Part shown: positions 1 to 40,386 of the stretch, piece after piece
Layout: every line of letters starts with the position of its first letter
How positions within the stretch are numbered: the stretch's first letter is position 1
Assembly: GCA_937873385.1 (NCBI GenBank)
Contig: CALMYC010000176.1
Span: forward strand, 1-40,386
Source: an uncultured Flavobacteriales bacterium
Lineage (GTDB): Bacteria; Bacteroidota; Bacteroidia; Flavobacteriales_F; PHOS-HE28
Length of the DNA: 40,386 nucleotides
Direction: 5' to 3'
Translations under genes and position numbers: made by a program
The notes under the pieces: generated by a model
The model's database searches: none
What the model saw: only the letters and a program-made list of their open reading frames with translations
Told to the model about the DNA's origin: nothing

Positions 1-1
1 C

Positions 2-721
2 CCACTGGCGAACAGGATGCTCCGGGCATTGTACATGACCCCGGTGTTCCGTATGCGGGAAGGGAGGTCCGACCTGCGGCGCACGGGGGCGAGCTTCCGC
101 AGCGCACATGCAGACCTGGAGCGGGGAAGGTCGGTGCTTGTATTTGCCGAAGGGGTTTCGGTGAATGCCCCCGGCCTGCGCCCGCTGGGCAAGGGTGCCG
201 CGCGCATCGCCCACGGTGCTTGGACGGCCGGGCTGGATGTTGCCGTGCTGCCGGTTTGGATCGAATACCACCACTTCCGCAAACCATTTGCCGAAGTGGT
301 GTTGCGCGCGGGACTGCCGATGATGCCCGGGAGCCTAGCCACGCAACAGGAAGCGCGCTTCCTGAAGAATTTCAACCACACCTTGCGTGAGCGCCTGATG
401 ATGGCCGCGGCCATGGAAAAGCCGGCCCGCTCCGCCATGGGCAAGGCAGCCCGCGCGCTGTTGTGGGCCCCAGCGCTGGCCGGGCTTGTGTTGCACGCCC
501 CTTGGTATCACCTCCTCAGGGCGGCAACAGGCCGGATGACGCGCGGCACGGTGTTCTTCGACAGTGTGTTGTTCAGCTTGCTGTTCTTCTCCTATCCGCT
601 GTGGTTGCTGATGCTCGCGGGCATCGGCCGGTTGTTCGGGCTGCATGCGTGGGCATGGTTGGCCTGTGCCTTGGCACCGATGACGCTCGTGGCGGCCCGT
701 ACATGGTCCGGCTGCCGCTGA
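2..721 (+). CDS. PlsC-like 1-acylglycerol-3-phosphate acyltransferase family protein (5' partial)
   Basis: The reading frame is open from base 2, so the N-terminus lies outside the window; the internal ATG at 17 is probably not the true start. The first visible residues (PLANRMLRALYMTPVFRMREG without its last residue) match the region just after the HxxxxD motif of lyso-phosphatidate acyltransferases. The block VFAEG at about residue 48 of the visible part corresponds to the family FPEG motif, followed by LPLGKGAARIA. PlsC-type enzymes transfer an acyl chain to lysophosphatidic acid or a related acceptor at the inner membrane. The C-terminal third has two strongly hydrophobic stretches, consistent with membrane anchoring. 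The catalytic HxxxxD motif would be upstream and cannot be checked. The acceptor substrate cannot be told from the sequence. Confidence 0.75.
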   Translation, partial: PLANRMLRALYMTPVFRMREGRSDLRRTGASFRSAHADLERGRSVLVFAEGVSVNAPGLRPLGKGAARIAHGAWTAGLDVAVLPVWIEYHHFRKPFAEVVLRAGLPMMPGSLATQQEARFLKNFNHTLRERLMMAAAMEKPARSAMGKAARALLWAPALAGLVLHAPWYHLLRAATGRMTRGTVFFDSVLFSLLFFSYPLWLLMLAGIGRLFGLHAWAWLACALAPMTLVAARTWSGCR

Positions 722-733
722 TCGTTCCACCGG

Positions 734-1942
734 TCAACCGCCACCGAGCTTTCCGGCCAGGAAGCCCGTGGTCCATGCCGCCTGGAAGTTGAAGCCGCCG
801 GTGATGCCGTCGATGTCCAGCACTTCGCCGGCGAAGTACAACCCGGGCACCACGCGGCTTTGCATGGTATGCGGGTCCACCTGCTCCAACGCCACACCGC
901 CCGCCGTCACGAACTCTTCCTTGAAAGTGGTCTTGCCCACCACCGCATAGCGGTCATTCGTCAACAGGTCCATGAGGCGGTTGCGGTCCTTTTTCCCGAC
1001 CTCACCCCATGGCCTATCCGGTGCAATGTCCGCCTTGGCCAACAAGAATTCCCAAAGCCGGTGCGGGATGAGAAAGGGATTTGCATTGCGCGCCAGTTTG
1101 CGTTGTTGGTCCTCCTTGGACAAAAGCTTGCCCACTTCCCCCTCACCCGTCTCCCCCAACCAGTTCAGCTGCAACGTGAAGTGATAGCCCAACTCGTGCA
1201 CGACCCGGGCCCCAAAGGCACTGAGCTTCAAGATCGCCGGGCCGCTCATGCCCCAATGCGTGATCAGCAGCGGGCCCACACTTTCCAGGCGGGTGCCGGT
1301 GATGCGTGCCCGCACGGGTTCAGCCACCACCCCCATGAGCTGCCGCACGGGCTCTTGCGGCATGTTGAAGGTGAACAGCGAGGGCACCGGCGGCACGGTG
1401 ACATGGCCCAATGCGTGGAGCCAATCAACACCCCGGGCATTGGGTTGCCCCCCGGTGGCGACGATCACACGGTCCGCCTGCATGGATCCGCCCTGTTCCA
1501 TCAGCACCCGGAACCCGGTGGGGCGCAATTCCACGGCAACCATGCCCGAAAGCCGGTTGATCTGAACGGCACATCGCGCTGCCTCCTCCATCATGCAGCG
1601 AATGATCGTTTCCGAACTGTCAGAGACCGGGAACATGCGGCCATCGCCTTCGGCCCTTAATTGCACGCCGCGCTGTGCAAACCAGGCAATGGTATCCTTG
1701 ACACTGAACCGTTCGAACGCCTTCCGCAGGAACTGCCCACCCCGGGGATAGTTGGCCGCCAGCTTGCGGATGTTGAGCTGGGCATGGGTGACATTGCAAC
1801 GGCCACCGCCGCTGATCCGCACCTTGGCGAGCAGTTTGCCACTTTTTTCCAATATCACCACCTCTGCATCCGGGTGATGGTGCTTCACACTGCACGCCGC
1901 GAAGAAACCTGCGGCACCACCTCCTATAACGATCACTCGCAT
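734..1942 (-). CDS. BaiN/HI0933 (YhiN)-family NAD(P)/FAD-dependent oxidoreductase
   Basis: This 402-residue flavoprotein begins MRVIVIGGGAAGFFAA, a Rossmann FAD-binding motif (GxGxxG) right at the N-terminus, so the ATG at 1942 is preferred over a longer open frame reaching 2137. SGGGRCNVT near residue 45 and ATGGQPNARG in the middle are signatures of the HI0933 family. The C-terminal block with GLYFAGEVLDIDGITGG is the second FAD contact. Family length is about 400 residues, so the gene is complete. Relatives include the bile-acid reductase BaiN, but most members have no known substrate, so only a flavin-dependent oxidoreductase is claimed. The gene converges on the acyltransferase with a 12-bp gap. 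A weak -7-like element (CATCTTTG) lies about 36 bases upstream of the start. Confidence 0.85.
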   Translation of the reverse strand: MRVIVIGGGAAGFFAACSVKHHHPDAEVVILEKSGKLLAKVRISGGGRCNVTHAQLNIRKLAANYPRGGQFLRKAFERFSVKDTIAWFAQRGVQLRAEGDGRMFPVSDSSETIIRCMMEEAARCAVQINRLSGMVAVELRPTGFRVLMEQGGSMQADRVIVATGGQPNARGVDWLHALGHVTVPPVPSLFTFNMPQEPVRQLMGVVAEPVRARITGTRLESVGPLLITHWGMSGPAILKLSAFGARVVHELGYHFTLQLNWLGETGEGEVGKLLSKEDQQRKLARNANPFLIPHRLWEFLLAKADIAPDRPWGEVGKKDRNRLMDLLTNDRYAVVGKTTFKEEFVTAGGVALEQVDPHTMQSRVVPGLYFAGEVLDIDGITGGFNFQAAWTTGFLAGKLGGG

Positions 1943-2189
1943 GCGCTGCCCGCCAATGGATCGTGCGCAGGCTATTGGCAAAGATGGGGGGCGGAAGGGT
2001 GAACGGGAGCAATAGGGTTCTCCTGGCGTGATCTCAAACGCCTCAAAGTCCGGGGCCTTCGTCGGTGCATCATCGTCCGCGGAGCAGTTTGGCCGACCCG
2101 ATTTTCCACCATTCATCTGCTCATCCGGCCCGCACAATTACATTTGCGCCCCCAACGGCCTCCGGTACCATCGGCGGAAGGCGGGAAAT

Positions 2190-2262
2190 GGTCCTGTAGC
2201 TCAGCTGGTAGAGCAAATGACTCTTAATCATTGGGTCCAGGGTTCGATCCCCTGCGGGACCA
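2190..2262 (+). tRNA. tRNA-Lys (anticodon CTT)
   Basis: A full cloverleaf can be folded by eye. The 7-bp acceptor stem pairs 2190-2196 with 2255-2261 (one G-T wobble). The D arm has GCTC/GAGC, the anticodon stem is AATGA/TCATT around the loop CTCTTAA, and the T arm is closed by CAGGG/CCCTG around TTCGATC. The anticodon CTT reads lysine codon AAG. The discriminator base is A2262 and is followed by CGA, so the CCA end is not encoded. Confidence 0.95.
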
Positions 2263-2264
2263 CG

Positions 2265-2290
2265 AAAGCCTCGGCGAAAGCCGGGGCTTT
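2265..2290 (+). terminator. Rho-independent terminator after tRNA-Lys
   Basis: An 11-bp stem (2265-2275 with 2280-2290, one G-T pair) closes a GAAA tetraloop and ends in a short T run. It starts three bases after the tRNA discriminator and is well placed to end the tRNA transcript. Confidence 0.75.
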
Positions 2291-2374
2291 TGCCGTCTTG
2301 TGCAAGGCCATGTGCGGTGATCCACGACCTGAGCGATCGCCATCTTCAACGATCGGCAAGGGTAACTTCACCCC

Positions 2375-3145
2375 ATGTGCTACAGCGCCAAAAGCCTGAA
2401 GACCGCCGCCTTGAAGCGCGCCATCCACGACGGCGACAAGGCCGTAGCGGAGCGGCTTCGCGAAGAACTGGAGGAACTTCCCGGACTGGCCGACCGCGTG
2501 TACGTGAACGCCTTCGAGCATCCCGCGCTGGTGGGCTTTACCGATGCGGAACCGTACCGGCCGCAGCTGCTCCACTGGGGGTTGATCCCCGCATGGACCA
2601 AGGATGAAGCGCAGGCCAAAAAACTTCGGGTGCAAACCTTGAATGCACGCGGCGAAACCATCTTCGAGAAGCCCGCATTCCGCAGATCGGCCATGGACAA
2701 GCGTTGCCTGATCTTCGTGAACGGATTCTACGAGCACCAGCACTTCATGAAGCGCACCTATCCATGGTTCATCCATGTAAAGGGACGCGAAGCGTTTGCG
2801 CTGGCGGGCCTGTGGGATGAATGGCGCGATCCGGAAAGCGGGACCGTGCAACGCACCTTCTCCATCGTCACCACGACGGGCAATCCGTTGATGGCGAAGA
2901 TCCACAACAACCCGAAGCTGGACGGCCCGCGCATGCCGCTGATCCTGCCGCCGGAGCTGGAGGATGAATGGCTGAGGCCCATTGCGGATGAACGCGATGT
3001 GGAGCGCATCAAACAACTGGTGCTGCCCTTTCCTGATGAAGAGCTGGAGGCGCACACGGTGCGTCCGCTGCTTGGCAAGGCGGCCGGCGGCGATCCGGAG
3101 AAAGCGAGCGATCCGTTCGAGTATCCGGAGCTGGCGTTTGCGTGA
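2375..3145 (+). CDS. yedK: SRAP domain protein (YedK/HMCES-like abasic-site shield)
   Basis: This 256-residue protein starts MCYSAK, placing the family's catalytic cysteine at position 2 where it becomes the N-terminus after Met removal. Other SRAP signatures are present: HWGLIPAW (residues 67-74), NARGET (90-95) with the conserved Asn, VNGFYEH (115-121) with the catalytic Glu120, and KIHNNP followed by GPRMPLILP (about 175-192) carrying His177 and the RMP block. YedK and HMCES form a thiazolidine crosslink with abasic sites in single-stranded DNA and protect them during replication. The length is normal for Bacteroidota members. It stands alone between the tRNA and the tandem repeat array. 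TAACTTCA, a degenerate -7 box, lies four bases before the ATG. Confidence 0.92.
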   Translation: MCYSAKSLKTAALKRAIHDGDKAVAERLREELEELPGLADRVYVNAFEHPALVGFTDAEPYRPQLLHWGLIPAWTKDEAQAKKLRVQTLNARGETIFEKPAFRRSAMDKRCLIFVNGFYEHQHFMKRTYPWFIHVKGREAFALAGLWDEWRDPESGTVQRTFSIVTTTGNPLMAKIHNNPKLDGPRMPLILPPELEDEWLRPIADERDVERIKQLVLPFPDEELEAHTVRPLLGKAAGGDPEKASDPFEYPELAFA

Positions 3146-3148
3146 GAT

Positions 3149-3634
3149 CTTCTGCATGCTGCAAGGTCCGCTGTGCGAGACCTTGACGGAGCTTGTTTCA
3201 TCAGCGGTCTCCCGAAGGGGACCTTGAGGTCCTGAGTTCTTCTGCATGCTGCAAGGTCCGCTGCGCGAGACCTTGACGGAGCTTGTTCCCTCAGCGGTCT
3301 CCCGAAGGGGACCTTGAGGTCCTGAGTTCTTCCTTCATGCAACGTCCGCTGCGCGAGACCTTGATGGAGCTTGTTCCCACAGCGGTCTCCCGATGGGGAC
3401 ATTGAGGTCCTGAGTTCTTCCTTCATGCAAGGTCCGCTGCGCGAGACCTTGATGGAGCTTGTTCCCTCAGCGGTCTCCCGAAGGGGACCTTGAGGTTTTG
3501 AGATCTTCCTTCATGCAAGGTCCGCTGCGCGAGACCTTGATGGAACTTGTTCCCAAAGCGGTCTCCCGAAGGGGACCTTGAGGTCCTGAGTTCTTCTGCA
3601 TGCTGCAAGGTCCGCTGCGCGAGACCTTGATGGA
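3149..3634 (+). repeat. Tandem array of 88/90-bp units (five full copies and one partial)
   Basis: Units begin with CTTCTGCATGCTGCAAGG or CTTCCTTCATGCAAGG at 3149, 3239, 3329, 3417, 3505 and 3593. The first two spacings are 90 bp and the last three are 88 bp. The final copy stops after about 42 bp, just before operon A. Each unit carries two dyads: CAAGGTC/GACCTTG with a 10-base loop, and GGACCT-TG-AGGTCC near its end. Units differ by a few substitutions and by two interchangeable heads. There are no unique spacers, so this is not CRISPR. Antisense open frames through the array (repeating GLAQRTLHEGR-like peptides) are taken as by-products of a period close to a multiple of three. Confidence 0.95.
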
Positions 3635-3662
3635 TATCAATAAACCCACTGAAACCCATCGC

Positions 3663-3670
3663 TAACTTTG
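3663..3670 (+). promoter_or_regulatory. Bacteroidota -7 box (TAACTTTG) abutting the operon A start codon
   Basis: TAACTTTG matches the TAnnTTTG element used by the primary sigma factor of Bacteroidota. Only seven bases separate it from the ATG at 3678, which predicts a leaderless or nearly leaderless mRNA. No convincing -33 TTG element is seen at the usual distance. Confidence 0.6.
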
Positions 3671-3677
3671 CCGACAC

Positions 3678-4055
3678 ATGCGGCAGTGGCTCGCCATCAC
3701 TCTCCTCGGCCTGTTCACCTTCTCCAGCACCGAGGTGCACCAGTTGCTGAAACTGCCTGTGCTCTTTCAGCACTTTGCCGAACATCAGGCGGAAGGGCCG
3801 ATGGACTGGTGGCATTTCCTGGGGGAACATTACCTGCATGAGCGTCACCAGCACACCATCGACGATCACCATCAGGACCTGCCCTTCCACTGCGACCACC
3901 ACTGCGGGGCACAAACGCTGCAGGCGCGCATCACGGATGAGCCTTCCCCGGTCGTGTTGCTGTCCAACGGATTGGACGTGCAGTTGAACGCCACCGAGGA
4001 CCGCATCCCGCCACGGGAAGGCCCCGACGGCATCTGGCAGCCCCCACGGGCTTGA
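3678..4055 (+). CDS. Small His-rich exported protein of the metal-efflux operon (paralogue A)
   Basis: This 125-residue protein has an N-terminal hydrophobic segment (residues 4-16, WLAITLLGLFTFS), then a His-dense region with 13 histidines, including DDHHQDLPFHCDHHCG around residues 62-77. It ends in GIWQPPRA. The general plan matches the two small proteins at 33555 and 34236: hydrophobic start, His/Asp stretch ending in a PF-x-C cluster, then a C-terminal W-x-PP-[KR]-A. All three precede a CzcA-TolC fusion. It is therefore probably a periplasmic or membrane-anchored metal-binding accessory of the pump. It resembles small uncharacterised Bacteroidota proteins found next to cation pumps; the exact family name is not certain. 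Its start lies 43 bp after the tandem array and 98 bp before czcA. Confidence 0.75.
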   Translation: MRQWLAITLLGLFTFSSTEVHQLLKLPVLFQHFAEHQAEGPMDWWHFLGEHYLHERHQHTIDDHHQDLPFHCDHHCGAQTLQARITDEPSPVVLLSNGLDVQLNATEDRIPPREGPDGIWQPPRA

Positions 4056-4153
4056 GCCTGTGCCCAGGCACTTGGTTGCCGCACTGAACGTGCCGCATAC
4101 CTTGGTTCCTCTTTCCTCCATTTCCCAATCCGCGGCATTGCCGCACACCGGGC

Positions 4154-7100
4154 ATGATCGAACGCATCATCCAATTCTCGGTACGCAACAAGCTCGTCAT
4201 GGGCTTGCTGCTCCTTGCCTTCGCCGGCTGGGGCATCTGGTCCCTTACCCGGCTTTCCATCGACGCCCTGCCGGACGTCACCAACAACCAGGTGCTGGTG
4301 AACACCGTGGCGCCCAACCTGGCCACGCAGGAGGTGGAGCAATTCATCACCTTCCCGCTGGAACAGGCCTTCAAGAACCTGCCCGACCTGGTGGAACTGC
4401 GCAGCGTATCGCGCAGCGGCCTCTCGGTGATCACGGTGGTCTTCAAGGACAACGTGCCGCTCTACCTCACCCGCCAACTGGTGGCCGAGCGGCTGGCCCA
4501 GGTGCAGGAACTGATCCCTGCGGGCTACGGCAAGCCCGAACTGGCACCGCCCACCACCGGCCTGGGCGAGATCTTCCAGTACACCCTTACCGTGGACAGC
4601 GCCCACCACGGCCAGTACAGCCTGATGGAATTGCGCACACTGCAGGACTGGGTAGTGCGCAAGCACGTGCTGGGCGTGCCCGGCGTGATCGACGTGAGCA
4701 GCTTCGGCGGCCTGCTGAAACAGTACGAGGTGAGCGTGGACCCGCGCAAGCTCGCCGGTGCCGGCCTATCCCTGCTCAACGTGTTCACCGCCCTGGAGAA
4801 CAACAACGCCAACACCGGCGGCAGCTACATCGAAAAGGGGCCCAACCTTTACTTCATCCGCGGCGAAGGCGTGATCGGCTCGCTGAAGGACATGGGCAAC
4901 ATCGTGATCGAGGCGCGCGGCGGCAGCCCGGTGCGGGTGCGTGACGTGGGCGAGGTGCGCTTCGGCAACGCCATCCGGTACGGTGCCATGACGCGCAACG
5001 GACAGGGTGAGACCGTGGGCGGCGTGGTGCTGATGATGAAGGGCGCCAACGCCATGCGCACCGTAACGGACGTGAAGGCGCGCATGGCCGAGGTGGAGCA
5101 CAGCCTGCCCGAAGGCGTTTCCGTCGACGTGTTCGTGGACCGCTCCAAGCTGGTGGCCCGCACCATCGGCACCGTGGAGCACAACCTGGGCATGGGCGCG
5201 CTGATCGTGATCGGCGTGCTGCTGCTGCTGCTGGGCAATTGGCGCGCGGGCCTCATCGTGGCCAGCGTGATCCCGCTCTCGCTGCTCTTCGCCATCGGCT
5301 GCATGGTGTTGGCCGGCCAAAGCGCCAATCTCATGAGCATGGGCGCGCTGGACTTCGGCCTGATCGTGGCCGGCGCGGTGATCGTGGTGGAAGGCATGCT
5401 CTTCGCCCTCCACAAACGCCACGCCGGCAGCCTGCTCACCCGGGAAGAGATGAGCGAAGAGACGATCCGCTCGGCGGGCGGCATCATGAAGAGCGCGGTT
5501 TTCGGCCAGGTGATCATCCTCATTGTGTACGTGCCCATCTTCGCCTTGGTGGGCGTGGAAGGCAAGATGTTCCGCCCCATGGCCTGGACCGTCAGCTTCG
5601 CCATCATCGGTGCCCTGCTGCTCAGCATCACGTACGTGCCCTGGGCCGTTTCGCTCTTCATGAACCGGCAGGTGCCCACCGGCGAAAGCTGGAGCGAACG
5701 CCAAGTGCACCGCTTGCAGCAATGGTACGCGCCCCGGCTCCGTTGGCTGCTGCGCCACCGCGTGCCCACCGTGGCCGTCGCCGTCGGCCTGCTGCTGGGC
5801 GCATTGCTGGTGTTCAACCGTCTGGGCGGCGAGTTCATTCCCGAGCTGGACGAAGGTGATTTCGCCACCAACCTCACCATCCGCCAGGGCAGCAGCCTGG
5901 CCCAAAGCATTAAGGTAAGCGACCAGGCGGCGCAGATCCTGCTGCGCGAATTCCCCGAGGTGAAGGAGGTGGTGGGCAAGATCGGCAGCAGCGAGATCCC
6001 CACCGACCCCATGCCCATCGAATCGCAGGACCTGATCATCGTGATGAAGGACCGCAAGGACTGGACCACCACCCGGGACCGCATGAAGATGGCCGAGCTG
6101 ATGAACGACAAGCTGAGCGTGATCCCCGGCATAAACCTCAGCTTTGAACAGCCGATCCAGATGCGTTTCAACGAATTGATCGCCGGGGTGAAGAGCGACA
6201 TTGCCGTGAAGATCTACGGCGACAACCTGGACGAGCTGTTCCGCACGGCGAACGCCGCCGCCGCGCTCATCGCCAAGGTCCCCGGCGCCGCGGACATCCG
6301 GGTGGAGCAGGTAACGGGGATGCCGCAGCTGGTGGTGAAGTACGACCGGGCGCGCATTGCCCAGTACGGACTGAACATCGCCGAGCTGAACCGCGTGCTG
6401 AACACGGCCCTCGCCGGCGGCCGCGCGGGCGTGGTGTACGAGGGCGAACGCCGGTTCGACCTGGTGGTGCGCATGGCCGACATGCGCGATGCCGACCCGG
6501 GCAAAGTGATGAGCCTGCTGGTGCCCCTGCCCGGCAGCAACAAGCAGATCCCCCTGGGCCAGTTGGCGGAAGTAAGCTTCCAAAGCGCGGCCTCCCAGGT
6601 AAGCCGCGAGAACGGTGCGCGGCGCATCGTGGTGGAGGCCAACGTGCGCGGGCGCGACATCCAGAGCACCGCCCAGGACATCCAAGCATCGCTCGACAAG
6701 GACCTGAAGCTGCCCACCGGCTACTTCATCAGCTACGGCGGCACGTTCAAGAACCTGCAGGAGGCCAGTGCCCGGCTGTTGCTCACCGTGCCGCTCGCCA
6801 TGGCCTTGATCTTCGTGCTGCTCTACTTCGCCTTCCGCTCCATCAGCGAAGCGCTCATCATCTTCAGCGCGGTGCCCATGGCGGCCGTGGGCGGCGTGCT
6901 GGCCCTGTGGGTGCGCGGCCTTGATTTCAGCATCAGCGCGGGCATCGGCTTCATCGCGCTCTTCGGTGTGGCGGTGCTCAACGGCATCGTACTGATGAAC
7001 TATTTCAACCACCTGAAGGCCGATGGCGTGGACGACGTGACCGAGCGCGTGGTGCGCGGCACCATGGCCCGGCTGCGGCCGGTGCTGGCCACGGCGGCGG

Positions 7101-8527
7101 TGGCCTCGCTGGGCTTCCTGCCCATGGCCATCAGCACCAGTCCCGGCGCGGAGGTGCAGCGGCCGTTGGCCACCGTGGTGATCGGCGGATTGATCACCTC
7201 CACCCTGCTTACCCTGGCCGTGGTGCCCGTGTTGTACCATCTGGTGTTCCTGCGGAAGAAGCGGAAAAAAGACGATGAAGGGATGGAAGGAGGAACTGCA
7301 AGAGGCCCTTCGGACCCGCCCGGTGGAGGTGCCGGGATCATGCCGGTATCGGTGATTGCGTTGCTGTTCTGCGGCACTTCGCTGCATGCACAAGCCCCTG
7401 TGCTGACACTGGACAGTGCCGTGGCCCGCGCTCTGCGCACCTATCCGGCTATTACGGCCGCAGAGCTGGAGGTGAGGCAGCAGGAAGCCCTGAAGAAGAC
7501 CGCCCTCCAACTGCAGCCGCTCAGCGCGCAACTGCAAGGCGGGCAGATCAACAGCGCCGCGAACGACATCAACCTCCAGGCCACCACGGGCCTCCCCTTT
7601 CCCACGGCCATCGCCCAGCGCAGCCGTTACCTGAAGGAGAGCGTGAAGCTGGCGGAGAGCGACCGGACCCGCATACATGCCGCCGTGCGCGAGAGCGCGG
7701 CGGGCGCCTACCTGCAATGGGCCATGGGGATGGAGCGGGCACGGCTGCTGCAACACAACGACAGCGCGATGCAGACCCTCGCGCTCTTCGCCGCAAGGAA
7801 GTTCGATGCCGGAGCCACCGGCAGATTGGAAAAGGTGAGCGCACAAAGCGCCGCCGACCAGGCCCGGTTGGCCTGGAACCGTTCGCGGTCGGACATCGCC
7901 GTGTATGCCGCCGAGCTGGAGCAATGGACGGGGCCGTTGAACGGGGCGCTTCCGGACAGCGTGCTGCTGCGCAGCTTGTCCATGCAGCCCGATCCCTCCG
8001 CCGGCGCCGCGCCCAACGACCCGGTGCTGGCCACGGCCGCGCAACAGGCCGAGCTGGCGAAGGCGGAATGGAAGATGGAGCGCAGCCAATGGGCGCCCAC
8101 GCTGCAAGGCGGCGGCTTTTACCAGACCATCGACGGCGTTTCGCCGTTCGGCGGCTTTTTGATCGGCACCGCCATCCCCCTGCCCGGCGGTGGCCAAGGA
8201 GCGCGCACCAAGGCGGCCCGCCTGCGCAGCGACATCGCCCGGCAACAACTGGAGGAACTGCGCCGCAGCCGCACCACCGAACTGGCACGCACCCGTGCGC
8301 AATGGGCGCAACTGCACGAAAGCCTGGCCTATTATGAGGGCAACGGGGCCGCACTGGCCGAGGCGCTCCGCCGCGATGCCCAGCGCGCCTACCTGAACGG
8401 CGAAGCCGGCTACGTGGAATTCCTGCAGGGCATGGACCAGGCCCGCACCATCGAAGAAGAGCGCTTGGGCGTGCGCTTCCAGACCGCCCTCACCGTGATC
8501 CACCTCAACGCCCTGACGGGGCAGTAA
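4154..8527 (+). CDS. czcA: CzcA-type heavy-metal RND pump fused to a TolC-like outer-membrane factor (copy A)
   Basis: This 1457-residue protein combines an HME-RND transporter (about residues 1-1045) with an outer-membrane factor (about 1080-1457). RND evidence: an N-terminal TM helix and then SIDALPDVTNNQV, the porter-domain block QPIQMRFNELIAGVKSD, and GGLITSTLLTLAVVPVLYH at the end of TM12. The OMF part has two coiled-coil repeats and QGGGFYQTIDG. CzcA/CusA proteins export divalent or monovalent metal ions using the proton gradient. TM4 is odd: the normal DFGxIVDGAVxxVE pattern reads DFGLIVAGAVIVVE, so the second Asp is Ala406 while Asp400 and Glu413 remain. The junction has a hydrophobic stretch ending SLHA-QA (Ala1079), resembling a signal-peptidase I site. 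CzcB follows 41 bp downstream. The long open frames on the opposite strand are a composition artefact. Confidence 0.93.
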   Translation: MIERIIQFSVRNKLVMGLLLLAFAGWGIWSLTRLSIDALPDVTNNQVLVNTVAPNLATQEVEQFITFPLEQAFKNLPDLVELRSVSRSGLSVITVVFKDNVPLYLTRQLVAERLAQVQELIPAGYGKPELAPPTTGLGEIFQYTLTVDSAHHGQYSLMELRTLQDWVVRKHVLGVPGVIDVSSFGGLLKQYEVSVDPRKLAGAGLSLLNVFTALENNNANTGGSYIEKGPNLYFIRGEGVIGSLKDMGNIVIEARGGSPVRVRDVGEVRFGNAIRYGAMTRNGQGETVGGVVLMMKGANAMRTVTDVKARMAEVEHSLPEGVSVDVFVDRSKLVARTIGTVEHNLGMGALIVIGVLLLLLGNWRAGLIVASVIPLSLLFAIGCMVLAGQSANLMSMGALDFGLIVAGAVIVVEGMLFALHKRHAGSLLTREEMSEETIRSAGGIMKSAVFGQVIILIVYVPIFALVGVEGKMFRPMAWTVSFAIIGALLLSITYVPWAVSLFMNRQVPTGESWSERQVHRLQQWYAPRLRWLLRHRVPTVAVAVGLLLGALLVFNRLGGEFIPELDEGDFATNLTIRQGSSLAQSIKVSDQAAQILLREFPEVKEVVGKIGSSEIPTDPMPIESQDLIIVMKDRKDWTTTRDRMKMAELMNDKLSVIPGINLSFEQPIQMRFNELIAGVKSDIAVKIYGDNLDELFRTANAAAALIAKVPGAADIRVEQVTGMPQLVVKYDRARIAQYGLNIAELNRVLNTALAGGRAGVVYEGERRFDLVVRMADMRDADPGKVMSLLVPLPGSNKQIPLGQLAEVSFQSAASQVSRENGARRIVVEANVRGRDIQSTAQDIQASLDKDLKLPTGYFISYGGTFKNLQEASARLLLTVPLAMALIFVLLYFAFRSISEALIIFSAVPMAAVGGVLALWVRGLDFSISAGIGFIALFGVAVLNGIVLMNYFNHLKADGVDDVTERVVRGTMARLRPVLATAAVASLGFLPMAISTSPGAEVQRPLATVVIGGLITSTLLTLAVVPVLYHLVFLRKKRKKDDEGMEGGTARGPSDPPGGGAGIMPVSVIALLFCGTSLHAQAPVLTLDSAVARALRTYPAITAAELEVRQQEALKKTALQLQPLSAQLQGGQINSAANDINLQATTGLPFPTAIAQRSRYLKESVKLAESDRTRIHAAVRESAAGAYLQWAMGMERARLLQHNDSAMQTLALFAARKFDAGATGRLEKVSAQSAADQARLAWNRSRSDIAVYAAELEQWTGPLNGALPDSVLLRSLSMQPDPSAGAAPNDPVLATAAQQAELAKAEWKMERSQWAPTLQGGGFYQTIDGVSPFGGFLIGTAIPLPGGGQGARTKAARLRSDIARQQLEELRRSRTTELARTRAQWAQLHESLAYYEGNGAALAEALRRDAQRAYLNGEAGYVEFLQGMDQARTIEEERLGVRFQTALTVIHLNALTGQ

Positions 8528-8536
8528 GCCAGTAAA

Positions 8537-8554
8537 GGCGCGAGATCTCGCGCC
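8537..8554. promoter_or_regulatory. Perfect 18-bp palindrome between czcA-tolC and czcB (operon A)
   Basis: GGCGCGAGATCTCGCGCC is a perfect palindrome lying nine bases after the czcA stop and 14 bases before the czcB start. As RNA it would form a very stable hairpin without a T run. It could stabilise the upstream message or set the czcA:czcB ratio, or it could be a protein-binding site. No function is proven. Confidence 0.5.
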
Positions 8555-8568
8555 CCAACAGAACCAAA

Positions 8569-9735
8569 ATGAAAAACCACTTCCTCCCCTTTCTCCTCGC
8601 GCTTGCGATCATCACCGCATGCGGCGGAAAAAGCACCGGACCCGATCCCTACCACCAGGATGCACCGGCGGCACAGCCGCACCCGGAAGGCGCCGAGGTA
8701 AAACTCACCCCGGAACAGATCAAGGCCATCGGCCTGGTGACCGGCACCATGGAAAAGCGGGGCCTCACCACCTCGCTCCGCGCCAACGGCCGCCTGGTGC
8801 TTCCACCGGACAAGAACGCCGAGGTGAGCGTGCTCTTCGGCGGCCTGGTGCGCAACGTGCCCGTGCGCGACGGGCAGCACGTGGACAAGGGCCAGGTGCT
8901 GGCCGAACTGGAGAGCCTCGAATTCCTGCAGCTGCAGCAGGATTACCTGGAGAGCAGCGCCAACGGCACCGCCCTCGCCGCCGACCTGAAGCGCCAGCAG
9001 GACCTCCACGAGGACCGCATCAACGCCACCAAAACGCTGGAACGCGCGCAGGCCGACCTTTCCATGGCACAGGCCAAACGATCCGCGGCGGCCGCCAAGT
9101 TGCGCCTCTTCGGCGTGGACCCTGCAACGCTCACGGCGGGCAACCTGCGGTCCGGCTTTGCCGTGCGCGCGCCCATCGCCGGCCATGTGCAGCGCATCAC
9201 CATCACCACCGGCCAGTATGCCGAGCCCAACAAACCGCTCTTCTCCATCGTGGACAACAGCGGCCTGCACATCGACCTCAACGTCTTCGAGCAGGACGTG
9301 GCGCGCGTCAAGGTGGGCCAGCAGGTGGTCTTTGGCCACGCTGGCGAGCCGGTGGGCCGCCACACGGCCACGGTGTTCGCGGTGAACAAGGCCTTTGAGA
9401 GCGACCAGCAAGCCGTGCTGGTGCATGCCCGGCTGGACGACAACGGCGAGGACCTCCTTGCCGGCATGTACGTGGACGCGCTGATCACCACCGACAGCAC
9501 TTCCGCATGGAGCCTGCCCGATGAGCCCGTGGTGAGCAACGGTGATGAGCACTACATCTTCGTGGAACGCACGCCAAACGCCTTCGTGCAAACCGCCGTG
9601 CGCACCGGTGCCACCGAGTTGGGCTACACCGAGGTGAAACCGTTGACCGCCGTGCCGCCCGATGCGCGCATCGTGGTGAAGGGCGCGTACTACCTGCTCA
9701 GCGAGCTGACCAAAGGCAGCGGGGAGCACGACTAG
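8569..9735 (+). CDS. czcB: CzcB/CusB-type periplasmic adaptor lipoprotein (operon A)
   Basis: This 388-residue membrane-fusion protein links the RND pump to the outer-membrane factor. The N-terminus has a lipoprotein signal ending in AIITAC (lipid Cys18). Next come the two halves of a lipoyl/barrel-sandwich domain (VLFGGLVRNVPVRDGQHVDKG near residue 85, and FAVRAPIAGHVQRI near 197), which flank an alpha-hairpin of about 80 residues. A beta-barrel domain follows (DLNVFEQDVARVKVGQQV), and a membrane-proximal domain ends in VVVKGAYYLLSEL-like sequence. The length is normal for the family. Unlike the operon B homologue at 39017, it lacks a long His-rich insert. It is most likely cotranscribed with czcA. 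Confidence 0.93.
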   Translation: MKNHFLPFLLALAIITACGGKSTGPDPYHQDAPAAQPHPEGAEVKLTPEQIKAIGLVTGTMEKRGLTTSLRANGRLVLPPDKNAEVSVLFGGLVRNVPVRDGQHVDKGQVLAELESLEFLQLQQDYLESSANGTALAADLKRQQDLHEDRINATKTLERAQADLSMAQAKRSAAAAKLRLFGVDPATLTAGNLRSGFAVRAPIAGHVQRITITTGQYAEPNKPLFSIVDNSGLHIDLNVFEQDVARVKVGQQVVFGHAGEPVGRHTATVFAVNKAFESDQQAVLVHARLDDNGEDLLAGMYVDALITTDSTSAWSLPDEPVVSNGDEHYIFVERTPNAFVQTAVRTGATELGYTEVKPLTAVPPDARIVVKGAYYLLSELTKGSGEHD

Positions 9736-9930
9736 TCCGCAGGATCCGCGCACGAGCCCTTGACTGGACCTCCTGCCGGCCCGGTGCGAGCCGGTGGCGG
9801 TGCTGCATGTTCGTCCGGACCATGGCTTCGACGACAACGAAACCTTCATCCGCCTGCATGGACGGGAGAACCATTTGCGGCCTGGACTGTCTTATTGAAG
9901 CCCGATGGCGGCAAGGCGGTGCATGAAACG

Positions 9931-10728
9931 ATGAATACCGGTCGGGGAGAAAACGCACTGGGGCTCGTCCTCTCTGGCGGCGGCATCCGGGGTGTGGCGC
10001 ACATCGGCGTGCTGAAAGCCCTGGAAGAGCATGACCTGCAGCCGGGATACATCGCCGGGGCCAGTGCCGGCGCCCTCGTGGGAGCCTTGTATGCCGCAGG
10101 CCATGATTGGCGGGAGATCCTGGGGTTCTTCAAGCAGCTATCGCTGTTTTCCTGGAGCCGCTATGCACGCCACAAGCCGGGCATGTTCGATGCCGACAAG
10201 TACCGGCAGGACCTGGAACCCTTCTTCACGCAGGATACCTTCGAGGCGCTGGGAAAAAAGCTCTATGTAGTGGCCTCCGACCTCATCAAGGGCCGCTCCC
10301 GGGTATTTCATGAAGGCCCGCTGATCCGCACGCTGCTGGCCTCCTCCGCCGTGCCGGGCGTGTTCTCCCCGGTGCAGATCGACGGTGCGCTGTTCGCCGA
10401 CGGCGGGATCACCAACAACTTCCCCACCGAGCCGCTCCTCGCCCATTGCGAGCATATCATCGGCGTGTTCGTCAATCCGCTGAAGCAGATCACCGCAGCA
10501 GAGCTAACCTCCAGCTTCGCCGTGATGGAACGGGCCTTCTCCATGGACCGTGCCAGTGCCTCCATCCGGAAATTCGACGACTGCGACCTGGTGATCCATC
10601 CGGCCGCCCTTGGCGCATTCGGCACCTTCAGCACGAGCCACGTGGACGAGATCTTCCGCATTGGCCATGAAGCAGCAAGCCGCAAGCTCGACGCGTGGCA
10701 GGCCCATGCGCCTCGACCCGGTGCATGA
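9931..10728 (+). CDS. Patatin-like phospholipase
   Basis: This 265-residue protein carries all patatin hallmarks: the oxyanion-hole loop LVLSGGGIRG (residues 12-21), the nucleophile elbow GASAG (43-47, Ser45), and the second dyad residue in FADGG (Asp157). The catalytic Ser-Asp dyad is therefore intact. Such enzymes hydrolyse acyl esters of phospholipids; the cellular target here is unknown. The ATG at 9931 is chosen because the longer frame back to 9760 adds a non-conserved, Arg/Pro-rich tail. No signal peptide is visible, so the protein is probably cytoplasmic. The Crp/Fnr gene starts 34 bp downstream on the same strand, so the two may be cotranscribed. Confidence 0.9.
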   Translation: MNTGRGENALGLVLSGGGIRGVAHIGVLKALEEHDLQPGYIAGASAGALVGALYAAGHDWREILGFFKQLSLFSWSRYARHKPGMFDADKYRQDLEPFFTQDTFEALGKKLYVVASDLIKGRSRVFHEGPLIRTLLASSAVPGVFSPVQIDGALFADGGITNNFPTEPLLAHCEHIIGVFVNPLKQITAAELTSSFAVMERAFSMDRASASIRKFDDCDLVIHPAALGAFGTFSTSHVDEIFRIGHEAASRKLDAWQAHAPRPGA

Positions 10729-10762
10729 GCGCTGGACACCTCCACCACCTACCTTCGGACGC

Positions 10763-11377
10763 ATGCAGCAGGAGGAGGACATCCTGATCCGGTTCAGGCA
10801 GCACATCGTGCAAGGGGCGGGGATCGCCGGGGAGGAATTTGACCGGACCGCACACCTGTTGCACACCGCCCGCTTTCACAAAGGCGAGGTGTTGCTGGAC
10901 ATCGGGTCCGTGTGCAAGAGCGCGTTCCACGTCACCCAAGGCCTGCTGCGCGTGACCTCCCTGGACAGCAGCGGGCACGAGCACATCCTGCAGTTCGCAC
11001 CGGAAGGCTGGTTCGCCTCGGACCGCGGCAGCATGTACCTCAATGAGCCTTCGGAATTGCGCATCGATGCCATTGAGGACGGCGCCGCCGTGCTGGTGGG
11101 CCAGGATTGGCTCGACGCGCTCTCCGCCCTCAGCGCAGGCTTCCGCACCTACAACACCTTCCTGCTGCACAACCACATCCGCCACATGCAGGAGCGCATT
11201 GCCGGACTGCTGGGCGCACGCGCCGACGAGCGCTACCAGGCGTTCGTGCGCATGTACCCGGACCTGCTGCTGCGCGTGCCCCAGCACATGATCGCGAGCT
11301 ACCTCGGCATCACGCCCGAATCGCTGAGCCGGGTACGCAGGGACTTGGCGGAGCGGAATTTCAAGGTGCGGAGGTGA
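10763..11377 (+). CDS. Crp/Fnr-family transcriptional regulator
   Basis: This 204-residue protein has an N-terminal cyclic-nucleotide-binding-like beta-barrel (AFHVTQGLLRVTSLDSSG, then HILQFAPEGWFASD). A dimerisation helix follows, and then a C-terminal winged HTH with VPQHMIASYLGITPESLSRVRR as the recognition segment. Bacteroidota have many such short Crp/Fnr proteins, often next to the stress or metabolic genes they control. The Arg and Glu residues needed for classical cAMP binding are not evident and no Fnr-type Cys cluster is seen, so the effector is unknown. The start at MQQEED fits the usual length of about 190-200 residues; the frame is open further upstream but overlaps the patatin gene. 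A pirin gene follows after an intergenic region rich in GTGATTGG repeats. Confidence 0.88.
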   Translation: MQQEEDILIRFRQHIVQGAGIAGEEFDRTAHLLHTARFHKGEVLLDIGSVCKSAFHVTQGLLRVTSLDSSGHEHILQFAPEGWFASDRGSMYLNEPSELRIDAIEDGAAVLVGQDWLDALSALSAGFRTYNTFLLHNHIRHMQERIAGLLGARADERYQAFVRMYPDLLLRVPQHMIASYLGITPESLSRVRRDLAERNFKVRR

Positions 11378-11380
11378 GCG

Positions 11381-11475
11381 GTGATTGGTGGCCGGTGATT
11401 TGTGATTGGTCCGCGCTCCTCACCTGTGGTGGTCCTTCATTCACCAATCACTTCCCACCTTTCAACGGTGATTGG
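11381..11475. promoter_or_regulatory. Cluster of GTGATTGG repeats upstream of the pirin gene
   Basis: GTGATTGG occurs exactly at 11381, 11402 and 11468 on the plus strand and once inverted (CCAATCAC, 11444-11451), with a near copy GTGATTTG at 11395. GTGATTGGT (11402-11410) and ACCAATCAC (11443-11451) form a perfect 9-bp dyad with a 32-base loop. The location between the Crp/Fnr gene and the pirin genes suggests operator sites for that regulator, or a hairpin. Confidence 0.4.
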
Positions 11476-11562
11476 GGCACGCTCACTACTTAACCTACAT
11501 CAATGCACCGCCATACCCCCGCGCCGGACCTTTGCACCACGCAAAAGCAAAGCGTACCGATC

Positions 11563-12486
11563 ATGAAAATGGACACCCTGAAGAACACCGCGGCCAACGA
11601 AACGGTGACCACCGCGAACTACCGGCCCATCGAGCGCGTGATCGCGCCGCCCCGCGCGCACATGGTGGGCGATGGCTTCCGCGTACACGGCTTCCTGCCC
11701 GCCACCGTGGGCATGCAGCGCATGAGCCCGTTCATCGTGATGGACTACAATTCCAAGTGGGAAGTGCCCGCGGGCACCACCCCGCGCGGCGTGGGCGTAC
11801 ACCCGCACCGCGGCTTCGAAACAGTGACCATCGCGTACAAGGGCCGCGTGGCGCACCACGACAGCAGCGGCGGCGGCGGCGTGATCGGCGAGGGCGACGT
11901 GCAATGGATGACCGCCGCTTCCGGCGTGCTGCACAAAGAGTACCACGAGGAGGAATTCAGCAAGAAAGGCGGCATCTTCCAGATGGTGCAACTGTGGGTG
12001 AACCTGCCCGCGAAGGACAAGATGAGCACCCCGAAATACCAAGCGATCAGCCATGCGCAGATGGCGCAGCATGCACTGCCCGGCAACGGTGGAACCATGG
12101 AGGTGATCGCCGGCAACTACCAGGGCACGCAGGGACCGGCCACCACCTTCACGCCGGTACACCTGTACAATGCGCGCCTGAACCAGGGCGGAAAGGCGGA
12201 GCTGGAATTCCCGGCGAACTTCAACACGGCGCTGCTGGTGATCGAAGGCAGCATCCGCGTGAACGGCACGGAGCAAGTGCCCACGGACCACTTCGTGCTG
12301 ATGGCGAATGCCGAAGGCAAAATCGAGATCGAAGCCACGGAACAAGCGGTGGTGCTGGTGTTGAGCGGCGAGCCGATCAACGAGCCCATGGCCACTTATG
12401 GTCCGTTCGTGATGAACACGGAGGCGGACATCCGCCAGGCCATCGACGACTTCAACCAAGGGAAGTTCGGATATTTGGAGGATTGA
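11563..12486 (+). CDS. Pirin family protein (cytoplasmic paralogue)
   Basis: This 307-residue bicupin carries the pirin signatures GVGVHPHRGFETVTIAYKG (metal-site His pair), VAHHDSSG, and GDVQWMTAASGVLHKEYHEE in the N-terminal cupin. The PATTFTPVHLYNARLN and SGEPINEPMATYGPFVMN blocks lie in the C-terminal cupin. Pirins bind Fe(II) or another metal; some act as quercetinases or redox-sensing cofactors. The frame is open from 11503, but the start at 11563 (MKMDTLKN) is preferred because homology begins near NYRPIERV. The protein is paralogous to the pirin at 12863, and a small GNAT gene lies between them. No signal peptide is present here. Confidence 0.9.
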   Translation: MKMDTLKNTAANETVTTANYRPIERVIAPPRAHMVGDGFRVHGFLPATVGMQRMSPFIVMDYNSKWEVPAGTTPRGVGVHPHRGFETVTIAYKGRVAHHDSSGGGGVIGEGDVQWMTAASGVLHKEYHEEEFSKKGGIFQMVQLWVNLPAKDKMSTPKYQAISHAQMAQHALPGNGGTMEVIAGNYQGTQGPATTFTPVHLYNARLNQGGKAELEFPANFNTALLVIEGSIRVNGTEQVPTDHFVLMANAEGKIEIEATEQAVVLVLSGEPINEPMATYGPFVMNTEADIRQAIDDFNQGKFGYLED

Positions 12487-12578
12487 GGACCGTCGCAGCG
12501 CAGGGTCCTGAAGCAGCCTTCGCGAGGCGCTCCGGCGGCCACGGACGGTATCTGCGGCGACTGCATACAACCAAGACC

Positions 12579-12851
12579 ATGGGGATCATCCTGAACGAAG
12601 CCAAGCACCGGTTCGAGTACCGGCAGAACGGGGAAACCGCCCTGTTGCAATTCAGTTTGCACGATGGTGCCATCGACCTGTTGCACACCGAGGTGCCGCC
12701 CAGCATGGGCGGCACCGGTGTGGGCAGCGCGCTTGCGGCACATGCCTTCGCATACGCCAAGGAACAAGGTTTGCCGGTGATCGTGCATTGTCCCTTTGTG
12801 GCGGTGTATGTGAAGCGGCACCCCGAGCTACAGGCCCAGCTCAAACCCTGA
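12579..12851 (+). CDS. Small GNAT-fold N-acetyltransferase (Acetyltransf_CG / YjdJ-like)
   Basis: This 90-residue protein begins MGIILNEAKHRFEYRQNG and has LLHTEVPPSMGGTGVGSALAA, the T-x-V-P-x-x-x-G-x-G-V-G-xx-L motif that binds acetyl-CoA, and then IVHCPFVAVYVKRHPE. These match the compact single-domain GNAT family of about 90-100 residues. The substrate is unknown. It starts 92 bp after the first pirin stop and ends 11 bp before the second pirin start, suggesting one transcript. It lies inside a larger open frame that runs antiphase through the first pirin gene; only the part from 12579 is real. Confidence 0.85.
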   Translation: MGIILNEAKHRFEYRQNGETALLQFSLHDGAIDLLHTEVPPSMGGTGVGSALAAHAFAYAKEQGLPVIVHCPFVAVYVKRHPELQAQLKP

Positions 12852-12862
12852 AAAACGACCCG

Positions 12863-13840
12863 ATGGAACGAAAGGAATTCCTTCAACGCGGCCTGCTTGG
12901 CACAGCCTTGGCCTTCATCGGATCAGCCTTCAGCAACACCACCAAGGCGGCGGAAAGCCTGGCCCATTCAGGCTATCGCGGGGTGGAAGGCGTGCTTTCG
13001 CCCACCAACACGCACATGGTGGGCAACGGGTTCAAGGTGATGAACTTCTTCCCGAACGGCAAAGGATTTGAAGAGCGCATGAGCCCTTTCTTCCTGTTGG
13101 ATTTCAATGCCGAGGTGAACTTTCCTCCCTCTGATATCTCACAGGGTGTCGGCGTGCACCCGCACCGCGGCATCGAGACCATCACCTTCGCCTACAAAGG
13201 CGCCGTGGCGCACCATGACAGCAAGGGCAACCATGGGGTGATCCGACCCGGGGACGTGCAATGGATGACCGCGGGCGGCGGCGTGCTGCACAAAGAGTAC
13301 CACGAACAGACCTTCAACCGCACCGGAGGTGCGTTCGAGATGCTGCAGTTGTGGATCAACCTGCCGAAGGCACACAAGATGACCCCGGCCAAATACCAGA
13401 GCATTCTCCACTCCGCAAAGCCCCGGAAGGAATTGCCGGGCAACATGGGCACCGTGCATGTGGTTGCCGGGGAGTTTGAAGGCGTGAACGGGATCGCCAC
13501 GACGTTCTCACCCGTCCATCTGCTGGACATGCACCTCAATGCCGGTGCCGAGCTGCGCTTCCAATTGCCTGCACACTACAACAGCGGCATCCTGGTGGTG
13601 GACGGCGCGATCACGGTGAACGGGAACGCCGCACCGGAGAACCACTACGTGCAGTTGAGGAACGAATCCGGCGAGATCCACATCACCGTGCAGCGCCAGT
13701 GCATCCTGATGGTGCTGAGCGGCGATCCGCTGAACGAGCCCTATGTGAGCTATGGCCCCTTTGTGATGAACACCGAGGAGGAGATCCGCGAGGCGATCAA
13801 CGACTACAAGGCGGGGAAGTTCGGGTTCCTGGCGGATTGA
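12863..13840 (+). CDS. Pirin family protein with a Tat-like N-terminus (exported paralogue?)
   Basis: This 325-residue pirin shares GVGVHPHRGIETITFAYKG, VAHHDSKG and GDVQWMTAGGGVLHKEYHE with the copy at 11563. Unlike that copy it has about 30 extra N-terminal residues, MERKEFLQRGLLGTALAFIG. These combine an R-K-x-F-L-Q core with a weakly hydrophobic stretch and then AFSNTTKAA, resembling a twin-arginine signal (with Lys for the second Arg) and a cleavage region. The start at 12863 follows the GNAT stop by 11 bp. If exported through Tat, a metal-loaded pirin would act in the periplasm. The KR/RK variant is less reliable than RR, so export is an inference. Confidence 0.88.
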   Translation: MERKEFLQRGLLGTALAFIGSAFSNTTKAAESLAHSGYRGVEGVLSPTNTHMVGNGFKVMNFFPNGKGFEERMSPFFLLDFNAEVNFPPSDISQGVGVHPHRGIETITFAYKGAVAHHDSKGNHGVIRPGDVQWMTAGGGVLHKEYHEQTFNRTGGAFEMLQLWINLPKAHKMTPAKYQSILHSAKPRKELPGNMGTVHVVAGEFEGVNGIATTFSPVHLLDMHLNAGAELRFQLPAHYNSGILVVDGAITVNGNAAPENHYVQLRNESGEIHITVQRQCILMVLSGDPLNEPYVSYGPFVMNTEEEIREAINDYKAGKFGFLAD

Positions 13841-13844
13841 AAAC

Positions 13845-13887
13845 GAAGCCCGTGCCGGATCCCGTCGCCAGGACCCGCACGGGCTTC
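13845..13887. terminator. Bidirectional terminator between convergent genes
   Basis: GAAGCCCGTGC (13845-13855) pairs perfectly with GCACGGGCTTC (13877-13887) across a 21-base loop. On the minus strand it is followed by GTTTTC, a short T run, so it can end the T9SS-cargo transcript; read from the plus strand it follows the pirin stop by four bases. Confidence 0.65.
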
Positions 13888-13904
13888 GGCATGAACGTCC
13901 TCGA

Positions 13905-14768
13905 TCAGTTCCCCACCGCCACTGCTTGCGCGTACACGCCCGATGCGGTGCGCAGCACGGCGGTGTACATACCCGCGCTCCAGCCACGCACATCAAGTAC
14001 TTCCTTGTAGCGGCCGGGGGCCAATGTGCCCAAGGACCTGGTGCTCACGCTACGGCCCAAGGCATCCAGCACGTCGATCACCACGGTGCCGGACCGGCCC
14101 AAGGTGAAAGGCAGGTTCATCTCTTCCCTGGCCGGGATGGGATACGCTGCGGAAAGCGTCGCCCCTTCCTCCAATTCCTCCACCCCGGCGGTGCCATTTT
14201 CCAAGGCCACATCATCCACCAGGAAATAGGAACCCACAACGGCATCGAGGCCATTGAGCGTGAATGTGACATTCACTCCCACGGGATCCGCACCCGTGTT
14301 GGATATGGGAAGATCCGCGTAGGCCCATGTGCTGGTATTCTGGGTACGGTCGAACAGGCCCGAAGCCTGGCCAACGGTGGTACCACCCGCATTGGTGAAC
14401 AACGCGCCAGCCGCGAAGATCTCCGTGCCTTGCATGCTTTCCAGCTGCAACTGATAATAGAAGGTGAGCCGCTGGTAGGCCTGGGTGATGGCCAGCGGAT
14501 GGTTGGCGGCATCGATGGTATTGAGTATCGGCGCACTGATCAAGCCCAGGTAGGTGCCACGCAGCGAGGTGGTGCCCGCATGGCCCGTGGCGTTCGGCGA
14601 CACCGGCTGGCCCGTGAACTGGTTGTTGTTGGTGGTCCATCCCACGGGATTTCCCTCCACCCAATTCTCGAAGCCGGGGTTGGGAAGCGGGTTTTGGGCT
14701 TGAAGGCTTCCGGCATAGAGCAATGCGCAGATAAACGCGGAAGTGCCAAGGTGTAGCGGTGTTTTCAT
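13905..14768 (-). CDS. Secreted protein with a C-terminal T9SS type A sorting domain
   Basis: This 287-residue protein has a Sec signal (MKTPLHLGTSAFICALLYAG, cleavage near LQA-QN). Its middle begins NPLPNPGFENW and resembles the jelly-roll carbohydrate-binding-like modules common in T9SS cargo. It has a C-terminal sorting domain of about 75 residues (YPIPAREEMN, VVIDVLDALGR, GRYKEVLDV, GMYTAVLRT). The type IX system would carry it across the outer membrane and remove that domain. The longer frame starts with TTG nine bases earlier; the ATG at 14768 is preferred. TACTTTG, one base short of a -7 box, sits six bases before this ATG. The ligand is unknown. Confidence 0.82.
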   Translation of the reverse strand: MKTPLHLGTSAFICALLYAGSLQAQNPLPNPGFENWVEGNPVGWTTNNNQFTGQPVSPNATGHAGTTSLRGTYLGLISAPILNTIDAANHPLAITQAYQRLTFYYQLQLESMQGTEIFAAGALFTNAGGTTVGQASGLFDRTQNTSTWAYADLPISNTGADPVGVNVTFTLNGLDAVVGSYFLVDDVALENGTAGVEELEEGATLSAAYPIPAREEMNLPFTLGRSGTVVIDVLDALGRSVSTRSLGTLAPGRYKEVLDVRGWSAGMYTAVLRTASGVYAQAVAVGN

Positions 14769-14946
14769 GGGGCGCAAAGTAGATGGGGGCCGCTACGGAG
14801 ATCCCCGTATTTCACGGTGGACCGCGACTTGTTTTTCAGCCCTGTGCTGTTTGTTGCGGTACGGACCGCCTCCCGACGAGCTCCCGGCACCGGCATGCCA
14901 CGTGTTCCGGAGTGGGGGCGCCGGGTTCAACAGGCACCCGCCGGCC

Positions 14947-16530
14947 TCACTGCTTCAACCGCAGGCGCTCCTCCTCGATATCGATGAGATAGAGCTCGTG
15001 CCGCACCAGTTCATCATCCACGGCCGGATCGCGGTTCACCTCCTCCAGGTACCGGCGTTGGCTGTTCATGAAATCGACGATGCGCCGCCGGTGGGCATCA
15101 TCCATCGGCGGCAGCTCAGCAGCGGCATGGCGTTGCTCCCACTGCGCCACCATGCGCTTCAATGCTTCCCGCTCCGGCCCTTGTGCCGTGTGCTCCTTCA
15201 AGTACTGCACGGCGTGCTGCCCCAGGCCATGCCGCAATTGCGCCTGCTGGTGCTTCCCGGCATCCGCCTCCCGGGATCCCGCGAACACACCGCTGCGCCG
15301 GATCAGCCCCGGCAGGGAAAGGCCCTGCACCACCAGCGTCAGCAGGATCACCACGAAGGTGATGAAGAGGATGAGGCTGCGGTGCGGAAATGGCGTGCCG
15401 TCCGCCAGGGTGAGCGGAATGGCCAGCGCCGCCGCCAGCGACACCACGCCGCGCATGCCCGTCCACCCCAGCACCAGGGGCTGCAACCAGCGCTGCCGGC
15501 CACGGCGGAGGTTGGGCGCCACCGAGGGGCGGAACACCAGCGTGGCCGCCATGGCCGCATAGCCGCTGATGATGCGCATCCCCACCAGCACGGCGGTCAC
15601 CCCCACGCCGTAGCCGATGGCCATGCCCAATGAAAGGCCGCTGGCGCGAATGCCCTCCACGATCTCCGGCAGCTCCAGCCCGATCAACAGGAACACCAGT
15701 CCGTTGAGGATGAACACGAAGCTCTCCCACACACTGTAGCCCTTCACCCGGCTGGTGCTGTTGAGGAAAAGCAGGCGCCGCCGTGCGGTGTACAGCCCGC
15801 CGAACACCACCGCCAGCACGCCCGATGCCCCCAATTGCTCCCCGGCCCAGTACATGAAGTACGGTTCGATCAGCGTGAGCGCAATGCTGGAGGAGGCATC
15901 CAGCGGAAGCCGCCGGTGCAGTTGCACCACCAGCCAGCCCAGCGCCAGGCCGATGCCCGCCCCGCCGCACACCATCCACACCAGCTCCAGCGCGGCCTGG
16001 TGCCACACGAACGTGCCCGTGGCCACCGCCACCAGTGCAAAGCGGAAGATGATCAGTGATGCTGCGTCGTTCAAAAGGCTTTCCCCTTCCAGGATCGCCT
16101 TCACCGAGCGCGGGATCCGCACAAAGCGCGTGATGGCACCGGTGCTCACGGCATCCGGCGGCGACACGATGCCGCCCAGCAAAAAGCCCAGCGCCAAGGT
16201 GAACCCGGGGATCGCCAGCACACTGGTGACCGCCACGGCCAACGCCGTGAAGAACACCACCAAAAAGGCGAAGCTTGCGATCATGCGCCACCACTTGCGC
16301 ATCTCCTTGATGGAGATGGACCACGCCGCCTCGAACAGCAGTGGTGGCAGGATGAGCAGGAAGATCAGGTCGGGGTCCAGCCGCACACGCGGCAGGCCCG
16401 GCACAAAGCCCACGGCCAGCCCCGCCAGCACCAGCAGGATGGGGTAAGCCACACGCAAGCGGTCCGCCAACGTGCGCAGCAGCACCACGGCGGCCACCAT
16501 GGCCAACAGGAAAGGCATCAGTTCGTGCAT
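14947..16530 (-). CDS. CPA1-family Na+/H+ antiporter (NhaP-like)
   Basis: This 527-residue integral membrane protein has about 12 TM helices followed by a cytoplasmic tail of about 120 residues that is largely charged. Diagnostic motifs are SPPDAVSTGAI (residues 123-133), LEGESLLNDAASLI (147-160) with the conserved Asn154-Asp155 pair of electroneutral CPA1 exchangers, and GWTGMRGVVSLA near residue 380. Such proteins exchange Na+ or K+ for H+ across the inner membrane. The tail (KEHTAQGPEREALKRM and following) looks helical and may be regulatory. The gene ends 178 bp from the start of the T9SS cargo gene and is followed upstream by the HNH gene on the same strand with a 20-bp gap, so they may share a transcript. 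Confidence 0.92.
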   Translation of the reverse strand: MHELMPFLLAMVAAVVLLRTLADRLRVAYPILLVLAGLAVGFVPGLPRVRLDPDLIFLLILPPLLFEAAWSISIKEMRKWWRMIASFAFLVVFFTALAVAVTSVLAIPGFTLALGFLLGGIVSPPDAVSTGAITRFVRIPRSVKAILEGESLLNDAASLIIFRFALVAVATGTFVWHQAALELVWMVCGGAGIGLALGWLVVQLHRRLPLDASSSIALTLIEPYFMYWAGEQLGASGVLAVVFGGLYTARRRLLFLNSTSRVKGYSVWESFVFILNGLVFLLIGLELPEIVEGIRASGLSLGMAIGYGVGVTAVLVGMRIISGYAAMAATLVFRPSVAPNLRRGRQRWLQPLVLGWTGMRGVVSLAAALAIPLTLADGTPFPHRSLILFITFVVILLTLVVQGLSLPGLIRRSGVFAGSREADAGKHQQAQLRHGLGQHAVQYLKEHTAQGPEREALKRMVAQWEQRHAAAELPPMDDAHRRRIVDFMNSQRRYLEEVNRDPAVDDELVRHELYLIDIEEERLRLKQ

Positions 16531-16550
16531 GCGCCGATCAGGCGCCGAAG

Positions 16551-17351
16551 CTATGGCAACGGCCTGGCGAACACGTTCCGCCGGTGGTGTTCCAGGTACT
16601 CCGGCCTGGGGCCCGCCGCCTCCGCCGGAATGGCCAACGGCTTGCCCTCATAGGCTTGGAAGTTGGCGGCCACAGTTGCAGATGCATAGTGATCGCGGAG
16701 CGAAGAGGAGCAGACCAGCCGGAGGTGCTCGTCGAAGGTGATCAAGCCGCGATCGAAGGCACGGTCGTGGAGTGCGTTGAGGGCGTTGCCGTTGCGGGGA
16801 TCGAGGCGGTGGGCTTCGGCGGCGTTCCACGGAATGATGTGGGAAGCGATGAGCAACTCGCGCACGGCGAGGCCGGTGACGGCGCAGCGACCACCGTAAG
16901 CATTGAGGACCGCTTGACGGAAGAAGCGCTGGCCACGGCGGACATTCACAACGGCGGTGGTTTCGGTGGGGCCTGCGGGGGCGGACAGCACCGAGATCTT
17001 CTCCGGCAGTACTTCGATCGGGCTATCGGCATCGCCGGTTAGTAGTTCGGAGAGCAGCGCTTCGCTCTCCGGTGCCAATGACCCATGGTGTTCATGAAAC
17101 TCGGCCCACACCGTTCGATCCAATGCACTGGCACCCGACAAGCCCATGACCCCGCGTGCCGCCAAGCCCGCGTCCAGTGAAGCGAGGTTGCTCAGCTTCA
17201 TGGCGATGCTGCCAGGTGTGCGTCCCATGCGCTCGGCGATCTGGATCAGCACCGGATTGCTCTGGTCGAACTTGCCGAAGGGGATCTTCTCATAGAGGTT
17301 GAGGAGAACCAGCAGTTGGTCGCGGGTCCATGGGATGCGGGTGGTGGCCAT
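16551..17351 (-). CDS. HNH endonuclease (HNH_2-type, possible restriction nuclease)
   Basis: This 266-residue protein has an N-terminal region of about 60 residues (IPWTRDQLLVLLNLYEKIPFG, RMGRTPGSIAMKLSNL) that looks like a helix-turn-helix DNA-binding module. Its C-terminal HNH domain is GGRCAVTG (Cys156), LIASHIIPW (His171), NGNALNALHDRAFDRGLITFD (Asn189, His195). The catalytic His-Asn-His set is present. Members of this family are annotated as putative restriction endonucleases, but no methyltransferase is adjacent here. The ATG at 17351 shares its A with the TGA of the upstream small gene (TGATG), so the two are probably translationally coupled. Confidence 0.85.
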   Translation of the reverse strand: MATTRIPWTRDQLLVLLNLYEKIPFGKFDQSNPVLIQIAERMGRTPGSIAMKLSNLASLDAGLAARGVMGLSGASALDRTVWAEFHEHHGSLAPESEALLSELLTGDADSPIEVLPEKISVLSAPAGPTETTAVVNVRRGQRFFRQAVLNAYGGRCAVTGLAVRELLIASHIIPWNAAEAHRLDPRNGNALNALHDRAFDRGLITFDEHLRLVCSSSLRDHYASATVAANFQAYEGKPLAIPAEAAGPRPEYLEHHRRNVFARPLP

Positions 17352-17725
17352 CAGATTCTGCGTTCCCTGAGTCCTAACAACGCAAATCTGCCTGAATCCA
17401 CAAACGCAAGCCACTCGTCCCATCCTACCACTCCGAGTTTGCTTAACACTGCAAAGCCATCCTCTTCGGTGTCCACATCCATCAGTGCATGCACACCTTC
17501 ATTCAATACATGCCCATTGACTGTCCAATACTGCCGGAGCGGTGCGTCATCCATGAAGGAGAAAATAGGTTCTTCAATAATTCCGCCCATTCCGTCATCA
17601 AACACGCCTACAAGCTGCAATTCAAAGGAATCGAACGTGTTGGGCGTTCCATCATGCAGCGGATTTGGAAATTGATACGAGGTGTATTCCAACCTTTGAT
17701 CTCGTTTGTGAGCTTGGTCCGGCAT
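17351..17725 (-). CDS. Hypothetical protein coupled to the HNH endonuclease gene
   Basis: This 124-residue acidic, probably soluble protein is not recognised. Its C-terminus (GWDEWLAFVDSGRFALLGLR) and the phrases FSFMDDAPLRQYWTVNG and MDVDTEEDGFAVLSKLG look like genuine folded protein. The stop overlaps the HNH start by one base (TGATG). The base composition is more AT-rich than the neighbours. A second open frame on the same strand (to 17850, with QMDGIKSLVQCAKCLGVDAE) runs into this gene in another phase, so the true protein may be longer and interrupted by a frameshift around 17690-17725. An accessory or immunity-type role for the nuclease is only a guess from the coupling. Confidence 0.5.
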   Translation of the reverse strand: MPDQAHKRDQRLEYTSYQFPNPLHDGTPNTFDSFELQLVGVFDDGMGGIIEEPIFSFMDDAPLRQYWTVNGHVLNEGVHALMDVDTEEDGFAVLSKLGVVGWDEWLAFVDSGRFALLGLRERRI

Positions 17726-17900
17726 CCTTGTACAAGTTGTGCCGAAGCTACCAGTTCCGCATCAACTCCCAAGCACTTGGCGCACTGTACAAGCGATTTG
17801 ATTCCGTCCATTTGGTCGATGACCTGAGTGGTGCCGGATCTGGCTAGGATCAACTCCGGGCACCTTTGGACGGTGATCGCATTTCGCGTAAGGGACAGCA

Positions 17901-18027
17901 GCGGCAGCCCGGCGCAGGCGTAGCCTTGCGGGCGCGTGCAACGAGGAGGCACGACGAAGGAGTGACCCCGCAGTGCCGCGACCGCTGGCCACGACAAGCC
18001 GGCTAAAGTCCCGGCTCAAAGGCCGGG
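17901..18027 (+). repeat. Dispersed repeat, copy 1 (second copy inverted at 33355-33492)
   Basis: From GCGGCAGCCCGGCGC to CCCGGCTCAAAGGCCGGG this stretch aligns along its whole length with the reverse complement of 33355-33492. Shared blocks include CGAGGAGGC..ACGAAGGAG, CCGCTGGCC and CGGCTAAAG. An exact 17-base core (17943-17959) recurs a third time at 32116-32132. It contains local inverted repeats (CCCGGCTCAAAGGCCGGG). It looks like a non-autonomous intergenic element. Confidence 0.7.
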
Positions 18028-18197
18028 ATAAACTCCTGGCCCGGCCCGTGCGTGGGCTTTTGCGCGTGGAAAGGGATACGCCCAACTATCATCAATCCCT
18101 TCCTCTGTGCCATCACCAGCTGGAACAGGACTTGCCGGATGAGGAGACCGATGGAACGAGGCTGGCTGGCGGCCTGATGGCCATCGTGCAGACCGTA

Positions 18198-18280
18198 ATA
18201 CCATTTCGCAATAGAACATCGGAGAAGCCATGCGGAAAAAGAGCAAGCAGGCTGGACGATGTTCTATTGCGAGATGGTAT
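18198..18280. repeat. 23-bp inverted repeat with a 37-base loop
   Basis: The left arm 18198-18220 (ATACCATTTCGCAATAGAAC and three more bases) is the reverse complement of the right arm 18258-18280 except for one base (T-A replaced by T-G). The arms are AT-richer than the surroundings. The outer ends lie in TA-rich context. It is either a long hairpin or a very short MITE-like element. Confidence 0.8.
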
Positions 18281-18345
18281 AAACACCGCTGGCATGTTCC
18301 GACGGCTTTCCCGGCGATGCCCCCGCTCCGGGCCCTCAACGCCGT

Positions 18346-19596
18346 TCACTTGGGCGCCAGTTGCAGGAGGTGCGCGTTGCGGAAGTGGTATTCCAGCTTC
18401 ATCCCGTACAATTCCGCAATGGCCTTCGCAATGGGCAGACCCAGGCCCGTGCCACCATCGGCGGTGGTTTCCTTGTAGAAGCGGGTGAAGATGCGACCGG
18501 CGTCAAAGCGCTTGTCCCCGGTGTTTTCCACGGTGAACCGCCCCGGTTCCACGCGCACCGTTACGCTGCCGCCGGCGCGGTTGTGGACAATGGCGTTCTT
18601 CACCAGGTTGGTGACCAGGATGCGGGCCAGCGCGGGATCCATGGAACGCACCAGGTCGCCGGTCTCTTCCTGTTGCAGGGCCACTTCGCGGTGTTCGGCG
18701 AGGTCGGCGAATTCGTGCAGGACCTCCCGGGCGATGCCGGCAAAGGAGACTTCCTGCTCGTCGGGGAACTGGCGGTTCTCGATCCGCGCCAGCAGCAGCA
18801 AGGACCTGTTGAGGCGGGTGAGGCGTTCCAGCGTGGCGATCACTCCGCCCAATGCGTTCACGCGTTCCTCCTCGGTGCCGCCCTGCTCGGCCAGCAGTTC
18901 CAGCTTGTTGATGGCGATGGCCAGCGGCGTTTGCAGCTCGTGTGCGGCGTTGGCGGTGAAGGCCCGTTGATCGGCATAGGCATCGGCGGCGCGGCGCACC
19001 AGCCCGTTGGCTGCGGCGTGCAGCTCCCTGAACTCACTGGTGCCGGTATGGACGGGCGGCAGCTCATGCACGGTGCCCAAGCGGAAGGTCTTCAGCTGCG
19101 CAAGCATGGCATGGAAGGGTTTCCACAGCCGCTGCAACACCACATTGTTCACCAGCACAATGGTGAGCAGCAGCACCACGTACAGCGCCATGGTCGCGAT
19201 GGCCATGCTCCGCACCAGGTGGTCTTCCTCCACCGTGCTGGTGTACACCCGGATGCGGTGGTATTGGCCTTGGTGCCTGAAGGTGCCCGTGCGCAGGCGC
19301 ACGCGCTCCACCTCGCCTTCGCTGGGCACGTACAGCAGCGTGTCCACGTAGCGCTTCTTTTCTTTTGCCTCCGCGGGTTCGATGGCGAAGCCGTACAGCC
19401 CGAGGTCGCGCACGTGGAGCAGGGTGCTGTCGGTCTTCAGGCGGTGGGTGATCACTTCCTCCTGGTCGTCCAATCCTTCGTCGATGCTTTCGCGCACCGC
19501 TTCGCGCAGGATGAAGAAGAAGGCCACGGCCCATACCGCAAGCACCAGCAGCAAGGCCAGCGAAAGGTGCAGCAGGGAGCGGTTCAGGAGCTTCAT
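18346..19596 (-). CDS. Sensor histidine kinase (HisKA/HATPase_c)
   Basis: This 416-residue membrane kinase has TM1 at residues 10-30, a periplasmic sensor of about 100 residues and TM2 at about 132-152. A linker of about 50 residues (LWKPFHAMLAQLKTFRLG) follows in HAMP position. The dimerisation domain has FTANAAHELQTPLAI (phospho-acceptor His219). The ATPase domain has an N box with LVTNLVKNAIVHN (Asn334), an F box with IFTRFYK, and a G2 box with GTGLGLPIAKA (383-393). The partner is the response regulator 115 bp upstream on the same strand. The short periplasmic domain is not diagnostic of a signal. Proximity to metal and arsenic genes makes a metal stimulus possible but unproven. Confidence 0.92.
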   Translation of the reverse strand: MKLLNRSLLHLSLALLLVLAVWAVAFFFILREAVRESIDEGLDDQEEVITHRLKTDSTLLHVRDLGLYGFAIEPAEAKEKKRYVDTLLYVPSEGEVERVRLRTGTFRHQGQYHRIRVYTSTVEEDHLVRSMAIATMALYVVLLLTIVLVNNVVLQRLWKPFHAMLAQLKTFRLGTVHELPPVHTGTSEFRELHAAANGLVRRAADAYADQRAFTANAAHELQTPLAIAINKLELLAEQGGTEEERVNALGGVIATLERLTRLNRSLLLLARIENRQFPDEQEVSFAGIAREVLHEFADLAEHREVALQQEETGDLVRSMDPALARILVTNLVKNAIVHNRAGGSVTVRVEPGRFTVENTGDKRFDAGRIFTRFYKETTADGGTGLGLPIAKAIAELYGMKLEYHFRNAHLLQLAPK

Positions 19597-19711
19597 GGCG
19601 TGTACTTCAACAGATCACGTTGCCGCAGATTCCTGCGGAAGACCGCTGCGGGAGTTGCGTGAGATGCCGCAGGGTTTCCACCGGTGGCGCGCTGCGGGAG
19701 GTTGGCGGGCC

Positions 19712-20389
19712 TCATGCCTCCACAAGCCGGTATCCGATGCCGTAAACCGCCTGCACTTCCACTGCGGCATCACCTTGCCTCAGTTTCTTGCGCAGGTTCT
19801 TCACTTGTGCATAGATGAAGTCCAGGTCATCCCCCTCATCGGCGTGATCGCCCCAGACATGCTCGGCCAGGGAGGACCGCGTAACGAGCCGGTCCTTGTT
19901 CAGCAACAGGTACGTGAGCAGGTCGAACTCCTTGCGGTTGAGCGCGAGCGGTTGGCCGTCCACGCGTACGGTGCGGTTTTCCGGATGCAGCTCCACGTTG
20001 GCGACTGCCAGTGCAGGGCTTCCGCCGAACTGCTTGCGCCGCAGTACCGAACGCACCCGTGCGTTGAGCTCCGCGATGTGGAAGGGCTTGGTGAGGTAGT
20101 CGTCCGCGCCGAGGTCGAGGCCGGCGAGCTTGTCGTCCAGCGAATCCTTGGCGGAGATGATGATGACGTTGCCTTGCTTGCCGCCCTTCTTCAGCGCACG
20201 CAGCACCTCCATGCCGCTGCCGCCGGGCAGCATGATGTCCAGCAGGATGAGGTCGTACGCGTGGTCGGCCACCTTGCGCAGGGCTTCCGCCTTGTTGACG
20301 GCGGTCTCCACGGTGAAGTGTTCCCGCATCAGCGAGCGCGCGATCACCTCGGCGAGTTGGGGCTCGTCTTCCACCAGCAAAACCTTCAT
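19712..20389 (-). CDS. OmpR/PhoB-family response regulator
   Basis: This 225-residue regulator has a receiver domain with the acidic pair Glu7-Asp8, the phospho-acceptor Asp51 (LILLDIMLPGGSG) and Lys101 (ADDYLTKPF). A trans_reg_C winged-helix domain follows (ALNRKEFDLLTYLLLNKDRLV, then AVYGIGYRL). It is encoded ahead of the histidine kinase at 18346-19596, forming a standard two-component pair. TAACTTG, one base short of the -7 consensus, lies seven bases upstream of the ATG, again predicting a very short leader. It is divergent from arsR with a 166-bp shared intergenic region. Confidence 0.93.
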   Translation of the reverse strand: MKVLLVEDEPQLAEVIARSLMREHFTVETAVNKAEALRKVADHAYDLILLDIMLPGGSGMEVLRALKKGGKQGNVIIISAKDSLDDKLAGLDLGADDYLTKPFHIAELNARVRSVLRRKQFGGSPALAVANVELHPENRTVRVDGQPLALNRKEFDLLTYLLLNKDRLVTRSSLAEHVWGDHADEGDDLDFIYAQVKNLRKKLRQGDAAVEVQAVYGIGYRLVEA

Positions 20390-20527
20390 CGGTGTGCAAG
20401 TTACCGGTGCGATCCGGGAAGGAAATGGGAAATGTTCCCGTGGGTCCCGGCCAAGGCCGGATGCACCTGTACGCGGCTTGGAGGCAAATTAATCTAGCCC
20501 CGGCCTTCATTTCATTTCCTTTCATCG

Positions 20528-20535
20528 TATTTTTG
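20528..20535 (+). promoter_or_regulatory. Bacteroidota -7 box (TATTTTTG) of the ars operon
   Basis: TATTTTTG fits TAnnTTTG and lies 20 bases before the arsR ATG, so the leader would be about 14 bases. The preceding 25 bases are T-rich (repeated TTTCAT). No -33 TTG is seen at about 19-20 bp spacing. Confidence 0.5.
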
Positions 20536-20555
20536 CGATCTATTGGGCAAACCGG

Positions 20556-20921
20556 ATGGGCCTCTCCAAGCACGACGAGTTCACCGTGCGCGACAACCGC
20601 ATCGCGCGCTATGCCAAGGCGCTGGCGCACCCGGCCCGCGTCGCCATCCTGCGCTTCCTCATCCAAAAGCGCAGCTGCGTGTGCGGCGACATCGTGGAGG
20701 AACTGCCCCTCGCACAGAGCACGGTGAGCCAGCATTTGAAGGAACTGAAGGCCGCCGGGCTGATCCAGGGCGAGATCGAGGGCACCACCGTGTGCTACTG
20801 CATCGACCCAAAGGCCTGGGCCATGGCCAAGCAGCAGTTCGGCGGCCTGCTCGAAAGCTTCATCGACGGCAGTGGCGGCTGCTGCCCACCGACCAAACCA
20901 ACGATCGCAACCAAACGATAA
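20556..20921 (+). CDS. arsR: ArsR-family metalloregulator
   Basis: This 121-residue winged-helix repressor has [13 protein letters not shown], then [12 protein letters not shown] with a Cys-x-Cys pair at the position of the arsenite-binding ELCVCDL motif. The recognition helix is [18 protein letters not shown], followed by the wing [12 protein letters not shown], which adds two more cysteines. The C-terminal tail has a Cys-Cys pair (SGGCCPP). ArsR proteins repress their operon and release DNA on binding trivalent arsenic. The stop is four bases before arsM, so the two are cotranscribed and the operon is probably self-regulated. A -7 box is present at 20528. Confidence 0.92.
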
Positions 20922-20925
20922 AGAA

Positions 20926-21795
20926 ATGAAAACCACGGAAGACATCAAACGGACGGTGCGCGAGAAATACGCCGAGATCGCCCAGCAGGACCGCGCCGAC
21001 AACGCCGCCTCCTGCTGCGGCAGCGGAGGTTGCAGCACCGAGGTGTACAACATCATGACCGACGACTACGCCGGGCTGAAGGGCTACGCGCCTGATGCCG
21101 ACCTCGGCTTGGGCTGCGGCCTGCCCACGCAGTTCGCAGGCATCAAGCCGGGCGATACCGTCCTGGACCTCGGCTCCGGCGCCGGCAACGATTGCTTCGT
21201 GGCGCGCCACGAGACCGGCCCCGACGGCCGCGTGATCGGCGTGGACTTCACACCGGAGATGATCGCCAAGGCACGCACCAACGCGCAACAGCTCGGCTTC
21301 GCCAACGTGGAGTTCCGCGAAGGCGACATTGAGCAACTGCCCCTGAGCGATGCCATGGTGGACGTGGTGGTGAGCAACTGCGTGCTGAACCTGGTGCCGG
21401 ACAAGGAAAAGGCATTCCGCGAGATCCTTCGCGTGCTCCGGCCCGGCGGCCACTTCAGCATCAGCGACGTGGTCCTGCATGGCCAACTGCCCGCCAACAT
21501 GCAACAGGCCGCGGAGATGTACGCCGGATGCGTCTCCGGCGCATTGCAGGAGAGCGATTACCTCGGCATCATCCACCAACTGGGCTTTGCCGAAGTGACC
21601 GTGCAAAAGCGCAAGGCCATCATTGTGCCGGACGACATCCTGGCCAGCTACCTCACTGCAGAGGAACTCGCCGCGTTCAAGGCCAGCGGCACGGGCATCT
21701 TCAGCATTACCGTATCGGCTACCAAGCCGGTGGTGAGGATCGGAAAGGAAGAATTGAAGTCGGCTTGCTGCGGGAGCGGGAGTTCCTGCTGCTGA
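20926..21795 (+). CDS. arsM: Arsenite S-adenosylmethionine methyltransferase (ArsM)
   Basis: This 289-residue enzyme methylates As(III) to methylated and volatile arsenicals. It has the SAM motif VLDLGSGAGND (residues 79-89) and three cysteines in the contexts conserved in ArsM: LGCGLPT (Cys64), VSNCVLNL (Cys152) and YAGCVSGAL (Cys202). The ATG at 20926 is preferred because residues upstream are only the antiphase arsR tail. Extra cysteine clusters occur at both ends: SCCGSGGC (29-36) and a terminal ACCGSGSSCC. The terminal motif may bind arsenic or be post-translationally relevant, which is inference. It sits between arsR and arsC on one strand. Confidence 0.94.
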   Translation: MKTTEDIKRTVREKYAEIAQQDRADNAASCCGSGGCSTEVYNIMTDDYAGLKGYAPDADLGLGCGLPTQFAGIKPGDTVLDLGSGAGNDCFVARHETGPDGRVIGVDFTPEMIAKARTNAQQLGFANVEFREGDIEQLPLSDAMVDVVVSNCVLNLVPDKEKAFREILRVLRPGGHFSISDVVLHGQLPANMQQAAEMYAGCVSGALQESDYLGIIHQLGFAEVTVQKRKAIIVPDDILASYLTAEELAAFKASGTGIFSITVSATKPVVRIGKEELKSACCGSGSSCC

Positions 21796-21864
21796 AGTAG
21801 GGCGCCAGGGTGCAGGCAAGATCAACTGCACTCGGGCACCATCACGGACCCTCTTGGATCTTCC

Positions 21865-22290
21865 ATGCCTGCGCCACGCATGCGCATCCTGGTCCTCTGT
21901 ACCGGCAATAGCTGCCGCAGCCAAATGGCCGAAGGCTACCTGCGCCACTTCATCGGCGAGAAAGCTGAGGTAGTGAGTGCCGGCACGGAGATGCACGGCT
22001 TGAACCCGATGGCAGTGAAAGTGATGGCCGAGGACGGCATCGACATCAGCGGACACCATAGCAAAGTGGTGGACCAAGTGATCGATCGCCCGTACGACCT
22101 GGTGATCACCGTGTGCGACCGGGCCCGCGAGCATTGTCCATACCTGCCTGGGCCTGCCATGCGCATCCACAACAGCTTTCCCGACCCCACACAGGCCACC
22201 GGCACTGAACATGAGGTGCTCACCGTGTTCCGCCACACCCGGGACCTGATCAAACACTTTTGCCAGCACATCACACGAGACTTGTACTGA
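21865..22290 (+). CDS. arsC: Arsenate reductase, LMW-phosphatase-like (thioredoxin-coupled ArsC)
   Basis: This 141-residue protein has the CX5R phosphatase loop LCTGNSCRSQMAEG (nucleophile Cys12, Arg18). Further on VCDRAREHCPYLPG supplies Cys84 and Cys91, spaced like the redox relay of Staphylococcus-type ArsC, and SFPDPTQA supplies the general-acid Asp107. It would reduce As(V) to As(III), the substrate of ArsM. The gene begins 69 bp after arsM. The alternative start at residue 6 (MRILVL) is equally plausible. No arsenite efflux pump (Acr3/ArsB) follows in this window. Confidence 0.92.
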   Translation: MPAPRMRILVLCTGNSCRSQMAEGYLRHFIGEKAEVVSAGTEMHGLNPMAVKVMAEDGIDISGHHSKVVDQVIDRPYDLVITVCDRAREHCPYLPGPAMRIHNSFPDPTQATGTEHEVLTVFRHTRDLIKHFCQHITRDLY

Positions 22291-22577
22291 CGGGGGGCTT
22301 CCCGCAACTGTCCCCGATCGGAACTACGTGACCACCATCCCAAACTGAGGTCCTTGCAGTTCATGGCCCCGGGCGTTGCACCGGCCCCCTTCTTCCCGTA
22401 GCTGGCTTCCATCGCGGCCACCACCAACAGGCGGCCCTCTGTAGCCGGGCGAGACCCGTAGAGCCATGGTAAGGCCATGGCCATGGTGAGGCCGGAACAG
22501 GAAGCTTCCGGGAACTGCGCCCCCCTACCCGTGGCTTCTTCCCGATTGTTTCCCGGATCGCGCCCATGCTTTGCGGC

Positions 22578-23969
22578 ATGAAGCCATCCGTGCTCTTCAC
22601 ATCGCTGCTCTTCACAGGCCAGCTGCTCGCCCAGTCTGCCGATGATTCCCTCCACTTCATGCATTCGCGCCGCATGAACGATGCCGACCTGCTGAAGAAA
22701 CGCGAAGGCACCTTCTTCACCGGCATCCCGGACCTGTCCTCCGACCCGGTGACCGGTTTCGGGTTCGGGGTGCGCGGCAACCTCTACTGGAACGGCCCGC
22801 GCAGCGATCCCCGCTTTGCCTACACGCCCTACCTCGCCAAGCTGAAGGCGAATGCGGCGTACTACACGAGCAATGCGCGCGAACTCGTGTTGTCGCTGGA
22901 CGTTCCCTACTACCGCGGCACGCGCTGGCGCTTCAAGGTGGACCTGAAAGCGCAGCAAAATCCCGCGAACCTCTACTTCGGCCTCACCGAACACACGCTG
23001 GGGCCATTGCGACTTCCGTCCGACCAGGGCGGCGCCGGGTTTGGCACCTACGCGGCCTACGATCAAGCGCGAAGCATGGTGCGGCACGGGGGCCCGGGTG
23101 AAGCGGCCTTCGTTACCGATGCGCTCTCGAACCGCTTCCGTGAAACCGAGTACATGCTCAACCTGAAAGCGGACCGCGCCTTGGGCAACGGCCGTTGGCA
23201 CCTGATGGGCGGATACGAGATCCAACACTTGAGCTATGCCACCTTCGAGGGCATGGACACCGAGGGAAGGCATCCCGGAAGCAGCGAGGCGGCCAACGTG
23301 CCCAACGGCCACTCCCTGCTGCGCCGCGATTTCGACCATGGGCTTGTCTCCGGCGTGGACGGCGGCCGGGTCTCCATTGTGCAGACCGCGCTGATGTATG
23401 ATACGCGCGATTTCGAGCCGGACCCCACGAAGGGATTCTACCTCGAGGTGGCGAACGAGTATTCATCCCCCGCGATCGGTTCGCAGTTCACCTTCAACAA
23501 ATTGTTCGTGCAGGCCCGCGCCTATCGCAAGTTGCCCGTGGGCCCGCGCACGGTACTCGCTGCGCGCATCGGTGCCGGCAACATCTTCGGCGCGGAGGCT
23601 CCGTTCTTCGAGTTCCAGGACCAATGGAGCCCGGACGGCAGCATCAATGCGCTCGGCGGAAAACAATCCTTGCGCGGCCACCGCGCCAACCGCTTCCTGG
23701 CCCGGTCGCTGTGGTTCGCCAACGTGGAGCTGCGCGTCCGCCTTGCCGAGTTCGCCTTTTGGAAACAGCGCTTCGGCATCGGGTTGGCGCCCTTTTTCGA
23801 TGCCGGTACGGTACGCGACCAGTGGCAGGACCTTGACCTTGCCCACCTGCGCACTTCCTACGGCTCCGGCTTGCGCATTGCCTGGAACCAGAGCACCATC
23901 CTCTTCGTGGACTATGGCATGTCCCGCGAGGACCGCCTGTTGTTCTTCGGGATCGGGCAGGTCTTCTGA
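22578..23969 (+). CDS. BamA/TamA-type (Omp85) outer-membrane beta-barrel protein
   Basis: This 463-residue protein has a Sec signal (MKPSVLFTSLLFTGQLLAQ) and a body of amphipathic alternating strands. The Omp85 signature appears near the end: LRGHRANRF, then SLWFANVELRVRL, and the last residue is an aromatic Phe. There is no room for POTRA domains, so it is a barrel-only member. Such proteins in Bacteroidota are of unknown function, perhaps in lipid or protein insertion. The ATG at 22578 is preferred to 22566 because the signal peptide starts there; CTTTG lies four bases before it. The 287 bp upstream hold no recognised gene. Confidence 0.82.
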   Translation: MKPSVLFTSLLFTGQLLAQSADDSLHFMHSRRMNDADLLKKREGTFFTGIPDLSSDPVTGFGFGVRGNLYWNGPRSDPRFAYTPYLAKLKANAAYYTSNARELVLSLDVPYYRGTRWRFKVDLKAQQNPANLYFGLTEHTLGPLRLPSDQGGAGFGTYAAYDQARSMVRHGGPGEAAFVTDALSNRFRETEYMLNLKADRALGNGRWHLMGGYEIQHLSYATFEGMDTEGRHPGSSEAANVPNGHSLLRRDFDHGLVSGVDGGRVSIVQTALMYDTRDFEPDPTKGFYLEVANEYSSPAIGSQFTFNKLFVQARAYRKLPVGPRTVLAARIGAGNIFGAEAPFFEFQDQWSPDGSINALGGKQSLRGHRANRFLARSLWFANVELRVRLAEFAFWKQRFGIGLAPFFDAGTVRDQWQDLDLAHLRTSYGSGLRIAWNQSTILFVDYGMSREDRLLFFGIGQVF

Positions 23970-24191
23970 ACTGGCCGCGTAGGCGGTCCCCATGCCCGGC
24001 TGCTTCCACTGAACGGCGTGTGAGGAGGAAGGACGAAACAAGCAGGTGCCAAAGCATCGGAAGGCGTGACCCGGAAGGCGCTGCACGACCCTGGCCTGCA
24101 AGTTCCAGTTGCTGCCCTCCCTACCCGACCACGGCACCGGTCAACCAAGGCCATGTGCGGTACGGGCCCACGTCCAGCAGCACCGCACGAA

Positions 24192-25580
24192 TCAACGGAT
24201 GACTATCCTTTCCTCCATGATCGATCCCGTGCCTTGCAACGTCAACAAGTAACAGCCTGGTGTCAGGTCCACTGCGAGATCAACCCCGTTGTGCAATTCC
24301 ATGGGGTCGAGCATGCGGGACCAAACCATTCTTCCGGTCGCATCATGCACGCTTGCACGGGTGGCTCCCTGGAGACCCGGGCAGCGGACCGTAAAATTTC
24401 CTGAATTGGGATTGGGTGAAACAATTGGGAGACTGCTGAGCACGGGTTCCGCGAGCCTTGTTGCCGTGGGGCATGCAATGAGGACCGGAACGTTCAAGGC
24501 GACATTGGCACCGTTGCCCAGGGAGCCGTACAGGTTTTCCCCCCAGGCGTAGAGATCCCCAGCCGTGGTGACCCCAAAGCCATGCCGCCCCCCGGCGGTG
24601 GCATTCGACCAATTGTTCGACCCTCCGGTCTGGACCGGTACGGAGTGGCCGGTGTTCGTTCCATCCCCCAGTTGTCCTTGTTCATTTGCCCCCCATGCCC
24701 AAAGGGACCCATCGGCTTGGGTGCCGAGGCTGAAATACATGCCTGCTGAAATGTGGTTCCAATTATTGGATGTACCCACCTGCATCGGGGAATATTGATC
24801 GGTCAATGAACCCAACCCGAGTTGGCCCTCTCCATTGTAGCCCCACGCCCAGAGCGTTCCATCCGACCGGATGGCCAAGTAATGTTCCCTGCCCAGTTCC
24901 ACTTGGATCCATTGCCAACCCGAACCAATTTGCACCGGAAGGTTCCCGTCCGTGGTGGATCCATTGCCCAGCGCCCCGAAACCATTGTAGCCCCACGACC
25001 ACAAACTCCCGTCCGATCGAATGGCCACAGCGCTTGCTTCACCGGCCGAGATGGAGACCCAACCAGTGGCTGTGCCTACTTGGACCGGTGTGTAGTTTGA
25101 AATGTTGGTCCCGATGCCCAGCTGGCCATTCCCATTATTTCCCCAGGTCCACAGCGTGCCGTTCCCTTTCAGGGCCATGGCATGCCGCCAACCACCAGCC
25201 ACTTTGGCCCAATCATGGTCCGTTCCGATCTGCACCGGTGCATTCGCCGTGGTGATCGTGATGTCGCCCAATACACCGTATTCCCCTTTGCCCCATGCCC
25301 AAAGACTGCTATCGCTCTTGATGCCCAAGGTAAAATTGTCGCCAGCCGCCACATCGATCCACGTACTGCCCGGATCAACCGGCAGGAATGCGTTGCTGTA
25401 ATTGTTGTTCCCATACCCAAGTTGGCCGTAGCCGTTGTTCCCGCACGCCCATAAGGTGTGATCACTGCGCAGGGCCACGGTGAATTGAATCCCCGCGCTT
25501 ATTTTGGACCAGCACTGTGCTGAAGCGGAGTGGCCGAGGAGGAGCATCAAAGCCCCTGTCAATAAGTATTTTGGGTTCAT
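24192..25580 (-). CDS. RCC1-repeat protein with a T9SS sorting domain
   Basis: This 462-residue secreted protein has a signal peptide (MNPKYLLTGALMLLLGHSAS, cleavage before QCW). About seven RCC1-type blades of roughly 50 residues follow, each with a phrase like GSLWAWGYNGEGQLG and then P-V-Q-[IV]-G. A C-terminal T9SS sorting domain (SPNPNSGNFTV, ASVHDATGRMVW, CYLLTLQG) completes it. The repeats form a seven-bladed propeller. The type IX system would place it outside the cell; its ligand is unknown. An earlier in-frame ATG at 25607 adds nine residues. TACATTTG, a -7 match on the minus strand, lies at 25622-25629. Confidence 0.87.
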   Translation of the reverse strand: MNPKYLLTGALMLLLGHSASAQCWSKISAGIQFTVALRSDHTLWACGNNGYGQLGYGNNNYSNAFLPVDPGSTWIDVAAGDNFTLGIKSDSSLWAWGKGEYGVLGDITITTANAPVQIGTDHDWAKVAGGWRHAMALKGNGTLWTWGNNGNGQLGIGTNISNYTPVQVGTATGWVSISAGEASAVAIRSDGSLWSWGYNGFGALGNGSTTDGNLPVQIGSGWQWIQVELGREHYLAIRSDGTLWAWGYNGEGQLGLGSLTDQYSPMQVGTSNNWNHISAGMYFSLGTQADGSLWAWGANEQGQLGDGTNTGHSVPVQTGGSNNWSNATAGGRHGFGVTTAGDLYAWGENLYGSLGNGANVALNVPVLIACPTATRLAEPVLSSLPIVSPNPNSGNFTVRCPGLQGATRASVHDATGRMVWSRMLDPMELHNGVDLAVDLTPGCYLLTLQGTGSIMEERIVIR

Positions 25581-25758
25581 CAACAGGGGATTTGGCGTGG
25601 ATGCCATTGGGGAACTTTACCCAAATGTAGATTGGGCCGTACGCCATCCGCGCACGAACCGCACAAATTTCCACACGGCTGTTCACGCCCTTCAGGTTGA
25701 CTGATGGGTGCGGATCATTTACGGATGGTGGAGATGCCAAACCTGCAACGCGCACCAT

Positions 25759-26220
25759 TCACCCCATGGGCGTGTACTGGTGCTCCGTGAACCGGTGCCA
25801 ACCCTTCTTGTTCCTGGATTCAACGGCCCAACTCATCCCCTGCCCGCTGGGCCAATAGATCTGCCGCGCCATACCGGCCGGCATTTCCGCCTCGAAGCAG
25901 ATCGCCTCCGCATGGATGTCCGGTGCAGGCGAGATCACACCCAGGCTGCGCTTCCCATCGGAGGTGAAGGACCAGCAGGTGAGCACGCCATCCGCGATGC
26001 CGAAAAGGGCGATCTCCCCGTAGCTGCCTTCCGAAGTGCCGGGATGAAGCCGCTCGCCGATCTGCCAGATGGCCTTCAGCTGGACATACTTTCCGCCGAG
26101 CACCTTGGTGAACGCCCGCGTGCACATCACCACGCCCATGGGACTGTCCGCCTGGGCCATCCATGTGCCCAGCAGCGGGGCGAGCACCCCGAGCTTGCCG
26201 CGTTCCTTCTTCCAGACCAT
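25759..26220 (-). CDS. Small beta-rich protein, DUF1579/lipocalin-like candidate
   Basis: This 153-residue protein has LAPLLGTWMAQADSPMG near the start, a phrase typical of calycin and DUF1579-like barrels (LxGxW). It continues as alternating strands (KYVQLKAIWQIG, GEIALFGIADGVLTCWSFTSDG) and ends GWHRFTEHQYTPMG. No signal peptide is present. Family assignment rests on this motif and the strand pattern only, so the function is unknown. It is isolated: 151 bp beyond lies the RCC1 gene on the same strand, and the frameshifted gene at 26434 is divergent. Confidence 0.6.
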   Translation of the reverse strand: MVWKKERGKLGVLAPLLGTWMAQADSPMGVVMCTRAFTKVLGGKYVQLKAIWQIGERLHPGTSEGSYGEIALFGIADGVLTCWSFTSDGKRSLGVISPAPDIHAEAICFEAEMPAGMARQIYWPSGQGMSWAVESRNKKGWHRFTEHQYTPMG

Positions 26221-26433
26221 GGTTACTTCCGGAGACGAAGTTGCGCACTGGCCGCGAATGGATAAAGCACCATGGCACGGTCCTGTGCAACTTCACGGCC
26301 AAGCTGCCAATCCGGGATCGCAGGACCGCTACAGGTGGAGCGGTCTGTTCACGTTGCACGTGCGCAGGGGACCGGCCGTCCGCATGGGGCGATCAGGGGA
26401 ACTGTATTTTCACGCTTTACCACACGTGCAACC

Positions 26434-26783
26434 ATGCAGCCCATCCCTGTTTTCTACGACACCATCGACCGCAACGCGATCCTGGTGCGCCCCAAGCAGC
26501 CGTACCTGGACTGGACAAGCAGCGTCTTCGCCGAAGGCAAGGCATGGATGCAAGGGACGAATGCAACATCTACTTGATCCGTGAGATGGACTACAAGGAA
26601 GTGGTGATGCGATGGGTCAAACGGCATTCCGACGAGCTTTTCGTGAACGAGCTGAACGACTGGTGTACGGATGAAAAACGCTGGCCGCAGCACCGCACCT
26701 ACAAGCTGTTCGCCAAGTGGTTCAGCGTGGAGGTGTATTCCATGGTGCTGGACCTGGAGGAAGGGCCGGTGACGAAGGAGTAG
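26434..26783 (+). pseudogene. Conserved small hypothetical gene with an internal frameshift
   Basis: The first frame from the ATG at 26434 reads MQPIPVFYDTIDRNAILVRP and on to GKAWMQG (codon at 26554). It then goes out of phase and stops at 26577. The continuation is in the -1 frame from 26556 (DECNIYLIREMDYKEVVMRW to LEEGPVTKE, stop at 26783). Joining the frames gives about 116 residues that read as one continuous protein of a small Bacteroidota family I remember only as conserved hypothetical. The simplest explanation is loss of one G from a GGGG run at 26554-26556, either in the genome or as an assembly or homopolymer error. No function is known. Confidence 0.65.
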
Positions 26784-26819
26784 GGCGTGGGGAGTAGGGC
26801 CTGCATGCACCGCTTCACC

Positions 26820-26856
26820 CATACGGCCCCATGCAGCGCGGACCGTTCAAAGTGCT
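26820..26856 (-). repeat. Imperfect duplicate of the restriction-gene 3' end
   Basis: These 37 bases match 27081-27116 with four mismatches and one gap. Read on the minus strand they still encode LNGPRCMGPYG-stop, parallel to HLNGPRFMGPYECDLS at the end of the BsuBI/PstI-type gene. It may be a relic of a duplicated or earlier restriction-gene end. Confidence 0.55.
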
Positions 26857-26878
26857 TGCCCTTGTATAACGATGCCCC

Positions 26879-27010
26879 CTACCCGGCCGCAAAACGTGCG
26901 CTCAGGAACTCCGCCGACGCTTCCGGCGAGGCGCTGATGAACATGGAATGCTTCGGCTCCTCCATGAACCAGATGAAAGTGTTCACGGCTTGGTCGTCCT
27001 TTCGCTGTGA
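26879..27010 (-). pseudogene. Possible C-terminal gene remnant next to the island
   Basis: About 43 codons on the minus strand (VNTFIWFMEEPKHSMFISAS, then EFLSARFAAG and stop) look like the end of a real protein. They have high-GC codons unlike the island but no matching upstream part. The homologous frame stops making sense near 27010, where base composition drops. The family is not recognised. Confidence 0.25.
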
Positions 27011-27063
27011 TGCCAACTTGGCTACTGTTAGTGGACGTATTCGGAGACACCTGTCTCTGCCTA

Positions 27064-28071
27064 TCAAGACAAGTCACACTCATACGGCCCCATGAACCTC
27101 GGCCCGTTCAAGTGCTGCAAGTGCTCTGGGCGATCAGCTGTCCACACTTCCGTTTCGTAGGCGATCTGGTCCGCGTATTTCGCATGGGCCTTCCGTGTGA
27201 GGAAAGCAGTGACATAGACAATGCCCGCCTTGCAGCCCTTGAGCAGCTTCTTCAACTCCATCAGCCGCAGTTCGCTGATCGGACCGGAGCTGTGCACCGC
27301 CTCGATCACATAGAGCCACTTCTTAGACTTGCTGTAGGCGATGATGTCCGGAAGCTCATCGTGTGACAAGTCGAAGAAACCAAGCTCCTTCAAGCGTTCG
27401 CGTTCAATGTGCAGGAGCTTGTTCGATGTGTCGCCGACATACAACACCTCGGCTCCATAACCCCAAAGCGGAAGGAACTGCTCGATGATCGCCTTCTGAA
27501 GTTCGTTGTGCTTGCCCAACGACAGTTCGAGCTTCCCTCCTCCGGGAAGGGTAACTGGAATGCGCTCCATGTCTCGCTTGCGCAAGAGCGATTCGGTAAG
27601 GCTCGGGCGGTTCTTGTTGAAAGCCTCCAAGTTCTTGGCCCATGCCGGTGTGCCGTAAGTCCTGATGAGCGCGGCGAAGTCCGGCGCAAGCGCGTAGCCG
27701 CGCGTGGGGTCATTTGTCGCACGGCCCGGATTATCGCCACTGTTCACGATCAAGCCTGCGACAACGGCCAACTTCAAGTCCTTCCGGCGCACATCGTCAT
27801 ACGAACCCGACGAAATGTTCTCCTCGAAGTGCTTGTTGACGAACGGTATCACTTCGCGGGTCTTCAAGTGCCGGCCGTCCTGAGTACTCTTGGCATCGCT
27901 CCACTTCTTTGTGACACCCGCCACGGCCAACATGCAAGCGGCCATGCGCTCGCGACGTCGGATGGGCTCGGTCGCGGCCGGAATGCCAACCGAGATCAGG
28001 ATGTCCAAGGCTTCGTTCAGCACACGCTTGACAGCGGTGCTCTTGGTACTCTCAGCCAAATGATCCTTCAT
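27064..28071 (-). CDS. BsuBI/PstI-family type II restriction endonuclease
   Basis: This 335-residue protein has an N-terminal helical region of about 180 residues (RRRERMAACMLAVAGVTKKW). Its C-terminal catalytic domain is typical of BsuBI/PstI enzymes: EVLYVGDTSNKLLHIE (about residue 209), DELPDIIAYSKSKKWLYVIEAVHSSGPI (PD...E-x-V nuclease core with Asp and Glu), GIVYVTAFLTRKAHAKYADQ, and the terminal HLNGPRFMGPY. PstI and BsuBI cut CTGCAG; whether this protein has the same specificity is unknown. Its ATG shares a base with the methyltransferase TGA (TGATG), so synthesis of the nuclease depends on translation of the methyltransferase. Confidence 0.92.
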   Translation of the reverse strand: MKDHLAESTKSTAVKRVLNEALDILISVGIPAATEPIRRRERMAACMLAVAGVTKKWSDAKSTQDGRHLKTREVIPFVNKHFEENISSGSYDDVRRKDLKLAVVAGLIVNSGDNPGRATNDPTRGYALAPDFAALIRTYGTPAWAKNLEAFNKNRPSLTESLLRKRDMERIPVTLPGGGKLELSLGKHNELQKAIIEQFLPLWGYGAEVLYVGDTSNKLLHIERERLKELGFFDLSHDELPDIIAYSKSKKWLYVIEAVHSSGPISELRLMELKKLLKGCKAGIVYVTAFLTRKAHAKYADQIAYETEVWTADRPEHLQHLNGPRFMGPYECDLS

Positions 28072-29087
28072 CAGAACAGCGTTAGCTCCCGATTCGCCTT
28101 CACCTTGCTCCGCTTGATCGCCTTCGCATCACCTTCGGGAAGCGCATAGCACGCTTTGATCGACTGCGCGAGGTGGTAGGCCAACATCGGCGGAACCGCG
28201 TTGCCTATCTGGTTGAACTGGTTCGTCTCGTTGCCCTTGAACTCAAAGTGGTCCGGAAAGCTTTGCAGCCGTGCTGCTTCACGAACGATCACACGGCGAC
28301 GGCGTCCATCCGGCAAGCGAACGCGGTGCATGTCGCCCGTAGCACCCGCGAGGTTGCGGCATGTCAGTGTGCGGGCCGGACGATCGGGATAGAGGTCGCG
28401 CGGGTTGATGCAGTGCGACGCCTTCTCGTACTTCGCCACATACGCGTCCATTGTGGCATTCAGGAATTTGCTCTCAGGCGGAACGGTGTGCATCAGATCG
28501 CCGATGGCCTCGCCCACGGTGATCCGGTGTTTCTCCTTGGCCGGGAAGCTGAACGAAGAACGATGTCCCACAACGAACAAGCGCTCACGGTTCTGTGGCA
28601 CTCCGTGGTTCACTGCGTTAAGCAACTTGTAATCGACCAAGTAGCCCAGCTTCTGGAACTCCTCCAAGATCAGCTCGAAGTACCACTTGTTGCTATACAG
28701 CAGGCCGCGCACGTTCTCGAACATGAAGACCTTCGGCTGAAGGCGCTTCACAGCATCGATGAAGATGGGGAAGCCGTCGCGGGCATCCTCCATGCCGCGC
28801 TGGTGGCCGCCAACACTAAAGGGCTGGCACGGCGGGCCACCGATCACGATGTCGGCCTGTGGAAAGTCGAAGCCGACTTCCAACTTCACCGCGTAGCACT
28901 CGCTACCCAGGTTGTGGCGGTAGCTCTCAGCCGCTGGTCCGTCCATCTCGAAGCCGATGGTCTTGAAGCCAGCGGCCTCGAAGCCCAAGGCCAAGCCGCC
29001 GCAGCCCGCGAAGAGGTCGAGGACCACGGCCTGTTCGGTGTGGCATGGCACCAGCAGTTCATTGATTTCTTCGAGGTAGGGCATCAT
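28071..29087 (-). CDS. DNA (cytosine-5) methyltransferase of a type II R-M system
   Basis: This 338-residue enzyme has C5-MTase motif I (LDLFAGCGGLALGFEAAGF), motif IV with the catalytic cysteine (GGPPCQPFSVGG), motif VI (ENVRG), motif VIII (NHGVPQNRERLFVVG) and motif X (NQIGNAVPPMLAYHLA). The target-recognition region lies between VIII and IX (about residues 190-260) and ends in RTLTCRNLAGATGDMH. It methylates C5 of cytosine in the recognition site to protect host DNA. The frame is open to 29216, but ATG 29087 or 29084 fits the family N-terminus. The REase overlaps by one base. The promoter must lie in the 139 bp shared with the divergent kinase gene. Confidence 0.95.
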   Translation of the reverse strand: MMPYLEEINELLVPCHTEQAVVLDLFAGCGGLALGFEAAGFKTIGFEMDGPAAESYRHNLGSECYAVKLEVGFDFPQADIVIGGPPCQPFSVGGHQRGMEDARDGFPIFIDAVKRLQPKVFMFENVRGLLYSNKWYFELILEEFQKLGYLVDYKLLNAVNHGVPQNRERLFVVGHRSSFSFPAKEKHRITVGEAIGDLMHTVPPESKFLNATMDAYVAKYEKASHCINPRDLYPDRPARTLTCRNLAGATGDMHRVRLPDGRRRRVIVREAARLQSFPDHFEFKGNETNQFNQIGNAVPPMLAYHLAQSIKACYALPEGDAKAIKRSKVKANRELTLF

Positions 29088-29226
29088 GCGGTGCCGATTT
29101 CCTTGGCGAGTGGCAAAGTAAGTCACCGGACTGTGGAAAACTCGGGTACAAGGCGACAGGATTCCAGTTATCTTGTGAACTTCGATTTCGACGGAATTTT
29201 CGACACTAAAATGCAACTAATGAACT
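29088..29226. promoter_or_regulatory. Divergent regulatory region between the R-M genes and the kinase-TPR pair
   Basis: The 139-bp gap is AT-richer than the flanks and must hold promoters for both directions. TTTCGAC is repeated directly (GATTTCGACGGAATTTTCGAC, about 29180-29205), a possible operator. No clear TAnnTTTG box and no separate controller gene is seen. Confidence 0.4.
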
Positions 29227-30291
29227 ATGGCTACGCCGAACGTTGATCAGACCAATGCGGCCCACCACCTCCTCGGCCGCACCCTCTCCTCAGGCTGGAA
29301 GGTGGTGGAGAAGTTGTCCAAGCCAGCCTCAGCAACTGGATCTTTCTTCTCTGTGAGTTACAAAGTTGAAAAGGATGGGCGGGTTTGCTTTCTCAAGGCC
29401 TTTGACTTTGGACGATTCTTTCAGCAGCGCGTTCCAGGACAAAGTGTGATGGACGTTATGTCCGAAATGATTGATGCCTTTCGGTATGAGCGTGATCTTT
29501 CTACGCTATGCAAGAAAGGACACGTGACTAAGGTGGCATTCGTGCTCGATTCTGGCGAAGAGTCGGTCATTGACCATAGTGTCGCGGTAGTTCCATTCCT
29601 GATATTCGATTTAGCTGACGGCGACGTGAGGTCACGAATGGATTTTTCACAGGACCTTGATATCGCATGGCGCCTGAAGTCATTGCACGACATGGCAGTG
29701 GGTCTCAAGCAGCTTCATTGTATTGGGGTATCCCACCAAGATGTGAAGCCCTCAAATGTTCTGTTGTTCGATAAGGCAACAAAGCTCGGTGACCTCGGAC
29801 GCTCCGTTTGCGATCAAATGGAAGGCCCCCACTCAAATCAGGACTTCTCAGGTGACTACAACTACGCCCCACCCGAAATCATGTACAGTTACTGCGCCTC
29901 GGAATGGTATGCACGGGTCAAGGCAACTGACTGCTATCTCCTAGGAAGCATGATTGTGTACTACTTCTGTGGTGTAAGTATGTCCGCGTTACTAATGAAG
30001 CACGTGCCCGAGGCGTTCCGATGGGAGCGCTGGCGAGGGCACAGCGATGAGGTGATGCCCTATCTAATGGAAGCGTTCAGCCAAGCTCTTGATGAGTTTC
30101 GTACACATGTGAACGTCAATGGGCTACAGGACGACCTTTCTAACCTGCTTGAGCAGCTCTGTGATCCACGACCGGAGAGACGCGGTCATCCCAAGACAAT
30201 TGCGTCCATTGCCGATAACTATAATCTTGAACGCTTCGTGGCGAGATTTGACTTGCTGTATACAAGATTCCAGTATCTGAAACTCAACTGA
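29227..30291 (+). CDS. Serine/threonine protein kinase (non-RD, island-encoded)
   Basis: This 354-residue protein has a eukaryotic-like kinase fold. The ATP-anchoring Lys57 lies in VCFLKAFDF, with a likely partner Glu88. The catalytic loop is HQDVKPSN (170-177) with Asp172, Lys174 and Asn177. The metal-binding loop is GDLG (188-191, Asp189), then YAPPE in APE position (217), and ATDCYLLG (Asp235) as subdomain IX. All catalytic residues are present, although the loop is HQD rather than HRD and DLG replaces DFG. The Gly-rich loop is poor. No TM segment or sensor domain is visible. The TPR gene starts one base after the stop, so they form an operon divergent from the R-M genes. Role in defence is inferred from position. 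Confidence 0.85.
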   Translation: MATPNVDQTNAAHHLLGRTLSSGWKVVEKLSKPASATGSFFSVSYKVEKDGRVCFLKAFDFGRFFQQRVPGQSVMDVMSEMIDAFRYERDLSTLCKKGHVTKVAFVLDSGEESVIDHSVAVVPFLIFDLADGDVRSRMDFSQDLDIAWRLKSLHDMAVGLKQLHCIGVSHQDVKPSNVLLFDKATKLGDLGRSVCDQMEGPHSNQDFSGDYNYAPPEIMYSYCASEWYARVKATDCYLLGSMIVYYFCGVSMSALLMKHVPEAFRWERWRGHSDEVMPYLMEAFSQALDEFRTHVNVNGLQDDLSNLLEQLCDPRPERRGHPKTIASIADNYNLERFVARFDLLYTRFQYLKLN

Positions 30292-30292
30292 G

Positions 30293-31840
30293 GTGGCCAA
30301 TTTCTTTCAGCCCCAGGACCGAAGGGTCATTCCCAATTGGCGCTCGTTCCGCAAGACGACCATTCTGGGAGAATTGGACCCGCTGCACACTGGTGGGGCC
30401 AGCCGTGTTACGGGTGCGTTACTGAATGAGTATTTGGAGAGCTGGGGCCACTCGTCCTCCATCATGAGTGCTGCGGACTTGGTCAGTGCGGCGCTGGTCA
30501 ACGGGCACTTCGAGGGCACTGCGGTGGTCGCTGCGGCAGATTACCTTTTAGCCAACCCAAAGGACTCTACACAAGCACAACGGGAAATCGCACGATCGAT
30601 CAAGCGAAACCACCAGGAGAAGAATGCTGGCTTCATGCTGGAGCGCATCACGAGTGCAGTCCTGCACGATTTCATCAAGCGCGACATTGTAGTTCTGCGC
30701 ATCAGAGAGGCTAAGACTCGCTTGCGGAGCTTCCCTAACAACGCAGTGATGTGGGTTGAGCTGTCGCGCTGCTACTCCATCCTCGGCCAAGCTCAACAGG
30801 CCAAACGCGCAATGGAGTGTGCTATTCAACTGGCCCCGAACAACCGCTTCATAGTTCGCTCGGCTGTCCGCTTGTTCACCCACTTTGATGAACTCGAATT
30901 AGCGCATGACGTTATTTCCAAGTCCGGCAACCTCATTCATGACCCATGGCTGCTATCAGCGGACATCGCACTTGCCACACTGCGAGGTCGGAATTCGCGG
31001 CACTTGAAGGCTGGTTTGAAACTGGTAGACTCAACAAGCCTATCACCCTTCAGTCGTACGGAGCTCGCCAGCGCATTGGGTACCGTGCAACTAACCGACG
31101 GAACGCTCAAACAAAGTCGCAAGCTCTTTCAGCTCGCGCTCACTGCGCCTAACGACAACTCACTCGCACAAGCCGAGTGGGCAGTCCGAAAGGAACCTGC
31201 CATCGGGATTAATGTCATTGGTGCAAGCGCTAGGTTCGATTTCGAGGCTTCAGCTCTCGAGGCCTACCAGCAGGGACATTTCGCTGTAGCACTGGATTAC
31301 ACGGCACAATGGTTTCTGGACATGCCGTTTGCCAGACGGCCCGTCATGCTGGGATCTCATATTGCCAGTACTCTACTTAATCAACAGGACGTCTCTATTG
31401 AGTTCTTAAAAGCAGGCTTGGTCTCGCATCCGAACGATCCACAAATCGTGAACAACATAGCATACGCCTTGGCCTTAGATAATAAGCCGGACGAGGCATT
31501 CCATTATCTTCAACGAGTGCGACCACATGAATCCATGGATGAGACAATTAGGGTTTGCCTCTTAGCTACCCGAGGTCTTGTACATTTCAGAAATGGCACT
31601 GTGGAAGTCGGAAGGAAGCTGTACCAACAGGCTATTGACGAATCGAACAGGTTGAAGAAGCCCTATTTCACTCGACTTGCCATGTTGAACTATGCACGCG
31701 AGGAGGTAATGGTCAACTCCGAGTACGTTCCGGAAGTAATGGAACTAGTGGGCATAATACCGGATGACCCTCAGCACGAGGACTTGAAAGAGTTGAAACA
31801 CCAAGTGGATACGTTATTCCAGCAGCTCAAGTCAAAGTGA
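30293..31840 (+). CDS. TPR-repeat protein paired with the kinase
   Basis: This 515-residue protein starts with GTG one base after the kinase TGA. The first 130 residues (NFFQPQDRRVIPNWRSFRKT, LGELDPLHTGG) show no family I know. Tetratricopeptide-like helical pairs follow: MWVELSRCYSILGQAQQAKRAMECAIQLAPN at about 152-182, then ASTLLNQQDVSIEFLKAGLVSHPNDPQIVNNIAYALALDNKPDEAFHYL in part around 365-410, and GLVHFRNGTVEVGRKLYQQA near 440. No nuclease, TM or other enzymatic motif is visible. It is probably the scaffold, sensor or substrate of the kinase. Codon use is AT-richer than the flanks. The 3' end overlaps the chimeric end of the minus-strand antitoxin-like frame. Confidence 0.8.
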   Translation: MANFFQPQDRRVIPNWRSFRKTTILGELDPLHTGGASRVTGALLNEYLESWGHSSSIMSAADLVSAALVNGHFEGTAVVAAADYLLANPKDSTQAQREIARSIKRNHQEKNAGFMLERITSAVLHDFIKRDIVVLRIREAKTRLRSFPNNAVMWVELSRCYSILGQAQQAKRAMECAIQLAPNNRFIVRSAVRLFTHFDELELAHDVISKSGNLIHDPWLLSADIALATLRGRNSRHLKAGLKLVDSTSLSPFSRTELASALGTVQLTDGTLKQSRKLFQLALTAPNDNSLAQAEWAVRKEPAIGINVIGASARFDFEASALEAYQQGHFAVALDYTAQWFLDMPFARRPVMLGSHIASTLLNQQDVSIEFLKAGLVSHPNDPQIVNNIAYALALDNKPDEAFHYLQRVRPHESMDETIRVCLLATRGLVHFRNGTVEVGRKLYQQAIDESNRLKKPYFTRLAMLNYAREEVMVNSEYVPEVMELVGIIPDDPQHEDLKELKHQVDTLFQQLKSK

Positions 31841-32028
31841 CGCGCAATCTCAAGGTAATGGGTGCGATATGGAATACGGAATGCGGCCAGGATCTCGTCC
31901 CACTTGGCTTTCAGCCCAGCGCGCTGGAGGTCTTCGGCAAGCTTGAGCTGGTCCTTGGTGGAAAGGCTCAAGGCAAGCTCCGCGACTTGCGAATAACTGA
32001 TCTCCGGTTTGTCTGATTTGAACGCCAT
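31771..32028 (-). pseudogene. Truncated antitoxin-like gene at the island edge
   Basis: From the ATG at 32028, MAFKSDKPEISYSQVAELAL followed by LSTKDQLKLAEDLQRAGLKA and KWDEILAAFR resembles the N-terminal part of small Bacteroidota type II antitoxins. Those go on with an acidic tail and are followed by a toxin gene. Here, after about residue 50, the frame runs on with IPYRTHYLEIARHFDL into the reverse strand of the TPR gene, and no toxin follows. The change falls near 31880, where composition also shifts. It is taken as a gene cut by insertion of the defence island. Family assignment is from memory of similar antitoxins. Confidence 0.45.
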
Positions 32029-32115
32029 GGCCAATGCTTGTGGTACTTTAAAGATAGGTTGTGGCGCGGGTTCCGCATGAGCGATTGCAGCGGAAAGCCC
32101 ACAGCCGGTCATTGC

Positions 32116-32132
32116 GAGGAGGCACGACGAAG
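32116..32132 (+). repeat. Third occurrence of the 17-base repeat core
   Basis: GAGGAGGCACGACGAAG is identical to 17943-17959 and lies in ATTGCGAGGAGGCACGACGAAGCAACC when one flank is included on each side in shorter pieces. This resembles the ATTGCGAGGAG..GACGAAGCAAT type of intergenic repeat seen in many genomes. Confidence 0.6.
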
Positions 32133-32228
32133 CAACCGGCGAGGACTTGAAGGGGAAAGCCCGACGGCGCTGCTCCCGAGCTGAGGCTTTGCGATGCGAA
32201 GGGATCAGCGCCGGAACGCCCAAACCTT

Positions 32229-33312
32229 CTACATATTCCTTCTGTACTGCCCCCCCACCTCAAACATCGCCGCCGTGAGTTGCCCCAGTGAACAATACTT
32301 CGTCGCCTCCATCAGCACCGCGAACATGTTCTCATTCTTGATCGCCGCCTGTTGCAGATCGTGGATCACTTTCTTGCCTTCTTCGGCGTAGGCCTGCTGC
32401 ACGTTCTCCACGGTGTGGATCTGCGCTTCCTTCTCCTCCTCCGTCGCGCGGATCACCTCCTTCGGCAGCACGGTGGGTGAGCCCTTCGAACTGAGGAAGG
32501 TGTTCACGCCGATGACGGGGTATTCTCCGTTGTGCTTCAGCGTTTCGTAGTAGAGGCTTTCCTCTTGGATGCGGCTGCGCTGGTACATGGTCTCCATGGC
32601 GCCGAGCACGCCGCCGCGTTCGGTGATGCGGTCGAACTCCTTCAGCACGGCGTCTTCCACCAGATCGGTGAGCTCTTCGATGATGAAGGAGCCTTGCAGC
32701 GGGTTCTCGTTCTTGGCCAGGCCCAGCTCCTTGTTGATGATGAGCTGGATGGCCATGGCGCGGCGCACGCTTTCCTCGGTGGGCGTGGTGATGGCCTCGT
32801 CGTAGGCGTTGGTGTGCAGGCTGTTGCAGTTGTCGTAGATGGCGTAGAGCGCCTGCAGCGTGGTGCGGATGTCGTTGAAGTCGATCTCCTGCGCGTGGAG
32901 GCTGCGGCCGCTGGTTTGAATGTGGTATTTGAGCATCTGGCTGCGCTCGTCGGCGCCGTAGCGGAGCTTCATGGCCTTGGCCCAGATGCGGCGCGCCACG
33001 CGGCCCATCACGGCATACTCGGGGTCCATGCCGTTGCTGAAGAAGAAGCTCAGGTTGGGCGCGAAGGCGTTGATGTCCATGCCCCGGCTGAGGTAGTACT
33101 CCACGTAGGTGAAGCCGTTGGCCAGGGTGAACGCGAGCTGCGAGATGGGGTTGGCGCCGGCCTCCGCGATGTGGTAGCCGCTGATGCTGACGCTGTAGAA
33201 GTTGCGGACCTTCTTGTCGATGAAGTATTGCTGCACGTCGCCCATCAAGCGCAGCGCGAACCTGCCTGTCCGGTAGGCAGGCTCGGTGCTGAAGATCGTT
33301 GTTCTGCGCCTG
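32229..33312 (-). pseudogene. icmF: 3' fragment of a fused isobutyryl/methylmalonyl-CoA mutase (IcmF-type)
   Basis: The open frame (ATG 33245, 338 residues) reproduces the C-terminal third of IcmF-like mutases: [55 protein letters not shown] and the terminal VGGQYRRNM. Upstream, homology goes on as STE...FALRLMGDV with seven extra codons (PAYRTGR, 33261-33281) made by a palindromic repeat. It then continues as QAQN (33301-33312) out of frame after a 2-base loss at about 33297-33300. Beyond that only repeats are found. A full IcmF of about 1100 residues also has B12-binding and GTPase domains, absent here. It is therefore a relic that cannot form the whole active site. Confidence 0.85.
33261..33281. 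repeat. 21-bp palindromic repeat inserted in the icmF relic
   Basis: CCTGCCTGTCCGGTAGGCAGG is an imperfect palindrome (CCTGCCT...AGGCAGG). It sits between the codons for E and F of the conserved [11 protein letters not shown] sequence and adds seven in-frame codons. Confidence 0.75.
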
Positions 33313-33541
33313 GTGGTTATGCCCGCCCTGAGCTTGTCGAAGGGTTGGGCGTGCCCCGGCTCAAATGCAGCCGGGTCGCGTGCTACGCTTTAGCCGGACT
33401 TGTCAGGGCCAGCGGCTGCGGCACTCCGGGGGCTCCTTCGTCGCCTCCTCGTTGCTCGCATCCGCAAGGCCCTGCCCGCGCCGGGCTGCCGCTTCGCCCG
33501 CTCACGCATAACCCAAGCGCTATCGTACAACGTTGAAAGCC
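33313..33541. other. Repeat-filled interval between the icmF relic and operon B
   Basis: No gene is seen. It contains a CCCTGAGCTTGTCGAAGGG element (33325-33343, the widespread repeat that translates as PELVEG) and the second copy of the dispersed repeat (33355-33492). The remaining bases (33493-33541) lead into the operon B promoter. Confidence 0.7.
33355..33492 (-). repeat. Dispersed repeat, copy 2
   Basis: This is the reverse complement of the element at 17901-18027, matching over nearly the full length with small indels. It lies between the broken icmF end and operon B, which suggests involvement in the rearrangement. Confidence 0.7.
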
Positions 33542-33549
33542 TACTTTTG
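33542..33549 (+). promoter_or_regulatory. Bacteroidota -7 box (TACTTTTG) abutting the operon B start codon
   Basis: TACTTTTG matches TAnnTTTG and ends five bases before the ATG at 33555, so the message should be leaderless or nearly so. Confidence 0.6.
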
Positions 33550-33554
33550 TCCCG

Positions 33555-33905
33555 ATGCGACCCCTATTCGCCCTCACCCTCGCCCTCTACGCCTTCAGCG
33601 TATTGGACCTGCACGAGTGGGCGCATGTGCCAGCCACCGTGGTGCATTGGGTGGAGCATCACAGTGATCTGGGTCACCACGACGAGGACACCGGCGAGCA
33701 CCACGGCGACGACGGCGATCACGATCCTTTCGCCGAGGATTGCCACGGCGAGTTCTGCGCGTGTAGTGGCTTGGTGGCACTTTCGGCGGTGAACGATCCC
33801 TTGCAGATCTCCCTTGCACCCATCACTACTGCTGTGGGTCCACATGTGCTGAACGTTGCACCTTGCGGTTTCTCGGGCAACGTGTGGAACCCTCCCAAGG
33901 CTTGA
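33555..33905 (+). CDS. Small His/Asp/Cys-rich exported protein (paralogue B1)
   Basis: This 116-residue protein has a hydrophobic N-terminus (PLFALTLALYAFSVLD), then HEWAHVP, VEHHSDLGHHDEDTGEHHG, and DPFAEDCHGEFCACSG with three clustered cysteines, and ends NVWNPPKA. It contains 12 histidines. It is clearly paralogous to B2 at 34236 (shared LTLALY.FS, HEW, LGHHD, DGDHDPF, CH..FCAC, SG..WNPPK) and more distantly to the protein at 3678. Placement ahead of the czcA-tolC gene implies a metal-binding accessory role in the periplasm. The WNPPK end is strongly kept and may be a docking or processing motif. A -7 box lies five bases upstream. Confidence 0.75.
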   Translation: MRPLFALTLALYAFSVLDLHEWAHVPATVVHWVEHHSDLGHHDEDTGEHHGDDGDHDPFAEDCHGEFCACSGLVALSAVNDPLQISLAPITTAVGPHVLNVAPCGFSGNVWNPPKA

Positions 33906-33910
33906 GTTAG

Positions 33911-34123
33911 TCCGCCTTTGGGTGGACACTACCGGCCCAAGCCGCAGCCCTTACCGAAGTGCTTGGCACTTTGGCTGCACCCGCAAGTGTGGAGGAGATC
34001 GCTGGGCACTTCGAAGGGAAGAGGAGCAAGAAACGGGTGGATGAGATGCAGCGGTTGTTGGAGACGTTGGGGGCTGTGGGGCGGGCTGGGCTGGTTGATG
34101 GACAATGGTCAAGTGGTGGGTGA
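33911..34123 (+). pseudogene. C-terminal remnant of a DNA methyltransferase
   Basis: The frame from 33911 (after a TAG) reads SAFGWTLPAQAAALTEVLGT, LAAPASVEEIAGHF, and EMQRLLETLGAVGRAGLVDG, then stops at 34123. The W-x-LP start, the [AV]EEIAxxFxGxR segment and the closing ETLxALGxAxxxDGxW pattern resemble the wHTH-like tail of large N6-adenine/type IIG-like DNA methyltransferases. No start codon or catalytic motif is present. It lies between the two His-rich paralogues. The assignment is from memory of the family's tail. Confidence 0.4.
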
Positions 34124-34219
34124 TCGGCCGTGCCGGAAAAGGAACGAACCGTACATCCCAATTTGTGCAAAGGCGGGACCTGTTCCGCAGCGAAGCGGGC
34201 AGGCATTCCGAGGGTAGGC

Positions 34220-34227
34220 TATCTTTG
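34220..34227 (+). promoter_or_regulatory. Bacteroidota -7 box (TATCTTTG) before paralogue B2
   Basis: TATCTTTG matches TAnnTTTG and ends eight bases before the ATG at 34236, the third case of this arrangement for this gene family in the window. Confidence 0.6.
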
Positions 34228-34235
34228 CCCCCGCG

Positions 34236-34589
34236 ATGCGCACCCTGCTCTTCACCCTCACCCTTGCTCTCTATGGCTTCAGCGCCATGGATATGCACGA
34301 GTGGGTGCGGGTACCGCAGGTGTTCGTGCACCTGTTGGAGCACCACAGTGTCTTGGGCCACCACGATGCTGAGCATAGCCAGGATGATGCGCATGACGGC
34401 GATCATGACCCCTTCGATGACGGTTGCCATGAAGTGTTCTGCGCCTGCACGGGTGCGTTGTTCCTTCCTCTGGAACAGGGTGTGATGCTGAGTGTCCGGA
34501 GCGAAGGTTTCGCGTTGGGCTCCCTCTGGATCACGCGCCAGCTTGAGGGCTTTTCAGGTTCGGCTTGGAATCCGCCGAAACAGGCATAA
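34236..34589 (+). CDS. Small His/Asp/Cys-rich exported protein (paralogue B2)
   Basis: This 117-residue protein has the same plan as B1: hydrophobic start (LLFTLTLALYGFSAMD), HEWVRVP, HLLEHHSVLGHHDAEH, DGDHDPFDDGCHEVFCACTG and terminal SGSAWNPPKQA. It has 10 histidines and three clustered cysteines. It directly precedes the czcA-tolC gene (98-bp gap) and has its own -7 box at 34220. It is probably a tandem duplicate of B1, separated from it by a methyltransferase remnant. A hairpin GGCGTT-TG-AACGCC begins at its stop codon (34590-34603). The likely function is periplasmic metal binding for the pump; this is inferred from context and composition. Confidence 0.75.
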   Translation: MRTLLFTLTLALYGFSAMDMHEWVRVPQVFVHLLEHHSVLGHHDAEHSQDDAHDGDHDPFDDGCHEVFCACTGALFLPLEQGVMLSVRSEGFALGSLWITRQLEGFSGSAWNPPKQA

Positions 34590-34603
34590 GGCGTTTGAAC
34601 GCC
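34590..34603. promoter_or_regulatory. Short perfect hairpin after paralogue B2
   Basis: GGCGTTTGAACGCC forms a 6-bp stem with a 2-base loop immediately after the TAA. A second small hairpin, GCCCC-ACA-GGGGC, lies at 34660-34672 just before czcA. They may attenuate or stabilise the message; no T run is present. Confidence 0.4.
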
Positions 34604-34687
34604 CACGCACGGTGAGGCTTTGCCCCGTGTGAACTTCTCTTTTGTTGGTCTTTGCTTTTGCCCCACAGGGGCGCTTAACGCATTCCC

Positions 34688-39010
<4,323 letters not shown>

Positions 39011-39016
39011 CCTTTC

Positions 39017-40386
39017 ATGAACATGAGATCACAGCAGATCGATCGTGCCAATGCACATCTGACCCACAGTTTGGGCCTCCTTCTTATCACACTTTTGTTC
39101 GTCGCCTGTGGTGGCGGCGCGGCCACCGAAGAAGAAGGCCACGGCCACGGAGAAGAGGAAGGGCATGGCGGTGGCAGCACCGTTACCGTAACACCGCAAC
39201 AGTTCGCCGCCATAGAAGGCAAGCTTGGCGTGGTGGAAATGAAGGACCTTACCACCGCATTGAAAGCGACCGGCTTTTTGAAAGTGCCCCCGCAGAACAT
39301 CGCCGATGTAACGGCTGCACTTGGCGGGACCGTACGCGAAGTGTTGGTACAAGAAGGCGACCATGTGAAAAAAGGGCAGGCCCTTGCCTCGATCACGGAC
39401 CAAGCCATAATCGACCTCCAACGTGACTATGTGGATACCAAGGCGCGTCTTGCTTATGCCCAAGCCGAACTGGATCGCCAGACCGCATTGGCCGGTGCCA
39501 ACGTAAGCGCGCAAAAGACCCTGCAACAAGCCACCGCCGAGCATGCCTCACTACGCGCCAGTATGAATGCCAATGCAGAACAGTTGCGCCTGATCAATAT
39601 CGACCCGGAGAAACTCAACGCCGACGGCATACGCTCCACCGGTAACATCGTGAGCCCCATCGATGGTACCGTGGCGCACATTGCCGTGAACGTGGGCAGC
39701 AAGGTGAGTGGTGATGCCACCATGTTCCGCGTGGTGAACAACAGCAAGCTGCATGTGGACCTCTTCCTGTACGAGCAGGATATCGCCAAAGTGAAGGCCG
39801 GTCAGCAGATCGACATCAGCCTCACCAACCTGCCCGGCAAGAATTACACAGCCGTGGTATTCGCCATCGGCAGTGCCTTCGAGAGCGAAACGAAGACCAT
39901 CCCCGTGCATGCCGAGATCACCGGCGACAAGGTGGGCCTCATCCACGGCATGGGGGTTACCGCACGCATCGACGTGGGCAACGCAACCACCACCGCCGTG
40001 CTCACCGAGGCCATTGTGAGCATGGAAGGCAAGGACTTCGTGTTCATAAGGACGGAAGGTGAGGAAGAGCACGGGCACGGGCATGAGGAAGAGCCCGCGC
40101 ATAAGGAAGAACCGGCGCACAAGCACACCGAAGGCGAAGCGCACGACCACGCGAAGGAGAACAAGGCCGCGCATGCCAAAGGTGAGGACCATGGCCACGA
40201 TCACGGCGAAGAGCCAGAGGGCGAACACAAGGAAGGAGATGGCCACGACCATGGCAAGGAGAAGGGCACGGGCCACACCGAAGGCGAAGGCCACGACCAC
40301 GATGCGGCAGCGGGCAGCATGACCTTCCAACGCGTCGAAGTGAAACGCGGCGCTACGGACGGCCCCTACACGGCGGTGACCTTTCT
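39017..40386 (+). CDS. czcB: CzcB-type periplasmic adaptor lipoprotein with His-rich inserts (3' partial)
   Basis: The frame is open to the window end, so the C-terminus is missing. The lipoprotein signal ends LLFVAC, followed by a short His/Glu segment (EEEGHGHGEEEGHGG). Barrel-sandwich halves are VTAALGGTVREVLVQEGDHV and STGNIVSPIDGTVAHIAV, flanking an alpha-hairpin. The beta-barrel segment is LFLYEQDIAKVKAGQQ. Between about residues 347 and 429 (40055-40303) lies an 83-residue insert made of His, Glu, Asp, Lys and Gly with 18 histidines. After it the normal fold resumes (MTFQRVEVKRGATDGPYTAV). The adaptor from operon A lacks this insert. It starts six bases after the pump stop, probably as one transcript. 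Confidence 0.92.
   Translation, partial: MNMRSQQIDRANAHLTHSLGLLLITLLFVACGGGAATEEEGHGHGEEEGHGGGSTVTVTPQQFAAIEGKLGVVEMKDLTTALKATGFLKVPPQNIADVTAALGGTVREVLVQEGDHVKKGQALASITDQAIIDLQRDYVDTKARLAYAQAELDRQTALAGANVSAQKTLQQATAEHASLRASMNANAEQLRLINIDPEKLNADGIRSTGNIVSPIDGTVAHIAVNVGSKVSGDATMFRVVNNSKLHVDLFLYEQDIAKVKAGQQIDISLTNLPGKNYTAVVFAIGSAFESETKTIPVHAEITGDKVGLIHGMGVTARIDVGNATTTAVLTEAIVSMEGKDFVFIRTEGEEEHGHGHEEEPAHKEEPAHKHTEGEAHDHAKENKAAHAKGEDHGHDHGEEPEGEHKEGDGHDHGKEKGTGHTEGEGHDHDAAAGSMTFQRVEVKRGATDGPYTAVTF

What the first reader, a model, noticed from the sequence alone, without database searches (positions are those of the whole stretch)
29227..31840. Kinase-TPR gene pair in a restriction-modification island: candidate new defence module
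A catalytically complete Ser/Thr kinase (Lys57, HQD172VKPSN, D189LG) and a 515-residue TPR protein are encoded one base apart, divergent from a type II R-M pair. They are AT-richer than the flanks and bounded by broken genes. Kinases are known in phage defence (for example PglW in BREX-like systems and Stk2), but I do not recognise this two-gene kinase-TPR arrangement. The kinase has no membrane segment or sensor, so the TPR protein could be its sensor or substrate. The defence role is inferred only from location.
Basis: partly seen in the sequence, partly recalled or inferred. Interest (0 to 1): 0.75.

Follow-up and report, generated by a model that had tools for sequence, protein, structure and literature searches.

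The report
Kinase–TPR phage-defence candidate pair (PDC-M71)
Two neighbouring genes, a cytosolic protein kinase and a repeat-scaffold protein, form a rare mobile pair that travels with bacterial anti-virus genes across many phyla; it is already listed in a public database as the untested defence candidate PDC-M71, so it is a new member of a known but uncharacterised kind.

Summary
A complete Ser/Thr kinase (29227-30291) and a 515-aa TPR protein (30293-31840) lie one base apart, divergent from a BsuBI/PstI-type restriction enzyme and a C5 methyltransferase. They are the AT-richest 2.6 kb of the window. The claim that the pair is unrecognised is wrong: both proteins match, end to end, the PADLOC candidate PDC-M71 (M71A 2e-145; M71B 1e-174), one of the untested "guilt-by-embedding" candidates.

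The pair is real and obligate. In about 50 loci from at least nine phyla, plus plasmids and prophage-like contigs, the kinase sits directly 5' of the TPR gene (52 of 55 gaps between -20 and +22 nt). Kinase-seeded searches return the TPR gene each time, and the two proteins' distances mirror each other (r = 0.88). Neighbours are often defence genes; in several loci the pair lies inside a type I R-M or Hma operon.

Best mechanism (inferred): the TPR protein binds and restrains or targets the kinase; infection frees it, and it phosphorylates cell proteins, causing arrest. Sensor, substrate and toxicity are not shown. Disrupted loci have damaged kinases; no intact kinase lacked its TPR, which weakly fits a toxic kinase.

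The parts
29227..30291 (+). PDC-M71A: soluble Hanks-type Ser/Thr kinase, 354 aa (K57, E88, HQD172xKPSN, D189LG, APPE, C-terminal CxPxPxRRGHP motif)
   Evidence: PADLOC PDLC04780 2.1e-145; Pkinase 3e-14; catalytic residues conserved in 44-45/45 homologues; AlphaFold2 model pLDDT 92, kinase fold in PDB
30293..31840 (+). PDC-M71B: 515-aa all-helical TPR solenoid with conserved N-terminal RxxxPxWR motif (R10, P14, W16, R17); no catalytic domain
   Evidence: PADLOC PDLC04781 1e-174; TPR matches; R10 and P14 47/47, W16 and R17 43/47; AlphaFold2 model pLDDT 91, generic TPR superhelix matches
28071..29216 (-). C5-cytosine DNA methyltransferase of the adjacent type II R-M system (divergent; a later ATG near 29088 is a likelier start than the TTG at 29216, by reading)
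   Evidence: PF00145 3.4e-65; MTase_II
27064..28071 (-). BsuBI/PstI-family type II restriction endonuclease
   Evidence: PF06616 6e-55, PF17728 2.3e-32; REase_II 6e-82
32229..33248 (-). C-terminal fragment of methylmalonyl-CoA mutase at the right border of the acquired segment
   Evidence: PF01642 profile positions 190-511 only; full-length copy in G000:C54, repeated fragments near the full gene in genus relatives

Best explanation
The pair is a member of PADLOC's candidate anti-phage system PDC-M71, a mobile two-gene module. Shown here: the kinase and TPR genes are a tightly linked (mostly overlapping), co-inherited pair and sit near or inside other defence systems. Inferred: the TPR solenoid binds the kinase and acts as its adaptor, sensor and restraint; a phage product or a change in the cell releases or redirects the kinase, which phosphorylates host (or phage) proteins and stops growth or phage replication, an abortive-infection outcome. 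It travels as cargo of R-M and other defence loci but does not need any particular one. Step-wise confidence: member of PDC-M71 about 0.97; defence function about 0.85; kinase catalysis needed about 0.75; TPR as direct binder and regulator of the kinase about 0.65; toxic-kinase and restraint logic about 0.4.
For: Full-length HMM matches to both PDC-M71 components. 48 genome loci plus 5 IMG/VR contigs found from the TPR alignment, 3 plasmids found from the window TPR protein; the kinase gene lies directly 5' on the same strand wherever the contig reaches, with gaps of -20 to +22 nt in 52 of 55 loci, most often the 4-nt overlap. Reciprocal: 5 of 5 family-level kinases in IMG/VR, all 3 full-length kinase hits on plasmids, and both Bacteroidota hits carry the TPR gene 3'. 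Mirror-tree r = 0.88 over 45 loci, 0 of 2000 permutations. Embedding: hsdM-hsdS-pair-hsdR (L017), hsdM-pAgo-like-hsdS-pair-hsdR (L025), HmaA-pair-HmaB (L036) and pair-HmaB (L041); other neighbours include type I and type II MTases, type IIG, Eco29kI, Gabija GajA, long pAgo. Prophage neighbours: portal (L070), integrase and CI repressor (L072). No family-level match in 21 other genomes of the same genus. Restraint logic: intact TPR with a broken or dead kinase in L036 (1.3-kb insert), L049 (in-frame stop) and L034 (D172N, K174T, N177S, D189A), and no intact kinase without the TPR gene.
Against: No experiment shows defence by this family. The defence neighbourhood was not measured against a matched control set, so 'enriched' rests on the repeated embedding inside operons. 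Several loci (L023, L030, L031, L032) have ordinary genes next to the pair. The restraint asymmetry is three cases, and most loci were found from the TPR side, which biases it. L034's dead kinase, if still selected, would argue against catalysis being essential. No complex was modelled.
Confidence: 0.55

Rival explanations
1. Classic toxin-antitoxin-like addiction module: the kinase is a toxin that the TPR protein neutralises by binding; its main role is stabilising islands, plasmids and prophages, and any phage defence is a by-product.
For: Two coupled genes, found on plasmids and prophage-like contigs; broken kinase with intact TPR but never the reverse; precedents of toxic kinases in defence, KKP (PMC11341870) and HipAD/DS-6 (PMC13092281).
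Against: The TPR protein is large (about 515 aa) and conserved over its full length, unlike most antitoxins; recurrent embedding inside R-M and Hma operons favours defence.
Confidence: 0.25
2. The pair is an accessory of the host defence operon in which it sits: it senses failure or blocking of the R-M, Hma or similar machinery (for example by anti-restriction proteins) and triggers a backup response.
For: Embedded inside type I R-M and Hma operons and next to type II, IIG and other systems.
Against: Partners are unrelated to one another, and several loci have no recognised defence neighbour among the genes tested, so no fixed partner is required.
Confidence: 0.12
3. Ordinary signalling: a housekeeping or stress Ser/Thr kinase with a TPR adaptor that happens to sit in variable regions.
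For: The kinase fold is canonical; TPR matches are generic; some loci have housekeeping neighbours.
Against: Very rare and patchy (2-4 of 395 Bacteroidota; 1 of 398 Pseudomonadota, that one being the centre genome), not found in the rest of the genus, low GC, embedded in defence operons.
Confidence: 0.08

Closest known systems
PADLOC-DB candidate system PDC-M71 (guilt-by-embedding candidates of Payne et al. 2024, bioRxiv 10.1101/2024.01.29.577857, as cited in PMC12988326)
   Same: Both proteins match their component models over essentially the full length; same two genes, adjacent; defence neighbourhood.
   Different: No difference found. I could not read the preprint or the system's rule file, and no function has been reported in the papers searched.
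KKP kinase-kinase-phosphatase module (PMC11341870)
   Same: Ser/Thr kinase used in defence; mobile; kinase toxicity held in check by a partner (the last is inferred here, shown for KKP).
   Different: KKP has two kinases and a phosphatase; here one kinase and a TPR protein without a catalytic domain.
Stk2 and PD-T4-6 kinase defences
   Same: Single Hanks-type kinase domain implicated in phage defence.
   Different: Single-gene systems; the kinase here matches them only weakly and over part of the domain (Stk2 3.1e-6; PD-T4-6 2e-10).
MADS kinase mad6 and Mokosh MkoA
   Same: Kinase domains in multi-gene defence systems (1.1e-11 and 8.7e-12).
   Different: Those kinases are part of larger proteins with other partner genes; the partner here is the TPR protein.

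Membership tests
PDC-M71 (PADLOC candidate) | First protein matches PDC-M71A end to end | tested here: met
   PDLC04780 2.1e-145, residues 7-350 on profile 4-347 of 352
PDC-M71 (PADLOC candidate) | Second protein matches PDC-M71B end to end | tested here: met
   PDLC04781 1e-174, residues 1-511 of 515
PDC-M71 (PADLOC candidate) | The two genes are adjacent, kinase first | tested here: met
   1-nt gap; same order in all homologous loci with room
PDC-M71 (PADLOC candidate) | Confers phage defence | not testable with these tools
   No experimental report found; [quoted passage not shown]
KKP | Two Ser/Thr kinases plus a phosphatase in one cluster | tested here: not met
   One kinase; partner is a TPR protein; the flanking genes tested are R-M and a mutase fragment
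Stk2 | Full-length match to the Stk2 kinase | tested here: not met
   Only 3.1e-6 over about 100 residues
PD-T4-6 | Full-length match to a PD-T4-6 kinase, single gene | tested here: not met
   Best 2e-10 over part of the kinase domain; obligate TPR partner
MADS | mad6 kinase with other mad genes | tested here: not met
   mad6 match 1.1e-11 over the kinase domain only; the TPR partner and the restriction enzyme gave no mad match
Type II R-M (BsuBI/PstI family) | REase and MTase genes adjacent to, but separate from, the pair | tested here: met
   PF06616/PF17728 and PF00145; no sign that the pair is part of the R-M enzyme
BREX PglW-type kinases | PglW kinase with BREX genes | not tested
   No PglW model was among the 25 best PADLOC matches shown; not examined further

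The most novel reading that the evidence does not exclude
PDC-M71 is a plug-in guard: a kinase-TPR unit that monitors whichever defence operon hosts it, or the phage products that block it, through the TPR solenoid and its conserved RxxxPxWR tail, and fires a phosphorylation-based shutdown when the host system fails. This would be a kinase counterpart of the exchangeable effector cassettes seen in other immune systems.
Probability: 0.12. Interest if true: 0.7.

Novelty: new member of a known kind. Interest (0 to 1): 0.4.

Why it matters
Few kinase-based phage defences are understood. This pair is catalogued but mechanistically blank. The work here gives it a defined anatomy: obligate pairing, conserved active site, a conserved N-terminal motif on the scaffold, recurrent embedding in unrelated defence operons, and natural kinase-dead examples. 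That makes its sensor, substrate and toxicity directly testable in a laboratory strain.

Tried and rejected
Single-sequence scans of genome contigs and viral contigs with the window TPR protein found no relatives; the family alignment was needed. No match in the phage record collection, with the window protein or a viral-contig homologue; no DNA match of the L070 pair in E. coli complete genomes. Structure search of the TPR model gives only generic superhelices (low TM-scores; tied Z about 12-15 against APC/C, OGT, PEX5, Rap, NprR and AimR), so no specific relative is claimed. A distant kinase-TPR pair in G069 (L019) matches weakly and was kept out of the family. A fused-frame trick to model the complex was not used because the fusion would not be a real protein of the window. 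The DPWL motif of the TPR protein was not used as evidence because the loci were found with it. A suspected antitoxin remnant between 31840 and 32229 could not be confirmed by similarity.

Full report
OBSERVATION. The two genes are as described. The kinase is 29227-30291 (+, 354 aa) and the TPR protein 30293-31840 (+, 515 aa, GTG start), one base apart. The kinase matches Pkinase (3e-14) and the partner matches several TPR models; the divergent neighbours are a BsuBI/PstI-family restriction endonuclease (6e-55) and a C5 methyltransferase (3.4e-65). The pair has 52.0% GC against 62.0% for the rest, and 2.6-kb windows overlapping it are the lowest in the window. Neither protein has a convincing membrane segment. 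The right border is a C-terminal fragment of methylmalonyl-CoA mutase; I found no broken gene on the left.

IDENTITY. Against PADLOC-DB 2.0.0 the kinase matches PDC-M71A (PDLC04780, 2.1e-145, 7-350 on 4-347 of 352) and the TPR protein PDC-M71B (PDLC04781, 1e-174, 1-511 of 515). Known kinase defences (MkoA, mad6, PD-T4-6, Stk2) match only the kinase domain, best between about 1e-11 and 3e-6. PDC is the label of candidates found by 'guilt-by-embedding' (Payne et al. [quoted passage not shown]). I found no paper naming PDC-M71 and could not read the preprint.

RECURRENCE. PDC-M71B was found in 4 of 395 genomes of the phylum (one of these, G069, is a weak, distant match, and the window's own genome is counted), the kinase family in 2 of 395 and in 1 of 398 Pseudomonadota, that one being the centre genome. 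No family-level match turned up in the 21 other genus members searched (only weak generic kinase matches). A scan with the TPR alignment gave 48 loci from Bacteroidota, Pseudomonadota, Acidobacteriota, Planctomycetota, Actinomycetota, Chloroflexota, Spirochaetota, Latescibacterota and Eremiobacterota (many are MAGs, whose names may mislead), and 5 IMG/VR contigs; tblastn with the window TPR protein gave three plasmids of Arthrobacter, Rhizobium and Deinococcus. In every locus where the contig reaches far enough, a family kinase lies directly 5' on the same strand; gaps are -20 to +22 nt in 52 of 55 loci, most often a 4-nt overlap. The remaining three are loci with a disrupted reading frame. 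Starting from the kinase instead, all five family-level IMG/VR loci carry the TPR gene directly 3', as do the three full-length plasmid hits; generic kinases of relatives do not. Distances between kinases and between TPR proteins correlate at r = 0.88 over 45 loci (0 of 2000 permutations). The TPR tree mixes phyla, consistent with transfer.

CONTEXT. In L017 (Bacteroidota) the order is hsdM-hsdS-kinase-TPR-hsdR on one strand (gene names by reading, supported by the Pfam and PADLOC tallies for the homologous L025). In L025 it is hsdM-pAgo-like-hsdS-kinase-TPR-hsdR. In L036 the pair lies between HmaA and HmaB; in L041 it lies 10 bp upstream of HmaB. L021 has type I R and M genes just upstream; L026 a type II MTase; L060 Eco29kI REase plus C5 MTase; L062 a type IIG enzyme; L058 GajA; L049 a long pAgo; L022 a PD-T4-6/mad6-like kinase; L037 a HerA/mad8-like protein; L065 a BrxH/SngC-like helicase. 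L070 lies near a phage portal gene, L072 next to an integrase and a CI repressor. Other loci have ordinary neighbours (L023, L030, L031, L032). No matched control was run, so the repeated embedding inside other systems' operons is the main argument.

ANATOMY. Catalytic residues K57, E88, H170, D172, K174, N177 and D189 are conserved in 44-45 of 45 kinases; the exception, L034, has lost D172, K174, N177, D189 and G191. The TPR protein has no catalytic domain by Pfam; its model (pLDDT 91) is an all-helical solenoid with only generic TPR matches. Its N-terminus carries RxxxPxWR (R10 and P14 47/47, W16 and R17 43/47), and R185, R189 and R193 lie on one helix four residues apart. The kinase model (pLDDT 92) is a canonical protein kinase.

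MECHANISM. Obligate coupling, co-inheritance and a non-catalytic partner suggest that the two proteins form a complex in which the TPR protein regulates or targets the kinase (inferred). Disrupted loci lean one way: an intact TPR gene with a kinase broken by a 1.3-kb insertion (L036), by an in-frame stop (L049), or dead at the active site (L034), while L037 has both frames broken and an IS-truncated kinase remnant sits alone on Deinococcus pDrdB. No intact kinase lacked the TPR gene. This fits a harmful kinase restrained by the TPR protein, but the sample is small and TPR-biased. With precedents such as KKP (PMC11341870) and HipAD/DS-6 (PMC13092281), the best reading is an infection-triggered kinase that shuts the cell down.

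VERDICT. The mechanism remains open.

Noticed in passing
window 32229-33248; L081, L082, L083, L084, L087, L088: C-terminal fragments of methylmalonyl-CoA mutase recur in genus relatives, often near the full gene, linked to a CzcA efflux cluster; many share the same end (window position about 32231), and the cargo to one side varies (a PIN-like pair in G009, TIR-like and caspase-like ORFs in G019 by reading; R-M plus the kinase-TPR pair here). Looks like a recombination or integration hot spot at the mutase 3' end.
   Followed up: partly
L081, L082, L084, L087 (window positions 32746/32751 and 32983/32988): Mutase fragments of several relatives are interrupted at the same two positions by insertions of about 190 bp.
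   Followed up: no
window 17900-18008 and 33388-33493: Inverted repeat of about 110 bp, 84% identical; copies also in L083 and L086, possibly a small mobile element.
   Followed up: no
L034 8910-9998: Bacteroidales homologue is a pseudokinase (D172N, K174T, N177S, D189A, G191S) still paired with an intact TPR gene.
   Followed up: partly
L025 3905-14796: Type I R-M operon that holds two inserted modules, a pAgo-like gene and the kinase-TPR pair.
   Followed up: no
L019 7899-11226: Distant kinase-TPR pair followed by a small membrane-like protein gene; weak matches to both family models, may be a sister family.
   Followed up: no
L091 5986-6507 (Deinococcus wulumuqiensis pDrdB): Kinase gene cut in half next to an IS6 element, with the TPR gene lost; the intact pair is on a related Deinococcus plasmid.
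   Followed up: yes
window 4259-8237 and 34688-39010: Segments of the czcA-type efflux gene at 34688-39010 match 4259-8237 at 74-81% DNA identity, so two related efflux regions lie in one window, with an arsenic-resistance-like cluster (ArsR-, ArsM- and ArsC-like ORFs, by reading) at 20556-22290.
   Followed up: no
window 3143-3634: Self-similarity at offsets of about 89 bp indicates a tandem repeat.
   Followed up: no
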